Positions 1 through 64,000 of a stretch of DNA of 64,000 nt are shown in pieces. Below the pieces are notes generated by a model, which ran no database searches, was not told where the DNA came from, and was given only the letters and a program-made list of their open reading frames with translations. The DNA comes from Sphingomonas flavalba (GTDB lineage Bacteria > Pseudomonadota > Alphaproteobacteria > Sphingomonadales > Sphingomonadaceae), in the NCBI RefSeq assembly GCF_004796535.1, contig NZ_SPHY01000004.1:62001-126000 (forward strand), in the 5' to 3' direction. How positions within the stretch are numbered: the stretch's first letter is position 1; each line of letters starts with the position of its first letter. Made by a program: the position numbers and the translations under genes.

Positions 1-928
1 GATTGGTGCAGAACTGGCCGGCGCCAAGCTGGAGCGCGGCGGCGAACGCCTCGCCGATCGCCTCGCCGCGTTCGGCAAGGGCGCCGGGGAACAGCAGCAC
101 CGGGTTGACGCTGCTCATTTCCGCATAGACCGGGATCGGCTGATGCCGCGCCGCCGCCGTCGCCATCAGCGCCAGGCCGCCGGCGCGCGATCCGGTAAAG
201 CCGACCGCCTTGATCCGCGGATCGTTGACCAGCGCCTGGCCGACCGCGTTGCCCGGCCCCTGGAGCAGCGAAAACACGCCTTCGTGCAGGCCGCAGGCGG
301 CGACCGCGTCGCGGATCGCGGTGCCGATCAGCGCCGAGGTGCCGGGGTGCGCGGGATGGGCACGCACCACCACCGGACAGCCGGCGGCAAGCGCGGAGGC
401 GGTGTCGCCGCCAGCGACCGAGAAGGCGAGCGGGAAGTTCGACGCGCCGAACACCGCGACCGGCCCGATCGCGACGTTGCGCAGCCGGAGGTCGACGCGG
501 GGCAGCGGCTTGCGGTCCGGCTGGGCCGGGGCGATGCGCGCGTCGAGCCAGGTGCCGGAGCGGACGAGATCGGCGAATAGGCGCAACTGGCCGACGGTGC
601 GGCCGCGTTCGCCCTCGACGCGGGGACGGGGCAGGCCGCTTTCCGCCATGACCCGTTCGATCAGCGCGTCGTCGAGCTTCAGGATATTGTCGGCGATGGT
701 TTCGAGGAAGGCAGCGCGATCGGCGAGGCTGGTTTCGCGGTAGGTTATCAGCGCTTCATCAGCGAGCGAACATGCCTGTTGGACGTCGGCCGCGGTGGCG
801 CCGCCGAACACCGGGTCGAGCGCCTCGCCGGTGGCGGGGTTGATCCCGCGCAGCGGTTCTCCGCCGCCGGTGACCGGCGTGGCGCCGATCAGCATTTCAC
901 CAGTGAGCGGGGAATTTCCGGACGCCAT
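1..928 (-). CDS. Aldehyde dehydrogenase, alpha-ketoglutaric semialdehyde dehydrogenase type (3' end cut by window)
   Basis: NAD(P)-dependent oxidation of a semialdehyde, in this subfamily usually 2,5-dioxovalerate to 2-oxoglutarate at the end of non-phosphorylative sugar-acid breakdown. About 309 residues are visible from the ATG at 928, which follows an AAGGG ribosome-binding site. The N-terminal part carries NPATGE, the Rossmann segment ending [12 protein letters not shown], the cofactor loop FTGSRAGG and the active-site Glu region AEMSSVNP. The last visible residues, QFCTN, hold the catalytic Cys right at the window edge. The sugar-acid role is a family inference. A GTATAC-centred palindrome lies about 160 bases upstream and may control it. 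Confidence 0.85.
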
Positions 929-1085
929 AAAGAACCCTTTCAACCTGGAGAGGCCGCGCCGGGGAGCGACGCGGCCCACCCTCCCGCGACCGCGTTTCGC
1001 CGGCATGACAGGGGCCATCCGCGAAAACGCGGCGTGCCGGTCTGCGTGACGATCCTGAATCCCGGTCGGACGGGAGATTCGTGAT

Positions 1086-1099
1086 TATCGTATACGATA
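1086..1099. promoter_or_regulatory. Perfect 14-bp palindrome TATCGTATACGATA, possible GntR-family operator
   Basis: The palindrome is centred on GTATAC and is the only clear element in the 313-base gap (929-1241) between the aldehyde dehydrogenase and the divergent cyclophilin gene. GntR/FadR-type regulators of sugar-acid genes often bind TNGTATACNA-like sites, which suits the likely role of the aldehyde dehydrogenase. No regulator gene is visible here, so the assignment is inference. Confidence 0.4.
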
Positions 1100-1241
1100 T
1101 TGTCCCCAACCGTCCAGTCCGTCCGGATGATTTTTTGCATCAGTAGAAACAATATATCATGATTATGGATACATCAACCGGGCGCCGCGCCGATGCGAAA
1201 GCGCGCCTCCATTCTGGCGCGCGATCGCCTAGACTGGCGCG

Positions 1242-1892
1242 ATGACCAGACGATTCGCCGCATTGGCCCTGATCCTCGCCCTCGCCGCGCCGGCCTTCGC
1301 CCAGGACGCCGCACCGGCGCCCACACCCACCCCGCCGCCCGCCGAGACGGTGGCCGTGGTTCTGGAGACCAGCGCGGGCGCGATCACCCTGGCGCTGGAG
1401 AAGGAGCGTGCGCCGGTCACCACCGCCAATTTCCTGCGCTATGTCGACCAGAAGAAGCTGGACGGCACGACCTTCTATCGCGCCGTCAACGTCGTGGCGG
1501 ATTTCGGCCTGATCCAGGGCGGCACGATCGGTGAGGCGAAGCGGACGCTGCCGCCGATCGCACACGAGCCGACCAGCACCACCGGCCTGACCCATACCGA
1601 CGGCACGATTTCAATGGCGCGGGCCGAGCCGGGCACCGCCGCCGGCGATTTCTTCATCACTGTCGGCGACATGCCGTCGATGGATGCCGATCCGAGCCAG
1701 CCCGGCGACAATGCCGGCTATGCCGCGTTCGGCCATGTCATCGCCGGCATGGACGTCGTGCGCGGCATCCTGGCGGCGCCGACATCGCCGACCGAGGGCG
1801 AGGGTTCGATGATCGGGCAGATGCTGTCGCCGCGCATCACCATCCTGTCGGCGCGGCGGGTGGTGCCGGCGCCGCCGCCGTCGGCGCGCTGA
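1242..1892 (+). CDS. Exported cyclophilin-type peptidyl-prolyl cis-trans isomerase
   Basis: A 216-residue protein that should catalyse proline isomerisation during folding of exported proteins. Residues 1-21 form a signal peptide (basic MTRR, hydrophobic core, cleavage after AFA-QD), so it acts in the periplasm. A short Pro/Ala-rich spacer precedes the cyclophilin barrel. That barrel shows the N-terminal strand VVLETSAGAITL, the TFYRAV segment, FGLIQGG, the GTISMARAEP strand with FFI following, and YAAFGHVIAGMDVV near the end. These match the bacterial PpiA-like class. It is monocistronic as far as can be seen, with a 40-base gap to the next gene. Confidence 0.88.
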   Translation: MTRRFAALALILALAAPAFAQDAAPAPTPTPPPAETVAVVLETSAGAITLALEKERAPVTTANFLRYVDQKKLDGTTFYRAVNVVADFGLIQGGTIGEAKRTLPPIAHEPTSTTGLTHTDGTISMARAEPGTAAGDFFITVGDMPSMDADPSQPGDNAGYAAFGHVIAGMDVVRGILAAPTSPTEGEGSMIGQMLSPRITILSARRVVPAPPPSAR

Positions 1893-1932
1893 CGGTCGAC
1901 AAGCGCCGGGTGACGGCCTAAGGGCCCGGGCC

Positions 1933-2340
1933 ATGCGAGGGTGGTCACAGCGGATGAGCGGGGCACGCGCTGGGCTGGCGCCGCTGCTCGTCGTCCTCGC
2001 CCTGCTGCTGCGCGTGATGATCCCGGCCGGCTGGATGCCGATGGCGGGCGGCGGCTACGCGATCACGCTATGCACCGGCATGGGCGCGGTGTCCGCCTGG
2101 GTCGACGCCGACGGGCAGATCCACAAGGACAAGCCGCCGATCGATTCGCGCGGCGACGGCCATTGCATTTTCGCCGGTTTCGCCGCGGCGCTGACCCTGC
2201 CCGACGCGATCGCCGCCCCGGCGGTGCCGGTGGCGATCGCCGCCGCGCTGCTGCCGGTCGCGCTGTTCGACGGCGGGACGATCGGGCGCGGCCTTGCCGC
2301 CCCGCCGCCACCGCCGACCGGCCCGCCCCACCGCCTCTGA
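1933..2340 (+). CDS. DUF2946 family small membrane/periplasmic protein
   Basis: A 135-residue protein of unknown biochemical function. It has an N-terminal hydrophobic segment (LAPLLVVLALLLRVMIPAGWMP), the typical GYAITLCTG motif, a GHCIFAG motif and a proline-rich C terminus (PPPPPTGPPHR), all characteristic of DUF2946. Family members commonly sit next to TonB-dependent receptors implicated in copper or other metal uptake, and one follows 100 bases downstream. An alternative start at 1966 (MSGARAG) is possible. The Cys residues in LCTG and GHC could bind metal, but this is inference. Confidence 0.7.
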   Translation: MRGWSQRMSGARAGLAPLLVVLALLLRVMIPAGWMPMAGGGYAITLCTGMGAVSAWVDADGQIHKDKPPIDSRGDGHCIFAGFAAALTLPDAIAAPAVPVAIAAALLPVALFDGGTIGRGLAAPPPPPTGPPHRL

Positions 2341-2351
2341 ACCGCCGCCGT

Positions 2352-2377
2352 GCCGACCCGAACCCCGTTCGGGCGGC
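2352..2377 (+). terminator. GC-rich hairpin between DUF2946 gene and TonB receptor
   Basis: Stem CCCGAAC/GTTCGGG with a CCC loop, extended by GCCG/CGGC around a bulged A, followed by the T-rich GGTTGTTTGTT. It could attenuate or terminate read-through between the two genes. It is only weakly like a classic intrinsic terminator. Confidence 0.35.
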
Positions 2378-2440
2378 GCGGTTGTTTGTTGAGAGGCGAG
2401 CGCCCGGCCGGGCGTCCGCCCGGTTCGAGGTATTTCCATC

Positions 2441-4462
2441 ATGCAGACCATCACCCGTTTGGCGGGCGGCGCCTTCGCGTCCGTGCTCGCCCTGTCCGTT
2501 TCGCTGTCCCTGTCCGCCCCCGCCCGTGCCGAAAGCGAAGCGGATGCACCGACGATCGTCGTCACCGCGCAGGACGCGATCGACGAAGCTCGCGCCACGC
2601 TCGCGCTCAGCCCCGGCGGCGTCGACCTGATCGATGCCGCCAGCTTCGCCGACACCGTTGCGGTGTCGCTGCGCGACGCGCTGGCCTTTTCCCCCGGCGT
2701 CTACGCCCAGCCGCGCTTCGGGCAGGAGGTGCGGCTGTCGATCCGCGGTTCCGGGATCAGCCGCGGGTTCCACATGCGCGGCCTGACCCTGCTGCAGGAC
2801 GGCATCCCGATCAACCTGGCCGACGACAACGGCGATTTCCAGGAGCTTGATCCACAGGTCTTCCAGCATATCGAGGTCTATCGCGGCGCCAACGCGCTGC
2901 GCCTCGGCGGGTCGACGCTGGGCGGGGCGATCAACGCGGTGACGCCGACCGGGCGCACCGCCCCCACCGCCGAGCTGCGGATCGACGGCGGCAGTTTCGC
3001 TACTGTCCGCGCCAAGGCGGCGGCCGCTTTCGCCACCGAACGCGGCGACGCCTATCTGGCGCTGACCACCGACCGCTCCGACGGCGACCGCGCCCATGCC
3101 GACCGCCACGCGATGCGTTTCACCGGGAATGCCGGGCTGCGGCTGGGCGAGCGGGTGGAGACGCGCTTCTACGCCACGCTCAGCCACATTCGCCAGAATC
3201 TGCCGGGAGCGCTGACGCTCGACCAGGCGCTGACCACGCCGGCGCTGTCGCTGCCCGACAATATCGTGAAGGATCAGGAACGCGACATCGATTCGCTGCG
3301 GTTGCAGAACCGCACCGTGGTGACGCTGGAGGGCGGCGCGATCGCGTTCGGTGCCTTCTACAACGCCAAGCAGCTCTATCACCCGATCTTCCAGTTGCTC
3401 GACCAGAAGGCGCGGGACCGGGGCGTGTTCGCCAGCCTCGACCTAGCTGGGCGGGTCGGCGGCGTCGATGTCGCGCTGACCCTGGGCAGCCAGGCGCGGT
3501 TCGGCATCGTCGCGGCGCGCCAGTATCTGAACGTCGGCGGCAAGCGCGGCGCCCAGACCGGCGACGCCCGCCAGACGGCGCGGACGATCAACAGCTATGG
3601 CGAATTGCGGGTCACGCCGGTCGCCGGGCTGACCCTGATCGCCGGTGGCATCCACAGCCACGGCCGGCGCGCGGTCGACAACCGGCTGAACCCGGCGATG
3701 AGCGACGCGCGCAGCTACGACCTGTTCGCGCCCAAGTTCGGGGTGCTGTGGGCGCCGGCCGACGCGGTGCAGGTCTATGCCAACCATGCCCGCTCGATCG
3801 AGCTGCCCGGTTTCCTGGAGCTGGTCCAGCAGCCGGTGCAGGGTTTCGTGCCGCTCGACGCCCAGCGCGCCTGGACGACGGAGATCGGCACGCGCGGCCA
3901 TGCCGGCATCGCCCGCTGGGACATCAGCCTCTACCGCGCCAATGTGCGCGGCGAGATGCTGCAATTCCTCGTCACGCCGGACGTGCCGGCCGCGGCCTTC
4001 AACGCCGGGCGGACCCGCCATCAGGGTATCGAGGCCGGGCTTGAGCTGGCGCTGGCGCCATGGGCGCGGTTGCGGCAGGTGTACCAGTATAATGATTTCC
4101 GCTTCCGCGCCGACGCGGCATATGGCGACAACCGCCTGCCGGTGGTGCCGCGCCACCAGTACCGCGCCGAATTGCGGCTGGGGACCGACCGGCTGAGCCT
4201 GTCGCCGAACATCGAGTGGACGCCGCGCGGCGGCTGGGCGGATTATGCGAACAGCGTCCGCGCGCCGGGCTATGCGCTGTTCGGGCTGGGCGCGGAGGCG
4301 GTGCTGCGCGACGGCGTCACCCTGTTCGTCGACGCGCGCAACCTGACCGGCAAGAAGGCGGTCGGCGATATTTCGGCGGTGATCGCCGCCAATGCCGGCA
4401 CCGTCGCCTTCTATCCGGTTGAACGGCGGGCGCTTTACGGCGGGCTGCGCGCCGCTTTCTGA
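2441..4462 (+). CDS. TonB-dependent outer-membrane receptor (FecA-like; possible metal or metal-chelate transporter)
   Basis: A 673-residue gated porin that takes up a substrate using TonB energy. Residues 1-29 form a signal peptide ending PARA-ES. A plug domain follows (about 40-165), with LRDALAFSPGVYAQPRFG, the SIRGSGISRGFHMRGL segment and the VYRGANALRLGGSTLGGAIN signature. The rest is a beta-barrel ending in the aromatic GGLRAAF, as outer-membrane proteins do. The plug resembles ferric-dicitrate-type receptors. The neighbouring DUF2946 gene instead hints at copper, so the substrate is unresolved. Confidence 0.85.
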   Translation: MQTITRLAGGAFASVLALSVSLSLSAPARAESEADAPTIVVTAQDAIDEARATLALSPGGVDLIDAASFADTVAVSLRDALAFSPGVYAQPRFGQEVRLSIRGSGISRGFHMRGLTLLQDGIPINLADDNGDFQELDPQVFQHIEVYRGANALRLGGSTLGGAINAVTPTGRTAPTAELRIDGGSFATVRAKAAAAFATERGDAYLALTTDRSDGDRAHADRHAMRFTGNAGLRLGERVETRFYATLSHIRQNLPGALTLDQALTTPALSLPDNIVKDQERDIDSLRLQNRTVVTLEGGAIAFGAFYNAKQLYHPIFQLLDQKARDRGVFASLDLAGRVGGVDVALTLGSQARFGIVAARQYLNVGGKRGAQTGDARQTARTINSYGELRVTPVAGLTLIAGGIHSHGRRAVDNRLNPAMSDARSYDLFAPKFGVLWAPADAVQVYANHARSIELPGFLELVQQPVQGFVPLDAQRAWTTEIGTRGHAGIARWDISLYRANVRGEMLQFLVTPDVPAAAFNAGRTRHQGIEAGLELALAPWARLRQVYQYNDFRFRADAAYGDNRLPVVPRHQYRAELRLGTDRLSLSPNIEWTPRGGWADYANSVRAPGYALFGLGAEAVLRDGVTLFVDARNLTGKKAVGDISAVIAANAGTVAFYPVERRALYGGLRAAF

Positions 4463-4499
4463 ACCCGCGTCGCTTGAGCCTGTCACACGGGAGGGGTAG

Positions 4500-5957
4500 A
4501 TGCTGGTCATGACGGAACAGACCAGCCAAGCCATCCTCGACCAGCTCAGCCGCATCTACGACGAGGCGGTCGCGGCGTTGCGGGAGGCGATCGAGGCGTT
4601 TGTCGCGCACGGCGAACGCCCCGATCCCACTCGTCGCGCCGCCGGCGTCTTCGCCTACCCGGAATTGCGGATCACCTATCGCGGCGATGCGCCGGTGCCG
4701 CCGCCGCTGCGCGCCTTTGGCCGGCTGACCGCGCCGGGGCGCTACACAACCACCGTCACCCGCCCGGAATTGTTCCGCGCCTATCTGGTCGAGCAGATCG
4801 CCCTGCTGATCGACGGGTACGGCGTATCGGTCGAGGTCGGGCGCAGTAACCAGGAGATTCCGTTCCCCTATGTGCTGGACCCGGGCCACGAACTGGCACT
4901 GGACGGGGTGGAGCCGACCGAGCTGGCGCGCTGGTTCCCGGCGACCGAGCTGGCCTATATCGGCGACGAGGTGGCCGACGGCACGTTCAGCGGCGATGAC
5001 GGCACGCCCCGGCCGCTGGCGCTGTTCGACGGGCTGCGCACCGATTTCTCGCTGGCACGGCTGCGCCATTACACCGGCACGCCGCCGGAGCATGTCCAGC
5101 GTTACGTGTTGTTCACCAACTATCACCGCTATGTCGACGAATTCGTCCGCTGGGCCTGCGCCGAGCTGAAGGGCAACGACCACTATGCCGCGCTGTCCGG
5201 CGCCGGCGGGCTGTACGTCACCCGCGACGATGCCGACCCGGAGCGGGTGATCTCCGACAGCGCCTGGCGCCGGCACCAGATGCCGGCCTATCACCTGATC
5301 GCGCCGGACCGGTCGGGGATCAGCCTAGTCAACATCGGCGTCGGCCCGTCCAACGCCAAGACGATCACCGACCATATGGCGGTGGTGCGGCCGGAGGCGT
5401 GGCTGATGATCGGCCATTGCGGCGGCCTGCGCCCCAGCCAGCGGATCGGCGATTATGTGCTGGCCCACGCCTATCTGCGCGACGACCATGTGCTGGACGA
5501 GATGTTGCCGCCCGAAATCCCCGTCCCGGCGATCGCCGAGGTGCAGCAGGCGCTGGCCCGCGCGGCGGAAACGGTTTCAGGCGAGACGCCGGAGGCGCTG
5601 AAACGGCGGCTGCGCACCGGCACCATCGTCACCACCGACGACCGCAACTGGGAATTGCGCTACAGCCGGTCGGCGCTGCGCTTCTCGCAATCCCGCGCCG
5701 TCGGCATCGACATGGAATCGGCGACGATCGCGGCGCAGGGCTATCGCTTCCGCGTGCCCTACGGCACGCTGCTCTGCGTGTCGGACAAGCCGCTGCACGG
5801 CGAACTGAAGCTGCCGGGGCAGGCCAACCGCTTCTACGAGCGGGCGATCAGCGAGCATATGCGGATCGGCATCGAAACCTGCGAGGAACTGCGCCGCGAG
5901 GGCACCCGCCTGCACAGCCGCAAGCTGCGCGCGTTCAACGAGCCGCCATTCCGCTAG
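4500..5957 (+). CDS. amn: AMP nucleosidase
   Basis: Hydrolyses AMP to adenine and ribose 5-phosphate, helping set adenylate levels. At 485 residues it matches the length of the E. coli enzyme. The N-terminal regulatory domain contains YPELRITYRG. The C-terminal nucleoside-phosphorylase fold carries NIGVGPSNAKTITDH, LMIGHCGGLRPSQ, the DYVLAHAYLRDDHVLD segment and GIDMESATIAAQGY with the catalytic region, then LCVSDKPLHGELK. The ATG at 4500 follows GGGAGGGG by about five bases. A second ATG at 4509 is less well spaced. Confidence 0.93.
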   Translation: MLVMTEQTSQAILDQLSRIYDEAVAALREAIEAFVAHGERPDPTRRAAGVFAYPELRITYRGDAPVPPPLRAFGRLTAPGRYTTTVTRPELFRAYLVEQIALLIDGYGVSVEVGRSNQEIPFPYVLDPGHELALDGVEPTELARWFPATELAYIGDEVADGTFSGDDGTPRPLALFDGLRTDFSLARLRHYTGTPPEHVQRYVLFTNYHRYVDEFVRWACAELKGNDHYAALSGAGGLYVTRDDADPERVISDSAWRRHQMPAYHLIAPDRSGISLVNIGVGPSNAKTITDHMAVVRPEAWLMIGHCGGLRPSQRIGDYVLAHAYLRDDHVLDEMLPPEIPVPAIAEVQQALARAAETVSGETPEALKRRLRTGTIVTTDDRNWELRYSRSALRFSQSRAVGIDMESATIAAQGYRFRVPYGTLLCVSDKPLHGELKLPGQANRFYERAISEHMRIGIETCEELRREGTRLHSRKLRAFNEPPFR

Positions 5958-5961
5958 AGGG

Positions 5962-5998
5962 CTATGGGGGGAGCGCGTGTGCCGCGCCCCCCCCATAG
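5962..5998. terminator. Bidirectional hairpin terminator between amn and peroxiredoxin genes
   Basis: A 16-bp stem (CTATGGGGGGAGCGCG against CGCGCCCCCCCCATAG, one mismatch) with a five-base TGTGC loop. It lies between two convergent genes, immediately after the amn stop. There is no strong T-tract, so it may work mainly as a transcript-end stabiliser. Confidence 0.55.
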
Positions 5999-6007
5999 AC
6001 GGCCCGT

Positions 6008-6655
6008 TCAGGCCGCGGTTTTGGCGCCCGGCTGGCGCGTGGTGCGCAGATAGGGCTTGTGGGTGGTCCAGCCGTCCGGGAACAGCTTCTTCGCTTCCTC
6101 GTCGCTGACCGAGGGGACGATGATTACGTCCTCGCCCTGCTTCCAGTCGGACGGGGTGGCGACCTTGTGGTTGTCGGTCAGTTGCAGGCTGTCGATCACG
6201 CGCAGCAGTTCCGGGAAGTTGCGGCCGGTCGACGCCGGATAGGTCAGCGTCATCCGCAGCTTCTTCGCCGAATCGATGACCAACACGGTCCTGACCGTGT
6301 TGGTGTCCGACGCGTTAGGGTGGATCAGATCGAGCGTGGTAGCAACCGAGCGGTCATGGTCGGCGATCAGTGGATAATTGAGCGCGGTGCCCTGCGTTTC
6401 GGCGATGTCCTTCGCCCAGCCGTGATGGCTGTCGACCGGGTCGACCGACAGGCCGAGCACCTTGACGCCGCGCTTGTCGAATTCCGGCTTCAGCCTGGCG
6501 ACGGCGCCGAGTTCCGTCGTGCAGACCGGCGTATAGTCCTTCGGGTGGGAGAACAGGATGACCCAGCTGTCCCCGGCCCATTCGTAGAAATCGAGCTTAC
6601 CCTCGGTCGAATCCTGGACGAAATTCGGCACGGTATCGGACAATTTAAGAGACAC
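6008..6655 (-). CDS. 1-Cys peroxiredoxin (Prx6 class)
   Basis: Reduces hydrogen peroxide and alkyl hydroperoxides in the cytoplasm. The 215-residue protein has the peroxidatic motif PVCTTELG with Cys45, preceded by FSHPKDYTP. The C-terminal Prx6-type extension (VATPSDWKQGEDVIIVPSVS, then FPDGWTTHKPYLR) is complete. No resolving Cys is visible, as expected for the 1-Cys class. I chose the GTG at 6655 because AGGAGG sits seven bases upstream. A more upstream ATG at 6718 would add an Arg-rich stretch foreign to the family. Confidence 0.92.
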   Translation of the reverse strand: MSLKLSDTVPNFVQDSTEGKLDFYEWAGDSWVILFSHPKDYTPVCTTELGAVARLKPEFDKRGVKVLGLSVDPVDSHHGWAKDIAETQGTALNYPLIADHDRSVATTLDLIHPNASDTNTVRTVLVIDSAKKLRMTLTYPASTGRNFPELLRVIDSLQLTDNHKVATPSDWKQGEDVIIVPSVSDEEAKKLFPDGWTTHKPYLRTTRQPGAKTAA

Positions 6656-6841
6656 GTCAGTCCTCCTCACAAGAATGGGGGCGCGGCGCGCGTCGCCATG
6701 CGGAGGGCGGCAGCGCAAGGGCCACTGCAGCCTAGACTAGAACGATCGGTAAGATGTTGGAGGAACGAAATCTATTTCGCCGCAAAGCGAAGATTGTGGG
6801 CGCCGCTTCCACGCGCGGCGATCACCCTCTAGAGGTGGGAA

Positions 6842-8605
6842 ATGTCGCTCGCGCTGAACGTCACCCGATCGATCCTCGGCCAGCCATGGCGCTGGCGCGC
6901 CGGGGGCGATGCCGGCGCCGACGCCGGTTTCGCGCCGGACGACCTGGTCACCCGCCTGCTGCTCAGCCGCGGCTGCCCGCGCGAGACGGTCGACGCCTAC
7001 CGCGCGCCGAGCATCCGCGCGTTCATGCCCGATCCGTCGATCTTCCGCGACATGGACAAGGCGGCACAGCGCCTGGCCGACGCGGTGGCGGCGGGCGAAG
7101 CGGTCACCGTGTTCGGCGACTATGACGTCGACGGCGCGACCTCCGCCGCGCTGCTCGTCCGCCTGCTGCGCGCGCTTGGGCTGGCGCCGGCGGTCTACAT
7201 CCCCGACCGGCTGATGGAAGGCTACGGCCCGTCGGGCGAGGCGCTGGTCAGGATCGCCGAGGGCGGCGCCCGGCTGATCGTCACCGTCGATTGCGGCGCG
7301 CAGGCGTTCGAGGCGATGGCGATGGCCAGGGCGGCCGGCGTCGACGTTATCGTCGTCGACCACCACAAATGCGCGGCGGCGCTGCCGGAAGCCTATGCGC
7401 TGGTCAATCCGAACCGGCTGGACGAGGCGGAGGGCGCCGCCCACGGCCATCTGGCGGCAGTCGGCGTCGCCTTCCTGCTCGGCGCCGCCCTGCTCCGCAC
7501 CCTGCGCGCGCGGGGGTTCTTCGCGACGCGGGCGGAGCCGAAGCTGCTCGACCTGCTCGACCTGGTCGCGCTCGGCACCGTCGCCGACGTCGCGGCGCTG
7601 CGCGGCCTCAACCGCGCTTTCGTCGCCCAGGGGCTGAAGGTGATGGCCGGGCGGCGCAACACCGGCCTCGCCGCGCTCGCCGACGCGGCAAGGCTGAACC
7701 GCGCGCCGCTGTGCCACGACCTCGGCTTCGCGCTCGGCCCGCGGATCAACGCCGGCGGCCGGGTCGGCAAGTCCGACCTCGGCGTCCGCCTGCTGACCAG
7801 CGAGGACCCGGAGGAAGCGCGGGCGATCGCCGCCGAGCTCGACCGGCTGAACGAGGAGCGCCGGGCGATCGAGGCGGCGGTGCAGGCGGAGGCGGAACAA
7901 CTGGCGACAGGCCAGGGCAACCGTGCGGTCGCGCTGGTCGCCGGGCAGGGCTGGCACCCCGGGGTGATCGGCATCGTCGCCGGGCGGTTGAAGGAAAAGC
8001 TGGGCCGGCCGGCGATCGTCATTGCCCTCGATGCCGACGGGATCGGCAAGGGATCGGGCCGCTCGGTCGCCGGCGTCGACCTGGGCGCGGCGGTGCTGGC
8101 GGCGAAGGACAGCGGCCTGCTGGTCGCCGGCGGCGGCCACGCGATGGCGGCGGGGCTGACCGTCGCCGCCGACCGGGTCGACGCGCTGGCCGAATTCCTC
8201 GACGCGCGGCTGGCCGCCGATGTCGCCCGCGCCGGCGACGGGCGGGTGCTGCTACTCGACGCGGTGGTCGCGCCGGGCGGCGTTGTTCCGACGCTGGTCG
8301 AGGCGCTGGAGGCTGGCGGCCCCTACGGCATGGGCTGGCCGGCGCCGCGCGTCGCCGCCGGGCCGGTCCGGGTGGTCAAGGCCAGCGTCGTCGGTGCCGG
8401 CCATGTCCGTGCGATCGTCTCCGGCGACGACGGCCGCAGCATCAAGACCGTCGCCTTCCGCGCCGCCGACAGCGCGCTCGGCCAGGCGCTGCTCGGTGCC
8501 CCGCCCGACCGCCGCCTGTGGCTGGCCGGTCGGGCGAAGATCGACGACTGGGGCGCGCGGCCGGCGGCGGAACTGCACGTCGACGATGCCGCCTGGCTCG
8601 ATTGA
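6842..8605 (+). CDS. recJ: Single-stranded-DNA-specific exonuclease RecJ
   Basis: 5'-3' exonuclease on single-stranded DNA for recombination and mismatch repair. The 587-residue protein has the DHH-family core. FGDYDVDGATSAALL near residue 95, the VDCGAQAFEA motif and the VVDHHKC motif bind the metal ions. PRINAGGRVG follows, and the DHHA1 domain carries GWHPGVIGIVAGRLKEK and GGGHAMAAGLTV. The C-terminal OB-like part is present. The length is normal for alphaproteobacteria. A GAGGTGG-like ribosome-binding site (AGAGGTGGGA) precedes the ATG. Confidence 0.94.
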   Translation: MSLALNVTRSILGQPWRWRAGGDAGADAGFAPDDLVTRLLLSRGCPRETVDAYRAPSIRAFMPDPSIFRDMDKAAQRLADAVAAGEAVTVFGDYDVDGATSAALLVRLLRALGLAPAVYIPDRLMEGYGPSGEALVRIAEGGARLIVTVDCGAQAFEAMAMARAAGVDVIVVDHHKCAAALPEAYALVNPNRLDEAEGAAHGHLAAVGVAFLLGAALLRTLRARGFFATRAEPKLLDLLDLVALGTVADVAALRGLNRAFVAQGLKVMAGRRNTGLAALADAARLNRAPLCHDLGFALGPRINAGGRVGKSDLGVRLLTSEDPEEARAIAAELDRLNEERRAIEAAVQAEAEQLATGQGNRAVALVAGQGWHPGVIGIVAGRLKEKLGRPAIVIALDADGIGKGSGRSVAGVDLGAAVLAAKDSGLLVAGGGHAMAAGLTVAADRVDALAEFLDARLAADVARAGDGRVLLLDAVVAPGGVVPTLVEALEAGGPYGMGWPAPRVAAGPVRVVKASVVGAGHVRAIVSGDDGRSIKTVAFRAADSALGQALLGAPPDRRLWLAGRAKIDDWGARPAAELHVDDAAWLD

Positions 8606-8655
8606 GCCATTGACCCCCGCGCCCGAACCGAATAACCGCAACCGGCCTTCGGCAA

Positions 8656-8730
8656 GGCCCCTTCGTCTAGCGGTTAGGACGCGGCCCTTTCACGGCTGAA
8701 ACACGGGTTCGATTCCCGTAGGGGTCACCA
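8656..8730 (+). tRNA. tRNA-Glu (anticodon TTC)
   Basis: Folds as a full cloverleaf: acceptor stem GGCCCCT/AGGGGTC with one G-T pair, D-arm with TAGCGGTTA, anticodon loop CTTTCAC giving TTC, T-loop GTTCGATTC, and an encoded CCA end. tRNA genes are common integration sites, and a possible cas3 scrap follows about 130 bases downstream. Confidence 0.96.
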
Positions 8731-8861
8731 GAGTCCTCTTGCGGGGGATTCGGGCTATACCGCAAGCGGTTGATCCGTAATGCTTCCATAATGTGGCGGT
8801 TCTATTGGAACGGCCGGGCACGGCCGGATGTCGTTATATCGACGGCATATTTGGTCGATGA

Positions 8862-9128
8862 GGCGCCGATGTCGCGAGCCTATTCGAAGCGTTGATCGGG
8901 AATATGCAGTGGGCGGGCCGCGGCGAGCACGTCGCCGGCCACGGCGTTTCGGCCCGGGATCGTGCCCGGCTCCACGCGCTCGCCCACCTGCACGATATGG
9001 GAAAGGCGAACCGGGGCGCACGCTGGCGGCGATCATCGATAGCTGGGGCGCGCTGGTCGCCGAAGGCGGTTCCCCCGCACCTGCCGGGATCAGGGAGAAG
9101 CCATATCTTTTTGTGTCGGCCGGGCTAA
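8862..9128 (+). pseudogene. Possible degraded Cas3 HD-nuclease domain fragment
   Basis: This frame is open from a stop at 8859 to 9128. It reads DVASLFEALI at the start and then ARDRARLHALAHLHDMGKANRG. The LHDxGKAN motif with an upstream DVAxxFEAL helix resembles the HD (Cas3'') nuclease domain of type I CRISPR helicases, where the HD pair binds metal. After NRG the likeness ends abruptly, there is no helicase domain, and no good start codon is present. I see no CRISPR repeats or other cas genes nearby. It is probably a relic next to the tRNA-Glu gene; a generic HD-domain remnant is the alternative. Confidence 0.45.
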
Positions 9129-9200
9129 AACTGCATATCCAGCTCCACGACATCGGCGCGCGGCGACCGATTGTCGGGAGCAGGCGGGGAGGATCGGACG

Positions 9201-11261
9201 ATGCGGGGAGGAATTTCGAAGCACATCCCGTGGATCGCGCTGGCGATCGTCGGCTTCGTCGCGCTCCTCGTCCTTGCGGTTTCGCGCGGGGAGCCGGTCA
9301 GCGCGCTGTGGATCGTCGCCGCCTCGGTCTCCTGCTTCCTCGTCGCCTATCGCTATTACGCGCTCTACATCGGCCGCCGCGTGATGCGGCTCGATCCGGC
9401 GAGGCCGACGCCCGCCGTCTATCGCGCCGACGGGCTCGACTATGTGCCGACGGACCGGCGCGTGCTGTTCGGCCACCATTTCGCCGCCATTGCCGGGGCC
9501 GGGCCGCTGGTGGGGCCGGTGCTGGCGGCGCAGATGGGCTATCTGCCCGGAACGCTGTGGATCATCTTCGGCGTCGTCCTGGCCGGCGCGGTGCAGGATT
9601 TCATGGTCCTGTTCATCTCGATGCGGCGCGACGGGCGCTCGCTTGGCGAACTGGTCCGCATGGAGATGGGGGCGGTGGCCGGCACCATCGCGCTGGTCGG
9701 CACGTTCGTCATCATGGTGATCATCCTCGCCGTATTGGCGCTGATCGTCGTGCGCGCGCTGGCCGACAGCCCATGGGGCATGTTCACCGTCGTCGCCACC
9801 GTGCCGCTGGCGATGCTGATGGGCGTCTATACGCGCTGGATCCGGCCGGGGCACATCGGCGAGGTCTCGCTGCTCGGCTTCGCCGGGCTGCTGCTCGCCA
9901 TCGTCTATGGCCAGAGCGTCGCCGCGTCGCCCGTCTGGGGGCCGCTGTTCACCTTCACCCCGGTGCAGCTCTGCTGGATTCTCGTCGGCTATGGCGCCGT
10001 GGCCTCGATCCTGCCGGTCTGGCTGCTGCTCGCCCCGCGCGACTATCTTTCCACCTTCCTCAAGATCGGGGCCATCGCCGCCCTGGCGATCGGCATCGTC
10101 ATCATGGCGCCACCGCTGCAGATGCCGGCGCTCACCCGGTTCGTCCACGGCGGCGGGCCGGTGTGGTCGGGCGCGCTGTTTCCCTTCCTGTTCATCACCA
10201 TCGCCTGCGGCGCCGTCTCGGGCTTTCACGCGCTGATCGCGAGCGGCACCACGCCTAAGCTGATCGCCACCGAGGCGGATGCGCCGCTCATCGGCTATGG
10301 CGGCATGCTGATGGAGGCGTTCGTCGCGATCATGGCCCTGATCGGCGCGTCGATCCTCGATCCCGGCCTGTATTTCGCGATGAACAGCCCGGCCGCGCTG
10401 ATGGGCGCGACCCCCGAAACCGCCGCCGCCGCGGTGACGGCGATGGGTTTCCCGATCGCGCCCGACATGCTGGCGCAAACCGCGAGGGACGTGGGCGAAG
10501 CCTCGATCATCTCGCGCACCGGCGGCGCGCCGACGCTGGCCGTCGCCATGGCGGAGATTTTCAGCCATGTCGTCGGCGGCCCGGCGATGAAGGCCTTCTG
10601 GTATCATTTCGCCATATTGTTCGAGGCGCTGTTCATCCTGACCGCCGTCGATGCCGGCACGCGCGCCGGGCGCTTCATGCTGCAGGACCTGATCGGGCTG
10701 GTAGCGCCCTCGTTCCGGTCGACCGACTCCTTCGTCGCCGGGCTGGTGGCCACCGGGCTGTGCGTCGCCGCCTGGGGCTTCTTCCTCTATCAGGGCGTCA
10801 CCGATCCGCTGGGCGGGGTGAACACCCTCTGGCCGGTGTTCGGGATTTCGAACCAGATGCTGGCGGCCATCGCGCTGATGCTGGGCACCGTCGTCCTGTT
10901 CCGCATGAAGCAGGACCGCTACGCCTGGGTTACGGTGGTGCCGACACTCTGGCTGCTGGTCTGCACCGTCAGCGCGGGATTGCTGAAGCTGGTCTCCGCC
11001 GATCCGGCGGTGAGCTTCGTCGCGCACGCACTGAAATTCTCCGACGCGGCCTCGCGCGGGGAGGTGCTGGCGCCGGCGGTCTCGATGGACGAGATGCGGC
11101 GCATCATCTTCAACGACTGGGTCGATGCCGGCCTGTGCGTGCTGTTCCTCGCCGTCGTGCTCAGCCTGCTGGTATTCACGATCCGCGCGATCGTCGCGGC
11201 CAGGCGGGCCGACACGCCCACCGCGCATGAAGTCCCGCCGCACGCGGTGCCGGCGGAGTGA
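9201..11261 (+). CDS. cstA: Carbon starvation protein CstA (peptide/pyruvate transporter family)
   Basis: An inner-membrane transporter of 686 residues with many hydrophobic segments. The family moves peptides or pyruvate during carbon limitation. Diagnostic stretches are FGHHFAAIAGAGPLVGPVLA, VLAGAVQDFMVLF with SMRRDGRSLGEL, and CGAVSGFHALIASGTTPKLI. VDAGTRAGRFMLQDLIG and NQMLAAIAL occur towards the end. I placed the start at the ATG at 9201 after GGGGAGGA. Longer alternatives from a TTG at 9171 lack support. The stop overlaps the next gene by four bases (GTGA), as is usual for the cstA-ybdD pair. Confidence 0.93.
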   Translation: MRGGISKHIPWIALAIVGFVALLVLAVSRGEPVSALWIVAASVSCFLVAYRYYALYIGRRVMRLDPARPTPAVYRADGLDYVPTDRRVLFGHHFAAIAGAGPLVGPVLAAQMGYLPGTLWIIFGVVLAGAVQDFMVLFISMRRDGRSLGELVRMEMGAVAGTIALVGTFVIMVIILAVLALIVVRALADSPWGMFTVVATVPLAMLMGVYTRWIRPGHIGEVSLLGFAGLLLAIVYGQSVAASPVWGPLFTFTPVQLCWILVGYGAVASILPVWLLLAPRDYLSTFLKIGAIAALAIGIVIMAPPLQMPALTRFVHGGGPVWSGALFPFLFITIACGAVSGFHALIASGTTPKLIATEADAPLIGYGGMLMEAFVAIMALIGASILDPGLYFAMNSPAALMGATPETAAAAVTAMGFPIAPDMLAQTARDVGEASIISRTGGAPTLAVAMAEIFSHVVGGPAMKAFWYHFAILFEALFILTAVDAGTRAGRFMLQDLIGLVAPSFRSTDSFVAGLVATGLCVAAWGFFLYQGVTDPLGGVNTLWPVFGISNQMLAAIALMLGTVVLFRMKQDRYAWVTVVPTLWLLVCTVSAGLLKLVSADPAVSFVAHALKFSDAASRGEVLAPAVSMDEMRRIIFNDWVDAGLCVLFLAVVLSLLVFTIRAIVAARRADTPTAHEVPPHAVPAE

Positions 11262-11443
11262 GGCGGATGCTCCGCTTCGTGCGCGAGACCGCGCTGCTCA
11301 TGGTCGGTCAGCCCAGCTACCGTGTCTATCTGGCGCACATGGCCGAACGCCACCCCGGTCGTCGGCCGATGAGCCGCGTCGAATTCTTCCGGGACCGCGA
11401 AAAAATGCGTTACGGCGGAAAAGGCGGCGGCCGCTGCTGCTGA
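11258..11443 (+). CDS. YbdD/YjiX family small protein, partner of CstA
   Basis: A 61-residue basic protein of the YbdD/DUF466 family. It carries the hallmark VGQPSYRVYLAHMAERHPG, FFRDREKMRYGG and a C-terminal RCC. In enterobacteria the equivalent small protein is encoded directly after each CstA/YjiY-type transporter and is thought to be needed for transport. The GTG start overlaps the cstA stop, so the two are translationally coupled. An ATG at 11267 is a second possible start. Confidence 0.85.
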   Translation: MRRMLRFVRETALLMVGQPSYRVYLAHMAERHPGRRPMSRVEFFRDREKMRYGGKGGGRCC

Positions 11444-11528
11444 GCGCCCCCACCGCCTGACAGCCGGCGGGCGCCTCGCCGCGCAACCCCCGATGCATTT
11501 TTCGGGCAGTGCGCTATCTTGGCCCGGC

Positions 11529-12827
11529 ATGGCCGACCTATTCGCTTCCGACCCCGAACCCGCCGCCGCCCCGCTTGCCGACCGCCTGCGCCCCCATGCG
11601 CTGGCGGAGGTCGTCGGCCAGGACCATCTGACCGGGCCCGAAGGGGCGATCGGCCGGATGGTCGCCGCCGGGCGGCTATCGTCGATGATCCTGTGGGGGC
11701 CGCCAGGTACCGGCAAGACGACGATCGCGCGGCTGCTCGCCGACGCGGTCGGCCTGCGCTTCGAGGCGATCTCGGCGGTGTTCTCCGGCGTCGCCGACCT
11801 GAAGAAGGTGTTCGCGCAGGCCCGCGACCATGCTCGCGCCGGCCACCGCACGCTGCTGTTCGTCGACGAGATCCATCGCTTCAATCGCGCCCAGCAGGAC
11901 GGCTTCCTGCCCTATGTCGAGGACGGCACCGTCACCTTGGTCGGCGCGACGACCGAGAACCCGTCCTTCGAGTTGAACGCGGCGCTGCTGTCGCGGGCGC
12001 AGGTGCTGATCCTCCACCGGCTGGACGCGGCGGCGCTGATGACGCTGCTCGACCGGGCGGAGGCGGCGGAGGGCCGGCCGCTGCCGCTGACCCCGGCGGC
12101 GCGCGAGGCGCTGGTTGCCAGCGCCGACGGCGACGGCCGCTTCCTGCTCAACCAGGCGGAGACGCTGTTCTCCGTCGCGCTGCCGGAACCGCTCGATCCG
12201 GCCGGGCTGTCGGCGCTGCTCCACCGCCGCCTCGCCGCCTACGACAAGGACCGCGAGGGGCATTACAACCTGATCTCGGCCCTGCACAAATCGCTGCGCG
12301 GGTCAGACCCGCAGGCCGCGCTCTACTACCTGGCGCGAATGCTCGTCGCCGGCGAAGAGCCGCTCTACGTTCTGCGCCGCCTCGTCCGCTTCGCGTCGGA
12401 GGATGTCGGCCTTGCCGACCCCCAGGCACTGGTCCAGTGCCTTGCCGCCAAGGACGCCTACGACTTCCTCGGCTCGCCGGAGGGCGAACTGGCGATCGTC
12501 CAGGCCTGCCTCTACCTGGCGACCGCGCCCAAATCGAATGCCGCCTACCGGGCGCAGAAGGCGGCGTGGCGCAGCGCGAAGGATAGCGGATCGCTGATGC
12601 CCCCGGCCCATATCCTCAACGCGCCGACCCGGCTGATGAAAGACATCGGCTACGGCAAGGATTACGCCTATGATCATGATCAGGCGGACGGATTCTCCGG
12701 CGCCAACTATTGGCCGGAAGGGATGCAGGCGCAGACCTTCTACCGCCCGGTCGAGCGCGGCTTCGAGAAGCGGATCGCCGAACGGATCGCCTATTGGGAG
12801 GATTTGCGTGCGCGCAAACGCGATTGA
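11529..12827 (+). CDS. rarA: Replication-associated recombination protein A (RarA/MgsA AAA+ ATPase)
   Basis: A DNA-dependent ATPase acting at stalled replication forks, related to clamp loaders. The 432-residue protein has Walker A GPPGTGKTT (57-65), Walker B LLFVDEIHRF with Asp113 and Glu114, and sensor 1 LVGATTENPSFELN. The lid region reads EGHYNLISALHKSLRGSDPQAALYYLARM in two adjoining segments, and the C-terminal tetramerisation domain ends GYGKDYAYDHDQ. I prefer the ATG at 11529 (MADLF) over 11493, which adds residues not typical of the family. The 3' end overlaps the next gene by 20 bases. Confidence 0.93.
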   Translation: MADLFASDPEPAAAPLADRLRPHALAEVVGQDHLTGPEGAIGRMVAAGRLSSMILWGPPGTGKTTIARLLADAVGLRFEAISAVFSGVADLKKVFAQARDHARAGHRTLLFVDEIHRFNRAQQDGFLPYVEDGTVTLVGATTENPSFELNAALLSRAQVLILHRLDAAALMTLLDRAEAAEGRPLPLTPAAREALVASADGDGRFLLNQAETLFSVALPEPLDPAGLSALLHRRLAAYDKDREGHYNLISALHKSLRGSDPQAALYYLARMLVAGEEPLYVLRRLVRFASEDVGLADPQALVQCLAAKDAYDFLGSPEGELAIVQACLYLATAPKSNAAYRAQKAAWRSAKDSGSLMPPAHILNAPTRLMKDIGYGKDYAYDHDQADGFSGANYWPEGMQAQTFYRPVERGFEKRIAERIAYWEDLRARKRD

Positions 12828-14238
12828 CCGCCGCCTTGCCCCGGCGCTCGCCGCCGCGGCCCTGCTGTTGCTGCCGACGACCGGCACCGCCCAGCAACCG
12901 CCCGCGCCGGAGCAGGCGCCCTACGCCCGCGCCCTCGCCGCCGGCTACAAGGCCGCCTTCCTGTGCAGCGGCCTGTTCGTCGCCGGCCGCACCCAGGCGC
13001 AGGTCGAGGCGGAGGAACTGGTTGGCATCTACCCGGAATTGGAGCCGGTCATCCCGGCGCTCGCGGCAAAGGTCGACAGCGCCGCCAAGACGGTCTCGGT
13101 CGCGTTCGATGACGCGCTGCCGCCGCGCATCGCCGTCTGGCGCCCGCTGCTCGGCTGCGCGACACTGCCGATCGGCGCGGACGCCGCGACCGGGCGCAAG
13201 GTGCCGCGGCTGACCACGCTGGGCGGCGGCCCACAGGACAACCGGCCCTGGCCGATGGGCGACATGGGGGCAGGCGCGCCGGCCCATGGCGACGAGGCAG
13301 CGCTGGACAAGGCGGTCGCCGCCGCCTTCGACCGGCAAAGCTATGGCGCCGATACCGATACCACCGCCGTCATCGTCCTGCAGGACGGGCGGATCGTCGC
13401 CGAGCAGTATCGCGACGGCTTCGGCAAGAATATCGCCCAGCGCACCTGGTCGGTCGGCAAGAGTCTTGCCGGAACGCTGATCGGGCGCGCGGCGCAGGAC
13501 GGCCTGATTGACCCCGCCACCCCGGCGCCGGTGCCGGAATGGCAGGCACCGGGCGATCCGCGCGCCGCGATCACCACCGACATGCTGCTGCGCATGGCGT
13601 CGGGCCTGCACAGCGACAGCGCCGGCAACCGCACCGACGCGCTCTATTTCGGCGGCACCACGGTGACCGAGCAGGCGCCAGGCTGGCCGCTGGAAGCCGC
13701 GCCGATGCAGCGTTTCCGCTACGCCAACAACGACATATTGCTGGCGATCCGGGGGCTGCGCGCCAGGCTGGGCGACGCGCGGATGCTGTCCTACCCCTAT
13801 ACGCTGTTCCAGCGCCTGGGCATGACCCGCACCGTCGCCGAAACCGACTGGCAGGGCAATTTCATCCTGTCGAGCCAGGTGTGGACGACGGCGCGCGACC
13901 TCGCCCGCTTCGGCCTGCTCTACGCGCAGGACGGCATGTGGCAGGGTGAACGCCTCCTGCCGGAAGGCTGGGCCGCCTATGTCCGCAAGCCCGCCGGGCC
14001 GCAGCCGGCGGAAGGGCCCGGCTACGGCGCGACATTCTGGCTGTTCGGCGAGGCGCAGGGCCTGCCCGCCGGCAGCTACGCCGCGCAGGGCAATCGCGGT
14101 CAGTATGTGATGATCGTGCCCGACCGGAATATCGTCGTCGTCCGCCTCGGCCTCGACTCCACCAGGGCGCGTTTCGCCATCGACCGCTTCACCGCCGCCA
14201 TATTGGCGACCCTGCAGGCGCCGGGCGCCGGGGAATGA
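12808..14238 (+). CDS. Exported serine hydrolase of the beta-lactamase (class C / EstB-like) family
   Basis: A 476-residue protein with an N-terminal signal segment (APALAAAALLLLPTTGTAQ) and a beta-lactamase-like catalytic domain. The SxxK nucleophile motif is SVGK at 215-218 and the YxN motif is YAN at 305-307. GNRGQY near the C terminus stands where the KTG-like triad would be. Such enzymes act as esterases, amidases or 6-aminohexanoate-dimer hydrolases rather than antibiotic lactamases; the substrate here is unknown. The GTG start at 12808 follows GGGAGG. The stop overlaps the next ATG by four bases. Confidence 0.8.
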   Translation: MRANAIDRRLAPALAAAALLLLPTTGTAQQPPAPEQAPYARALAAGYKAAFLCSGLFVAGRTQAQVEAEELVGIYPELEPVIPALAAKVDSAAKTVSVAFDDALPPRIAVWRPLLGCATLPIGADAATGRKVPRLTTLGGGPQDNRPWPMGDMGAGAPAHGDEAALDKAVAAAFDRQSYGADTDTTAVIVLQDGRIVAEQYRDGFGKNIAQRTWSVGKSLAGTLIGRAAQDGLIDPATPAPVPEWQAPGDPRAAITTDMLLRMASGLHSDSAGNRTDALYFGGTTVTEQAPGWPLEAAPMQRFRYANNDILLAIRGLRARLGDARMLSYPYTLFQRLGMTRTVAETDWQGNFILSSQVWTTARDLARFGLLYAQDGMWQGERLLPEGWAAYVRKPAGPQPAEGPGYGATFWLFGEAQGLPAGSYAAQGNRGQYVMIVPDRNIVVVRLGLDSTRARFAIDRFTAAILATLQAPGAGE

Positions 14239-14582
14239 CGCTCGACTGGAACCGGGTGGTCGACCATGCGCTCACCCTTCCGGATGCCGAGCGGGGTACC
14301 AGTTATGGCGCGCCGGCGGTCAAGGTCGCCGGCAACGGCCGCGTCTTCCTGTCGCCGGGGCGGGAGGACGGCTCCTTCTGCCTGCACATCGATCGTGACA
14401 TGGTGGAGATGCTGAAGGAGTCCGATCCCGACACCTATTGGCAGACCGCCCACTATGCCGGCTGGCCGGCGGTGCTGGTCCGCTACGCCACCGCCGACCC
14501 GGGACGAGTGCTGGCGATGATCGGCCAGGCCCGTGACTGGAATGCGGCGCGGCCGAAGGTCCGGCGACGCGGCAAGGCGTGA
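14235..14582 (+). CDS. MmcQ/YjbR family protein
   Basis: A 115-residue protein with the CyaY-like fold of the MmcQ/YjbR family. It shows LTLPDAERGTSYGAPAVKV, VFLSPGREDGSFCLHI, and the WPAVLVRYATADP segment before a final helix and a basic tail RPKVRRRGKA. Family members are often labelled DNA-binding, but no defined role is known to me. It starts at an ATGA overlap with the hydrolase and ends at a GTGA overlap with the next gene, so the three form a tight operon. Confidence 0.8.
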   Translation: MTLDWNRVVDHALTLPDAERGTSYGAPAVKVAGNGRVFLSPGREDGSFCLHIDRDMVEMLKESDPDTYWQTAHYAGWPAVLVRYATADPGRVLAMIGQARDWNAARPKVRRRGKA

Positions 14583-15433
14583 TTCCGCGCTTCACCCGCT
14601 TCGCCGCAATCGACTGGTCCGGTGCGAAGGGCGCGCGCCATCCCGGCATCGCGCTGGCGGTATGCGAACAAAGCGACACGGCGCCGGCTCTCGTCCCGCC
14701 GCCCGGCGGCGCCTGGTCGCGCACCGCGATCCGCGACTGGGTGCTGGCGCAACGCGATCCGGTGCTGATCGGCTTCGACTTCAGCTTCGCGCCGCCGCTG
14801 ATCGAACGCGGCGCCTATCTGCCCGGCGATCCGGTGCCCGATCGGGCGAAGCCGTTCTGGGCCTATGTCGAACGGCTGTGCGACGATGTCGATCTGGGAG
14901 CGGCCAGCCTGCTCGAAACCCACCACCGCCGCCATTTCTATTTCGGCGCCGCCGACGGCCGCAAGGCGGACTATATGCACTTGCGGCGCTGCGAGGCGCA
15001 CTACAATGCCGGCGGCGGCGGCAAGCCGTCGACCGTCTACGACGCGATCGGCGCGGCACAGGTGGCGAAGGCCAGTTTCGCCGGCATGCGCGTGCTCCAT
15101 CACCTGGCCCGGCGCCTGCCCGTCTGGCCGTTCGACCCGGCGCCGACCGATGGCCCGCTGGTCGTCGAGATCTATACCGCCATCGCCGCGCGCGCCGCCG
15201 GGCTGCGCAAGGGGCGAAGCAAGCTGCGCGACCCGGTCGCGCTCGACGCGGCTCTGGCGGCGATGGGCAGCCGTCCCCACGCGCCGCTTATCCGCTATGA
15301 CGATCACAGCACCGACGCGCTGCTCGCCGCCGCCTGGTTACGCCGTAACGCCGGCCGGCCGGCGCTGTGGCAGCCGCCGCCGCTCACCGCCGCGATTGCC
15401 GCAACCGAGGGCTGGACCTTCGGCGTCGTCTGA
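14579..15433 (+). CDS. DUF429-like protein with predicted RNase H fold
   Basis: A 284-residue protein whose start FAAIDWSGAKG and internal VLIGFDFSFAPP look like the acidic strands of an RNase H-like fold. A later Asp in YDDHSTDALLAAAWLRR suits the third acidic position. This pattern matches DUF429 and related putative nucleases. The true reaction is unknown. The GTG start overlaps the previous stop (GTGA), and it is the last gene of this small operon, ending just before tRNA-Thr. Confidence 0.55.
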   Translation: MIPRFTRFAAIDWSGAKGARHPGIALAVCEQSDTAPALVPPPGGAWSRTAIRDWVLAQRDPVLIGFDFSFAPPLIERGAYLPGDPVPDRAKPFWAYVERLCDDVDLGAASLLETHHRRHFYFGAADGRKADYMHLRRCEAHYNAGGGGKPSTVYDAIGAAQVAKASFAGMRVLHHLARRLPVWPFDPAPTDGPLVVEIYTAIAARAAGLRKGRSKLRDPVALDAALAAMGSRPHAPLIRYDDHSTDALLAAAWLRRNAGRPALWQPPPLTAAIAATEGWTFGVV

Positions 15434-15450
15434 CGCATGGGAGCGCGCGG

Positions 15451-15525
<75 letters not shown>

Positions 15526-15682
15526 CCCGGCCCGAAACCCGCACCCTCACGCGCCGCAGCGGCCGCCGCGAGCCCGCCCGCCGGGTATCGGCGCCCTCCC
15601 CCTTTTTTCGTCCGCCCGCCAGGGATACGCGTCGCGCGATCATGCGTTCACGCCCCGGAGCGGGATCAGCAGGAGAGAGACC

Positions 15683-15979
15683 ATGCCCCGCGGCGACAAG
15701 GACGCCTATACCGACAAGCAAAAGCGCAAGGCGCAGCACATCGCGCAAGGCTATGAAGAGCGCGGCGTGCCGGAAGATGAGGCGGAACGCCGCGCCTGGG
15801 CCACCGTTAACAAGGAGTCCGGCGGCGGCAACAAATCGGGGTCGGGGCGGGGCGTGCCGGACACCCATCAATCCGCCGCGCGCGGCGGGCGGGCGCACAA
15901 GTCCGGCTCGGCCGAACAACGCTCCGCCGCTGCCCGCAAAGGCTGGGTCACCCGCCGCCGCAACGCCGCACGGAAATAA
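15683..15979 (+). CDS. Small basic, Gly/Ser-rich protein of a family often labelled plasmid stabilisation protein
   Basis: A 98-residue hydrophilic protein. An N-terminal helix-forming part (DKQKRKAQHIAQGYEERGVP, then AERRAWATVNKES) is followed by a Gly/Ser-rich middle and two basic patches (ARGGRAHKSG, GWVTRRRNAARK). Homologues are common in rhizobia and sphingomonads and carry the name without functional proof; a stress-related nucleic-acid-binding role is possible. AGGAGAGAGACC before the ATG is a good ribosome-binding site. Confidence 0.65.
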   Translation: MPRGDKDAYTDKQKRKAQHIAQGYEERGVPEDEAERRAWATVNKESGGGNKSGSGRGVPDTHQSAARGGRAHKSGSAEQRSAAARKGWVTRRRNAARK

Positions 15980-16299
15980 CACCCGTCAGCAATCTTCGGC
16001 GCGATAACATCCTCGGCGCTCGTCCGACCGTTCCGTGCTCTCACGCCAGCGAGAGCCCAAGCCGCACGGAGCGCCTCGCGGGATCGTTGGATCCTACTTC
16101 GCCAGAGGACGCGCCGTACGCATCGCGTGCCTTCAACGCGTCGCCCCGCGAAAAATCATCGGCGGCCTCTCTCACATCACGCCGGCCGCGTATCACGCCT
16201 GTAACGTGACGCCGCCCATGCCGCTGACTCCCCGCCAAGCCCCGGCAAAGCCCCCGCCATTACCGGGCAATCTTCACCGGCCCACCGGACGATAGACAC
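15980..16299. other. Intergenic region with no gene seen
   Basis: About 320 bases between the small basic protein gene and the OmpA terminator. I see no convincing coding frame, RNA gene or repeat in it. Confidence 0.5.
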
Positions 16300-16331
16300 A
16301 AAAAAGGGAGCCGGCGCGAACGCCGGCTCCC
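16300..16331 (-). terminator. Rho-independent terminator of the OmpA-family gene
   Basis: An 11-bp perfect stem GGGAGCCGGCG/CGCCGGCTCCC with a four-base loop. On the minus strand it is followed by six Ts (the A-run at 16300-16305), 20 bases past the OmpA stop. It is a textbook intrinsic terminator. Confidence 0.9.
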
Positions 16332-16351
16332 GATTTTGGCTTGTCGAGCGC

Positions 16352-17467
16352 TTAGTTGCCCGAACCCGGACCGTAGGTGATTTCCACCCGACGGTTCTGC
16401 AGTTCGCGCACGCCATCGGCGGTCTCGACGCGCAGATTGGTCTCGCCGTAACCCTTGGCGGAGATCACCCCGTCCGGCACGCCCTTCTGCTGCAGGTAGT
16501 TGCTGACCGCAGCAGCGCGGCGCTCGGAAAGGCCGAGGTTGTAGCGCGGCGTGCCCGAAGTGTCGGTGTAACCCGCCACCATGACCTGGGCCTGACCGCA
16601 GCTGCCATACGCCGTGACGGCGTTGTCGAGGATCGACGCGGCCTCGGGCGTGATGTCCGCCTTGTCCCATTCGAAGAAGACAATGTACGGCCCCGGCGTG
16701 CACACCACTTCCGGCGGCGGAGGCGGCGGAGGCGGAGGCGGCGGGGGAGGCGGCGGGGGAGGCGGCGGCGGGGGCGGCGGAGGCGGCGGTGCCGCATCGC
16801 CGAAGTTGAAGATCAAGCTGCCCAGCACGCTGTGGGTCCGCAGCGAGGTGCGGACGTCGCGGTTCATCGCATCGACGAGCTTGACGTTGCTGACGTTGAA
16901 GTAGCGATACTTCAGACCAACGTCGATCCGGTCGGTCAGCGGCGCACGCACGCCGGCGATGACCTGCCAGGCAAACCTGGTGTCGGAATCGTCGAGGAAG
17001 CCGCCGCTACGCGCAACCGCATAGTCGAACTTCGCCCGCGCCACGCCGGCACCGGCACCGATGAAGCCGTTCAGGCTGTCGTCGTCGCCGAAATCGAGCA
17101 TGCCGTTGACCATGAAGCTGAGCGCAGAGGTCGAGCCACCGGCCAGATCATAGGTGCCACTCGGAGCAGTCTGACTGCCGACAGGCACCGCGACAGTGCT
17201 GGTAAGGCCGGTCAGCGTGGCACGACGATAACCGACTTCGGCTTCGAGTCGGGCAGGGCCGAAATCGTAGCCGATGATGCCGTCGACATCATAACCGTAA
17301 TGATGATCGACTTTGACCGCGTTGTTGATCCCGGCGATGTCGAGATTGACATCCTCCACGATCATCGCGCCGCCTTCGACGCCCACATACCACGCCTTGT
17401 CCTTCGCCACAGCGGGCGAAGCAAGTACCGTGGTGGCGAGCGCCATCGCAACGGCAAGGTTCCGCAT
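16352..17467 (-). CDS. OmpA-family outer-membrane protein with 26-proline hinge
   Basis: A 371-residue envelope protein tying the outer membrane to peptidoglycan. Residues 1-22 form a signal peptide (ASPAVA-KDK). An eight-strand opacity/OmpA-like barrel covers about 23-220, with WYVGVEGGAM, FIGAGAGVARAKFDY, and the GLKYRYFNVSNVKL stretch. An unbroken run of 26 prolines (227-252) links it to the OmpA C-terminal domain (255-371), which has the peptidoglycan-binding region GYTDTSGTPRYNLGLSERRA and the NRRVEITYGPG end. The gene has its own intrinsic terminator. The proline tract is long for this family. Confidence 0.92.
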   Translation of the reverse strand: MRNLAVAMALATTVLASPAVAKDKAWYVGVEGGAMIVEDVNLDIAGINNAVKVDHHYGYDVDGIIGYDFGPARLEAEVGYRRATLTGLTSTVAVPVGSQTAPSGTYDLAGGSTSALSFMVNGMLDFGDDDSLNGFIGAGAGVARAKFDYAVARSGGFLDDSDTRFAWQVIAGVRAPLTDRIDVGLKYRYFNVSNVKLVDAMNRDVRTSLRTHSVLGSLIFNFGDAAPPPPPPPPPPPPPPPPPPPPPPPPPPEVVCTPGPYIVFFEWDKADITPEAASILDNAVTAYGSCGQAQVMVAGYTDTSGTPRYNLGLSERRAAAVSNYLQQKGVPDGVISAKGYGETNLRVETADGVRELQNRRVEITYGPGSGN

Positions 17468-17622
17468 AACAATCCCCTTTCTCGTGTGTCACCAAGGACA
17501 GCCGTAACTCGTTACCGTCAGCTTGGTTTCCACGCAAGCGCCCAATTCACCCAATTGTTGCGGAAATGTCGCAGTTTCGTGTCTTTTGGGTGTGCATCGG
17601 GTCCATTTCGACGGCGATCCGA

Positions 17623-18120
17623 TCACCCAATCAGTCCGTGGGCCTGCAAGCGGCCGATCAGCGCAGCAATCGCCGCGCGGGCCTCTTCGTCGACCGTCGC
17701 GCCGCCGCCCGGCACCGCGACCGCCGCCTGCCGCGCCGCGACGACCTGCACACCGCCGACGTGGATTTCCGCCACAGGCTCGATCCCCGCCGTCCAGCCG
17801 CCGGCCCAGCTCGCCCACAGCCCGCGGTCGCCAACCCATAGCCGCATACCCGCAACCGGCGGCAGGAAGCGCCAGCCGCCGTCGGTCATGCAGGCGATCG
17901 CGCCGTCGCGCCCGGCCCAGCCACCGGTGCCGCCGGCCGCCACGATCCAGCATTGTCCCGGCGCCGCGTCGCCCGGCGGCACGGCGAGGTCCATCGACTC
18001 CACGGCGGCCATACAGGCGGCGTCGATCAGCGCCAGCGCCTCGTTATGCGCCACTTCCTTCTGCGCCTGCCCGGCGGCCAGATAGGGCAGGCCCAGCCGC
18101 GCGCTCGTCATCTCACTCAT
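17623..18120 (-). CDS. DUF2793 family phage/GTA tail-associated protein
   Basis: A 165-residue protein starting MTSARLGLPYLAAGQAQKEV and continuing HNEALALIDA, the DUF2793 signature found at the end of tail modules in prophages and gene transfer agents. The middle is rich in Trp and Gly (CWIVAAGGTGGWAGRDGAIA, WASWAGGW). It lies 12 bases after the tail-protein remnant, in the usual order for sphingomonad gene transfer agents. It is intact but has lost most of its partners. Confidence 0.8.
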   Translation of the reverse strand: MSEMTSARLGLPYLAAGQAQKEVAHNEALALIDAACMAAVESMDLAVPPGDAAPGQCWIVAAGGTGGWAGRDGAIACMTDGGWRFLPPVAGMRLWVGDRGLWASWAGGWTAGIEPVAEIHVGGVQVVAARQAAVAVPGGGATVDEEARAAIAALIGRLQAHGLIG

Positions 18121-18132
18121 TGCACCGTCTCC

Positions 18133-19740
18133 TCAGCCTATCGACAGAACAAGGGCGGCGGGGCGCGACGCGGCGAGCCCGCCTTGCTGGACGACGGCGA
18201 TCGTCACCTGCGCGCCGTGCACCGCATCCCCGGCGACGGCGGGGGCGGGATAGGCCAGCATCGGTACCGCCGTCGCCACCGTTCGCACGCTGCCGTCGGC
18301 ACGGGTGAAGGTGACGCGATACGCCTCCTCCGGCTCGCCGATCGGCACATCACCGCCGTCGCGCCACAACCAGCCGTCCCGGCTCCGCCGCGTCCAGCGC
18401 AGGACAAATCCGCCATCCGCCAGCGGCTCGGCCGCCAACCCCACGGGCGCCGGCGGCCGCATCCCGCAACCGGCCGCCTCCGCCCGCGCCTCGACCGCGT
18501 CGGTGCCGTCGCCGACCCCGCTCGCCATCACCCTGACCGTGCCGCCAACCGCGCTGGCCGGCGGGGTGAAGCGCGCCAGCGCCTCCGCCTCGATCAATAC
18601 GAACCACTCGCCCGCCGCGTGGTCGGCGATCGCCCATTCCGTCCCCCGCCGTCCGCGCAGCAGCCGCGCGATCCGCCAACGCCCGCCGCCCAGCGGCTCG
18701 GCCGCTCCGAACTGGATCAATTCCTCGCCCAGCATCGCCAGATTGGCGCCGCCGATCAGCGCGGCGTCGTCGGCGCCGGCCAGCGCCATCGGGTCGTTCA
18801 GCAGCGCCACCGTCACCACGTTTTCCGCGTCGAACAGCGCCGCGCTGCCCGCCGGCAACGCCGCCTCGGCCACGCCGATCACCGCCGGCGCCGCCGTCGC
18901 GCCGATCGGCTGCCAGCGCCCGCCGTCATCGGTCGACAGCAGCAGCGCGGCCCGGCGCCAGCCCGGCTCCGGCCCCGCCGCCGCGACGAACAGCCGCGGC
19001 TCGCCCGGCGCCACGTCCTCGATCGGCGGCAGGTCGAGCAGGTGGACGACGGTCGGCCCATGCACCAGGTCCGGCGCGCCGTTGCCGCGCCCCGGCTCGG
19101 CGGCGGGCGGCGGCAGCATCGGCGCGCTCGCCTCGCGCACCAGGTCGAGCGCCAGCGCCATCCGCTCCAGCGTCCATCCCGCCACCCGCCAGCGCCCGCC
19201 CTCGCCGGCAAAGCCGATGCGGTCGCCGGGCCTGATCGCCAGCCGCCGCCAGCCCAGCGCCACCCGCCGCCGCAGCCGCCCGGCGCCGTCACGGGCAATT
19301 CGCGCCTCGGCCAGCGCCTTCGCCGCCGCCGCATCCAGCGCCGCCGGCAGGGCGATGCTCAGCGCGCGCCCGCCCGGCCCCGGCCGCCGCGCCCGCTGCA
19401 ACCCGGCCTGATAATCCCGCGCCGGCTCGTAATAGCTGACCGTCACCTCCGCCGGCAGGCTGCCCGCCGCCGCCCGACTGTCCTGCTCATCGTCGGCGCC
19501 GCCCGCCGCCGCCCGCCGCTCCTCAGTGCCGATCACCGCCACCGGCGCCTCCCCGGCCAGCGTCAGCACCGCCCCGTCGTCGCGCAGCGACAGCGGCACC
19601 GCATCGGCAATGCTGTCGATCACCGCGCGCACGCTGTCGCCGGACGCGGCGAAACCGCCGAACGCCACAGGCACTTCGCCGCGCACCGCCCCGCCAGTCA
19701 GCGCGCCAACGATCGCGCCGACGCCGACCGGCGCGGCAAC
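18133..19740 (-). pseudogene. GTA/phage tail host-specificity protein (g15-like), 5'-deleted remnant
   Basis: About 535 residues of an open frame matching the C-terminal half of the large baseplate/host-specificity protein of RcGTA-like elements. It contains RALSIALPAALDAAAAKALA, GWRRLAIRPGDRIGF, the repeated LRRR-rich strands, and a C-terminal fibronectin-like part (PAPVGLAAEPLADGGFVLRW). Complete proteins exceed 1000 residues and begin with a large N-terminal region that includes a TIM-barrel domain. Here the 5' part is missing and the frame runs straight into capsid DNA in another frame near 19740. It has no credible start of its own. Confidence 0.8.
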
Positions 19741-20662
19741 CGGCCTTGAAGTTGCCGAACGCGATCGCATAGGCGTCGGCGGCAATGTCCGGCATGTCCT
19801 CGGCCTCGACCACCGGATAACCAAGCAGCGTGTCCGGCTGCCCCGCCGCCAGCCCCGGCTGCCACAGGAAGGCGCCGTCAGACGTCTTGAACTTGCGGAT
19901 GCGCGCGCAGGTCGCCGCGTTCATCACGAAGACGGCACCCTGCCGGTACGGCGCCCGCAGCGTCTGGATCAGGTCGATCAGCCGGTCCTGCGGGTTGCTG
20001 GCGGCGAAACCGCCGGCGGCGCCCGACGCGATATATTGCAGCGTGCCGAACGCCCGCGCGCCGTCCGCCTCGTCGCTGATCGGGCCGGACAGGAAACCTT
20101 TGGGCTTGCCGGCGCCGTTGCCGCTGACAAAGGCAGCGCCCTCGGCGGCGGCGAATTCGCGGGCGATCTCGCCGGCCAGCCATTCCTCGACATCGAACGC
20201 GACATCGTCCAGCATCGCCTGGCTCGCCGCCGGGTTGGCGTAAAGGTCGCCCATCGGCGGCGCGATCTCGTGGAAATCGGGCGTGTCGGTTTCCGGTCGC
20301 GCCCCGGTCTCCGTCGCCCAGCCGGACCGTGTCCCGCCGGACGTCACCAGCTTGCGGTAACCGCTCGATCCGACCCGCACGACATTGGCGATCGCGCGGA
20401 TCGGCGAAATGTCCTTCAGCGTCGCGTCGATCGCCGTGTCGATCTCGCGCGGCACCGCATAGCCGCCATCGCCGCCGCTCGCCCCGCTGAAGCTTTTCAG
20501 CTCCGCCGTCGCGCCGCGCCGCAGGTAACCGTCGACAAATGCCTGCCGCGTGCCGCCGTCGACCGCCCCGGCCAGCGCCGGCCGCATCAGCGCCACCCCG
20601 GCGCCCGCGCCAACAACCGCGTCGAACGACGCCTCCAGCGTCTCCGCCTTCACCTCAACCAT
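19741..20662 (-). pseudogene. HK97-family major capsid protein (GTA g5-like), 3'-truncated
   Basis: About 307 residues of a capsid protein. It begins with the delta-domain-like start MVEVKAETLEASFDAVV and continues SGGDGGYAVPREIDTAIDAT and SPIRAIANVVRVGSSGYRKL. The peripheral domain reads LIQTLRAPYRQGAVFVMN and then YPVVEAEDMPDIAADAYAIA. After FGNFKAG the family should continue for about 35 more residues, but the reading switches to tail-gene DNA out of frame and stops at 19523. GAGGAG six bases before the ATG at 20662 supports that start. Without the C-terminal strand it is unlikely to assemble. Confidence 0.82.
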
Positions 20663-20686
20663 GCTCGTCTCCTCGCCCATTGAACC

Positions 20687-21055
20687 TCACCCCTCCACCG
20701 CATGCACCCGCGCCAGCGGCTGCATCGGTGCCGTCACCAGACTGATTTCCAGCAATTCCAGCGCGATCAGCTCGCGCGGCGCGCACCCCCGTGCCGCCTT
20801 CACCCGGTATCCGAACGACAGGCCGGTCACCTCTCCGCCCCTGACCAGCGCCGCCGCCGGGTCGGCGTCGGGCACCCGGCCGATCACCCGCAGCCCGCGC
20901 CCGTCCTCGGCCAGCATCTCGACGGTGCCCAGCGCCCGCCGGTGCTGCCACAGCAGCGGCACCGCCGCCTTCGCTCCGGCAAAGGCGCCGCGCCGCACCA
21001 CGTCGCCACCCTTGTCGACCGCGTCGAACACCGCGGCATAGCCGGCGAACCTCAC
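20687..21055 (-). CDS. HK97-family prohead protease (GTA g4-like)
   Basis: A 122-residue protease that would process the capsid protein during head assembly. It has RFAGYAAVFDAVDKGGDVV, WQHRRALGTVE with the catalytic His, GLSFGYRVK with the Ser region, and ELLEISLVTAPMQPLARV, the end typical of this family. The GTG start at 21055 overlaps the stop of the upstream gene by four bases (GTGA), which decides the start. It looks intact although its capsid substrate gene is truncated. Confidence 0.85.
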   Translation of the reverse strand: MRFAGYAAVFDAVDKGGDVVRRGAFAGAKAAVPLLWQHRRALGTVEMLAEDGRGLRVIGRVPDADPAAALVRGGEVTGLSFGYRVKAARGCAPRELIALELLEISLVTAPMQPLARVHAVEG

Positions 21056-21360
21056 CGTGCCGCGCCCCAGAAACCCAGCTTGACCGCAATGCCGAGCAGC
21101 AGCAGCGCCAGCAGCAGCCGCACCACCCAACCGACGGCGGCGCGCAACGCCGATGTCTTCGCGTCGCGCCACGCCCGCAACAATTCCCGCAATTGCATGA
21201 TGTCTCCTCCCGCCCCCGCATCGGCCAGCCCGATCGACGCCAGCGCCCGCCGCGCGCCGCGCTCGCTCGCCTCCTCGACCAGCGCGCGCAGCGTGCCGAT
21301 ATCGGCGCCGCGCGCCTCCGCCTGGCGCAGCAGCTGCGCCAGCACCGCATCCTCAGCCAT
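21052..21360 (-). CDS. DUF6127-like GTA cluster protein
   Basis: A 102-residue protein with an acidic helical N-terminal half (LAQLLRQAEARGADIGTLRA, then LVEEASERGARRAL) and one C-terminal transmembrane helix (AVGWVVRLLLALLLLGIAV). Small proteins of this kind lie between portal and protease genes in sphingomonad gene transfer agents. Function is unknown. The ATG at 21360 overlaps the upstream remnant by eight bases and the stop overlaps the protease start. Confidence 0.6.
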   Translation of the reverse strand: MAEDAVLAQLLRQAEARGADIGTLRALVEEASERGARRALASIGLADAGAGGDIMQLRELLRAWRDAKTSALRAAVGWVVRLLLALLLLGIAVKLGFWGAAR

Positions 21361-21736
21361 TGTCGAACCCCAGCATCTCGCGCTTCTCGGCATCGCTCAG
21401 GAAATCGGCGGCGGTCAGCGCCTTCCACAGCCGTTCCCGGTCCTCCGACAGCGCCGGGACCAGGTCGAGGTCGACGCTGAACGTCAGCATCGCCTCCGCC
21501 CACGCTTCGGCAAAGCCGGGGTCGCGCCGCTTCAGCGCCCGCGCCGACACCGTCGACATCCCCGCCGCCCGCGCCGACGCCGATATGTTCAGCGTGCGCG
21601 TCAGCGTTTCCAGGAACAGCGCCCGTTTCTCTCCGGTCCATTCGTGCGCCCGCGGCACCCGCGCCCGCGCGGCCGTCTCCACCCGCCGCGCCGCCCGCGC
21701 AGCCGGCGTCTTTGCTCCTGCCCCCGGCTCCGCCAT
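21353..21736 (-). pseudogene. In-frame fusion of a terminase-small-like HTH protein with the C terminus of a portal protein
   Basis: A 127-residue open frame. Residues 1-83 look like the helix-turn-helix packaging protein that opens such clusters (EWTGEKRALFLETLTRTLN, ISASARAAGMSTVSARALKR, RDPGFAEAWAEAM). Residues 85-127 instead match the end of a phage portal protein (FSVDLDLVPALSEDRERLW, then FLSDAEKREMLGF). The junction is near 21487. The large terminase and most of the portal, normally between them, are absent. GGGGGGAGC before the ATG is a good ribosome-binding site. Whether the fusion protein does anything is unknown. Confidence 0.65.
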
Positions 21737-21864
21737 CCGCGCTCCCCCCGAATAGACCAGTCCGGCACACTCCGCCGCACCCGCCCCGCACCCCGCCGTC
21801 ATGGTGAGCCGCGCAGCGGCACGGCTGGATCGCCCGAGCCTGGCCCCACCGCGCACGCCCACCC

Positions 21865-21900
21865 CGTCCTTGCGAGCCGCGCAGCGGCGCGGCAATCTCC
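21865..21900. repeat. REP-like repeat copy 1
   Basis: Pattern CGTCCTTGCGAGC then GCGGCAATCTCC around a GC-rich centre. It belongs to the CGTCATTGCGAGC...GCGGCAATCC family found five times in this window. Confidence 0.7.
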
Positions 21901-21921
21901 CGGCACCCCCCTCACGCACCC

Positions 21922-21956
21922 GCCATTGCGAGCCGCCCGAGGCGGCGCGGCAATCC
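21922..21956. repeat. REP-like repeat copy 2
   Basis: CATTGCGAGCCGCCCGAGG followed by CGGCGCGGCAATCC, a slightly divergent copy of the same family, 20 bases after copy 1. Confidence 0.7.
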
Positions 21957-22021
21957 ACCGCCCAATGCAAGCCAGTTCACCAGGACCGAAAAAACGGCAC
22001 CAGCGGGACGCCCCCGCGCCC

Positions 22022-22059
22022 CGTCATTGCGAGCCCCCGCAGGCGGCGCGGCCATCCCC
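22022..22059. repeat. REP-like repeat copy 3
   Basis: CGTCATTGCGAGCCCCCGCA followed by GGCGGCGCGGCCATCCCC, same family. It is part of the repeat-rich, gene-poor stretch 21737-22418. Confidence 0.7.
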
Positions 22060-22219
22060 TGCCCGCCGCCCCGACCGGACCGCCAATGCCGGGGAAAGCC
22101 GATACGGGCGGGATGCCCGCCCCGACTCACATCCTCTCACCATCGCTCCGTGTGCCATATCAGCGTTACGATGTCAAGGAATTTGTACCAATTTGGTTAT
22201 TCTGTACAATAAAACCCCT

Positions 22220-22246
22220 CGTCCTCCCGGCGAAAGCCGGGATCTC
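22220..22246. repeat. Short palindromic repeat (CCCGGCGAAAGCCGGG type)
   Basis: A six-bp stem CCCGGC/GCCGGG around GAAA, flanked by CGTCCT and ATCTC. This is the common alphaproteobacterial CGTCATCCCGGCGAAAGCCGGG repeat. A related copy lies at 44308-44335. Confidence 0.65.
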
Positions 22247-22418
22247 GCGCCCCCGCAACCACGGGACATGACCGCGCGCACCATCCGCCCCAGCCCATCA
22301 AACGCGGTTTGCCCGGCGCAGCGGGCGGGAAAGTCCGCATCGATGTTCCGCGCCATGTCCGCAAGGGCTGGCTTGCGGATGCTGCTGGCAAGATGTTCTT
22401 CCAGATCCGCTATAGCGC

Positions 22419-22564
22419 TAGGACGGATCGACATTTAGAAGATGACGAGCCGAAAATGGCGGTTTTCCGTGACCCGGAGTGCAGCGGACGACAGGTCCGC
22501 GAGCACCGGAAGCGCGGAACGCCGCCATTTGCAGGCCGTCAGGGTTAAATGCCGATCCGTCCTA
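22419..22564. repeat. 146-bp imperfect palindrome, MITE-like element
   Basis: Terminal arms TAGGACGGATCGACATTTA (22419-22437) and TAAATGCCGATCCGTCCTA (22546-22564) are reverse complements with one mismatch. Inside them AAATGGCGG (22454-22462) pairs with CCGCCATTT (22522-22530), and the centre has GCGGAC-GACAG-GTCCGC. The element could fold into one long hairpin. It encodes nothing I can recognise and may be a transposase-dependent miniature element or an RNA-level structure. Confidence 0.7.
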
Positions 22565-22614
22565 AAGTGGACGGGCTCTACAGGCCGTCATATCCGCGGC
22601 GAGAGTGGCCGCCT

Positions 22615-22740
22615 GTCGCCGCCAGCCTCAACAGCGTCAGCCCGGAACAGGACGAGGCGATCCTGCGCGCCGGCGGCTTCGCCGACCCCAGCCTGTTCTA
22701 CGCCGCCTTCACCCGGCGCGGCTGGATCGCCCACGCCCGA
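22615..22740 (+). pseudogene. Remnant of a SAM-dependent methyltransferase C terminus
   Basis: A 42-residue stretch reads SVSPEQDEAILRAGGFADP then LFYAAFTRRGWIA, closely like the last residues of class I methyltransferases that end in a LFYAAFxxRGW motif. There is no upstream domain. The frame runs straight into a REP-like repeat without the normal stop. It is bounded by the 146-bp palindrome on the left and the repeat on the right. Confidence 0.45.
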
Positions 22741-22758
22741 CCGCCCGCGCAAACCGTC

Positions 22759-22796
22759 CGTCATTGCGAGCCGCCACCGGCGGCGCGGCAATCCCC
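22759..22796. repeat. REP-like repeat copy 4
   Basis: CGTCATTGCGAGCCGCCACC followed by GGCGGCGCGGCAATCCCC, same family as copies 1-3. It directly follows the methyltransferase remnant and may have replaced its end. Confidence 0.7.
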
Positions 22797-22854
22797 CGCA
22801 CCCGCCAGCCGCCCATCATCGCACCGCCCACCCGTACCGGCGTCGGACCCGCGC

Positions 22855-23499
22855 CTACCCCTGCGCCAGCACCGCGCGGTTGCCCGCCACCAGCTCGCGC
22901 GCGCTTGGCCGCTCGCACCAGGCGGCGTGGAATCGGGCCAGCTTCGGCCGCCGCCCGCCGTCGTCCAGGTCGATGCCGCAATAGGCGATGTTGGCGATCT
23001 GGCAGGCGATGGCGATGTCGGCGACGGTCACCATGCCGCCGGCCAGCGGGCCGCCGTCCTCCGGCAGCTCCGTCTCGACATAGTCGAGGATCGGCGGCAG
23101 CGTCTCGCGCCGCGCCTTGTCGGCCGCCGCCATGTCCGGCGTCACCCCGACCATCGGCGCGATGAACATGTTGAAGAACACCACCAGTCCGGCCGGGGCG
23201 AGGATGGTGTCGGCGAACTCCTCCAGCCAGACCGCCTGCGCCCGCTCGCGCGGGGCGGCCGGGGTCATCGACGGTTCCGGGTGCTTCGCTTCCAGATAGG
23301 TGACGATCGCGGACGAATCGGCCAGCGCGAAATCGCCGTCGATCAGCGCCGGGATCTTGCCGAACGGGCTGGCGCGGCGGAAATCGGGGTCGGCGTCTCC
23401 CGGGCCGATCGACTTGCGCTCAATCGCGATGCCCTTCTCGGCGCAGTAGATCAGCACCTTGCGCACGAACGGAGACAGGCTGGCGCCATACAGGATCAT
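22855..23499 (-). CDS. Glutathione S-transferase family protein
   Basis: A 214-residue cytosolic enzyme with the thioredoxin-like N-terminal domain starting MILYGASLSPFVRKVLIYC. The glutathione-binding FGKIPALIDGD and ADSSAIVTYLE motifs follow, then the all-helical C-terminal domain with MVTVADIAIACQIANIAY. The Ser in SPF is the likely thiol-activating residue, as in the beta/theta-like bacterial classes. The electrophilic substrate cannot be told. It ends 20 bases before the tatC stop in the same orientation, so it could be the last gene of the tat operon. Confidence 0.85.
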   Translation of the reverse strand: MILYGASLSPFVRKVLIYCAEKGIAIERKSIGPGDADPDFRRASPFGKIPALIDGDFALADSSAIVTYLEAKHPEPSMTPAAPRERAQAVWLEEFADTILAPAGLVVFFNMFIAPMVGVTPDMAAADKARRETLPPILDYVETELPEDGGPLAGGMVTVADIAIACQIANIAYCGIDLDDGGRRPKLARFHAAWCERPSARELVAGNRAVLAQG

Positions 23500-23519
23500 C
23501 GCATTCCCCCCTTTTTTGC

Positions 23520-24296
23520 TTATTCGGCCGCCGCCTCGGCATCGGCCCTGGCCCGCTCGCGCTGCCGCCGGCGCTCGGTCATCCAGATCGCGATCAGCGT
23601 GAACTCGTAAAGCGCGATCAGCGGCACGGCGAGCAGCAGTTGCGAGAACACGTCGGGCGGGGTCAGCACCGCCGCCACCGCGACCACCGCGACGATCGCG
23701 TAGCGTCGCCCGGCGCGCAGTTGCGCCAGCGTAACGATCCCGGCGCGCTCCAACAGCATCAGCAGCACCGGCAGCAGGAACGCGACGCCGAAGCCGAAGA
23801 CGAATTTCGTCACGAAATCCAGATAGTTACCGACACCCGGCAAGGCTTCCTGGGTCACTCCGCCGACATTGCCCTGATAACTCAGCAGAAAATGCAGCGC
23901 GACCGGCATCGCGAAATAATAGGCCAGCGCCGCCCCCAGCAGGAACAGCACCGGCGTCAACAGCAGGAACGGCAGGAACGCCTGCTTCTCCTTGGCATAA
24001 AGCCCCGGCGCCACGAACTTCCATAGCTGGCTGGCGATCACCGGAAACGCGATCATCAGCGCCGCAAAGAACGCCACCTTCACCTCGGCGAAGAACGCCT
24101 CGAAGATGTTGGTGTAGATCAGCTTGCCCTGCCCCGCCTTCAGCAGCGGCTGGACGAGGAAGGCGAAGATCGGCTTGGCGAAATACAGGCAGCCGACAAA
24201 CGCCGCGACCAGCGCCGCCACCGACCACAGCAGCCGCCGCCGCAGCTCGATCAGATGGTCGAGCAGCGGCGCCGTCGTCTCGTCGATGTCCTTCAC
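23520..24296 (-). CDS. tatC: Sec-independent protein translocase TatC
   Basis: The core receptor of the twin-arginine translocase, 258 residues with six hydrophobic helices. LLDHLIELRRRLLWS at the N terminus, FAEVKVAFFAALMIAFPVI, QLWKFVAPGLYAKEKQAFLP and the FVTKFVFGFGVAFLLPVLL segment are diagnostic. It binds RR signal peptides on the cytoplasmic face. The start overlaps the tatB stop by four bases, giving the normal tatABC order on the minus strand. Confidence 0.95.
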   Translation of the reverse strand: MKDIDETTAPLLDHLIELRRRLLWSVAALVAAFVGCLYFAKPIFAFLVQPLLKAGQGKLIYTNIFEAFFAEVKVAFFAALMIAFPVIASQLWKFVAPGLYAKEKQAFLPFLLLTPVLFLLGAALAYYFAMPVALHFLLSYQGNVGGVTQEALPGVGNYLDFVTKFVFGFGVAFLLPVLLMLLERAGIVTLAQLRAGRRYAIVAVVAVAAVLTPPDVFSQLLLAVPLIALYEFTLIAIWMTERRRQRERARADAEAAAE

Positions 24297-24625
24297 CGCC
24301 CACCCTCTTCGGCGGCGGGGGGCGGCGGCGCGATCGCCGCCGGCTCAGCGTCGGCGGGCGGCGGCGCCGGCTCCGCCGCCGGCGTGGCGTCGGGATAGTC
24401 GCGCATGATCCGCGCATTGTCCTCGGCCCATTTCTTTTCCATCTCGGCCAGTTCGGCCTCGCGCACCATCGTGTCCAGCCCGGTGCGGAAATGCCGGGCC
24501 ATGCCGCGCATCTTGCCCATCCATTTGCCGAGGTGGTGGAGAGCGCGCGGCAAATCCTTCGGGCCGATCACCAGCAGGGCGACCACCGCGACCACGATCA
24601 GTTCGGTCGGCGCAACGTCAAACAT
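24293..24625 (-). CDS. tatB: Twin-arginine translocase subunit TatB
   Basis: A 110-residue protein with one N-terminal membrane helix (ELIVVAVVALLVIGPKDLPR), the amphipathic helix ALHHLGKWMGKMRGMARHF, and an Ala/Pro/Glu-rich tail. The GPKDLP hinge and the longer amphipathic part mark it as TatB rather than TatA. It works with TatC in recognising RR signal peptides. Confidence 0.93.
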   Translation of the reverse strand: MFDVAPTELIVVAVVALLVIGPKDLPRALHHLGKWMGKMRGMARHFRTGLDTMVREAELAEMEKKWAEDNARIMRDYPDATPAAEPAPPPADAEPAAIAPPPPAAEEGGR

Positions 24626-24654
24626 CGCCTTCGCTCACCAGCCGCCCGGCCCGC

Positions 24655-24891
24655 TCAACTGGGCCGCGTGTCCTCCGGCTGGCGCTCCGCCTCCGGCGTG
24701 CGCTGCCCGTCGATCGGGCGGGCCGGGGCATCGATTCGTTTCGGCGCCTCGTCATCCTCGGCCAGCCCCTTCTTGAAGCTCTTGAGGCCCTTGGCGACGT
24801 CGCCCATCATATCGGAAAAGCGGCCCTTTCCGAACAGCAGCAGGACCACGATCCCGACTACCAGCCAATGCCAGAGGCTGAAACCACCCAT
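24655..24891 (-). CDS. tatA: Twin-arginine translocase subunit TatA
   Basis: A 78-residue pore-forming subunit. It has the TatA start [20 protein letters not shown], then the [20 protein letters not shown] amphipathic helix with the FG-like hinge. The acidic and polar tail is typical. It is the first of the tatABC genes, 29 bases after the scpB stop in the same direction, so scpAB and tatABC may be one transcript. Confidence 0.95.
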
Positions 24892-24920
24892 TCCGTCTTC
24901 TCCCGGGAACTCGCCTTATC

Positions 24921-25508
24921 TTAGGCGCTATCGTCATCGCTTTCCAGTTGAACCGCGCTCATCGCCAGATCGACCGGATCAAGCAAGCCCGCGGCTTTCA
25001 ACTCGTCGATTCCGGGCAGGTCGCGGCGCGACTGCAAGCCGAAATGCACCAGGAAGCCGGGCGTCGTTGCGTAGGTGATCGGCCGACCCGGCGCCTCGCG
25101 CCGTCCCGCCGGCCGCACCCACCCCGCCTCCATCAGCACATCCAGCGTGCCCTTGGATATCTGCACGCCCCGGATCGCCTCTATCTCCGCCCGGCTGACC
25201 GGCTCGTGATAGGCGATGATCGCCAGCGTCTCAACGGCAGCCCGGCTCAGCTTGCGCGGCTCCTCGCGGGTCCGGCGCAGCAGGTGGGCCAGGTCCGCCG
25301 CTGTCTGGAACTGCCAGCGCCCGCCGCGCTCGACCAGTTCGATCCCGCGCCCGCGATAAGCGCCCTGCAGCCGCACCAGCACCGCACCGACATCGAAATC
25401 CCCCGCATGCGCCTTGATGTCGGCGATGCTCAGCGGCTCGGCGGCGGCGAACAGCACCGCTTCCACCGCGCGCGACAGCTCGTCCTCGGCCGTGAAACCG
25501 CCGGTCAT
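24921..25508 (-). CDS. scpB: Segregation and condensation protein B
   Basis: A kleisin-interacting winged-helix protein of the SMC-ScpAB condensin. The 195-residue protein shows AVEAVLFAAAEPLSIADI, WQFQTAADLAHLLRR, and the signature LSRAAVETLAIIAYHEPVSR followed by AEIEAIRGV, then WVRPAGRREAPGRPITYATT. The ATG at 25508 overlaps the scpA stop (ATGA). It helps organise and segregate the chromosome. Confidence 0.94.
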   Translation of the reverse strand: MTGGFTAEDELSRAVEAVLFAAAEPLSIADIKAHAGDFDVGAVLVRLQGAYRGRGIELVERGGRWQFQTAADLAHLLRRTREEPRKLSRAAVETLAIIAYHEPVSRAEIEAIRGVQISKGTLDVLMEAGWVRPAGRREAPGRPITYATTPGFLVHFGLQSRRDLPGIDELKAAGLLDPVDLAMSAVQLESDDDSA

Positions 25509-26254
25509 GCCCCCGCCTTCAACCAAAGCGGGGCGAAGGCGTCGTCCTGGCGCAGCACCACCCGCCCCTGCCGCGCCAGTTCCAACGCCGCGACGAAACT
25601 GGCTGCCAGGGCGGAGCGGCGATAGGTTGCATCCTCGCCGACCGGCAGGAACGCCTCGATCCGCGTCCAGTCGATTCGCTCGCCAAGCATCGCCATCACC
25701 CGGCTCAGCGCCGCGTCCAGCGACATGACCTGCCGGCGCTCGACCCGGTGGACCGCCGGCTGCCGCCGCGCCGCGATCTGCCCATAGGCGGCGATCAGGT
25801 CGTACAGGTCGGCCGACCACGCCGTCGCCTTGACGGTGCGCAGCCCCTCCGGCGCCCCACGCACGAACACGTCACGGCCCACCCGGTCGCGGCCGAGCAG
25901 ACGCGCGCCGGCCTCGCGCATCGCGTGCAGCCGCTGCAGCCGCAATTGCAGGCGCAGCGCCAGTTCCTCCGGGCTGGGGTCGACCGCCTCGTCGCGCGGC
26001 AGCAGCAGGCAGGATTTCAGGTAGGCCAGCCACGCCGCCATCACCAGATAATCGGCCGCGATCTCCAGCCGCAGCGCCCGCGCGTCGGCCAGATAGGCCA
26101 GATACTGCTCGACCAGTTCCAGGATCGACAATTCGCGCAGATCCACCTTCTGCGTCCGCGCCAGCGCCAACAGCAGGTCGAGCGGCCCCTCCCACCCGTC
26201 GATCTCGATCCGCAGCGCCTCGCCGGGCGCCGCATCCACCGCGGCGAACTCCAT
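25505..26254 (-). CDS. scpA: Segregation and condensation protein A
   Basis: The kleisin subunit of condensin, 249 residues. It has WEGPLDLLLALARTQKVDL, ILELVEQYLAYL, and the AADYLVMAAWLAYLKSCLLL signature. The C-terminal winged helix reads SFVAALELARQGRVVLRQ. I start it at the ATG at 26254 (MEFAAVD); longer frames upstream are Arg-rich and out of family. The nagZ gene that often precedes scpA in relatives is absent here, and a divergent DUF885 gene lies upstream instead. Confidence 0.93.
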   Translation of the reverse strand: MEFAAVDAAPGEALRIEIDGWEGPLDLLLALARTQKVDLRELSILELVEQYLAYLADARALRLEIAADYLVMAAWLAYLKSCLLLPRDEAVDPSPEELALRLQLRLQRLHAMREAGARLLGRDRVGRDVFVRGAPEGLRTVKATAWSADLYDLIAAYGQIAARRQPAVHRVERRQVMSLDAALSRVMAMLGERIDWTRIEAFLPVGEDATYRRSALAASFVAALELARQGRVVLRQDDAFAPLWLKAGA

Positions 26255-26367
26255 GTCGCGACCATAGCCGCGAATCCCCGCCCCGATCCAGCGGGTAGCG
26301 ACGATGGACAGCGCCGGCCCGCCGCGATACCCCTGCCTCATTCGAACGCATGATGATGGGGCCGCAG

Positions 26368-28179
26368 ATGAACCGCCGATCCTTCCTTGCCAGCGCTGGC
26401 GCCCTCGCCATCGCGGCCCGCCTGCCCGCCCAGCTTCCAGCGACCTCGAAATCGGCGGCGGATGCCGATTTCCACGCGCTGCTCGACCGGATCTTCTACG
26501 CCCGCCTCGACGGCTCGCCCGCTCGCGCGACGAGCATGGGGCTGGACGCCGGCGCACGTGCGGCCCTGCGCAGCCAGCTGGACGATTATAGCCCGGCCGA
26601 TCGCGCCCATACCATTACCAGACTGAAGACGGAGCGCGCGCAACTTGCGGCGGTCGACCGCACCGCGCTCGGCGACGCGGCGGCGATCGATTACGATGTC
26701 GTCACCTGGCAGCTCGATACCGCCGTCGCCGGGGCGGAGCGCTTCGCCTACGGCTCGGTCGGTGGCCGCTTCGCGCCGTATGTGATCAGCCAGTTGACCG
26801 GCGCCTATCGCGACATCCCCGATTTCCTCGCTTCGAAGCACCCGGTCGCCACCGTCGCCGACGCCGACGCCTATCTCGCACGGCTGGAAGCCTTCCCGAC
26901 GGCACTCGACCAGAATCTCGAACACGCCCGGCAAGATGCCGAACGCGGCGTCATCGCGCCCGACTACATTCTCGACACGACCAGCCGGCTTCTCCGCCAC
27001 TTGCGCGATCAGCCGCCCGCCGACGGCATCCTGGTGTCCGGTTTTGCCGCCAAGCTGGCAAAGGCCGGCCTGCCGGGCGCCGCCGCCGAACGCGCCGAAC
27101 GGATCGTCGCCGACAAGATCGCCCCCGCGCTCGACCGCCAGATCGCCGCCGTCGCCGCGTTCCGGGCAAAGGCCAGCCACGACGCCGGGGTGTGGCGCCT
27201 GCCGGACGGCGATGCTTATTACGACGCCGCCGCACGGGCGGCGACGACCGCGGAACTGACCGGCGACGCGATTCACGAACTCGGTCTCGAACAGGTTGCC
27301 CAGATCAGTGCCCGGCTCGACCGGGTGTTGCGCGACCAGGGGATGACGCAGGGCAGCGTCGGCGAACGGCTGGTCGCGCTCAACACGCAGCCTGCGCAGC
27401 TGTTCGCCAACACCGACGCCGGCCGCGCCGCGCTGATCGACGCGCTCAACCTGCAGATCGCCGCCAGCTACAAACGGCTGCCACAGGCCTTCCTCACCCT
27501 GCCCAAGGCGCCTGTCGAGGCGCGGCGGGTGCCGGAATTCATCCAGGCCGGCGCGCCGGGCGGCTATTACAACAGCGCCCCGCTCGATGGATCGCGCCCG
27601 GCGATCTACTATATCAACCTGCGCGACACGTTCGACCGGCCGAAATTCGGCCTGCCGACCCTGACCTATCACGAAGCGGTGCCCGGCCATCACCTGCAGG
27701 TCAGCATCGCTCAGGAATCCGGCGACATTCCGCTGATCCGCCGCTTCGGCGGCTTCTCCGGCTATTCGGAAGGCTGGGCGCTCTATTCGGAGCAGCTTGC
27801 CGACGAACTCGGCATGTACAAGGATTATCCGATCGGCGTCGCCGGCTACCTCCAGTCCTTCCTGTTCCGGGCGACGCGGCTGGTCGTCGATTCCGGCATG
27901 CACCGCAAACGCTGGAGCCGCGAGCAGGCGACCGAGTATTTCATCGCGACGACCGGTATCGCGCGCGGCCGCAGCCAGAACGAGATCGACCGCTATACCG
28001 TCTGGCCGGGCCAGGCATGCAGCTACAAGATTGGCCACACCGTCTGGGAACGCCTGCGCGACGAGGCGAAGGCGGCGCAGGGCGAGCGCTTCGACCTGCG
28101 CCGGTTCCACGAAGTGCTTCGGCTCGGCGCGATGCCGCTCACCATTCTGGAAAAGGTGGTGCGCGCCCGCTTCGCCTGA
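26368..28179 (+). CDS. DUF885 family putative metalloprotein with Tat signal
   Basis: A 603-residue exported protein. The start MNRRSFLASAGALAIAARLP is a clear twin-arginine signal, so it is folded in the cytoplasm and exported by Tat. The zinc-binding motif characteristic of DUF885 is TYHEAVPGHHLQ, followed by GFSGYSEGWALYSEQLADEL with the second Glu. PGQACSYKIGH lies near the C terminus. The family is thought to hold peptidases, but the substrate is unknown. I prefer the ATG at 26368 over 26350, because the RR motif then sits at the N terminus. Confidence 0.85.
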   Translation: MNRRSFLASAGALAIAARLPAQLPATSKSAADADFHALLDRIFYARLDGSPARATSMGLDAGARAALRSQLDDYSPADRAHTITRLKTERAQLAAVDRTALGDAAAIDYDVVTWQLDTAVAGAERFAYGSVGGRFAPYVISQLTGAYRDIPDFLASKHPVATVADADAYLARLEAFPTALDQNLEHARQDAERGVIAPDYILDTTSRLLRHLRDQPPADGILVSGFAAKLAKAGLPGAAAERAERIVADKIAPALDRQIAAVAAFRAKASHDAGVWRLPDGDAYYDAAARAATTAELTGDAIHELGLEQVAQISARLDRVLRDQGMTQGSVGERLVALNTQPAQLFANTDAGRAALIDALNLQIAASYKRLPQAFLTLPKAPVEARRVPEFIQAGAPGGYYNSAPLDGSRPAIYYINLRDTFDRPKFGLPTLTYHEAVPGHHLQVSIAQESGDIPLIRRFGGFSGYSEGWALYSEQLADELGMYKDYPIGVAGYLQSFLFRATRLVVDSGMHRKRWSREQATEYFIATTGIARGRSQNEIDRYTVWPGQACSYKIGHTVWERLRDEAKAAQGERFDLRRFHEVLRLGAMPLTILEKVVRARFA

Positions 28180-28195
28180 ACAGACGCGGCGCCGC

Positions 28196-28513
28196 TCAAT
28201 CCTCCGGCGGGATCGTCACTTTCAAACCGTCCAACGTCGCACCGAACGGGATCTGGCAACCCAGCCGGGACTGTCCGGTGCGATGATCGGAACTGTCGAG
28301 GAGATCGTTTTCGTCCTCGCCCATGTCCGGCAGCCTGTCGGCAAAGGCGGGGTCGACATGGACATGGCAGGTCGCGCAGGAACAGCAACCGCCGCACAGC
28401 GCCAACAGCTCGTCAAAGCCGTTGTCGCGGATCACTTCCATGACCGTCAGGCCGTCATCCCCCTCGACGACATGCTCGGTCCCGTCCCGGGTGACAACGA
28501 TCAACTTCGGCAT
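28196..28513 (-). CDS. Adrenodoxin-type 2Fe-2S ferredoxin
   Basis: A 105-residue electron carrier. Cys40, Cys46, Cys49 and Cys86 match the Cx5Cx2C...C pattern for the cluster; two extra Cys (43, 44) lie in the loop. [18 protein letters not shown] and [18 protein letters not shown] are typical of ferredoxins that feed cytochrome P450 or Rieske oxygenases. It lies at the left border of the Rieske-rich region, but has no copy of the shared operator and is preceded by a divergent glycosylase gene. Pairing with the oxygenases is possible but unproven. Confidence 0.9.
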
Positions 28514-28587
28514 TTGCCTTCCCTTCCAGTCGCATTAAACAGCGCTTGCTGGCCCTATGTCGTGCGCCAGGGGGATGATCAAGCCGC

Positions 28588-29214
28588 ATGCTCAAGTCCG
28601 TCGACTATCTTCACGCGTCGATCGACTCGCTTGCCCGGCTCGAACCTCGCTTTGCCGACTCGCTCGCCCGCGTCGGCTACCCGCCGCCGCGTGATCGCGC
28701 CCGCGGCTATGAAACGCTGCTGCGCACCATCGTCGGTCAGCAGGTCAGCGTCGCAGCGGCCGCCGCCGTCTGGAACAAGCTCGACGCCCAGATCGGCAAC
28801 GCCACCGACCCGGCCCGCCTGCTCGCCGCCCCGGACGAGGCATTGCGCGCCAGCGGCCTGTCGCGGCAGAAGGTCGGCTATGCCCGCAGCCTTGCCGGGC
28901 TGGTGACCAGCGGTGCGCTCGACCTGCTCGATCTCCCGCAAGACGACGAAGCGGCGATCGCGCGGCTGGTCGAGATCAAGGGCATCGGCCGCTGGTCGGC
29001 CGAAATCTACCTGCTGTTCGCCGAAGGCCGGCCGGACATCTGGCCGGCCGGGGACCTGGTCATCCAGATCGAGGTCGGGCGCATGCTCGGCCATCCGGAA
29101 CGCCCAAGCGAGAAGCTGGTGCGCGCAGCGGCGGAGGCATGGCGCCCGCACCGCGGCGCCGCCGCCCTGATGAGCTGGTTTCACTACAACAACACCAAGG
29201 GCATCCCGCTGTAG
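28588..29214 (+). CDS. DNA-3-methyladenine glycosylase II (AlkA/HhH-GPD family)
   Basis: Removes alkylated bases from DNA. The 208-residue protein has LLRTIVGQQVSVAAAAAVW, the helix-hairpin-helix VEIKGIGRWSAEIYLLFA and the catalytic PAGD with Asp156, in the expected spacing. It lacks the N-terminal domain of E. coli AlkA, as do the short alphaproteobacterial forms. The ATG at 28588 follows GGGGGATG-type sequence at a usable distance. Confidence 0.88.
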   Translation: MLKSVDYLHASIDSLARLEPRFADSLARVGYPPPRDRARGYETLLRTIVGQQVSVAAAAAVWNKLDAQIGNATDPARLLAAPDEALRASGLSRQKVGYARSLAGLVTSGALDLLDLPQDDEAAIARLVEIKGIGRWSAEIYLLFAEGRPDIWPAGDLVIQIEVGRMLGHPERPSEKLVRAAAEAWRPHRGAAALMSWFHYNNTKGIPL

Positions 29215-29409
29215 CGCGCTCATCGACCGGCTTCGATCAACGCTACATCCCGTCATCCGCACATCCGCAACCATTCGCCCGGGACGCCTTATGCCGGCCG
29301 CGTCGATCGGTGAGTGGTGGCGCATGCATCCCATTTGCCCCGATCGCCCTTGTCCTCACGCCTGCCTCTCCCGCGCCCCGCCTCTCGCCTGCATGAACCA
29401 CCATATCAA

Positions 29410-29429
29410 CAAACAATCACGATTGCTTT
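29410..29429. promoter_or_regulatory. Shared palindromic operator, site 1
   Basis: CAAACAATCACGATTGCTTT, 48 bases before the VOC start at 29478. The halves AAACAATC and GATTG(C)TTT are inverted, with two central bases. It is the leftmost of ten related sites and marks the edge of the catabolic regulon. Confidence 0.75.
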
Positions 29430-29477
29430 TTATTATGTCGTGGCACACGGTTTCGTTCCCGTCGAAAGGAGGCAGGC

Positions 29478-29948
29478 ATGATCGCCGGAGTCCATCATGT
29501 TGCAATCTCCACTCCCGATCTCGAGCGCTTCATCGACCATTATCAGCGCTGGTATGGCTTCGAGCGCGTCGCCGATGGCGGCTGGGAACCGGGCAACGAG
29601 CGGATCGACCGCATGGTCCAGTTGCCCGATTCAGCGGCCCGTTACGCGATGCTGCGGCTTGGAAGCTTCTATATCGAGGTGTTCCAGTACCTGAAGCCGG
29701 TAGGCAACCGGACGGAACGGCGAATGTGTGATCCCGGGCTGATCCATCTCTGCCTCTACGTCGACGACGCCCAGGCGGAATACGAGCGACTGTCCGCGCT
29801 CGGCATGGAATTTCACTGCCCGCCGGGCGGTGCAGGCACGATGCTCGCGACCTACGGCCGGGATTGCGACGGCAACGTTGTCGAACTGTTGCAGACCATC
29901 ACACCCGACCATCCCTTTCCGTTCCTACGCGCGCGCGCACCGGCGTAG
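29478..29948 (+). CDS. VOC (glyoxalase/dioxygenase fold) family protein
   Basis: A 156-residue protein with paired beta-alpha-beta-beta-beta modules. The first starts HHVAISTPDLERFIDHYQRW with His as the likely first metal ligand. YIEVFQYLKP, LIHLCLYVDDAQAEYERL and the C-terminal GNVVELLQ supply the rest. It could be an epimerase, extradiol dioxygenase or lyase; the family alone does not decide. GAAAGGAGGCAGGC gives a strong ribosome-binding site. An operator copy lies 48 bases upstream, so it is probably part of the regulon. Confidence 0.82.
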   Translation: MIAGVHHVAISTPDLERFIDHYQRWYGFERVADGGWEPGNERIDRMVQLPDSAARYAMLRLGSFYIEVFQYLKPVGNRTERRMCDPGLIHLCLYVDDAQAEYERLSALGMEFHCPPGGAGTMLATYGRDCDGNVVELLQTITPDHPFPFLRARAPA

Positions 29949-29986
29949 CCCGCCGTCCGTGCAGATCGAACGGCGCCACCTTCGGT

Positions 29987-30892
29987 TCAAGCAGCGCCGC
30001 TCTCATTGAAATAGTCGGGCATGCCCGCCGGCCAGATCACGCCCCATTGGGCCTGCCCGCCATCGACGATCAGCAGGTCGCCATTGATGAACGACGCCGC
30101 CGGCGAAGCAAGATAGGCGATCGCCTCGGCAACGTCCCACGCGTCGCCCCGCTTCTTCATCGGATTGGCCAGGTGGAATCGCTCCAGCGCTTCCTCCGGA
30201 TACATCGCGAACCCTTCGGTTTCGATCACGCCCGGGCCTATGCAATTGACGCGGATATCGAACGGCGCCCACTCCGTAGCGAGGGTCTTGGACAGATAGA
30301 TCACACCCGCGCGCGCGGCGCACGTGTGGGCAGCCTGGGGCATGCCCCGTTCGACGTTGGCGACAATGTTGATGATATTGCCGGGCTTCCCATCGGCGCG
30401 CCAGCGCTTGGCCGCCTCCTGCATCATCCACCATGTACCGTTCAGGTTGGTGTCGATGACCGCGAGCCAGCCTTTGCGGGTAAAGTCGATCGCATCCTGC
30501 GGGAACTGTCCCCCGGCGTTGTTGACCAGCGAATCGATCGCGCCGAACCGGTCGTGCACCGTCCCGATCAGCGCCTCCACCGCGTCCGGGTCGCGAATCG
30601 TCATCGCCTGGACGAAGATCTCGATGCCAGTCGCCGCAAGGATCGCGTCACGAGTCTTATGCAGCTTGTCCTCGTTGCGGCCGCAGATCGCGACATTGGC
30701 GCCAAGCCGCGCCGCCAGGAAGGCAGCGGCCTTGCCCATCCCGCTGCCGCCGCCCGAAATCAACATGGTGTGACCGGCCAGAAGATCGGGTCGGTACACC
30801 GTTTCACGCGTCGACAGGGCATCGTCGGTCAGCCCTCGCCGCGGACGGGTTGGATCGTTGAGGTCCGGGCGGAATATCTTCGGTTCGTTCAT
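29987..30892 (-). CDS. SDR, 2,4-dienoyl-CoA / enoyl-CoA reductase type
   Basis: A 301-residue NAD(P)H-dependent reductase. The cofactor motif is SGGGSGMGKAAAF and NNAGG is present. In the usual YxxxK position the protein reads HTCAARAGVIYLSKTLATEW. This HxxAARAGV version is the one seen in 2,4-dienoyl-CoA and peroxisomal enoyl-CoA reductases, which use other residues. An N-terminal extension of about 40 residues precedes the fold. It likely reduces a double bond in a CoA-bound intermediate. An operator copy lies 93 bases upstream in the divergent promoter shared with the ThuA-like gene. Confidence 0.8.
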   Translation of the reverse strand: MNEPKIFRPDLNDPTRPRRGLTDDALSTRETVYRPDLLAGHTMLISGGGSGMGKAAAFLAARLGANVAICGRNEDKLHKTRDAILAATGIEIFVQAMTIRDPDAVEALIGTVHDRFGAIDSLVNNAGGQFPQDAIDFTRKGWLAVIDTNLNGTWWMMQEAAKRWRADGKPGNIINIVANVERGMPQAAHTCAARAGVIYLSKTLATEWAPFDIRVNCIGPGVIETEGFAMYPEEALERFHLANPMKKRGDAWDVAEAIAYLASPAASFINGDLLIVDGGQAQWGVIWPAGMPDYFNESGAA

Positions 30893-30985
30893 GACCCCCT
30901 GCCTGGTTTCTGTCCGCCCAGATGCCGCATCGATGCACTGCCTCCCTCCGTCGTCGTCTGCCGATGTCTAGCCCAGCGCCATAAA

Positions 30986-31005
30986 AAAACAAACAGGATT
31001 GTCTT
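30986..31005. promoter_or_regulatory. Shared palindromic operator, site 2
   Basis: AAAACAAACAGGATTGTCTT, with one mismatch in the left CAATC core. It is nearly central in the 204-base gap between the divergent dienoyl-CoA-reductase-like and ThuA-like genes (93 and 91 bases away), so it could control both. Confidence 0.65.
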
Positions 31006-31096
31006 TATTCTATTCGTGGCTAGGCTCGGCTCGCATTTCGGCGGTTTGCGGCCGCCCCATGTCGGAATTGTCGCTTCTATCGTGACGGGAACGGAT

Positions 31097-31948
31097 ATGG
31101 CCCAGGGCAGCAGGAAACGCCTGGAAGTGTTCGTCGTCGTCAAAGGCCACCCGTTCGCGCGCGATCCGTTCGAGGCGATGTTACGCGCGATCGGGGTGGA
31201 ACCGACGATGGTCGATCAGCCCGCGGCAGCGATGCTGCTCAATCCCGATGCCATGCACCGCTTCGACGCCATTCTGTTTTACGACATGCCGGGGCTGGAT
31301 TTCCGCGTCCCCGCCGCCGAGCTCCCCGCCCTGATCGACCCCGATCCGGCGTTCAAGGCCGGCTTTCTCGCACTGCTCGCAGCGGGCAAGGGCATGGTTG
31401 CGCTCCATCATGCTATCGCCGGCTGGCCGGCATGGCCGATTTACGCGGAGGCGCTGGGCGGCCTGTTTCTCTACAAGCCTCAGTTGGTCCGCGGCCGACT
31501 GCGTCCGGAATCGGGCTATATCGGCAACGTCCGCTATACGGCCCGGCTCGCCGACAATCGGCACCCGATCCTGCAAGACATGCCGGGCCGGTTCGATCTC
31601 GTTGACGAGTTGTATTTGAACGAGTTGTTCGACGATCCCACGCTGATGCCGCTTCTATATCGTGAAACACCGATACCATCGGACTGCTTTCATTCCGCCA
31701 TGCGCGCGGTCCGCCATCTCGCGGAAGACGACGCCCCGCCATGGGTGCCGTCGGCACAAAGCCCGCTACTCGGCTGGGCCAAGGCCGCCGGCACCAGTCC
31801 GCTGGTCTATCTCCAGCCGGGCGACAATCCGCAGACCTATGCCAATCCGCATTATCGCAGGCTCGTCGGCAACGCCTTGCGCTGGGTTGCGTCGGACGGT
31901 GGAAGCCGCTGGGCCCGGCAACGCTCGATCGCCGCCGGACAATCTTAG
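31097..31948 (+). CDS. ThuA-like domain protein 1
   Basis: A 283-residue protein with a glutamine-amidotransferase-like ThuA fold. It has VFVVVKGHPFARDPFEAML, RFDAILFYDMPGLDF, the GKGMVALHHAIAGWPAWPIY segment and GWAKAAGTSPLVYLQPGD. ThuA-fold proteins occur in sugar utilisation and as parts of oxidoreductases, but their reaction is poorly defined. A second ThuA-like gene lies at 34774. The ATG at 31097 is chosen because the protein begins in the fold soon after; the operator is 91 bases upstream. The 3' end overlaps the convergent thiolase-like gene by four bases. Confidence 0.75.
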   Translation: MAQGSRKRLEVFVVVKGHPFARDPFEAMLRAIGVEPTMVDQPAAAMLLNPDAMHRFDAILFYDMPGLDFRVPAAELPALIDPDPAFKAGFLALLAAGKGMVALHHAIAGWPAWPIYAEALGGLFLYKPQLVRGRLRPESGYIGNVRYTARLADNRHPILQDMPGRFDLVDELYLNELFDDPTLMPLLYRETPIPSDCFHSAMRAVRHLAEDDAPPWVPSAQSPLLGWAKAAGTSPLVYLQPGDNPQTYANPHYRRLVGNALRWVASDGGSRWARQRSIAAGQS

Positions 31949-33096
31949 ACCGTCGCGGCGCTGCCCAGGATCACGGTGGCCTGGCTGGACAGGGTGCCTC
32001 CATTGCCATGCGCCAGCGCAACATCCACGGACGGAAGCTGGTTCGCCGCTTCGCCCCTGATCTGGCGCGCCGCCTCGACGATCGCGAACAGGCCATACAT
32101 GCCGGGGTGGCAGCACGACAGGCCGCCGCCATTGGTGTTGACCGGCAACGCGCCGCCCGGCGCAATACGCCCGTCAGACACGAACCGCCCGCCCTCCCCT
32201 TTTGGACAAAAACCCAGATCTTCCAGGAACAGAATAGTGTTGATCGTGAACGCATCATAAAGCTGCACGACCTGGATATCGGCCGGGCCGATCCCAGCGG
32301 CGGTATAGGCGCGCGCGCCCGATTCCGCCGCTGCCGTCGTCGTGATGTCGCCCGTCTGCGCGATCGAGTTCCACCAGGTCGCGGCGGCCGCGCCGAGCAC
32401 CGGCACCGATGGACGGGCAAGGTCGCGCGCGCGATCGGCTCGAGTCATGACGATCGCCGCCGCGCCGTCCGTCACCAGGCAGCAATCGTGCCGCGCGATG
32501 GGCGTGCTGATCATCCGCGACGCCAAACAGTCCTCGATCGTCAGCGGCCCCTTCGCGAACGCTTCCGGGTTCCCGTTCGCCCACTGGCGCGCCGCAACCG
32601 CGACCTCGGCCAACTGGGCGCGCGTCGTGCCATATTCGTGCATATGGCGCGCGGCGGCCAGCGCGTAGGAGGATAACGGGAACAGCGGCCGATACGGGGC
32701 ATCCCAGCGATTGCTCGTGATCGATGTCGCCAGCCTGCCGCCATTCGTGCGCTGGTTGGATCCGTAGGCGATCAGCGCCACGTCTATATAGCCGGCGGAC
32801 AGCGCCAGCGCCGCCGTGATCATATGGCTCATGAACGCGGAACCGCCGGTGCGGTTGTTGTCGGTAAAGCGCGGCGTCAGCCCGAGATATTCGGCGAAGG
32901 TCAGCCCCGCGAAGAAGTCGTCGGGGAGGCATATGAACAGCGCGTCGACATCGCCCAGCGTCAGCCCGGCATCAGCGACGGCAAGCAACCCCGCCTTTGC
33001 CGCCAGTTCCAGGGAACTGAACCCCGGCGCTTCGCCGATGCCATATGTGGCGAGCCCTGCAATAGCGCTACTGCCACGTGGAAAATGCCCACCCAT
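31945..33096 (-). CDS. Thiolase-like protein of the SCP2/Ltp type, without the usual nucleophilic Cys
   Basis: A 383-residue thiolase-fold protein. The N-terminal active-site motif reads RTGGSAFMSH, with Ser86 in the region where a true thiolase has its Cys. The later motifs are NTNGGGLSCCHPGMYG (the NxxGG...HP signature) and ALAHGNGG in place of CxGxGG. This pattern fits lipid-transfer-protein-like aldolases such as Ltp2 that act on CoA thioesters with a DUF35 partner. The adjacent DUF35 gene supports this. A retro-aldol cleavage of a beta-hydroxyacyl-CoA is therefore plausible, but not certain. Confidence 0.8.
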   Translation of the reverse strand: MGGHFPRGSSAIAGLATYGIGEAPGFSSLELAAKAGLLAVADAGLTLGDVDALFICLPDDFFAGLTFAEYLGLTPRFTDNNRTGGSAFMSHMITAALALSAGYIDVALIAYGSNQRTNGGRLATSITSNRWDAPYRPLFPLSSYALAAARHMHEYGTTRAQLAEVAVAARQWANGNPEAFAKGPLTIEDCLASRMISTPIARHDCCLVTDGAAAIVMTRADRARDLARPSVPVLGAAAATWWNSIAQTGDITTTAAAESGARAYTAAGIGPADIQVVQLYDAFTINTILFLEDLGFCPKGEGGRFVSDGRIAPGGALPVNTNGGGLSCCHPGMYGLFAIVEAARQIRGEAANQLPSVDVALAHGNGGTLSSQATVILGSAATV

Positions 33097-33098
33097 CG

Positions 33099-33488
33099 CT
33101 ATCGACCTACCGGGTCGAAAACGATCAGGGGCGCATCGCCTTCAGCGATGATGCGTGCGCGCACACGCATGCCGATCCGCACGGCATCGCTCGCCACGCC
33201 GTCGACCCGACTCATCATCCTGGCCCCTTCATCCAGATCGATCAGCGCGACATTATAAGGCGCCTCGGGATGCCGCTGCGCGACGATCGTCACCGAATAG
33301 ACGGTTCCCATGCCCGACGCCTCGAACCACTCCAGATCGGGGTCGCCGGTTCCCGGCTCGGCCACGCGCGGCGGAAAAACGACGGTGCCGCTGTTCACCG
33401 CGCGCTGGAGCAGGAAACGGCCTTCGGCGAGCGCCGCCCGCCAATGGGCCTCGGCCGCGTCGCTCGTCGCGCCGCCCGCGTCTTTCAC
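33099..33488 (-). CDS. DUF35 OB-fold protein that has lost its zinc-ribbon cysteines
   Basis: A 129-residue protein. The DUF35 pattern is clear in FLLQRAVNSGTVVFPPRVAE then DLEWFEASGMGTVYS. Family members usually carry a four-Cys zinc ribbon around FPPRxxCPxC; here every one of these positions is another residue and the protein has no Cys at all. The OB-fold half (VALIDLDEGARMMSRV) is intact. DUF35 proteins form complexes with thiolase-like partners, and the gene lies two bases from one. The start overlaps the CoA-transferase stop (ATGA). Confidence 0.8.
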   Translation of the reverse strand: MKDAGGATSDAAEAHWRAALAEGRFLLQRAVNSGTVVFPPRVAEPGTGDPDLEWFEASGMGTVYSVTIVAQRHPEAPYNVALIDLDEGARMMSRVDGVASDAVRIGMRVRARIIAEGDAPLIVFDPVGR

Positions 33489-34699
33489 GGCGTATCGGGC
33501 AGCCGGACGGCGCCGCTCGCCGCGAGCGCGGCAATCGCGGCGGCATCCAGCCCCGCCTCCGTCAGGATCGTCTCACTATCCGCTCCCAATGCCGGGCCGG
33601 GATCACCGATTTCTCCCGGTGTCTCCGAAAAGCGGGTCGGAATGCCGGGATAGCGCAGGGTGCCGGCTTCCGTCTCCCGCACCTGCCAAAAGCCGGTTTC
33701 CACCAGATGCGGGTCGTCGAGCAGGTCGGTCAGGCTGGCGATGGCCATTGCCGGAATCTCCGCGTCGCGAAACAGCGCCAGCCATTCGGCGGTGCTGCGT
33801 TGCTCAAGCACTTCCGCGACCTTGGCGAGCACCGCGCCGATATTTTCGGTGCGGCTGCGCATCGACTGGAACATCGGATCGGTCGACCATTCGGGATCGC
33901 CGATCGCATGAAAGAAGGCGCGCCAATGCTTGTCGTTATAGATCATCACGCCGATATGCCCGTCGCTGGTCTTGTACGGCCGGCGCGAGGCGGACGTCGC
34001 GCGCGGGTATTCGGGCGGGCCCAGCGGCGGCACGAACAGCGATCCGCACAGATGCTCGGTGGCGGCGAACGACACCAACGTCTCGAACATCGGCACTTCC
34101 ACCTCCTGCCCCACGCCGGTACGTTCGCGCGCGAACAGCGCGGCGATGATCGCGTAGACGCCGGTCAATCCCGCGACCTTGTCGGCGACCACCGTCGCCA
34201 GATAGGTCGGCTCCCCGCCGGACAGCCGGGCCTGCAAATCGACGATACCCGATGCGGCCTGCACGATGTCGTCGTAGGCGGGATAGTCGCGATAGGGACC
34301 CGACCGGGCAAAGCCGTAGAGATTGGCGTAAACGATCCGCGGGTTGGCCGCCTTCAGCGCGGCATAGTCCAGGCCAAGCCGGTCGATCGCCTGCGCACGC
34401 ATCGAATGGACGAACACGTCCGCCCCCTCGGCCAGCTTCAGCAGGGCATCGCGCCCGGCCGGCTGTTTCAGGTCGAGCACCAGGCTGCGCTTGCCGCGGT
34501 TGACGTTCAGGAACATGCCGCCACGCGCCGGATCGTTCCCGGGCGGCAGGAAGCGGGTGGTATCGCCGCCCGGCCCCTCGATCTTGATGACGTCGGCGCC
34601 CAGATCGGCGAAGACCTGGGTGGCGTATGGCCCCATCAGCACGCTGGTGAGATCAAGGATGCGAATGCCCGCCAGCGGCCCTTGTCCCCGCCCGCTCAT
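33485..34699 (-). CDS. Class III CoA-transferase (CaiB/BaiF family)
   Basis: A 404-residue enzyme that moves CoA between carboxylic acids. It starts LAGIRILDLTSVLMGPYATQ and continues ADLGADVIKIEGPGGDTTR, both family hallmarks. The catalytic Asp is in the YDDIVQAASG motif (143-144). VPMFETLVSFAATEH and the YKTSDGHIGVMIYNDKHW region are also typical. It is the first gene of a three-gene unit with DUF35 and the thiolase-like protein. No operator copy is visible in the 74-base gap to the divergent ThuA-like gene. Confidence 0.9.
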   Translation of the reverse strand: MSGRGQGPLAGIRILDLTSVLMGPYATQVFADLGADVIKIEGPGGDTTRFLPPGNDPARGGMFLNVNRGKRSLVLDLKQPAGRDALLKLAEGADVFVHSMRAQAIDRLGLDYAALKAANPRIVYANLYGFARSGPYRDYPAYDDIVQAASGIVDLQARLSGGEPTYLATVVADKVAGLTGVYAIIAALFARERTGVGQEVEVPMFETLVSFAATEHLCGSLFVPPLGPPEYPRATSASRRPYKTSDGHIGVMIYNDKHWRAFFHAIGDPEWSTDPMFQSMRSRTENIGAVLAKVAEVLEQRSTAEWLALFRDAEIPAMAIASLTDLLDDPHLVETGFWQVRETEAGTLRYPGIPTRFSETPGEIGDPGPALGADSETILTEAGLDAAAIAALAASGAVRLPDTP

Positions 34700-34773
34700 C
34701 GCCCGGCCTTCCCTCTTGCCAGGCCCGCTCCCCCGCCTACCATCGCACACGCACGTGAGCGAAAGGGATGGTG

Positions 34774-35505
34774 ATGAAGGCGCATCTGGTGGCGGCTGGC
34801 AAGTATCACGATATCGACTTCGCGCGCCTGGAATTGCTGAAATTGCTGGCCGAACATCCCGAAATCCGCACCTCCGTTTCCTCCGACTATGCCGACACCG
34901 ACCGTATCGCCGCCGCAAACCTGCTGATCACCTATACCTGCGACCTCATTCCGACACCCGATCAGACCATCCTCCTACGCCGCTTTCTTGAAGGCGGGGG
35001 GCGCTGGCTGGCGTTGCACGGCACCAATGCCGTTCTCCGCTTCGCCGCGGACGGCATCGTCGACACGCCAGACGAAGCGCCCGAGTTCATGGAACTGCTC
35101 GGCTCGCGCTTCACCGCTCACCCGCCGATCGAGCCGTTCAAGGTCTTCGTGACCCGGCCCGATCATCCGATGACGGCCGGCCTGCGCGATTTCCGGGTTG
35201 AAGACGAGATGTACCTGAACCGCCGCACGGCCGACATCGATGTGCTGCTGCACACCCGCTTCACCGGTCATTGCGCCGAATTTCGCGATGCCGACTGGGA
35301 CGAGGCGGAAGTGCCGGTCCTTTACGAGCGCCGCGTCGGCGACGGCGCCGTACTGTATCTGACGCTCGGCCATTGCCGCGGCCATTACGATCTGCGGCCG
35401 GTCGCCGATTTCTGGCCGCACCCGCAGCGCTGTTCGTGGAACTATCCGGTGTTCTACGAACTGCTTCGGCGCGGCATACGCTGGGGCCTGTCTCAACTCG
35501 GCTGA
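34774..35505 (+). CDS. ThuA-like domain protein 2
   Basis: A 243-residue protein of the ThuA fold: KAHLVAAGKYHDIDFARLEL, NLLITYTCDLIPTPDQT, GGRWLALHGTNAV, LGHCRGHYDLRP. It is only distantly like the first ThuA protein. AAAGGG lies six bases before this ATG; the ATG at 34768 has no spacing. Its function is unknown, but being divergent from the CoA-transferase unit it probably shares its pathway. The end overlaps the convergent TetR gene by 13 bases. Confidence 0.72.
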   Translation: MKAHLVAAGKYHDIDFARLELLKLLAEHPEIRTSVSSDYADTDRIAAANLLITYTCDLIPTPDQTILLRRFLEGGGRWLALHGTNAVLRFAADGIVDTPDEAPEFMELLGSRFTAHPPIEPFKVFVTRPDHPMTAGLRDFRVEDEMYLNRRTADIDVLLHTRFTGHCAEFRDADWDEAEVPVLYERRVGDGAVLYLTLGHCRGHYDLRPVADFWPHPQRCSWNYPVFYELLRRGIRWGLSQLG

Positions 35506-36164
35506 GCCTTCATCACCTCATCCTTCAGGGCGATGATCTGGAGCTCCATCTGGCGAAGCATCGGCTCGACCATCGCTTCGTTCATCGCCCCGGTCAGCAT
35601 GCCGATCGCCATGCCCTCCATCATCGTTTGCGAAAAGCTCATCGCGATCGCGAAACGTTCGGGATCGCTCTGCCACTCCGGGAACAACTGCACCGCCTGC
35701 TGATTGAACTTCTCGCGAAACTCGACCTGCAGCGGGTGGAGGATGCGCGCCAGATCGGCATTGGTCCGCGCCGCCAGCGCCAGTTCGTGGAAAGCGATGA
35801 AAGCGGGCTTCTGCAACTGACGCCAATAGGTCTTGACCATCGCCGCCGGTTCGTGATCGTCCCCTTCGGCGGCCCGGCGGAACGCCCGCAGCCGTTTCTC
35901 GTGCAACTCGACGATCGCGGCCTTGATCAGCGCCACGCCGTTCTCGAAATGATGGAGCATCGCGCCGCGCGACAGGCCGGCCTCGGCCGCGACCTGCGGC
36001 GTCGTGGTGTCCGCATAGCCGTATTTGACGATGCAGCGGATCGTCGCGTCGATCAGTCTGGCGCGTGTCTGCGCGCTTTTCAGGGATTGCTGGGTCGGTC
36101 CCTTGGCGGACGGCGGACGACTCGCCCTCGGGCCCGGAGCAGAGCGCACGGTCGCAAGCGCCAT
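35493..36164 (-). CDS. TetR-family regulator 1 of the catabolic region
   Basis: A 223-residue regulator. The helix-turn-helix covers about 53-72 and reads TTTPQVAAEAGLSRGAMLHH, with an Arg/Ser-rich N-terminal tail of 30 residues. The C-terminal ligand domain has FHELALAARTNADLARIL. It is a paralogue of the regulator at 50652, which shares the recognition helix SRGxMLHHF and the FHELALAART motif. Operator site 3 sits 15 bases before its start, suggesting autoregulation. A release by a CoA-thioester or aromatic ligand is guesswork. Confidence 0.9.
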   Translation of the reverse strand: MALATVRSAPGPRASRPPSAKGPTQQSLKSAQTRARLIDATIRCIVKYGYADTTTPQVAAEAGLSRGAMLHHFENGVALIKAAIVELHEKRLRAFRRAAEGDDHEPAAMVKTYWRQLQKPAFIAFHELALAARTNADLARILHPLQVEFREKFNQQAVQLFPEWQSDPERFAIAMSFSQTMMEGMAIGMLTGAMNEAMVEPMLRQMELQIIALKDEVMKAQPS

Positions 36165-36179
36165 CGATCATCCTTTCAA

Positions 36180-36199
36180 AAAACAATCTTGAATGTCTT
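36180..36199. promoter_or_regulatory. Shared palindromic operator, site 3 (TetR 1 promoter)
   Basis: AAAACAATCTTGAATGTCTT, ending 15 bases before the TetR 1 start codon on the minus strand. Its place between any promoter and the gene suits autorepression. Confidence 0.75.
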
Positions 36200-36485
36200 T
36201 TACGCGCCATGTCAAGGGCACGGTCGCGCGGATAGCATATCGGCGGGTCGCATTTCCAATGTTTACTCCGGTTCGCTGGCCGGCCGGTAACTATCCGATC
36301 CGGCACCGGAAATCCGCGATCCCGCGCGCCGCGACATCGGCTGAGGCGGGTCGCGCGAACACCACGACCGAATGGCGCGCCGCTCACACGACCGCGAGAA
36401 CCGTCACGCTCCTCCGGCATCGCGCCAGTCGCCTTCCGGGCCGGGACGGCCTCCGCGACGCCCGGCGATCAACCGCATCTTATAA
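36200..36485. other. Regulatory gap between operator sites 3 and 4
   Basis: The 380-base divergent gap 36165-36544 has an operator at each end and nothing else that I recognise between them. No coding frame is convincing. Separate sites for each direction differ from the other divergent gaps, most of which use one shared site. Confidence 0.5.
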
Positions 36486-36505
36486 AAAACAGTCATGCTT
36501 GTTTC
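36486..36505. promoter_or_regulatory. Shared palindromic operator, site 4
   Basis: AAAACAGTCATGCTTGTTTC, 39 bases before the SDR start at 36545, which heads the longest catabolic operon of the window. Confidence 0.75.
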
Positions 36506-36544
36506 TTACTTGTCATGCCGATCCACCTTCGCCATTGTGCGGTC

Positions 36545-37288
36545 ATGCAGAAGCGATCGGCTCTCGTTATCGGTGCATCCAGCCCCGGCGGCCTCGGCGA
36601 GGCGTCGGCGCGGCGCCTGGCGGCGGACGGTTTCGCCGTCACCGTTTCCGGCCGCAACGCCCGACGGCTCGACTCCCTCGCCCAAGAGATCGGCGGCCAG
36701 GCACGCGTCTGCGACGTGCTGGACGAGGAATCGATCGCGGCGGCGGCGACAGCGGTGGGCACACTGGACGTACTGGTCAACACCGCCGGCACGACGATGG
36801 GCCGCTCCATCGTCAATATCAGCCGGGCGGAAATAGAAGCGCAGCTGGCGATGCACGTCACCGCCAATATCCTGCTGCTGAAGCATTTCGGCCCTCGCAT
36901 GCCTCGCGGCGGCAGCATTATCCTGTTCTCGTCGGTGGTCAGCCAGCGCGCGGGCGCCGGTCTCGTTGCCTACTCCGCGGCGAAGGCGGCGCTCGACCAC
37001 GTCGTCCGGGTCGCGGCTCTCGAATTCGGCCCGCTCGGCATCCGGGTCAATGCGATCGCGCCTGGTTTCGTCCACACGCCGATGACGGACGCCTTCCTCG
37101 GCGACGACCGGCTACGCACCCTCTACGAACGGGAAACGGCTCTAGGCGCGCTGACCCAGCCTGGGCAGGTGGCGGCGGCGGTCGCCTATCTCGCGGCGGC
37201 GGATTGCTACGCCACGGGCGAAATCACGCAGGTCAGCGGGGGCGCGCAGCTATGCCGGCTGCCGCGCAAGAGCGAACTCAAGGGCTGA
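36545..37288 (+). CDS. SDR family oxidoreductase A
   Basis: A 247-residue NAD(P)-dependent dehydrogenase. It has ALVIGASSPGGLGEASARRL as the cofactor loop, NTAGTTMGRS, Ser in FSSVVSQRAG, and the catalytic YSAAK. NAIAPGFVHTPM and a C-terminal QVSGGAQL close the fold. The GASSPGGLG loop is longer than the common TGxxxGxG. I prefer the ATG at 36545, because an earlier ATG at 36515 would lie only nine bases from the operator. Neither start has a clear ribosome-binding site. It leads the operon 36.5-44.0 kb. Confidence 0.82.
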   Translation: MQKRSALVIGASSPGGLGEASARRLAADGFAVTVSGRNARRLDSLAQEIGGQARVCDVLDEESIAAAATAVGTLDVLVNTAGTTMGRSIVNISRAEIEAQLAMHVTANILLLKHFGPRMPRGGSIILFSSVVSQRAGAGLVAYSAAKAALDHVVRVAALEFGPLGIRVNAIAPGFVHTPMTDAFLGDDRLRTLYERETALGALTQPGQVAAAVAYLAAADCYATGEITQVSGGAQLCRLPRKSELKG

Positions 37289-37304
37289 ACGAAGGAGCGG
37301 TCAG

Positions 37305-38066
37305 GTGGATCTGGGACTACAAGGCAAGAAGGCGATCCTCATCGGCGCGGCGCGGGGGATCGGCATGGCGACGGCGGAAGTGCTTGCGCGCGAGGGCTGC
37401 GACCTGGCGATCACCGCCCGCTCGGAAGACGGAGTGAAGGATGCCGTAGCCGCCCTCGGCCGCTACGGCACGCGCGTGATCGGCAAGCCGGTCAACGTCA
37501 AGAAGGCGGACGACTACAAAACCTGGCTCGAATGGGCGGTCGCGGAGCTGGGCGGCTGCGACATCCTGATCCCGATCACCTCCGCCGGCGGCGGCATGGG
37601 CAGCGAGAAATATTGGGCCAACGCCTTCGAAGTCGACGTGATGGGGCCGGTGCGCGCGGTGGAGGCGGTGCTGCCGACGATGACGGAGCAGCAGTCCGGT
37701 TCGATCGTGCTGATCGCCACCACTTCGGCGGGTGAGGCGATGGGCGGGCCGCAAGCCTATAATGCGATGAAGGCGTCGCTCGTCACCTGGGGCAAGCAGC
37801 TGGCGTTGTTCCACGGCAAGGACGGTATCCGCGTCAACGTCGTCTCCCCCGGCCCCGTCGAGTTCGAGGGCGGAAATTGGGACATGATCAAGGGCACGAT
37901 GGAAAAGTTCTACAACGCCCAGTTGCGTCAACAACCAACCGGCCGTCTCGGCACGCCGGAGGAAATAGCCCGGGCAATCGCGTTTCTCTCCAGCCCGGCG
38001 GCCAGTTGGTGCAACGGGTCGCACCTCGTCGTCGACGGCGGTTTCACCAACCGCACGCATTTCTAG
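37305..38066 (+). CDS. SDR family oxidoreductase B
   Basis: A 253-residue NAD(P)-dependent dehydrogenase. Features are KKAILIGAARGIGMATAEVL (cofactor), ATTSAGEAMGGPQAYNAMKA with the catalytic YNAMK, and RVNVVSPGPVEFEGGNW. NAG is replaced by ITSAGGG. The GTG start at 37305 follows GAAGGAGCGG. The 16-base gap to gene A and 28-base gap to the Rieske gene show one transcript. It probably oxidises an alcohol formed by, or supplied to, the neighbouring oxygenase. Confidence 0.82.
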   Translation: MDLGLQGKKAILIGAARGIGMATAEVLAREGCDLAITARSEDGVKDAVAALGRYGTRVIGKPVNVKKADDYKTWLEWAVAELGGCDILIPITSAGGGMGSEKYWANAFEVDVMGPVRAVEAVLPTMTEQQSGSIVLIATTSAGEAMGGPQAYNAMKASLVTWGKQLALFHGKDGIRVNVVSPGPVEFEGGNWDMIKGTMEKFYNAQLRQQPTGRLGTPEEIARAIAFLSSPAASWCNGSHLVVDGGFTNRTHF

Positions 38067-38094
38067 AGGCGGCCGCACGGCGAAGAGGCGAACG

Positions 38095-39423
38095 ATGGAC
38101 GTCAAGCGCAAAGTCGACATCATCCGGGTGAATCCGCAGGATTGGCCGGACGGCACTCCGGCGCAGAAGGAGGAGGAGCCCGATCTCGGTCACGAGATGA
38201 TCCCGGCCGCTCGCTACACCAGCGAAGAATTCATGAAGCTGGAATGGGAGCATATCTGGTCGAAGGTCTGGCTGCTGGGCGGCCGGTCCGACGATCTTCG
38301 GTCGCCGGGCGATTATATCTGCACGGACATCGGCAAGGAATCGGTGCTGATCGTCCGTCAGCCCGACGGATCGGTCCGCGCCTTTCCCAACGTCTGCCTG
38401 CATCGCGGGAACAAGTTGCGGCCGTCCGGTTGCGGCACGACGGAAAAATTCCGCTGCATGTATCATCATTGGGTCTACGGCCTCGACGGGCGCCTGGAGC
38501 ATATTCCGGATCTCGACAGCTTTCCTCAGGGCGGCCCGCCGACGGGCGGACTACCCAATTATCCGTGCGCTGAGTGGGGCAGCTTTGTCTGGTTCTCGCT
38601 CAATCCGGATGTCGAGCCGCTGGCCGATTATCTGGCTCCGCTCCAGCAGCACCTCGAGCCGTATCACATGGAACGGATGGCCTGGACGCGCGACATCACC
38701 GTGGAGTGGGACTGCAACTGGAAAGCCAGTGTCGACGCCTTCAGCGAGGCCTATCACGTCCAGGGCATACATCCGCAGCTCAAATGGTATCTCGACGACG
38801 TCAACGTCCAGATCGACTGCTACGAGCGACATAACCGCTACCTGATCCCGTTCGCCACCGTCAGCCCGCGCGTCGCGTTGCCGTCGGCGATTCCGCCGGC
38901 AATCCATGACATCATGGTCAAGGCGGGCATGGACCCGGCCGAGTATGAAGGGCGGGTCAGCGACATCCGTCGCGATGTCCAGCTCTTCAAGCGCAAGCAC
39001 GGATTGGAACGGGGCAAGGACTATTCGGAACTGAACGACGATCAGCTAACCGACGACTATCACTATACGATCTTCCCGAACGTCTCGATGAACGTTCATG
39101 CCGACGACGTCATGATGTTCCGCCAGCGGCCGCATCCGACCGATCCCAACAAGATGTTCTACGACATCTGGATGTTCGAGCTGGTTCCGAACGGTTCGGA
39201 ATGGCCTGAGCGGCCAAAGCACAAGCAGTTCAGGCATGGCGAGAAATCGATCGGCAGCGTGCTAGATCAGGACGCGTTCAACCTGCCGACGGTGCAGAGC
39301 GGCATGCACAACAGCGCGTTCAAGGGGTTGTGGATTGGCGATCAGGAATTGCGCATCCGTCATTTCCACAAAGTTATCAGCGATTACGTGTATCCGGACG
39401 GCAAGAAGCCGGGCGATGTCTGA
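38095..39423 (+). CDS. Rieske non-heme iron oxygenase, large-subunit type (1 of 4)
   Basis: A 442-residue oxygenase. The Rieske cluster ligands are Cys101 and His103 in CLHRGN, and Cys121 and His124 in CMYHHW. The mononuclear iron site is the DAFSEAYHVQGIHPQ motif with His221 and His226; the residue that links cluster and iron is Glu218 rather than Asp. No beta subunit is encoded nearby, so it is of the alpha-only type. It could hydroxylate an aliphatic or aromatic carbon or remove an O- or N-alkyl group. It lies in the operon of SDRs and the 2-oxoacid dehydrogenase. Confidence 0.9.
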   Translation: MDVKRKVDIIRVNPQDWPDGTPAQKEEEPDLGHEMIPAARYTSEEFMKLEWEHIWSKVWLLGGRSDDLRSPGDYICTDIGKESVLIVRQPDGSVRAFPNVCLHRGNKLRPSGCGTTEKFRCMYHHWVYGLDGRLEHIPDLDSFPQGGPPTGGLPNYPCAEWGSFVWFSLNPDVEPLADYLAPLQQHLEPYHMERMAWTRDITVEWDCNWKASVDAFSEAYHVQGIHPQLKWYLDDVNVQIDCYERHNRYLIPFATVSPRVALPSAIPPAIHDIMVKAGMDPAEYEGRVSDIRRDVQLFKRKHGLERGKDYSELNDDQLTDDYHYTIFPNVSMNVHADDVMMFRQRPHPTDPNKMFYDIWMFELVPNGSEWPERPKHKQFRHGEKSIGSVLDQDAFNLPTVQSGMHNSAFKGLWIGDQELRIRHFHKVISDYVYPDGKKPGDV

Positions 39424-39462
39424 CCGCGCAACATTCCGCGCAGTGTTAGGGAGAGTGCGTTG

Positions 39463-40434
39463 ATGCAACTGCCCAGGGACGAACTGATCGGCGCCTATCG
39501 TCGCATGGCGACGATACGGGCGTTCGAGGAACGTCTGCACGAAGAGATCAAGACTGGCGAGATCGTCGGCTTCACCCACCTCTATTGCGGGCAGGAAGCG
39601 GCGGCGGTCGGCGTCTGCGATCATCTGACCGACGAGGACATGATCGTGTCGACGCATCGCGGCCATGGCCACTGCATCGCCAAAGGCTGCGACGTGAAGG
39701 CGATGATGAAGGAGATTTACGGGCGCCGGGACGGCCTGTGCAAGGGGCGGGGCGGCTCGATGCATATCGCCGATCTCTCGGTGGGCATGCTCGGCGCCAA
39801 TGGCATCGTCGGCGCCGGCGCGCCGCAGGCGGTCGGTGCGGCGATCGCCGCCCGGCTCGACGGCAAGGGGCGGGTCGGTCTCGCCTTCTCGGGCGACGGC
39901 GCATGCAACCAGGGCACGACTTTCGAAGCGATGAACCTCGCCGTGGTCGTGAAGGCACCAGCGGTGTTCGTGTTCGAGAACAACCATTATTCCGAACACA
40001 CCGGCGATTCCTATGCGGTGGGTACAAGCAACGACATCGCCAGCCGGGCGGAGGCGTTCGGCATGCGGGCATGGCGCGCCGATGGCTGCGACTATTTCGA
40101 TACCTACGAGGCAATGCGCGAGTTGCTCGACTATGTCCGCGCCGGCAACGGCCCGGCAGCGATCGAACTGGATACCGAACGCTTCTACGGCCATTTCGAG
40201 GGCGATCCGCAACGCTATCGCGGCCCCGGCGAAGTCGACCGCCTGCGCGAGACCCGCGATTGCCTGAAGGCGTTCCGCGCGCGCGTCGGCGAAGCGAAGC
40301 TGCTCGATCCGGCCGATCTCGACAGGGTTGATGCGGAGGTCGCGCAGTTGATCGAAGAGGCAGTGACCGAAGCGCGTGCGGCGCCGCCGCCAGACCCCGC
40401 CGACGTCGCCCAAGACGTCTACGTCGACTATTGA
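39463..40434 (+). CDS. 2-oxoacid/acetoin-type dehydrogenase E1 alpha subunit
   Basis: A 323-residue thiamine-diphosphate subunit that decarboxylates a 2-oxoacid or cleaves acetoin-like substrates. It shows IRAFEERLHEEIKTGEIVGF, the HRGHGHCIAKGCD loop, GRGGSMHIAD, and the ThDP motif GDGACNQG (144-151). NNHYSEHT and RFYGHFEGDPQRYR are typical of AcoA-like E1 alpha proteins. I use the ATG at 39463. E1 beta follows with a short gap. Its substrate should be an intermediate of this pathway. Confidence 0.9.
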   Translation: MQLPRDELIGAYRRMATIRAFEERLHEEIKTGEIVGFTHLYCGQEAAAVGVCDHLTDEDMIVSTHRGHGHCIAKGCDVKAMMKEIYGRRDGLCKGRGGSMHIADLSVGMLGANGIVGAGAPQAVGAAIAARLDGKGRVGLAFSGDGACNQGTTFEAMNLAVVVKAPAVFVFENNHYSEHTGDSYAVGTSNDIASRAEAFGMRAWRADGCDYFDTYEAMRELLDYVRAGNGPAAIELDTERFYGHFEGDPQRYRGPGEVDRLRETRDCLKAFRARVGEAKLLDPADLDRVDAEVAQLIEEAVTEARAAPPPDPADVAQDVYVDY

Positions 40435-40448
40435 AGGGGAGCGGACCC

Positions 40449-41459
40449 ATGGCGATCATGAACATCCGCGAAGCGATCAGTTCGACGCTGATGGCCGAAA
40501 TGGAACGCGATTCGAGCATCATTGTGCTCGGTGAGGACATCGTCGGCGGCGCCGGCACCGCCGGCGGGCCGGAGGCCATCGGCGGCATTTGGGGCACCAC
40601 GCCCGGCCTTTATGCCAAGTTCGGCGCGGACCGCGTCATCGACACGCCGATCTCGGAAAGCGCGATCATCGGCGCTGCCGCCGGCGCGGCGCTGGCCGGC
40701 AAGCGGCCGGTCGCCGAACTGATGTTCGCCGATTTCGTCGGCGTGAGCCTGGACCAGCTATGGAACCAGATGGCGAAGTTCCGCTACATGTTCGGCGGCA
40801 AGACCCGTTGCCCGGCGGTGGTCCGCCTCATCTACGGTGCCGGCATGAATACCGCTGCCCAGCATAGCCAGTCGGTCTATGCGATGCTGACCGCGATGCC
40901 CGGCCTCAAGGTCGTCCTGCCGACGACGCCCGCCGATGCCAAGGGATTGCTGACCGAGGCGCTGCGCGGGGACGATCCCGTCATGTTCTTCGAACACAAG
41001 ACCCTCTACGGCGTGAAGGGCGAGGTGCCCGACGGCGAGCACCGCCAGCGCTTCGGCGAGGCGCGCATGGTCCGCGAAGGGGGTGACGCCACTGTCGTTG
41101 CCTGTGGCCGGATGGTCAATTTCGGTGAAAAGGCGGCCGACAAGCTTGCCGCCGACGGCATCGGCATCGACCTCATCGACCTGCGCACCACCAGCCCGCT
41201 CGACGAAGAGGCGATCCTGGATTCGGTCGAGGCAACCGGTCGCCTGATCGTCGCGGACGAGAGCCCGCCGCGGTGCAGCCTCGCGGCCGACATCGCTGCG
41301 CTTGTCGCCGCCAAGGCGTTCACCAGCCTGAAGGCACCGCCGCAAATGGTCACCGGTCCGCACGCCCCGATTCCATTCGCGCGAGAGCTTGAGCGCGCCT
41401 GGGTCCCGTCGCCCCAGAAGATCGAGGACGCCGTCCGCCGCGCCCTCGCCTTCCGCTGA
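40449..41459 (+). CDS. 2-oxoacid/acetoin-type dehydrogenase E1 beta subunit
   Basis: A 336-residue partner of E1 alpha. It begins NIREAISSTLMAEMERDSSI and continues VLGEDIVGG, FADRVIDTPISESAIIGA (read as FGADRVIDTPISESAIIG), LMFADFVGVSLDQLWNQMAK and the IDLIDLRTTSPLDEEAI motif. The start ATG at 40449 follows AAGGGGAGC. It carries the transketolase central and C-terminal domains. It works with E1 alpha and the E2 encoded next. Confidence 0.92.
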   Translation: MAIMNIREAISSTLMAEMERDSSIIVLGEDIVGGAGTAGGPEAIGGIWGTTPGLYAKFGADRVIDTPISESAIIGAAAGAALAGKRPVAELMFADFVGVSLDQLWNQMAKFRYMFGGKTRCPAVVRLIYGAGMNTAAQHSQSVYAMLTAMPGLKVVLPTTPADAKGLLTEALRGDDPVMFFEHKTLYGVKGEVPDGEHRQRFGEARMVREGGDATVVACGRMVNFGEKAADKLAADGIGIDLIDLRTTSPLDEEAILDSVEATGRLIVADESPPRCSLAADIAALVAAKAFTSLKAPPQMVTGPHAPIPFARELERAWVPSPQKIEDAVRRALAFR

Positions 41460-41470
41460 GGAGCGCGATC

Positions 41471-42847
41471 ATGGCGAAGCTGAAGCCGTTCCCGATGCCG
41501 AAATGGGGCATCGAAATGAGCGAGGGGACGATCGCCGAATGGCTGGTCGAGGAGAACCGGCCGTTCGACAAGGGCACGCTCCTCACCCTGATCGAAACCG
41601 ACAAGATCACGAACGAGGTCGAGGCGGAGGCGCCCGGCCGCTTCGTCCGCATCATCGCCAAGGCGGGTGAGACCTATCCCGTCGGCACACTGCTCGCCGT
41701 GCTCAGCGATGGCGGAGAGGCGAGCGCGGCGGAAATCGACGCGGTCGTCGCCGCGTTCAAGCCGGCAGACTCCAGCTTCGAGCCCGACACTCCCGTCCCC
41801 TCCCCCGCCCCTGTCCCCGCGCCAGCAGCCACGCCGGCGCCGCCGCCCGTACCCGATGACGTCGCGATCAGCCCCGCCGCTCGCGCCCGCGCCGCCGATG
41901 CCGGTGTCGACGTGACCGGGATCAGCGGCTCCGGGCGCGGTGGCCGCATCACCGCGCAGGATGTCGATCAGGCGGCCAGAGCACCGACGGAGCCGCACTT
42001 GGCCGGCCCCTATCCGCTGTCGCCAGGCGGAACCGCCTTCGCGTCACCGATGGCCAGGCGCCTGGCGACCCTCCACGCGGTCGCGCTGGACGAGATCACC
42101 GGCACCGGCCCACGCGGCCGCATTCGCAAGGCGGACGTGCTCGCCCGCCTTGCGGACGCAGCGCCCCCCCCGCCCGCGCCCGGCGAGATCACCGTCACGC
42201 CGATGTCGTCGATGCGCCGCACCATCGCGCGCCGACTGACCGAAGCGAAGAGCACGATCCCGCATTTCTATGTCCGCCGCCGCGTCAGGGCAGACCGGTT
42301 GCTGGCGTTGCGCGCCGCCGTCCAGGGCCAGCGGCCGAGCGTCAACGATTATCTGGTGAAGGCCTGCGCGCTTGCGCTGCGCGAGGTGCCACGGCTGAAC
42401 ATCCAGGTTCATGGCACCGAAATCCACCGCTTCGCCTCCGCCGACATCGCCGTCGCGGTGGCGACCGAGCGCGGCCTGGTCACGCCGATCGTCACTGCCG
42501 CTGATCAACGCAGCCTGGCGGATATTTCCGCGACGATGGCGGCGCTTGCTCAGCGTGCCCGGGCCGGCACGCTGAAGCTGGAGGAGTTTACCGGCGGCAG
42601 CTTCTCGCTGTCCAATCTCGGCGGCTTCGGGGTCGAACAGTTCGACGCGATCATCAACCCGCCGCAAGGCGCCATTCTCGCCGTCGGCACCGCTCGGCCG
42701 GAACCGATCGACGACGATGGCGCCATCCGGATCGTGCCGGTCCTGCACCTGTCGCTGTCGTGCGACCATCGCGCCATCGACGGCGCCGACGCAGGCCGCT
42801 TCATGGTGGCGCTCGCAGCACTCATCGAGCAGCCTGAACTGCTTTAG
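41471..42847 (+). CDS. Dihydrolipoamide acyltransferase (E2) with two E3-binding domains
   Basis: A 458-residue core enzyme. Order: lipoyl domain (1-80) with Lys45 in IETDKITNEVEA; a Pro/Ala linker; a peripheral-subunit-binding domain SPAARARAADAGVDVTGISG; a second such domain SPMARRLATLHAVALDEITG; and the catalytic domain with SCDHRAIDGA, where His433 and Asp437 are catalytic. Two binding domains in one chain are uncommon. No E3 (lipoamide dehydrogenase) is encoded in the window, so a housekeeping one must be shared. Confidence 0.92.
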   Translation: MAKLKPFPMPKWGIEMSEGTIAEWLVEENRPFDKGTLLTLIETDKITNEVEAEAPGRFVRIIAKAGETYPVGTLLAVLSDGGEASAAEIDAVVAAFKPADSSFEPDTPVPSPAPVPAPAATPAPPPVPDDVAISPAARARAADAGVDVTGISGSGRGGRITAQDVDQAARAPTEPHLAGPYPLSPGGTAFASPMARRLATLHAVALDEITGTGPRGRIRKADVLARLADAAPPPPAPGEITVTPMSSMRRTIARRLTEAKSTIPHFYVRRRVRADRLLALRAAVQGQRPSVNDYLVKACALALREVPRLNIQVHGTEIHRFASADIAVAVATERGLVTPIVTAADQRSLADISATMAALAQRARAGTLKLEEFTGGSFSLSNLGGFGVEQFDAIINPPQGAILAVGTARPEPIDDDGAIRIVPVLHLSLSCDHRAIDGADAGRFMVALAALIEQPELL

Positions 42848-42863
42848 CCCGAGGGGGACCGAC

Positions 42864-44024
42864 TTGCACTTCACGCTTACATCCGACCAGCGCGAGCTTC
42901 AGGCCGCCGCCCGCCAATTCGCGCGCGCCGAACTGCCGGCCATCGCAGCGGAACTGGAGCGCGACAACCGGCCGCCCAGTCGCGAACTCATCCACCGCTA
43001 TGCCGCGCAGGGTTTTCTCGGCATCAACGTGTCGACGGAGCTTGGCGGCCTTGGCCTCGGCAATATCGAGGCACTGATTGTTCTGGAGGAATTCGCCAAG
43101 ATATCATCGGCGGTCGGCTTCCCGATCTTCGAATCGTCGGTCGGCCCGGTGCGCGCTATCGAGCATTTTGCGCCCGACGCGCTCAGGAAGCGTATCGTGC
43201 CCGCGGTTTGCGCCGGCGATATGGTCGTCGCCGTATCGATGTCGGAACCGGACGCGGGCAGCGCGCTGACCGATCTCAAGACCAAGGGCGTCATTTCCGG
43301 CGACACGGTTGTCCTCAACGGCACCAAGCGCTGGTGTTCGGGCGGCGGTCATGCCGACGCCTATGTCGTCTATTGCCGGCTGTCGGATGCGCCCGGCGCG
43401 AAGGGCATCGGCGCGGTCCTCGTCGAAAAGGGCGCGCCGGGTCTCAGCTTCGGCCCGCCCGAACAGTTGATGGGCTTTCGGGGCATCCCGTCGTCGGATC
43501 TCAACTTCGACGACTGCGCGGTCCCGGTCGGCAACATCATCGTCCCCGCCGGCGGCTTCAAGCAGTTGATGGAGGCGTTCGACCTGGAACGCTGCGGCAA
43601 CGCGACGATGGCGCTCGGCCAGGCTTCCGGCGCGCTGGAAGACGTCTGCGTCTATGTCCAGGAACGCAAGCAATTCGGCAAGCCGATCGCCGAATTCCAG
43701 GCCGTCCAGTTGAAGCTCGCGGAAATGCAGATGAAATGCGACGCGGCACGCCTGCTTATCTGGCGCGCCGCCGCCAACGCGGAGGAAGGTCTGCCGTCGG
43801 TCCTCGACAGCTCGGTCGGCAAATGCTTCGCCAACACCATCGCGCGCGAGGTGGCGGGCGATGCCCTGCAACTGATGGGCGCCTATGGCTATTCGAAGGA
43901 ATTTCCGATGGAACGGCGCCTACGTGACAGTTGGGGCTGGGGCATCGCCGGCGGCGCCATCGACATCCAGAAGGTCAACATCGCCGGCGCCATGCTCGGC
44001 CGTCGCTTCGACCAGCGCCGCTAA
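42864..44024 (+). CDS. Acyl-CoA dehydrogenase family protein
   Basis: A 386-residue flavoprotein. Typical parts are ARAELPAIAAELERDN, GFLGINVSTELGGLGLGNIE, MSEPDAGSALTDLKTKGVIS, and RKQFGKPIAEFQAVQLKLAE. The C-terminal motif where many members have YEGTxEIQ reads WGIAGGAIDIQKVNIA, so the usual catalytic Glu is Gly. Enzymes such as benzylsuccinyl-CoA dehydrogenase show a similar IAGG motif, as far as I recall. The TTG start at 42864 follows GAGGGGGA. It is the last gene of the operon. Confidence 0.88.
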   Translation: MHFTLTSDQRELQAAARQFARAELPAIAAELERDNRPPSRELIHRYAAQGFLGINVSTELGGLGLGNIEALIVLEEFAKISSAVGFPIFESSVGPVRAIEHFAPDALRKRIVPAVCAGDMVVAVSMSEPDAGSALTDLKTKGVISGDTVVLNGTKRWCSGGGHADAYVVYCRLSDAPGAKGIGAVLVEKGAPGLSFGPPEQLMGFRGIPSSDLNFDDCAVPVGNIIVPAGGFKQLMEAFDLERCGNATMALGQASGALEDVCVYVQERKQFGKPIAEFQAVQLKLAEMQMKCDAARLLIWRAAANAEEGLPSVLDSSVGKCFANTIAREVAGDALQLMGAYGYSKEFPMERRLRDSWGWGIAGGAIDIQKVNIAGAMLGRRFDQRR

Positions 44025-44036
44025 AGCATGATGGAT

Positions 44037-44120
44037 CGTCATTGCGAGGAGCGCAGTGACGCGGCAATCCACAGGGCGCGTGAAACCGCCCCGGATTGCT
44101 TCGCTTCGCTCGCAATGACG
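44037..44120. repeat. Inverted pair of REP-like repeats
   Basis: CGTCATTGCGAGGAGCGCAG...GCGGCAATCC (44037-44070) is followed by its inverted form GGATTGCTTCGC...CGCAATGACG (44093-44120). The pair can form a stem and may end the operon transcript. It is the same family as the repeats at 21.9-22.8 kb. Confidence 0.8.
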
Positions 44121-44307
44121 ATGGGGGCATTCCAATGGCATCGGGGTCGGGAGCTTGTCCGCTTCAGGCAGCATCGCGCCCCTGCGAAACGGCGCGCGAC
44201 ACGGCCCGGCAGGCGGCGAAGCCATTCCACGGGAACCACCCGCGCGGATCGCCACGGCGCCGCTAGGAATGAAGGGAAGGGCCGCGCTTCCGGCATCCGC
44301 CCCCCCT

Positions 44308-44335
44308 CGTCATTCCTGCGTAAGCGGGAATCCCC
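44308..44335. repeat. Short palindromic repeat (CGTCATTCCTGCG type)
   Basis: Stem ATTCCTGC/GCGGGAAT with a four-base loop GTAA, flanked by CGTC and CCCC. It is the CGTCATTCCCGCGAAAGCGGGAATCC-type repeat of alphaproteobacteria. Confidence 0.7.
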
Positions 44336-44374
44336 CTTTTCTCTTTGTCCCGATCGGGTTGCGGCGGCGCGGGT

Positions 44375-44866
44375 TCAGCCGGCGGCTCTTGCCCGCCCTT
44401 CGCGGGTGTAGACCAGGTTGATGCTGGTGAAGGTCACCGCTTCCTCGCCGTCCTGCGTCACCACCGCATAGCGGGTCAGTGCCGTGCCCCGGTCGGCGCT
44501 GGTCGTCGACGGGCGCAGGTCGACGATCTCCGAGGTAACATGGATGATGTCTCCGGCGCGGATCGCGCGCTTCAGGCGCAGTTCGTCCCACCCGACGCCG
44601 CACACGAAATCGATGTCCGAATTGATCTCGTGGTCCAGCTGCCGCCACAGCGCCAGCACATGGATGCCGCTGGCGACCAGCTCGCCGAACACCGACTGCT
44701 TCGCCCGTTCCGGATCGGCATGGAACCATTGCGGGTCATAGGTCCGCGCGAACGCCAGTATCTCGTCGCGCGTCACCCGCTTCTCGCGGGAAGCGCGATA
44801 TTCGCCGACGCTCAGATCCTCGAAGCAGCGATGCGGCGTTGCCGCGGCAAAGGGGGTCTCGGCCAT
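44375..44866 (-). CDS. MaoC-like (R)-specific enoyl-CoA hydratase
   Basis: A 163-residue hot-dog-fold protein. It has FEDLSVGEYRASREKRVTRD, then the hydratase motif AFARTYDPQWFHADPERA with the catalytic Asp and His, and GDIIHVTSEIVDLRPS. It hydrates an enoyl-CoA to a 3-hydroxyacyl-CoA. It follows the TesB gene by 18 bases and is the last gene in the unit begun by the Rieske gene at 47041. That unit carries operator site 5 at its head. Confidence 0.85.
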   Translation of the reverse strand: MAETPFAAATPHRCFEDLSVGEYRASREKRVTRDEILAFARTYDPQWFHADPERAKQSVFGELVASGIHVLALWRQLDHEINSDIDFVCGVGWDELRLKRAIRAGDIIHVTSEIVDLRPSTTSADRGTALTRYAVVTQDGEEAVTFTSINLVYTREGRARAAG

Positions 44867-44884
44867 GTTCGCTCCCGCTCGGCG

Positions 44885-45784
44885 TCAGAGTTTTTCGTCC
44901 TGCAGCTCCGTGCGAACCCGGATCAGGCCCTGCTGCGCCACGGTCGCCACCAGCCGGCCGTCGCGCGCGAAGACGTTGCCGCGCCCCAGCGCGCGGGCAT
45001 GGCCCGCCGCCGGACTGTCGAGCGCATAGAGCAGCCACTCGTCAACCCGGAAACGGTCGTGAAACCAGATCGCATGATCGAGGCTGGCGGTCTGCAGATA
45101 GGGATCGGCCCAGCCGATGCCGAGCGGCGCCAGCCCGGCGTGAAGGATGTGCAGATCCGACGCATAGGCCAGGAAGCGCTGATGCTCCGCCGGGTCGTCG
45201 CCCAGCGGCGCCTTCAGCCGCAGCCAGAAATGGCGCGGCGACGGCTCCGGCGGCCCGTTCATGATCCGGAACGGCTCGACCGGGCGCCAGTCGATCATCT
45301 GTTCGCGCCGCCAGAACGGCCAGTGCCGCCGGGGCAGCGTGTCGCCGAACGCCGCGATGGCGTCTTCCATCGGCCGCAGGCTTTCCGGTGGCGCCACCTC
45401 CGGCATCGCGAACTGGTGTTGCGCGCCCGCCTCAATGGCGTGCAGCGACGCCGCCATACTCAGGATCAGCCGGCCGTCCTGCTCCACCGCCACCCGGCGG
45501 GCGGAAAAGCTGCGGCCGTCGCGATCGCGGCTGACGATGAAGTCGATCGGCCGGGCGCTGTCGCCGGCGCTGACGAAATAGGCGTGGCAGCTATGGACCG
45601 GCCGACCGGGCGGCGCCGTGCGCTGCACCGCCGCCAGCGCCTGCGCGATCACCTGCCCGCCATACAGGCGCAACAGGCGGCTCGGCACCGGGGGCAGGCG
45701 GAAACGATCGGCGCCGACCGTCTCGAACGCGAACATCATCCGGCGTTCGGTGGCGGGATCGTCGACCCCGCCGGCGTCAGCCAT
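44885..45784 (-). CDS. Acyl-CoA thioesterase II (TesB family)
   Basis: A 299-residue double-hot-dog thioesterase that hydrolyses acyl-CoA. It has RLYGGQVIAQALAAVQRT, SCHAYFVSAGDSARPIDFIV, LDHAIWFHDRFRVDEWLLY and the LVATVAQQGLIRVR end. The catalytic Asp and Gln regions (SLDHAIWF, VAQQGL) look intact. In this cluster it could free CoA from dead-end intermediates. The gene lies 36 bases after the Rieske gene on the minus strand. Confidence 0.9.
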   Translation of the reverse strand: MADAGGVDDPATERRMMFAFETVGADRFRLPPVPSRLLRLYGGQVIAQALAAVQRTAPPGRPVHSCHAYFVSAGDSARPIDFIVSRDRDGRSFSARRVAVEQDGRLILSMAASLHAIEAGAQHQFAMPEVAPPESLRPMEDAIAAFGDTLPRRHWPFWRREQMIDWRPVEPFRIMNGPPEPSPRHFWLRLKAPLGDDPAEHQRFLAYASDLHILHAGLAPLGIGWADPYLQTASLDHAIWFHDRFRVDEWLLYALDSPAAGHARALGRGNVFARDGRLVATVAQQGLIRVRTELQDEKL

Positions 45785-45820
45785 GCGGCAGGGCCGCCGC
45801 GCCGGCGCCCACCCGTGGCG

Positions 45821-47041
45821 TCACGCGCGCACCACCTGATCGTGCAGCACCTGCGCCACCCGCTGTTCCGGCGGCACCTGGTTCAGTCCGATCCGCCGGT
45901 CCAGCTCCTCGTGCCAGTGGTAGATGCGCCGCTCCTGGTAGTTGAGCGGCATCCCCTGGAAGCCGGGACTCTGCAGCGACTCCTGGATCTGCGGCGCGTA
46001 TTGCAGGTCCTCGTAAAGGATGCGCTCCCAGTTGGCGAGGCGGGTCTCCCACAGCGGGTCGGGGTTTTCCGGGTCGTAATCCGGCGCGATCCAGCTCGAC
46101 ACCACCCGGGTCCGGGTCTTCGTTATCGGCCAGAACTGCAGCAGCGGAATACCGCTGTCGGACGCCGGCATCACGAAGTTGGGGTAGATATGGTAGCTGA
46201 CGTTGTTGTTGGCCGGCACCGACGTGATGCTCTGGATCTTGGGCATGTTGATCGTGCCCGGATCACGCCAGTCGGGCCGGCTGTTCGGGGTCAGCATCCG
46301 GCTATGCCCGTTCGGCCACAAGGTCACGACCATGCCGCGATGGTCGAGGAAGCGGTCCACCGTGTTCTGGTGGATCGACTTGATGTGATAGACTTCCAGA
46401 AACGCGTCGATCAGAACCTTGACGTTGCACTCGACCTCGTAGCTACGCGAATCGACCCAGCGCAGCTTGTCCAGCTCGTACTGCTCCAGCTCGTCGGCCA
46501 TCGGCCCGATATGCTCGCGCAGCGGCAATGCCTCCGGGTCCTCGTTGATGAAGATCAGGTTGCCCAACCGCTCGCAGCGCACCGCGACCAGCGAACGGCA
46601 GGAAAAATCGAGACCGACGAAATCGCGCTTGTCGCGCACCGCGGTCAGCGCGCCTTCCAGCGTGTAGCTCCAGCCGTGATAGCCGCAGACGAACCCGCGC
46701 GCTTCGCCGGACTCCTCGGTCACCAGCGGCGCGCCGCGATGGCGGCAAGTGTTGTAATAGGCGCGAACCTCGCCCTTCAGGTCACGGACGACCAGGATGG
46801 GTGACCCGGTATTGCGGGTGACGAACCAGCTTCCCGGATTCGGAAGCTGGTCGGTATGGCCGGCGAACAGCCACGCCCGCTTCCACATCCGTTCCCGCTC
46901 AAGCGCCAGGAACAGCTTGTCGACGTAGCGTGAGCCGGGAATGTCCGGCAAAGCCGGGAAGTCCGGCGGCGGCGCCTTGCGGCTGCGTTCGTACTCCATC
47001 CTTTCATGGACAAGATCGATGGCTTGCTCGTTCAGCTTCAT
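45821..47041 (-). CDS. Rieske non-heme iron oxygenase, large-subunit type (2 of 4)
   Basis: A 406-residue oxygenase. Rieske ligands are Cys99/His101 (TCRHRG) and Cys119/His122 (CGYHGW). The catalytic iron site is IDAFLEVYHIKSIH with His219 and His224, and Glu216 as the bridging residue. The C-terminal domain has WPNGHSRMLTPNSRPDWRD. It differs clearly in sequence from the other three. It heads the minus-strand unit with TesB and MaoC; operator site 5 is 42 bases upstream and shared with the divergent TIM-barrel gene. Confidence 0.9.
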   Translation of the reverse strand: MKLNEQAIDLVHERMEYERSRKAPPPDFPALPDIPGSRYVDKLFLALERERMWKRAWLFAGHTDQLPNPGSWFVTRNTGSPILVVRDLKGEVRAYYNTCRHRGAPLVTEESGEARGFVCGYHGWSYTLEGALTAVRDKRDFVGLDFSCRSLVAVRCERLGNLIFINEDPEALPLREHIGPMADELEQYELDKLRWVDSRSYEVECNVKVLIDAFLEVYHIKSIHQNTVDRFLDHRGMVVTLWPNGHSRMLTPNSRPDWRDPGTINMPKIQSITSVPANNNVSYHIYPNFVMPASDSGIPLLQFWPITKTRTRVVSSWIAPDYDPENPDPLWETRLANWERILYEDLQYAPQIQESLQSPGFQGMPLNYQERRIYHWHEELDRRIGLNQVPPEQRVAQVLHDQVVRA

Positions 47042-47083
47042 CTTCCGCTCCTGATTGACAACCTCCTATCACAGCCGCACATA

Positions 47084-47103
47084 AAAACAATCACGATTGA
47101 CTT
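47084..47103. promoter_or_regulatory. Shared palindromic operator, site 5
   Basis: AAAACAATCACGATTGACTT in the 81-base gap between the divergent Rieske (47041) and TIM-barrel (47123) genes. The core CAATCACGATTG is a clean inverted repeat. Confidence 0.8.
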
Positions 47104-47122
47104 TTTATTGAGAGGACGGCCG

Positions 47123-47917
47123 ATGCCCCCGCTCTCGCTGCACCATCTGACCGTCATCGACGTGCCCCATCGCGCCCTGGCGGAGATCGCCGGCACGGTC
47201 GGCTGCGCGCACGTCACCTTGTTCACGCACCTGCCGGAACAGCTGGTCGGCAAGTTCCCGTGCGTCGCCCCCGCGGACGTGCCGGCGCTCGCCGACGCGC
47301 TCGCCGCGGCCGGGGTCGGCGTCTGCAATCTCGAAGTATTTCCGCTCGACCGCGACGGCGATCTCGATCGTTTCGCCGCCGGGCTGGAGATGGGCGCGGC
47401 GCTCGGCGCCACCCGTGCGACGATCCACATCCACGATTGTGAGGATCGCGCCGCCGCCGCCCGCCGGGTCGCCGCCTTCTGCGCCTTCGCCGATCGCTAC
47501 GGCATCGTCGGCGGGCTTGAATTCAACGCCTTCTCGGCGGTCAAGGATATTCGTTCCGCAGTCGAAATAATCCGCGAGGCCGGCTGCGGATCGGTGGCGC
47601 TCGACGCCCTCCACCTGATGCGCAACGGCGCGGACGTCGCCTGCGTCGCCGACGCCGCCGACCTGATAACCTACGTTCAGCTCTGCGATGGACCCCTGAT
47701 AACCCACCAGGAAGGTTGGGTCGAAGCCGTGCGCGAACGCCTGCTTCCGGGCACCGGTGAATTTCCCCTCGCCGACATCCTCCGCCCGATCTCCCCTCAG
47801 GCCGTCATCGAGGCGGAAGTCCCCCAGACCGCGGCGCGCAAGGCAGGGATCAGCGCGCTCGACCGCGCCCGTCGCGCCGTTGACGCGATGCGCGCCTGCC
47901 TCGCACGATCGCCCTAG
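47123..47917 (+). CDS. Sugar-phosphate isomerase/epimerase-like TIM-barrel protein
   Basis: A 264-residue xylose-isomerase-like barrel. The metal-ligand strands appear as GLEFNAFSAVKD (Glu), VALDALHLMRNGAD (Asp and His), YVQLCDGP and AVIEAEVP (final Glu). This group includes epimerases, dehydratases and ring-modifying enzymes as well as sugar isomerases, so no substrate can be named. The ATG at 47123 follows GAGAGGACGG; a longer upstream frame would run through the operator. The stop overlaps the convergent SDR by four bases. Confidence 0.78.
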   Translation: MPPLSLHHLTVIDVPHRALAEIAGTVGCAHVTLFTHLPEQLVGKFPCVAPADVPALADALAAAGVGVCNLEVFPLDRDGDLDRFAAGLEMGAALGATRATIHIHDCEDRAAAARRVAAFCAFADRYGIVGGLEFNAFSAVKDIRSAVEIIREAGCGSVALDALHLMRNGADVACVADAADLITYVQLCDGPLITHQEGWVEAVRERLLPGTGEFPLADILRPISPQAVIEAEVPQTAARKAGISALDRARRAVDAMRACLARSP

Positions 47918-48717
47918 CTGCCGCCTTCGGCTGCCAGCCGCGCCGCCTTCACCGCCGCGCCGATTTCGGCGTTGGTGGGATTGCGCCGCAGGGTAAGGCC
48001 GCCATTCACCTGGATCACCTGCCCGCTGACGAAGCAACCATCGGACGCCAGCCACACCGCGGCATCGGCGATATCCTCGCTCGTGCCGACCCGCCCGAGA
48101 GGATACTCCTTCGTGAACGCTTCTATGATCGCCGGGTTGCGCGCTGCCTTCGCCGTCATCGGGGTAATGGTAAATCCCGGCGCGATCGAATTGGCGCGAA
48201 TGCCCCGTCGCCCGAACTCGTTGGCGATGCAGCGTATGACATGATCGGCTCCGGCCTTGGTCCCCATATAGGCCGCATGATCCTCAAGCATGATCGTCGC
48301 CGTCGCCGACGAGATCTGGATCAGCACACCACCGTCCCGCATTGCCCGCAGCATCGCCTGGTAGAATAATATCGCGCCGGTGAACTGCAGGGCCGTAATC
48401 CTCTCGATCTCCGCTTTCGTCGTGTCGAGAAAGGGTTTGAGCAAACCCCAGCCGGTCGCGTTCACCGCGATGTCGATCCCACCGAAGCGGTCGACCGCGA
48501 CTTGCGCCAGACTGGCCAGATCGCCTTCATCGGTGATGTCGCAGGCCACCGCAGCACCATTCAATTCGCCCGCGAGCACATCAAGCGCCTGCCGATCGCG
48601 ACCGGCGACTACCAGCGTCGCGCCTTCCGCCGCGAATCGACGGGCGATCGTCTGGCCCATATTGCCTTCGCCAGCGGCACCGATAACGATCGCAACCTTC
48701 CCGTCCAGCGCACCCAT
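47914..48717 (-). CDS. SDR family oxidoreductase C
   Basis: A 267-residue NAD(P)-dependent enzyme. It has VAIVIGAAGEGNMGQTIARR as the cofactor loop, NATGWGLLKPFLD, Ser in QISSATATIMLEDH, and the catalytic YMGTK. NSIAPGFTITPM and NGGLTLRRNPTN close the fold. The long GAAGEGNMG loop resembles enoyl-ACP-reductase-like SDRs. It is transcribed away from the acyl-CoA synthetase, with operator site 6 between them, 69 bases from this start. Confidence 0.82.
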   Translation of the reverse strand: MGALDGKVAIVIGAAGEGNMGQTIARRFAAEGATLVVAGRDRQALDVLAGELNGAAVACDITDEGDLASLAQVAVDRFGGIDIAVNATGWGLLKPFLDTTKAEIERITALQFTGAILFYQAMLRAMRDGGVLIQISSATATIMLEDHAAYMGTKAGADHVIRCIANEFGRRGIRANSIAPGFTITPMTAKAARNPAIIEAFTKEYPLGRVGTSEDIADAAVWLASDGCFVSGQVIQVNGGLTLRRNPTNAEIGAAVKAARLAAEGGS

Positions 48718-48786
48718 GCCTTTCTCCCTGGCACTATGACCTTCTATTCGTCCTCCTTACCTTCACCGCCGCTTGAGCCAAATAAA

Positions 48787-48806
48787 AAAACATGTACGAT
48801 TGTTTT
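48787..48806. promoter_or_regulatory. Shared palindromic operator, site 6
   Basis: AAAACATGTACGATTGTTTT. The right half is perfect and the left core (CATGT for CAATC) is degenerate. It lies between the divergent SDR C and acyl-CoA synthetase genes. Confidence 0.6.
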
Positions 48807-48901
48807 TAACGCGTGCGTCGGAATGGCCGGACGGCCTGACCGATGGCGTGTTCTCGCGTTTAAGCACAAAGCACAGGTGCCGCGGTATGGGAGAGACAAG
48901 G

Positions 48902-50542
48902 GTGAGCACGCCGATATACACTATGGGAGCCATGCTGAGGGCGTCAGCGATGCAGCAACCAAGTGCCGAGGCGTTGATTTTTCCCGACAGCCGCCTCAGC
49001 TATCAGCAGCTTAATCAGTCGGCCCGAAACTGGGCCAAGGCGCTTATCGCAAAAGGTGTGCAGCCGGGCCAAAACGTCGGCATTCTGTTGACGACCCGCC
49101 CAGACTTCATTTCAATATTGTTCGGTATCATGATGGCCGGCGCCGTCGCTGTGCCCGTCAATGCGCGTTACCAGGCCGGTGAACTAAGCTTCCTTATCCA
49201 GGATGCCGATCTGGTTCTGCTCATCACAACCGGGCACGTTGCCGATAGCCTGGATTTCGGTAAGCGACTGACTGCCGCTCTCCCTTCACTCGAACGTGCA
49301 AATGACCCGGAGGCGCTCGCTCTCGACGAAGCACCATTGCTGAAAAGCATTATCTGCCTCGACCCACCGGCGCCGCCCTATTTGTTCAATGCAAACGCTG
49401 CCCTCGCGCTAGGCCGCACGATCTCGGACGAAGCAGTCGATGCACGTATCGACGCGGTCGATCCGCTCGATACAGCCATGATCCTTTATACGTCGGGCAC
49501 GACCGCCAATCCGAAGGGGGCCTTGATCAGCCACCGTGCTCAGGTCGGCAACAGTCGCAACCTTGGCGTGCGCTATCGTGTGTCGTCGCGAGATAAAGTG
49601 TGGTCCCCCCTGCCGATCTTCCACATTGCCGGCATCCTGCCAATGACGATGATCCTCGACGCCGGCGGCGCCTACATGACAATCCCGCGCTTCGAAGCCG
49701 GGATCGCGCTGGAAATGTTGGGGCGCGAGAAAGCGACGATCGCCTACCCCAGTTTCGTCACCATCATGCAGGACTTGATCACCCATCCGACGTTCAAGGA
49801 AACCGACTTGAGCAGCCTTCGTCTGATGAACTCCAATTTCGCCGTGCAGCCGGCATGGATCAAGGAAGCCGTGGGCAAAGCGATGCCTCATACGACTCAA
49901 GTGGGCACCTATGGGCTGACCGAGGCAGCAGGCACCGTTTCCACCAGCCGAATCGACGACAGTTACGAGCAGCGCACGGGCCGTTGCGGTGTTGCGCTCG
50001 ATGAATGGGAGATTCGCATCGTCGATATCGAGACCGGGACTGATTGCCCCGCAGGTACCCGCGGCGAAATCGTGTTGCGCGGACCCAACATGCTGCGCGG
50101 CTATTACAATGCGCCCGATAAAACCGCCGAGGTTATCCGCGATGGTTGGTTCCACACCGGCGACATCGGGTCCATCGACGAAGATGGCCAAGTCATGTTT
50201 CATGGCCGCACCAAGGACATGCTGAAGGTGGGTGGCGAGAATGTCGCTGCGGCAGAGATCGAAGCAATATTGCAAAGCCACCCGGCCGTTCGCCTCGCTC
50301 AGATCGTCGGCCTGCCAGATAACCGCTATGTCGAAATCCCGGCCGCTTTCGTGGAGTTGGTGGAAGGCGAAAGCCCGACCGAGGCGGAACTGATTGGCTT
50401 TTGCAAGGGCAAGCTCGCGAGCTTCAAGATTCCACGCCATGTCCGGGTCGTCACGGAGTGGCCAATGTCGACGTCGAAAATCCAGAAGTTTCGGCTTCGC
50501 CAGAGCTTGATAGACGAATTGGAGACCAAGGCTTCCGCATAA
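48902..50542 (+). CDS. Long-chain/aryl acyl-CoA synthetase (AMP-forming)
   Basis: A 546-residue ligase that would activate a carboxylic acid to its CoA thioester, the likely entry or mid-point of the pathway. Adenylate-forming motifs: ILYTSGTTANPKGALISH, GTYGLTEAAG, the hinge GWFHTGDIGSIDEDG, and FHGRTKDMLKVGGENVA. The C-terminal lysine is in STSKIQKFRLRQ. I choose the GTG at 48902 after GGGAGAGAC. Codons ending in A or T are noticeably more common than in the neighbours, which suggests separate origin. TetR 2 follows in the same direction. Confidence 0.9.
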   Translation: MSTPIYTMGAMLRASAMQQPSAEALIFPDSRLSYQQLNQSARNWAKALIAKGVQPGQNVGILLTTRPDFISILFGIMMAGAVAVPVNARYQAGELSFLIQDADLVLLITTGHVADSLDFGKRLTAALPSLERANDPEALALDEAPLLKSIICLDPPAPPYLFNANAALALGRTISDEAVDARIDAVDPLDTAMILYTSGTTANPKGALISHRAQVGNSRNLGVRYRVSSRDKVWSPLPIFHIAGILPMTMILDAGGAYMTIPRFEAGIALEMLGREKATIAYPSFVTIMQDLITHPTFKETDLSSLRLMNSNFAVQPAWIKEAVGKAMPHTTQVGTYGLTEAAGTVSTSRIDDSYEQRTGRCGVALDEWEIRIVDIETGTDCPAGTRGEIVLRGPNMLRGYYNAPDKTAEVIRDGWFHTGDIGSIDEDGQVMFHGRTKDMLKVGGENVAAAEIEAILQSHPAVRLAQIVGLPDNRYVEIPAAFVELVEGESPTEAELIGFCKGKLASFKIPRHVRVVTEWPMSTSKIQKFRLRQSLIDELETKASA

Positions 50543-50651
50543 GCCAAATGAAGGCGCATCGTCGGGATGCACAAACAGGACCAGCGGTCTATGTAGGCCA
50601 GGCGCCGCGCTCGAGAGGCAAGGTGTCCGCACATGAAGCCGAAGGTCTGCC

Positions 50652-51317
50652 ATGAGGAACCTCCAGGCGCGCGCCAAGAGCGCCGTCCGTCGCCAACCGC
50701 GGTCGCGGGAAGGTACGCACCAGCATCAGAAGAGCGAAGCGACGCGGACGCGGCTGATCAACGCAACGATCCAGTGCCTTGTCAAACTGGGCTACGCGCG
50801 GACCAACACCAGCGTCGCGGCGATGGAAGCGGGCATGTCGCGTGGATCCATGCTGCATCATTTCAAGACCCGCATGGCGCTGATAGAAGCGGTCGCGGTC
50901 GAACTGTACGATCGCCGGTTGCGCGGGCTGCAAAGGAGCAAGGAGGTCGCGGAGGCGACGGTCGGCGGTATCATGCGCAACTACTGGAACCGCGCCTGCT
51001 CCCCCAATTTCATCGCGCTGCACGAACTGGCGCTGGCCGCGCGAACCGACCCGGAGCTTGCCGCGATCCTGGAACCGCTCAACCGGGCGCACCGCGAGCA
51101 GTGGTACCGTGAAGCCGCGGAAGTCTATTCCGAGTGGCGCGGCCATGAGAAAGCGTTGTTCGCCGCGCTGACCCTCTCCAAGGTAACGATCGAGGGACTG
51201 GCGCTCAGCCGGCTGACCAACGAAGTCGACGACGCCATGGTCGAGCCCGTGCTGGAGGTGCTGGAAGCGCAACTGACCCGGATGCACGACGAAATCGTGA
51301 ACGCCACCACAGGATGA
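50652..51317 (+). CDS. TetR-family regulator 2 of the catabolic region
   Basis: A 221-residue regulator. The helix-turn-helix (about 52-71) reads TNTSVAAMEAGMSRGSMLHH, next to a basic N-terminal tail. The ligand domain has LHELALAARTDPELAAIL. It is a clear paralogue of the regulator at 35493, with the same recognition-helix core. It lies 109 bases after the acyl-CoA synthetase stop; no operator is seen directly before it, so it may be read from site 6. It is convergent with the Rieske ferredoxin gene. Confidence 0.9.
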   Translation: MRNLQARAKSAVRRQPRSREGTHQHQKSEATRTRLINATIQCLVKLGYARTNTSVAAMEAGMSRGSMLHHFKTRMALIEAVAVELYDRRLRGLQRSKEVAEATVGGIMRNYWNRACSPNFIALHELALAARTDPELAAILEPLNRAHREQWYREAAEVYSEWRGHEKALFAALTLSKVTIEGLALSRLTNEVDDAMVEPVLEVLEAQLTRMHDEIVNATTG

Positions 51318-51321
51318 CGCG

Positions 51322-51636
51322 TCAGCCGTCCGGCAGATCGACGAAGATCTGGCCATCGACAATCTCGGTCGCATAGACCTTGATCGGCTTCTTGGTCAGA
51401 TTGCCGGCGGGCGTGCCGTCGCGGAGGCAGAAGCGGACGCCATGGACCGGGCAGAACAGATAGGCGCCCTTGACCTTGCCGCCTTCGAGCGACTGGTAGG
51501 CGTGGGTGCAGATGATCTCGGTGGCGAAGACGCCGGCGGCGGAACGCGATACCAGCACCGTCTGGCCGTCGACGTCGAATGCCTTGTTGCCGGTTTCAGG
51601 GATTTCGTCGAGCGCGGCGACGCGATGGCGGGTCAT
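51322..51636 (-). CDS. Rieske-type [2Fe-2S] ferredoxin
   Basis: A 104-residue electron carrier of the bphF/carAc type. The cluster ligands are Cys43/His45 in CTHAYQSL and Cys62/His65 in CPVHGVRFC. It should feed electrons to one or more of the four oxygenases. A longer frame up to 51816 would add a hydrophobic stretch, but it runs through operator site 7, so I use the ATG at 51636. No ferredoxin reductase is encoded in the window. Confidence 0.9.
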   Translation of the reverse strand: MTRHRVAALDEIPETGNKAFDVDGQTVLVSRSAAGVFATEIICTHAYQSLEGGKVKGAYLFCPVHGVRFCLRDGTPAGNLTKKPIKVYATEIVDGQIFVDLPDG

Positions 51637-51728
51637 TGAAAGGTGGCGCTCCGGCGCGGTGTTTCCTGGTGGGTTATCACCCAAATCTCCTGTGCCGTAA
51701 AAGCCAATGACTAGTAAGCTGAACAAAA

Positions 51729-51748
51729 AAAACAATCGAGAATGTCTA
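51729..51748. promoter_or_regulatory. Shared palindromic operator, site 7
   Basis: AAAACAATCGAGAATGTCTA, 92 bases before the Rieske ferredoxin start and 205 before the divergent SDR D start. The right-hand T-run (TCTATTTTTAT) is like those at sites 1 and 5. Confidence 0.7.
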
Positions 51749-51796
51749 TTTTTATGCGTATGATCGGCAGAGCGGCCACGATCCGGCAGGATGGGG

Positions 51797-51936
51797 GCGC
51801 AAGGTAGCAGGCGCAAGGTAGCAGGCTCAGAGTGGCTGGCGCAGGATGGCAGGCGCAGAGTGCCTGGCGTTGGATGGCCGGCGTGGGATGGCGGGCGCGG
51901 GTTGGCAGGCGCTGTGTGGCAGGCGCTGTGTGGCAG
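51797..51936. repeat. Ten tandem copies of a 14-bp unit in the leader of SDR D
   Basis: Consensus GCGCNGGRTGGCAG; copies 1-2 are GCGCAAGGTAGCAG and copies 9-10 are GCGCTGTGTGGCAG, identical within each pair. The array ends three bases before AAGGAGGAG, the ribosome-binding site of SDR D, so it would be in the 5' leader of the mRNA. The unit is not a multiple of three, and there is no start codon with supporting context. It may vary in copy number. Confidence 0.85.
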
Positions 51937-51953
51937 GCAAGGAGGAGAACGAC

Positions 51954-52712
51954 ATGGGGCGGGTGCAAGGCAAGGTGGCGCTGGTCACCGGCGGCGGGTC
52001 CGGGCTGGGGGCGGCGGACTGCGCTGCGCTGGCCGGCGAGGGCGCAACGGTGGTGGTCACCGACATCAAGCTGGAGACCGCCCAGCGCGTCGCCGACAGG
52101 ATCGGCAACGGCGCGGTGGCGATGACGCTCGACGTCGCGTCCGAGGACGGATGGATCGCGACCATGAACGCGATCGCCGCCCGATTCGGGCGACTCGACA
52201 TATTGGTGAACAACGCCGGGGTGGTGCTGAACGCCGACGTCGAGGAGACGACGCTGGAGCAATATCGCTGGGTCAACGCGGTCATGAACGACGGCGTGTT
52301 CCTGGGTTGCAAACATGCGATCCCGCTGATGAACCGCAACGACGGCGGATCGATCATCAACATGTCGTCGACCGGCGCGCTGCTCGGCTATCCGATCTTC
52401 TTCGCCTATTCCGCCGCCAAGGGCGCGGTGCGGTCGATGACCAAGTCGATCGCGGTGATGTGCCAGCAAAAGGGTTACAAGATCCGCTGCAATTCCGTTC
52501 ACCCCGGATCGATCGAGACGCCGATGGTGCAGCAGGCGGAAGGCCGGCCGGGTCAGGAAAAGCCGGTGCCCGCCGGCGTGCTGCCGCCCGGGCAGAGCGG
52601 GGCGCCGGAGGATGTGGCAGCGATGGTGCTGTTCCTGGCGTCCGACGAATCGCGCTTCGTCAATGGCGCCGAGCTGGTCATCGACAATGCGGTGACGATC
52701 CGCCCGTTCTGA
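51954..52712 (+). CDS. SDR family oxidoreductase D (secondary-alcohol dehydrogenase type)
   Basis: A 252-residue classical SDR: ALVTGGGSGLGAADCAAL, NNAGVVLNADVEE, Ser in MSSTGALLGYP, the catalytic YSAAK, and NSVHPGSIETPMVQQ. The pattern resembles cyclohexanol and hydroxysteroid dehydrogenases. AAGGAGGAG precedes the ATG at 51954. A 140-base tandem repeat and operator site 7 lie upstream. It is convergent with the tandem Rieske genes. It probably oxidises a ring or side-chain hydroxyl made by them. Confidence 0.88.
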   Translation: MGRVQGKVALVTGGGSGLGAADCAALAGEGATVVVTDIKLETAQRVADRIGNGAVAMTLDVASEDGWIATMNAIAARFGRLDILVNNAGVVLNADVEETTLEQYRWVNAVMNDGVFLGCKHAIPLMNRNDGGSIINMSSTGALLGYPIFFAYSAAKGAVRSMTKSIAVMCQQKGYKIRCNSVHPGSIETPMVQQAEGRPGQEKPVPAGVLPPGQSGAPEDVAAMVLFLASDESRFVNGAELVIDNAVTIRPF

Positions 52713-52781
52713 ACAGCCGGAAACGCGAATGGCCGGCCCGCTGGCCGGCCATCCCCGTCGTCGCGCGGCAATAAGCCGTCG

Positions 52782-54128
52782 TCAGGCGGCGAGCCATTTG
52801 TCGAGATGGGTGTGGAAGTGGCGCAGCCGCGCCTCCTGCTCACCCCAGAGCGGCCCCTTGAAGCCGCGCGAGCGCGCGCCAGCCTGAACCACCGGCAGCA
52901 GCTCCGCGTCCTGATCCAGCACCTCACCCATCCCCGGCGGTTCGCCGAGACCGGTATGAACGACCTCGGGCCGGGTCTCACCGGTCAGGTCGACATCGGA
53001 CGCCAGCCCCATCCACAGCGGCGCCCCGTAGCCGGGCACGTCGACATGCCGGTAGAGGATGTTGGTTTCGTAGGTGAAGCGGTTCGGATCGGTCGGGTGC
53101 GGCTTGAAGCGATGCAGGAACACCGCCTCCGGATGGCAGCCGATCTGCGCGTTCGGAAAGATCCCGAAAATAGTAGAATCGGTCAACTGCGCATCGCTGA
53201 ACCGCTCATAGTCCAGCCCGAGCCGGGCGGCGCGGTCGCGCTTCGCCATCGCGATCGCCGCCCGGCTTTCCCGCGCGGTGCCCTGGAAGGTGGCCGGATC
53301 GACCCCGGCGTCGCCCAGCATGGCCGCGATACCGGGGTTGATCCCCTCCTGGTCCGGGAAATGCGAGTTCGGCTGGCCGAACGGCACGAACTGCCGGCTC
53401 ATGCCGTTCGGGTAGAGATCGATATGGGTGCGGTCGTCGAGCATCCCCATCGTCTGCGGATGGATCGCATGGAGATGATAGCTCTCGTAGGACGCGTCGA
53501 TGCCGCCTTTCCAGTTGGCCGCCCATTCGGAGCGGCGGTGCTGGACGACATTCATCTTGTCGATCTGGTAGGTTTCCAGCATCGGCAGGACCTCGCCGAG
53601 ATAGTCGGCGAGCGGTGGCACGTCGTCGCTCATCGAGATGAACACCAGCCCGGCCGCTTCGTCGACGCGGACCGGGGTCAGATCCGTGCCGTGACACAGC
53701 ACCTCCGGTCTGAAGGTCTCGGCATCGGTGACATGGATGTTCGTGCCGTCGAGATCGAACTGCCAGCTGTGGAACGGGCAGGTGAACCGCCCCTGCGATC
53801 CGAAATCGTCACGAACGAGCTGGCTGCCGCGATGCGAGCAGACGTTGTAATGGGCGGCCAGCCCGCCGTCTTCCTTGCGGACGACGATGAAGCTTTCCAC
53901 GCCGATATCGAAGCGCATCCAGTCACCCGCCTCGCGCACGTCGCTGACCGGGCCGGCGAGCAGCCAGGTCCTGGTGAACAGCTTTTCCCATTCGGCCGCA
54001 GCCACGTCGGCCGCGGTATAGCGCCGGGGATCGGGACGTTCGGTGCCGTTGTCGACATGCGGCGCCGGCGCGTCGAACGGATGGGTCGACCCCTCATGAA
54101 CGGCCCAGCCGCGCGGATCGTAGTTCAT
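52782..54128 (-). CDS. Rieske non-heme iron oxygenase, large-subunit type (3 of 4)
   Basis: A 448-residue oxygenase. Rieske ligands: Cys97/His99 (CSHRGS) and Cys117/His120 (CPFHSW). Iron site: IDASYESYHLHAIHPQT, His218 and His223, bridging Glu215. Its neighbour upstream is a paralogue with the same residue numbers at all these sites, and the two overlap by four bases (ATGA). This arrangement suggests a recent duplication with possible pairing of the two proteins. It is the second gene of the unit headed by the paralogue. Confidence 0.92.
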   Translation of the reverse strand: MNYDPRGWAVHEGSTHPFDAPAPHVDNGTERPDPRRYTAADVAAAEWEKLFTRTWLLAGPVSDVREAGDWMRFDIGVESFIVVRKEDGGLAAHYNVCSHRGSQLVRDDFGSQGRFTCPFHSWQFDLDGTNIHVTDAETFRPEVLCHGTDLTPVRVDEAAGLVFISMSDDVPPLADYLGEVLPMLETYQIDKMNVVQHRRSEWAANWKGGIDASYESYHLHAIHPQTMGMLDDRTHIDLYPNGMSRQFVPFGQPNSHFPDQEGINPGIAAMLGDAGVDPATFQGTARESRAAIAMAKRDRAARLGLDYERFSDAQLTDSTIFGIFPNAQIGCHPEAVFLHRFKPHPTDPNRFTYETNILYRHVDVPGYGAPLWMGLASDVDLTGETRPEVVHTGLGEPPGMGEVLDQDAELLPVVQAGARSRGFKGPLWGEQEARLRHFHTHLDKWLAA

Positions 54129-55483
54129 GCGTCGTCTCCCATCGCCATGCGACGATCAAGCTCAGCATGGAAGTGGCGCAGCCGCGCCTCCTGCTCACCC
54201 CAGAGCGGGCCGCGGAAGCCGCGCGACCGGGCCCCCGCCTGGACGATCGGCAGCAGGTCCGAATCCTGGTCGAGCACCTCGCCCAGCCCCGGCGGCTCGC
54301 CAAGACCGGTGTGAACGATATCCGGCCGGGTCTCGCCGGTCACGTCGATCTCCTCGCTCAACCCCATCCAGGCCGGCGGCGCATAACCGGGCGCGTCGAC
54401 ATGACGGTAGAGGATGCAGGTATCGTAGGTGAAGCGGTTCGGATCGGTCGGGTGCGGCAGGAAGCGGTGGAGGAACACCGCCTCCGGATGGCAGCCAATC
54501 TGCGCGTTCGGGAACACGCCGTAGATCGTCGAATCGCTCAACTGAGTGTCGCTGAACTTGTCGTAGTCCAGCCCGAATTTCGCCGCGCGGGCGCGCTTCG
54601 CCTGCTGCACCGCTTCGCGCGTCTGCTGCGCGGTGCCGTTGTAAGTGGCAGGATCGATGCCGGCATCGCGCAGCATCATCGCGATCCCGGGATTGACGCC
54701 TTCCTGATCGACATAGCGCGGGCTTGGCTGGGCAAAGGGCACAAACTGACGGCTGAAGCCGTTCGGATACAGGTCGATCTGCGTGCGATCGTCCATCAGG
54801 CACTGGGTCTGCGGATGAACGGCGTGGAGATGGTATATTTCCGCGAAAGCGTCGACGCCGCCTTTCCAGTTGGCGCCCCAATCCGACTTGCGATGCTGGA
54901 TGACGTTCATCTTGTCGATGTCATACAACTCAAGCTGCGGCAGAATCGGCGCCAGCCACTGCCTCAACGGCTCAATGTGCGGATCCATCGAGATGAACAC
55001 CAGCCCGGCGGCGACTTCGCAACGCACCGATGTAAGGTTGACGTCATGACACAACACCTCCGGCCGGAAGGTTTCCCGGTCGGTAACGTGGATATTCTCG
55101 CCATCCAGCCCGAATTGCCAACTGTGGAACGGGCAGGTGAATTGGGACGCGCAGCCGGTATCGCCCATGACAAGCTGGCTGCCGCGGTGCGGGCAGACGT
55201 TGTAGTGGGCGCGGATGACGCCATCCTCGCCATGGACGACGATGAAGCTTTCGATGCCGATGTCGAAACGCGCATAGTCGCCGGGCTCGCGCACGTCGGA
55301 CAGCGGGCAGGCGATCAGCCAGCTGCGGGCGAATATCTTTTCCCACTCCTGCGCGGCGAAAGCGGGGTCGTAGTACCGATCCGGCGACGGCCGCGTCGCG
55401 CCGTTGTCGATGACCGGCGCGCGATCATTGAACGGATGCGGCGCACCAACGTGAATGTCCCACAAGCGAAAATCGAATGCCAT
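54125..55483 (-). CDS. Rieske non-heme iron oxygenase, large-subunit type (4 of 4)
   Basis: A 452-residue oxygenase. Rieske ligands: Cys97/His99 (CPHRGS) and Cys117/His120 (CPFHSW). Iron site: VDAFAEIYHLHAVHPQT with His218 and His223; bridging residue Glu215. It shares many long identical stretches with the protein encoded after it (for example GLGEPPG and GPLWGEQEARLRHFH). Operator site 8 lies 68 bases upstream, in the gap shared with a divergent VOC gene. Confidence 0.92.
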   Translation of the reverse strand: MAFDFRLWDIHVGAPHPFNDRAPVIDNGATRPSPDRYYDPAFAAQEWEKIFARSWLIACPLSDVREPGDYARFDIGIESFIVVHGEDGVIRAHYNVCPHRGSQLVMGDTGCASQFTCPFHSWQFGLDGENIHVTDRETFRPEVLCHDVNLTSVRCEVAAGLVFISMDPHIEPLRQWLAPILPQLELYDIDKMNVIQHRKSDWGANWKGGVDAFAEIYHLHAVHPQTQCLMDDRTQIDLYPNGFSRQFVPFAQPSPRYVDQEGVNPGIAMMLRDAGIDPATYNGTAQQTREAVQQAKRARAAKFGLDYDKFSDTQLSDSTIYGVFPNAQIGCHPEAVFLHRFLPHPTDPNRFTYDTCILYRHVDAPGYAPPAWMGLSEEIDVTGETRPDIVHTGLGEPPGLGEVLDQDSDLLPIVQAGARSRGFRGPLWGEQEARLRHFHAELDRRMAMGDDA

Positions 55484-55551
55484 GCTGCGCTCTCCTCTCG
55501 AGCCGCCGACGCCGGCGGCGAGTCCATCTTGACGTGGCCTCCCTCATAATA

Positions 55552-55571
55552 AAAACAGTCATGACTGTTTT
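55552..55571. promoter_or_regulatory. Shared palindromic operator, site 8 (perfect palindrome)
   Basis: AAAACAGTCATGACTGTTTT is a perfect 20-bp palindrome, and it lies exactly 68 bases from the start codon of the divergent genes on either side (55483 and 55640). It defines the consensus best. Confidence 0.88.
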
Positions 55572-55639
55572 GCAAGCCGCTTCACATCCGGCGGCGGAAG
55601 GGACCCGGAACGGCCGGGCCGAGAGAGAGGACGCGCAGC

Positions 55640-56173
55640 ATGAGCCACCTGTTCGGACCCGTTTTCCAGATCGCCTATGTTGTCGAGGACGTCGACGCCG
55701 CGATCGACCACATGGTCAAGACGATGGGGGTGGGGCCGTTCTTCCTGTTCCCGCTGCCGTTGCAGGCAGAATGGCTGGAGGTGCGCGGCGAGCGGGTGCC
55801 GGCCGACTATGACCTGCTGGCGGCGGCGGCGCTGTCCTATAGCGGCGAGACGATGATCGAGCTGATCCAGCCGGGCTCCGCCCCGTCGACCTATCGCGAG
55901 TTCCTCGACGCCGGGCGGCGGGGCGTCCACCATCTGGGCACCGTCGCCACCGATTACGACGCGCAGATGGCGGCGGCGCGGGCCGCCGGCATCGGCGTCG
56001 CGGCCGAAGGTGTCCTGCCGATCTCCCGCTTCGCCTATCTCGATACCGACGTGCTGTTCCCCGGCACGATGGTCGAGCTGATCGAGATGACCCAGGCGAT
56101 GCGCGACCTGTTCGACGGCATCAAGGCGACGGCCAACGCCTGGGACGGCAGGGAGCCGGTGCGCCGGATCTGA
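55640..56173 (+). CDS. VOC family protein (glyoxalase_4 type)
   Basis: A 177-residue protein. It begins FQIAYVVEDVDAAIDHMVKT then GVGPFFLFP, with the later ETMIELIQPGSAPSTYREFL and GVHHLGTVATDYDAQMAAAR. The GVGPFF motif and length put it near methylmalonyl-CoA-epimerase-like VOC proteins. A related protein is encoded at 63096. GAGAGAGAGGACGC precedes the start. It is divergent from the tandem Rieske pair with operator site 8 between them. Confidence 0.82.
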   Translation: MSHLFGPVFQIAYVVEDVDAAIDHMVKTMGVGPFFLFPLPLQAEWLEVRGERVPADYDLLAAAALSYSGETMIELIQPGSAPSTYREFLDAGRRGVHHLGTVATDYDAQMAAARAAGIGVAAEGVLPISRFAYLDTDVLFPGTMVELIEMTQAMRDLFDGIKATANAWDGREPVRRI

Positions 56174-56202
56174 ATTCCCGGAGCCGCCGACGCCCGGTCA
56201 GG

Positions 56203-58308
56203 TCAGGGCCGTTCGCGGCGCAGGGCGTCGGCGCGGGTGCGCAGATACTGGCGGACGGCGGCGAGCTCCTTGTCCGTCAACTCCTCGAAGCGCGGCATGC
56301 CGGCGGGAACCAGCGTGCCGTCGCGCACGATGCCGGTGAAAATGTCCGGCGACATGACCGCGAGGGAGGTTCGCAGATCCGGCGCCGTGCCGCCCGCAAT
56401 CGCCCCGCCGCCATGGCAGACCGCACAGCGGATGTTGAAGATCCCCTCGCCTGCCCCGGCCGCCGCCGCATCCGCCCGGAAGCCGGGATCGGGCGCCGCC
56501 TTCGCCACATAAGGCGTCTTGGCCGGCAGCACCGCCTTGCCGTCCAGCGCGAAGGTCAGCACCCGGCGGCTCTGCGTGCGGTAATCGATGCCGAACTGGG
56601 CGAGTAGCGGCCCGAACAGGCCGGCGCTGGTCCCCATGCCGGCGATGACCGTGACATATTGGCGGTCGCCGACCCTGTAGCTGATCGGCGGGGCGACCAC
56701 CGGGGCCCTCGCATCGAAATTCCACAGCGGCTTGCCGGACGTGCCGTCATAGGCGGTGAAGCTTGAATCCGGGTGGCCCTGAAAAACGAGGTTGCCGCCG
56801 GTGGCGAGGACGCCGCCGTTGAAATGCCCCGGTGTCGGCAGGCGCCAGGCGGCTTTCTGGGTGACCGGATCCCATGCGACCAGGTAGCTGAGCGTCTTGG
56901 CACCGGCCGGCGGCCGGATGTCGACCCGCACGCCATAGTCGAGCGCCATGCCGGGCGTCCGCCGCCAGTTGGCCGCGGTGATGCCGGCATCGTCGAACGT
57001 CGCCTCCAGGTCGATCGCCGGGATATAGACCAGGCCGGTCTTCGGGCTGTAGGCCATCGGCGTCCAGCTATGCGCGCCGACCGGCGTGGGCCGGAACGTC
57101 GCCGGGCCATCCTCGTAGCGGATGTTCGGTTCCTCGACGGGGCGCCCGGTCTTGAGATCGATCCGCTTCGCCCAGGTGGTGGTGACGAACGGCTCGGCCG
57201 AGATCAGCTCCCCGGTCAGGCGATCGAGCACGTAGAAGAAGCCGTTCTTGGGCGCGGTCATCAGCACCTTGCGCTGCTTGCCGCCGATCGTCAGGTCGGC
57301 CAGTTGCATGTCCATCGCGGCGTTGAAATCCCAGCTTTCGCCCGGGTTGATCTGATAGTGCCATTTGTACGCCCCGGTTTTCGCGTCGAGGGCGAGAATG
57401 GAGCAGAGGAACAGGTTGTCGCCCTTCCCCGCGCTGCGAATCTTGTGGTTCCACGGCGAGCCGTTGCCGGTGCCGAGGTAGAGCGTGTCGCTGTCCTTGT
57501 CGTAGGTGATCGCGTTCCAGACGGTGCCGCCGCCGCCATGTTTCCACCACTCACCGGACCAGGTTTTGGCGGACATCTTCATCGCATCGGTCTCGAACCC
57601 GTCGGCCGGGTTGCCGGGCACGGTGAAGAAGCGCCATTTCTGCTCGCCGGTCTCGGCGTCATAGGCGGTGGCGTAGCCGCGGATCGCCGCTTCGTCGGCG
57701 CCGCCATTGCCGATCACCACCATGCCGTCGAACACACGCGGCGGGCCGCTGATGAAGCGCTGGTCGTCCTTGCCCATCGTCATCGCGGTCCACACCGGCT
57801 TGCCGGTCTTCGCGTTGAGCGCAATCAGCCGGCCGTCCTGGGTGGCGATGTAGACCTTGCCGTTCCAGTAGGCGATGCCCCGGCTGCCCCAGCCCTGACG
57901 CAGCTTGTGCCCCGATGCCTCCGGCGCCTTCGGGTCATATGTCCACAGCAGCCTGCCGGTGGCGGCGTCGACCGCGTGGGCGACGCTGTAGCCCGAAGCG
58001 AAGTAAAGGATCCCATCGACCGCGATCGGCCCCGTCGCGGGATTGCCCGGCGGCAGGTCGAGCGACCAGACAAGCCCGAGCCGCGACACGGTTTCGGGAT
58101 TCACCTCGTCGAGCGGACTGTAATGCTGCTCCCCGTAAGTGCGGCCGAAGCCGGGCCAGTCGCGCCCGTCGCTGCCGTCGTCCAGCTGGGCAAGCCAGCC
58201 CTGCGGACCGGCGACCGCCGCCGTGTTATCAGCGGGGGCGGAGCGGTTGCAGCCGGCAAGCGCCAGAATGACGCACGCCGCCAGAGCGCGCTGTGCGGCT
58301 GAGGCCAT
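56203..58308 (-). CDS. PQQ-dependent quinohemoprotein alcohol dehydrogenase, lipoprotein type
   Basis: A 701-residue periplasmic enzyme oxidising an alcohol and passing electrons to a bound heme. The N terminus ends in the lipobox LALAGC (Cys20), so it should be lipid-anchored. An eight-bladed quinoprotein propeller follows, with repeats like TGRLLWTYDPKAP and the catalytic-Asp motif NPGESWDFNAAMDM. The cytochrome c domain has CAVCH (628-632) and Met671. The adjacent Cys-Cys pair that usually covers PQQ is not seen; that region reads KLRQGWGSRG. It lacks an operator copy. Confidence 0.9.
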   Translation of the reverse strand: MASAAQRALAACVILALAGCNRSAPADNTAAVAGPQGWLAQLDDGSDGRDWPGFGRTYGEQHYSPLDEVNPETVSRLGLVWSLDLPPGNPATGPIAVDGILYFASGYSVAHAVDAATGRLLWTYDPKAPEASGHKLRQGWGSRGIAYWNGKVYIATQDGRLIALNAKTGKPVWTAMTMGKDDQRFISGPPRVFDGMVVIGNGGADEAAIRGYATAYDAETGEQKWRFFTVPGNPADGFETDAMKMSAKTWSGEWWKHGGGGTVWNAITYDKDSDTLYLGTGNGSPWNHKIRSAGKGDNLFLCSILALDAKTGAYKWHYQINPGESWDFNAAMDMQLADLTIGGKQRKVLMTAPKNGFFYVLDRLTGELISAEPFVTTTWAKRIDLKTGRPVEEPNIRYEDGPATFRPTPVGAHSWTPMAYSPKTGLVYIPAIDLEATFDDAGITAANWRRTPGMALDYGVRVDIRPPAGAKTLSYLVAWDPVTQKAAWRLPTPGHFNGGVLATGGNLVFQGHPDSSFTAYDGTSGKPLWNFDARAPVVAPPISYRVGDRQYVTVIAGMGTSAGLFGPLLAQFGIDYRTQSRRVLTFALDGKAVLPAKTPYVAKAAPDPGFRADAAAAGAGEGIFNIRCAVCHGGGAIAGGTAPDLRTSLAVMSPDIFTGIVRDGTLVPAGMPRFEELTDKELAAVRQYLRTRADALRRERP

Positions 58309-58387
58309 TATCGATTGTCCCGGTTGCGTCGCATCGGCGCGATATTTTCCATATTCGATGTCAATGACAAGATTAATACTAGTAGAT

Positions 58388-58407
58388 ATACCTATAAATA
58401 TAGGTAT
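58388..58407. promoter_or_regulatory. AT-rich palindrome ATACCTAT-aaat-ATAGGTAT
   Basis: An 8-bp inverted repeat with a four-base spacer in the 190-base gap between the divergent PQQ-dehydrogenase and AhpD-like genes. The surrounding 100 bases are strikingly AT-rich for this genome. It differs from the ten-member operator family and may bind another regulator. Confidence 0.45.
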
Positions 58408-58498
58408 CTGTACCTAGATATACATTACGATTATTTTCCGTATACTTTTAATGCTTCATCGCTATCCTATAGTCTGGACGATCATGAGGAGGCGAACA

Positions 58499-59065
58499 AT
58501 GGCCAATATTTCGATTCCCGTGGAGAAGGGCGCCGACCCTCTTGGTTATGCGCTGGCCCGCCTTGCGCCTGATATCGGGCCGGCGGCGGGCGCCTATGTG
58601 CAAGCGGTCTATCAGTCGCTGCGCCTGCCGCTGCGGGTGGCGGAAGCGGCGCGGTATCGCACGGCGCAGATCAACGGCTGCCTCGTCTGCCAGGATTTTC
58701 GGGCGGGCGACCATCTTGACGCCTATCTCGAGTCGATCGGCGGCGACCCGACCCAATCGCTGGTCGCGCGCGGCGGCGCGCGGCCCGACGAGGCATTCTA
58801 TGCCGACGTCGCCGACTGGCGCCAGTCGCCGCTGTTCAGCGAGCAGGAGAAGCTGGCGATCGAATATGCGGAGCGCATGGCCGATGCCCCGCGCGACCTG
58901 CCCGGCGAGGACCGGTTCTGGCGGCGGATGCACGATGCCTACAGCGACGCCGAAATCGTCGAGTTGACGCTGGCGATCGGCTGCTGGATGGCCATGGGCC
59001 GCTTCACCCATGTCCTTGGCCTCGACACGGTGTGCATGGCCGACATGGTGCAGCCGGCGGCGTGA
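58499..59065 (+). CDS. Carboxymuconolactone decarboxylase/AhpD-like protein
   Basis: A 188-residue all-helical protein. RTAQINGCLVCQDFRAG has the CxxC pair (Cys61, Cys64) of AhpD-like members, and the second module reads FSEQEKLAIEYAERMADAPR then GCWMAMGRFTHVLG. The family covers alkylhydroperoxide reductase partners and ring decarboxylases; the CxxC suggests redox work. GAGGAGGCG precedes the ATG at 58499. It is divergent from the PQQ dehydrogenase. Confidence 0.85.
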   Translation: MANISIPVEKGADPLGYALARLAPDIGPAAGAYVQAVYQSLRLPLRVAEAARYRTAQINGCLVCQDFRAGDHLDAYLESIGGDPTQSLVARGGARPDEAFYADVADWRQSPLFSEQEKLAIEYAERMADAPRDLPGEDRFWRRMHDAYSDAEIVELTLAIGCWMAMGRFTHVLGLDTVCMADMVQPAA

Positions 59066-59107
59066 ATGCGACGGCGGAGGGCCCGCGCGCCCCCCGCCGC
59101 CGACGCG

Positions 59108-59128
59108 GCCTGCGCCACAGACGCAGGC
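59108..59128. terminator. Hairpin between convergent AhpD-like and TonB-receptor genes
   Basis: Stem GCCTGCG/CGCAGGC with a seven-base loop in the 74-base convergent gap. There is no T-tract, so it may be a weak terminator or only mRNA-end structure. Confidence 0.4.
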
Positions 59129-59139
59129 GGCGCGTTCCG

Positions 59140-61611
<2,472 letters not shown>

Positions 61612-61689
61612 AACCTCCCCTTCTTCCCGACGCGGAGCCTGGAATCCGGCTCCGTCATTCACGCAGCCTATCGTGCTTTTTGAATTTTT

Positions 61690-61709
61690 CAATCAATCAA
61701 GAATGTTTT
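61690..61709. promoter_or_regulatory. Shared palindromic operator, site 9
   Basis: CAATCAATCAAGAATGTTTT, 78 bases before the TonB-receptor start. The core CAATCAAGAATG has one mismatch from a perfect inversion. Confidence 0.7.
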
Positions 61710-61791
61710 TAATTCGATGCCGCGCTGCGCCACCCCCGTACCGCCTATTCGCCCCGCGTGGCCGGCGCCCGGAACGATATTAGCGCTTGAA

Positions 61792-61811
61792 TAAGCCGAC
61801 ATGATTGTTTT
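61792..61811. promoter_or_regulatory. Shared palindromic operator, site 10
   Basis: TAAGCCGACATGATTGTTTT, with an exact right half and a weak left half, 59 bases before the ABM-gene start at 61871. It is the only case where the divergent gap has two sites besides the TetR 1 gap. Confidence 0.5.
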
Positions 61812-61870
61812 TAATGTTGCCAGATCGACGCGAGGATCGATGGTCTTACGGGTCGGAATGAGGAGACGGC

Positions 61871-62170
61871 ATGGCCTACAGCTTTCTGTCGCGCTTTCGG
61901 ATCAAACCGGAGAGCGAGGCGCGATTTATCCGCCTCGCCCGTACGATGGAGGGACTGGTCGACCGGGAACCCGGCACCCTGGCCTTCAAGTTTTTCCGCC
62001 TGGCCGAACCGGGCCTGTTCGCCGTGTTCGAATCCTTCGTCGACGAGGCCGCCGACAAGGCGCACATGGAAACGGAGCACGGCAAGCCGCTGATCGCCGA
62101 GATGATCGAGTGCATGGCCGGCGGCTATGAGCGCGAATTGCTTTACGATCTGGAAGGACCGACCGCATGA
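61871..62170 (+). CDS. Antibiotic-biosynthesis-monooxygenase (ABM) domain protein 1
   Basis: A 99-residue dimeric alpha/beta-barrel protein. It has LSRFRIKPESEARFIRLART, TLAFKFFRLAEPGLFAVFES, and HMETEHGKPLIAEM with the usual His. Such proteins are cofactor-free monooxygenases or scaffolds for quinol or aldehyde intermediates. GAGGAGACGGC is the ribosome-binding site. The stop overlaps the next start (ATGA). It heads an operon of four small-fold proteins with operator site 10 before it. Confidence 0.78.
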   Translation: MAYSFLSRFRIKPESEARFIRLARTMEGLVDREPGTLAFKFFRLAEPGLFAVFESFVDEAADKAHMETEHGKPLIAEMIECMAGGYERELLYDLEGPTA

Positions 62171-62463
62171 GCGGCAAGAGTTTCATCGCGCAATTGCGCG
62201 CAAAGCCGGAAAAGCGCGACGAACTGATCGCGCTGCAGGCGGAGCTGAAGGCGCTGGTCCGGGCGCAGGAGCCGGACGCGCTGGTGTACGAACTGTTCCA
62301 GTCGGACGACGACCCGGACCTGTTTCAGGTCGTCGCCACTTTCCGCGACGACGCCGCCTTCGACCACCATATGCAGATTGATTTCCACGACCGGCTGGTG
62401 CCGCCGATCCTCGCCTGTGTGGACGGAGAGATGCAGATCGCCTTCTATCGTTCCCTGCCCTGA
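62167..62463 (+). CDS. Antibiotic-biosynthesis-monooxygenase (ABM) domain protein 2
   Basis: A 98-residue relative of the previous protein: FIAQLRAKPEKRDELIALQA, ALVYELFQSDDDPDLFQVVA, then HHMQIDFHDRLVPPIL. The two are only loosely alike, so they may form a mixed dimer or have separate substrates. Translational coupling by ATGA overlap supports joint action. Confidence 0.78.
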   Translation: MSGKSFIAQLRAKPEKRDELIALQAELKALVRAQEPDALVYELFQSDDDPDLFQVVATFRDDAAFDHHMQIDFHDRLVPPILACVDGEMQIAFYRSLP

Positions 62464-62517
62464 GGGCGCCATGCCCGGTGCCGGAACGTGTCGCACCGCA
62501 GGCAGATGGAGAGGCGC

Positions 62518-63069
62518 ATGGCCAGCGTGGAAGACCGCATCGCCCGGCTGGAAGCGGAAGCGCAGATCCGCCAGCTTGTCGCGCGCTACTGCTTCACGAT
62601 CGACGATCGCGACATCGACGGAATCCGCGCGCTGTTCACCGACGACGCGGTGCTGAAATCGGCCGACGGGGTGATGAACGCGACCGGCGTCGACGCGATC
62701 ATGGCCCAGTATGACGGCCGGTTCGCCGTGCTGGGCGCCGGCCACCACTTCATGCACGATATCGAGATCAATTTTGCCGGCGGCGGGAACGAGGCGACCG
62801 GCCGCGTCTCCGGGCATGCCGAACTCTGGCGCGCGGGCACGATGATGGTCGCCGCCCTGCGCTACGACGATGTCTACCGCAACAGCGCCGCCGGCTGGAA
62901 GTTCGCCAGCCGGACGATCAACTTCCTCTACTATGTGCCCGTCAACCAGTATCCCGGCATATTGGGGGCACCCGACCGCAACCGCGCCTATGCCGAACCC
63001 AGGCCCGCCGACTACCCCGAATCCCTGCCTAGCTGGATCGCCTACGAGCGCGCACGCGGGCGCGGCTGA
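62518..63069 (+). CDS. NTF2-like (SnoaL) family protein
   Basis: A 183-residue cone-fold protein. It starts RIARLEAEAQIRQLVARYCF and has DDRDIDGIRALFTDDAVL, the central GHHFMHDIEINFAGGG and a C-terminal strand FASRTINFLYYVPV. The fold contains hydratases, isomerases and the beta subunits of Rieske dioxygenases. This one has a long N-terminal helix typical of SnoaL_4-like proteins, so it is more likely an isomerase or dehydratase than an oxygenase subunit. GGAGAGG lies before the ATG at 62518. Confidence 0.78.
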   Translation: MASVEDRIARLEAEAQIRQLVARYCFTIDDRDIDGIRALFTDDAVLKSADGVMNATGVDAIMAQYDGRFAVLGAGHHFMHDIEINFAGGGNEATGRVSGHAELWRAGTMMVAALRYDDVYRNSAAGWKFASRTINFLYYVPVNQYPGILGAPDRNRAYAEPRPADYPESLPSWIAYERARGRG

Positions 63070-63095
63070 CAACGCAACCGACCAGGATACCGATC

Positions 63096-63644
63096 ATGCT
63101 GCCCGTTCCGTTTCGCCCCGCCATCATCCAGTACGCCTGGGTCGTGCCCGAGCTGGAGGCGGCGGCGCGCCATTGGCACGCGACGCTGGGCGTCGGCCCG
63201 TTCCTCATCAATCGCGACCTGAAGCTGACCCGGCCGCGCTACCGTGGCCATCCGGGCGGACCGCGCTTCTCGACCGCCGTCGCCCAGTCCGGCGATGTCC
63301 AGATCGAACTGGTCGAGCAGCTCGACGACAGCCCCTCCGCCTACCGCGACCTGGTGGCGCCGGGGGCAACCGGCTTCCATCACGTCGCGTTCATCGCCGG
63401 CGACTTTGCCGCTGCGCTGTCAGGGCTGACCGGCCAGGGGCACGCGATTGCCGCGGACGGCCTGTTCGGCGACATGCAGTACGCCTATGTCGACACCAGC
63501 GGCGCGATCGGCTGCATGACCGAGATCATCGAGGACAAGCCGGCAATCCGCGCATTCTTCGCCGCCGTGCGCAAGGCAGCGGAACGATGGGACGGCGACC
63601 CGGCGACGCTGTTGCGCGAAATGGCGCCGGCGCCCGCCTCCTGA
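63096..63644 (+). CDS. VOC family protein (glyoxalase_4 type), relative of the 55640 protein
   Basis: A 182-residue protein with IIQYAWVVPELEAAARHWHA then GVGPFLINRD, VQIELVEQLDDSPSAYRDLV and GFHHVAFIAGDFAAALSGL. The GVGPF motif, length and the IELVEQ/IELIQP strand relate it to the VOC gene at 55640. The two may act on successive intermediates. It lies 26 bases after the NTF2-like gene, last in the operon. Confidence 0.82.
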   Translation: MLPVPFRPAIIQYAWVVPELEAAARHWHATLGVGPFLINRDLKLTRPRYRGHPGGPRFSTAVAQSGDVQIELVEQLDDSPSAYRDLVAPGATGFHHVAFIAGDFAAALSGLTGQGHAIAADGLFGDMQYAYVDTSGAIGCMTEIIEDKPAIRAFFAAVRKAAERWDGDPATLLREMAPAPAS

Positions 63645-63665
63645 CCCGAGCCGGCGGTGGGGCGA

Positions 63666-64000
63666 TCAGCCCCCGGCGATGGCGGCGCGATGGGCGCGGG
63701 CGTTTTCGACATAGTGGGCAACGCCCAGGCGGTTGAAGGCGATCTCGGCCTCGGTCAGCATCCGCGCCAGCCTGGCCGGGCGGCCGGTCCACAGCTCTCC
63801 GGCGCCAATCCGCTTGCCCGGCGTCAGCAACGCACCGGCGGCGAGCATGCCGCCGGTCGCGATATGGCAGGCGTTCATGATCGTCGCGCCAAGGCCGACG
63901 AACGCGCCGTCGTCCAGCACGCAGCCATGGACCATCGCCATATGGCCGATCAGCACGTCATCGCCGATCAGCGTCGGCTGCCCCGCGTCCCCCGGCGCCA
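63666..64000 (-). CDS. Gamma-carbonic-anhydrase-like hexapeptide-repeat protein (5' end cut by window)
   Basis: The last about 111 residues of a left-handed beta-helix protein. Repeats appear as TLIGDDVLIGHMAMVHGCVL, DDGAFVGLGATIMNACHI, GGMLAAGALLTPGKRI. The His pair in GHMAMVHGC would bind zinc as in gamma-class carbonic anhydrases and related YrdA/PaaY proteins. The start lies outside the window. PaaY-like members are found with CoA-thioester pathways, so it may belong to the catabolic region, but it is convergent with it. Confidence 0.85.
   Translation of the reverse strand, partial: APGDAGQPTLIGDDVLIGHMAMVHGCVLDDGAFVGLGATIMNACHIATGGMLAAGALLTPGKRIGAGELWTGRPARLARMLTEAEIAFNRLGVAHYVENARAHRAAIAGG

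Follow-up and report, generated by a model that had tools for sequence, protein, structure and literature searches.

What reaction can a thiolase-like protein without the nucleophilic Cys carry out together with a DUF35 partner without zinc-binding Cys, and do these two losses belong together? The question is raised by a gene pair in a 64,000-nucleotide stretch of Sphingomonas flavalba DNA (contig NZ_SPHY01000004.1), hereafter the window. An earlier note on this DNA had placed both genes correctly, and the pair lies with a CoA-transferase gene as follows:

31945..33096, minus strand: gene of the thiolase-like protein (383 aa, NCBIfam NF004811/PRK06158), which is probably the catalytic subunit in a retro-aldolase
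33099..33488, minus strand: gene of the DUF35/OB-fold protein (129 aa, GTG start, no Cys), probable non-catalytic scaffold
33485..34699, minus strand: gene of a CaiB/BaiF family III CoA-transferase, its start inferred from the 1215-bp RAC03 gene

The gene pair and its cluster

Only two bases separate the thiolase-like gene from the DUF35 gene, which in turn overlaps the CaiB-type CoA-transferase gene by 4 bases. The thiolase-like protein matches Thiolase_C_1 in Pfam with 220 bits and belongs to NF004811 (PRK06158) with 620.9 bits against a cut-off of 421, a subfamily that NCBIfam names acetyl-CoA acetyltransferase. The surrounding cluster spans about 29.5-62 kb of the window and contains four Rieske oxygenase alpha subunits, the CoA-transferase, SDRs, an E1/E2 oxo-acid dehydrogenase, an acyl-CoA dehydrogenase, a thioesterase, a CoA ligase, a PQQ alcohol dehydrogenase and a TonB receptor. 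No hydratase was found among the 28 cluster ORFs besides the pair, a subset of its ORFs, that were scanned with Pfam. By annotation, plasmid pBSY17_1 of Sphingobium sp. RAC03 has a similar gene order, and this syntenic region carries an enoyl-CoA hydratase-related gene and a MaoC gene.

The active site of the thiolase-like protein

We compared the active-site positions with those of two aldolases, Ltp2 of Thermomonospora curvata (TcLtp2) and Sal of Comamonas testosteroni (CtSal), whose catalytic residues are described in the accessible text of PMC12329534. The codons concerned are the following:

32842..32844, minus strand: Gly85, where thiolases have their nucleophilic Cys (aligned with 7yvy and 7pxp_C)
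32257..32259, minus strand: Tyr280 of YDAF, aligned with the catalytic bases of TcLtp2 (Tyr294) and CtSal (Tyr302)
32251..32253, minus strand: Ala282 of YDAF, equivalent to His296 in TcLtp2 and to the catalytic Cys304 in CtSal
32107..32109, minus strand: His330 of HPG, which matches the GHP His of thiolases and shares a column with Tyr344 of TcLtp2; a candidate for the general acid
32008..32010, minus strand: His363 of HGNGG, at the CxGxGG position

The nucleophilic Cys of thiolases is replaced by Gly85, with Ser86 as the next residue. A Ser in the nucleophile region had been proposed previously; it adjoins the site, and the residue aligned with 7yvy and 7pxp_C is Gly, which rules out Ser as the nucleophile. 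As there is no Cys nucleophile, thiolysis is not expected. The base Tyr of Ltp2 is present as Tyr280, in a motif that reads YDAF in the window protein, YDHF in TcLtp2 and YDCY in CtSal, and 7yvy and BbsB have a His instead of this Tyr, in the motif HDAF. The second catalytic residue is that of neither aldolase, since His330 occupies the column of the second catalytic Tyr of Ltp2 (Tyr344) and Ala282 that of the catalytic Cys of Sal. What is available from PMC12329534 states that Cys304 is the acid of CtSal and that changing it abolished activity.

We then considered conservation in the family, defined by YDAF and at least 49% identity, with near-identical rows merged and the window's own member counted, which gives 111 distinct members. 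Gly85, Tyr280 and His330 are all invariant in the 55-row alignment A4; as A4 and the family rows were selected for YDAF, His330 and Gly85 alone are free observations. The HPG motif is present in 111/111 members. His363 is His in 106 of the 111, hence not strictly conserved and less likely to be essential. The motif HGNGG, reported earlier as an Ltp-type feature, is indeed there, but this incomplete conservation and the presence of the same His in BbsB (7pxp_C) mean that it is no Ltp hallmark. His330 alone is no aldolase marker either, because ordinary thiolases also have it, and its predicted geometry is tentative, as residues 321-330 are poorly modelled in the thiolase prediction (block pLDDT 58).

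A predicted ribbon with stereotyped turns in place of zinc knuckles

The DUF35 partner was said to have no Cys at all, and this is true of its translation. In the alignment, the four zinc Cys of 6ok1_B fall on A30, S33, E44 and T47, so the four zinc-binding Cys of a zinc-ribbon OB-fold DUF35 protein (PF12172 plus PF01796) are absent from the two turns:

33390..33401, minus strand: first pseudo-knuckle A30-V-N-S33, CxxC in zinc forms
33348..33359, minus strand: second pseudo-knuckle E44-P-G-T47, CPxC in zinc forms

In Pfam, the protein is a member of OB_ChsH2_C (PF01796; 73.3 bits against a cut-off of 27.1), with a sub-threshold match to the zinc ribbon zf-ChsH2 (PF12172; 17.1 against 23.2 bits). 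The AlphaFold2 model, built with 65 sequences, has a mean pLDDT of 92.9, and of 92-95 in the ribbon; since AlphaFold does not model metals, this confident ribbon is a predicted fold and no proof of metal-free stability. Over the helix, the ribbon and the OB fold, the model superposes on 6htj_B (Z 17.4, rmsd 1.5, 118 residues), on 6ok1_B (Z 15.1, rmsd 2.5, 121 residues) and on 9myr_B (Z 14.8, rmsd 2.5, 120 residues). The model thus predicts that the ribbon fold is kept despite the loss of Cys, and the rubredoxin-like ribbon beside the OB fold, as in 6ok1_B, is a feature of the predicted model only.

The replacement of the zinc knuckles is stereotyped in the zinc-free forms, in which CxxCG becomes mostly [SA]xx[ST]G and CPxCG becomes xPx[ST]G. 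Among 68 zinc-free sequences, Pro45 and Gly48 are present in all and Gly34 in 66, while position 47 is Ser or Thr in 65, position 30 is Ser or Ala in 57, and position 33 is Ser/Thr in 58, Asp in 6 and Gly in 4. Gly48 is found in just 17 of the 29 zinc forms.

According to the accessible part of PMC6996347, all DUF35 proteins structurally characterized by 2019 bind zinc at equivalent positions, and in the accessible text of the 2025 CtSal paper (PMC12329534) a Cys3His1 site counts as an exception. In the literature searched, with most subscription journals outside its scope and some sources available in part, we found no description of a ligand-free DUF35 protein.

One thiolase family with zinc and zinc-free partners

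Genomes taken one per species gave at least 587 matching stretches, of which the best 80 were kept as family loci, a set that leans to close relatives; further loci came from searches of 1, 98, 296 and 398 genomes, and eight from plasmids. A DUF35 gene was located in the fetched locus of 105 of the 111 members; of these DUF35 proteins, 73 have none of the four Cys, 29 the complete set and 3 a single one. In 100 members the gene is on the same strand as that of the thiolase, at most 700 bases away (68 zinc-free, 29 four-Cys, 3 single-Cys). The remaining 11 have no DUF35 gene in that position: four have a zinc-free one on the opposite strand, one has it elsewhere in the locus and six have none, and the three genomes of these six that were searched all hold a zinc-free DUF35 gene elsewhere. 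In one member (L154), DUF35 and thiolase are fused in one frame.

Thus the same thiolase, with Gly85, YDAF and HPG, is paired with four-Cys (29) or Cys-less (73) DUF35 proteins. The Cys nucleophile is missing throughout the family, whatever the zinc state of the partner, so the two losses, which the earlier note had joined, are independent, and a single linked event is rejected. That note had also set, as evidence against its proposal, the case that many DUF35 partners of Ltp-type proteins lack Cys; they do, in 73/105, and the window pair therefore belongs to a widespread class and is not an oddity.

We also looked at a sample selected by the OB domain alone, which overlaps the family set and consists of the best 30 of 39 matches, with any match in 20 of 150 genomes. 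The plain four-Cys motif was present in 16 of these loci and absent in 14, and eight of the 14, among them that of the window, show the stereotyped zinc-free replacement as read by eye. The others comprise the Cys3His1 pattern of Shy (L197), four Cys with other spacing (L207, L223, L224) and otherwise degenerate forms (L213, L214).

Evolution of zinc loss

The zinc-free label is strongly clustered on a quick tree of 117 thiolases, with 3 changes against a shuffled mean of 32, and starred branches force 2 of the 3 changes to the zinc-free state. The sister of the large zinc-free group on this tree is a four-Cys group, and the six outgroup rows comprise five four-Cys rows and one partial. An AU test, with the long row L160 out and six unassigned rows in, gave p 0.313 for all zinc-free members in one clade, which is no rejection. 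The data are therefore compatible with one loss in the family, and more than one is unsupported.

More distant thiolases also adjoin Cys-less or reduced DUF35 proteins, with SASS, STTG, DAST and CSST patterns. Judged by distance, the Cys-less DUF35 proteins of L013, L041, L044/L046 and IpfE look like separate losses. A broader proposal, which we advance tentatively and regard as somewhat doubtful, is that DUF35 scaffolds would have lost zinc repeatedly, leaving metal-free pseudo-knuckles, and that the family would add a third dyad, Tyr/His, as a cousin of IpfDE acting on branched, alicyclic or aryl acids in Pseudomonadota.

Genome-wide zinc economy is an unlikely cause, because a four-Cys DUF35 protein (G000:C3) is encoded in the same genome and, of three Pseudomonas genomes searched, two (G701 and G703) carry both kinds. 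Five thiolase columns (31, 97, 212, 213 and 236) are candidates for tracking the zinc state, with too few independent contrasts.

Proposed mechanism and alternatives

From the gene pair, its residues and their conservation, and the predicted folds, we infer a complex, its chemistry, its substrate and the absence of zinc. The reading that we favor, with moderate confidence, is a retro-aldolase complex on a metal-free scaffold that would cleave hindered beta-hydroxyacyl-CoAs. A variant retro-aldolase complex with a zinc-free scaffold had been suggested before; the thiolase-fold, aldolase-like protein and the DUF35 partner without a conserved ligand agree with it, and only the joint loss has to be given up.

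The thiolase-fold dimer would break the C-alpha/C-beta bond of the substrate by a retro-aldol reaction, with the DUF35 proteins bound at its flanks as non-catalytic scaffolds. Tyr280 of YDAF would accept the proton of the beta-hydroxyl, the bond would break into a ketone or aldehyde and an acyl-CoA enolate, and His330, in place of TcLtp2 Tyr344, would protonate the enolate. The rubredoxin-like ribbon would hold no metal and carry the conserved Ser/Thr-Gly turns instead of zinc knuckles. One possible substrate in the window is an aryl- or alicyclic acid that the CoA-transferase would activate and a Rieske oxygenase would hydroxylate, on the model of the ibuprofen pathway. Counting against the retro-aldolase reading are the lack of a hydratase among the scanned window ORFs, the different acid of CtSal and the Tyr, not His, of IpfD.

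The gene neighborhoods of relatives, counted over the stretch fetched around each of the best 80 out of at least 587 matches, bear on the stage at which cleavage occurs. A hydratase (ECH or MaoC) is present in 63/80 loci and an acyl-CoA dehydrogenase in 46/80, 42 of which also have the hydratase. In 16 of these 42 there is neither an SDR nor a clear 3-hydroxyacyl-CoA dehydrogenase, a family that is clear in two and weak in two of the 80 loci, with the clear ones counted. These missing enzymes concern 10/15 zinc-type loci with both dehydrogenase and hydratase vs 5/22 zinc-free ones, the rest being unassigned or partial. CoA-transferases occur in 50/80 loci. By analogy with Sal and Ltp2, the neighborhoods fit cleavage at the beta-hydroxy stage, and best for zinc-type pairs; that the argument from a missing dehydrogenase comes mainly from zinc-type loci also counts against the retro-aldolase reading of the window pair.

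SDR genes, present in 42/80 loci and 27/46 zinc-free ones (best 80 of at least 587), could supply a 3-keto substrate and keep the classical 3-keto route open. The protein might then be a thiolase or Claisen-type enzyme, using another residue as nucleophile or a direct attack of CoA on a 3-ketoacyl-CoA, an alternative with which the retained HPG His, the His at the CxGxGG site as in BbsB, and the NCBIfam name of the subfamily would agree. We consider it unlikely, given the invariant Gly at the nucleophile position and the Tyr in place of the HDAF His of 7yvy and BbsB; moreover, CtSal, which also has Gly there, is an aldolase, and this Gly is held to rule out thiolysis in the accessible text of PMC12329534.

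A C-C lyase of the IpfDE kind would instead act on the ring ipso-diol that a Rieske oxygenase makes from an aryl-acyl-CoA, releasing a catechol and an acyl-CoA from the dearomatized ring. The CoA-transferase, the four Rieske alpha subunits and the CoA ligase of the window would suit this chemistry, and IpfD/IpfE is a precedent for YDAF with a ligand-free DUF35. However, with a single query, a Rieske match was found in just 10 of the best 80 of at least 587 loci, and the window pair is only 36% identical to IpfD and 39% (82 residues) to IpfE, which makes this an improbable account of the pair. It is a special case of the retro-aldolase reading.

As for the scaffold, the ribbon could still bind a metal through the main chain, Glu44, Asp51 or its partner. 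In the 68 zinc-free sequences, position 44 is Glu in 29, Ala in 24 and Val in 7, and Asp51, just past the ribbon, is present in 53, compared with 4 of the 29 zinc forms; moreover, the rearranged Cys3His1 site of Shy, as described in the accessible text, indicates that ligands can move. However, none of the four metal positions carries a conserved His, Asp, Glu or Cys in the 68 sequences, and a zinc site is not expected from Asp51 alone, the sole frequent acidic residue near them, so that this reading is very improbable. That the DUF35 protein is a decaying, non-functional partner, as the loss of its defining metal site might suggest, is scarcely credible given its invariant turn residues, the spread of zinc-free forms over many bacterial families and dN below dS in 7/7 DUF35 pairs compared (dN 0.03-0.27, dS 0.24-1.11); with 73/105 members affected, the loss of the four Cys is neither chance nor decay. 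The DUF35 variant is genuine and conserved, and it is probably functional.

Comparison with known systems

By sequence, the solved complexes nearest to the window pair are Ltp2-ChsH2DUF35 (6ok1) and Sal-ShyDUF35 (9myr), and the fold matches agree. Ltp2-ChsH2(DUF35) of T. curvata shares with the window pair the thiolase fold, the DUF35 partner, the base Tyr of YDxF and a Gly in place of the nucleophilic Cys, but its four-Cys zinc DUF35 is part of the ChsH2 hydratase chain, and it has YDHF and the acid Tyr344 where the window protein has the HPG His330. Sal-Shy(DUF35) of C. testosteroni has in common the fold, the partner type, the Tyr base and the Gly at the nucleophile position; it differs in its acid, Cys304 of YDCY where the window protein has Ala282, and in its Cys3His1 zinc site and fusion to a MaoC hydratase. 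The nearest solved chain is a putative thiolase of Sphaerobacter thermophilus (4u4e), with the His of HPG and of HGxGG as in the window protein, but with YDSF and as a single chain in its entry. The benzoylsuccinyl-CoA thiolase BbsAB and the acylase PhlABC also combine a thiolase subunit with a DUF35 scaffold; unlike in the window pair, their DUF35 proteins bear zinc (Cys4 in PhlB), and BbsB has the nucleophilic Cys where the window protein has Gly85.

IpfD/IpfE of Rhizorhabdus wittichii pIBU218 is likewise part of a cluster from a sphingomonad, one that also provides CoA activation and a Rieske oxygenase, and the window pair shares its combination of YDAF with a ligand-free DUF35. In the accessible text of PMC6063337, IpfD/IpfE is said to take off the acyl-CoA part to give 4-isobutylcatechol, and that of PMC9195938 reports no growth on ibuprofen for an ipfD insertion mutant, with polar effects possible. 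The acyl-CoA lyase activity ascribed to IpfDE takes propionyl-CoA off hydroxylated ibuprofenyl-CoA. From our reading of the described cis-diol, IpfD/IpfE would act, as Ltp2 does, on a beta-hydroxyacyl-CoA whose alcohol is tertiary. IpfD has Tyr in the column of position 330 and Ltp2 Tyr344, where the window protein has the HPG His. IpfE lacks all four zinc Cys, with His, Thr, Trp and Ala there and one Cys adjoining the third position, in a ribbon too diverged to be aligned with certainty (BLASTP aligns the OB part alone); unlike the window DUF35, it has no PxTG turn and no zf-ChsH2 match. We found no remark on the missing ligands of IpfE in the ibuprofen-pathway literature, as far as its accessible text goes. 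A ligand-free DUF35 probably already works, then, in a genetically tested ibuprofen pathway.

The dyads compared are Tyr/Tyr in Ltp2, Tyr/Cys in Sal and the proposed Tyr/His in the window protein. As the window DUF35 lacks the zinc-ribbon Cys and the window protein lacks the second catalytic residue of both aldolases, the pair is filed as a variant: from its residues, probably a thiolase-like enzyme of Tyr/His type with retro-aldol activity, on a DUF35 scaffold that would hold no metal. Should the Tyr/His reading be true, the name acetyl-CoA acetyltransferase would be wrong for a large group of proteins, and the removal of the ibuprofen side chain would gain a testable mechanism. The large ligand-free class suggests that zinc is dispensable for the DUF35 scaffold, and as one thiolase family supplies pairs of both kinds that can be matched with each other, what the metal does is directly testable.

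Zinc ligands of related DUF35 proteins

The thiolase/DUF35 relatives and gene regions considered here are as follows.

L196:13228-13626, minus strand: DUF35 protein IpfE from the ibuprofen degradation pathway, on plasmid pIBU218
L196:938-2502, minus strand: second lipid-transfer protein/DUF35 pair of pIBU218
L195:4781-6384 and L194:4746-6357, with loci L120 and L128: DUF35 with the first zinc Cys only
G000:C3:66209-67692 (loci L002 and L032): second thiolase/DUF35 pair of the window's genome
L154:1498-3168, minus strand: natural DUF35-thiolase fusion
Window 29478-61692: catabolic gene cluster (Pfam scan of open reading frames)

Alignment and a Pfam scan showed that IpfE has none of the four zinc ligands and no zinc-ribbon match. 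The second pair of the plasmid carries YDHF in its lipid-transfer protein and a DUF35 with four Cys. All four Cys are also present in the second pair of the window's genome and in the fusion, where the DUF35 is joined to a YDAF thiolase-like protein in a single open frame. Four DUF35 proteins (L194, L195, L120 and L128) keep the first zinc Cys as their sole one, in the patterns CSST and CTST, and are possibly intermediates of zinc loss. In three Pseudomonas genomes (L074, L076, L078), the zinc-free DUF35 lies outside the fetched locus of its thiolase.

Gene context and known systems

The window cluster codes for four Rieske oxygenase alpha subunits, an E1/E2 oxo-acid dehydrogenase, an acyl-CoA dehydrogenase and a CoA ligase, as well as a PQQ alcohol dehydrogenase, a TonB receptor and two ThuA-domain genes. 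By annotation, its gene order is similar to that of plasmid pBSY17_1 of Sphingobium sp. RAC03. Judged by its motifs, the second pair of pIBU218 (YDHF, four-Cys DUF35) is the nearer to true Ltp2.
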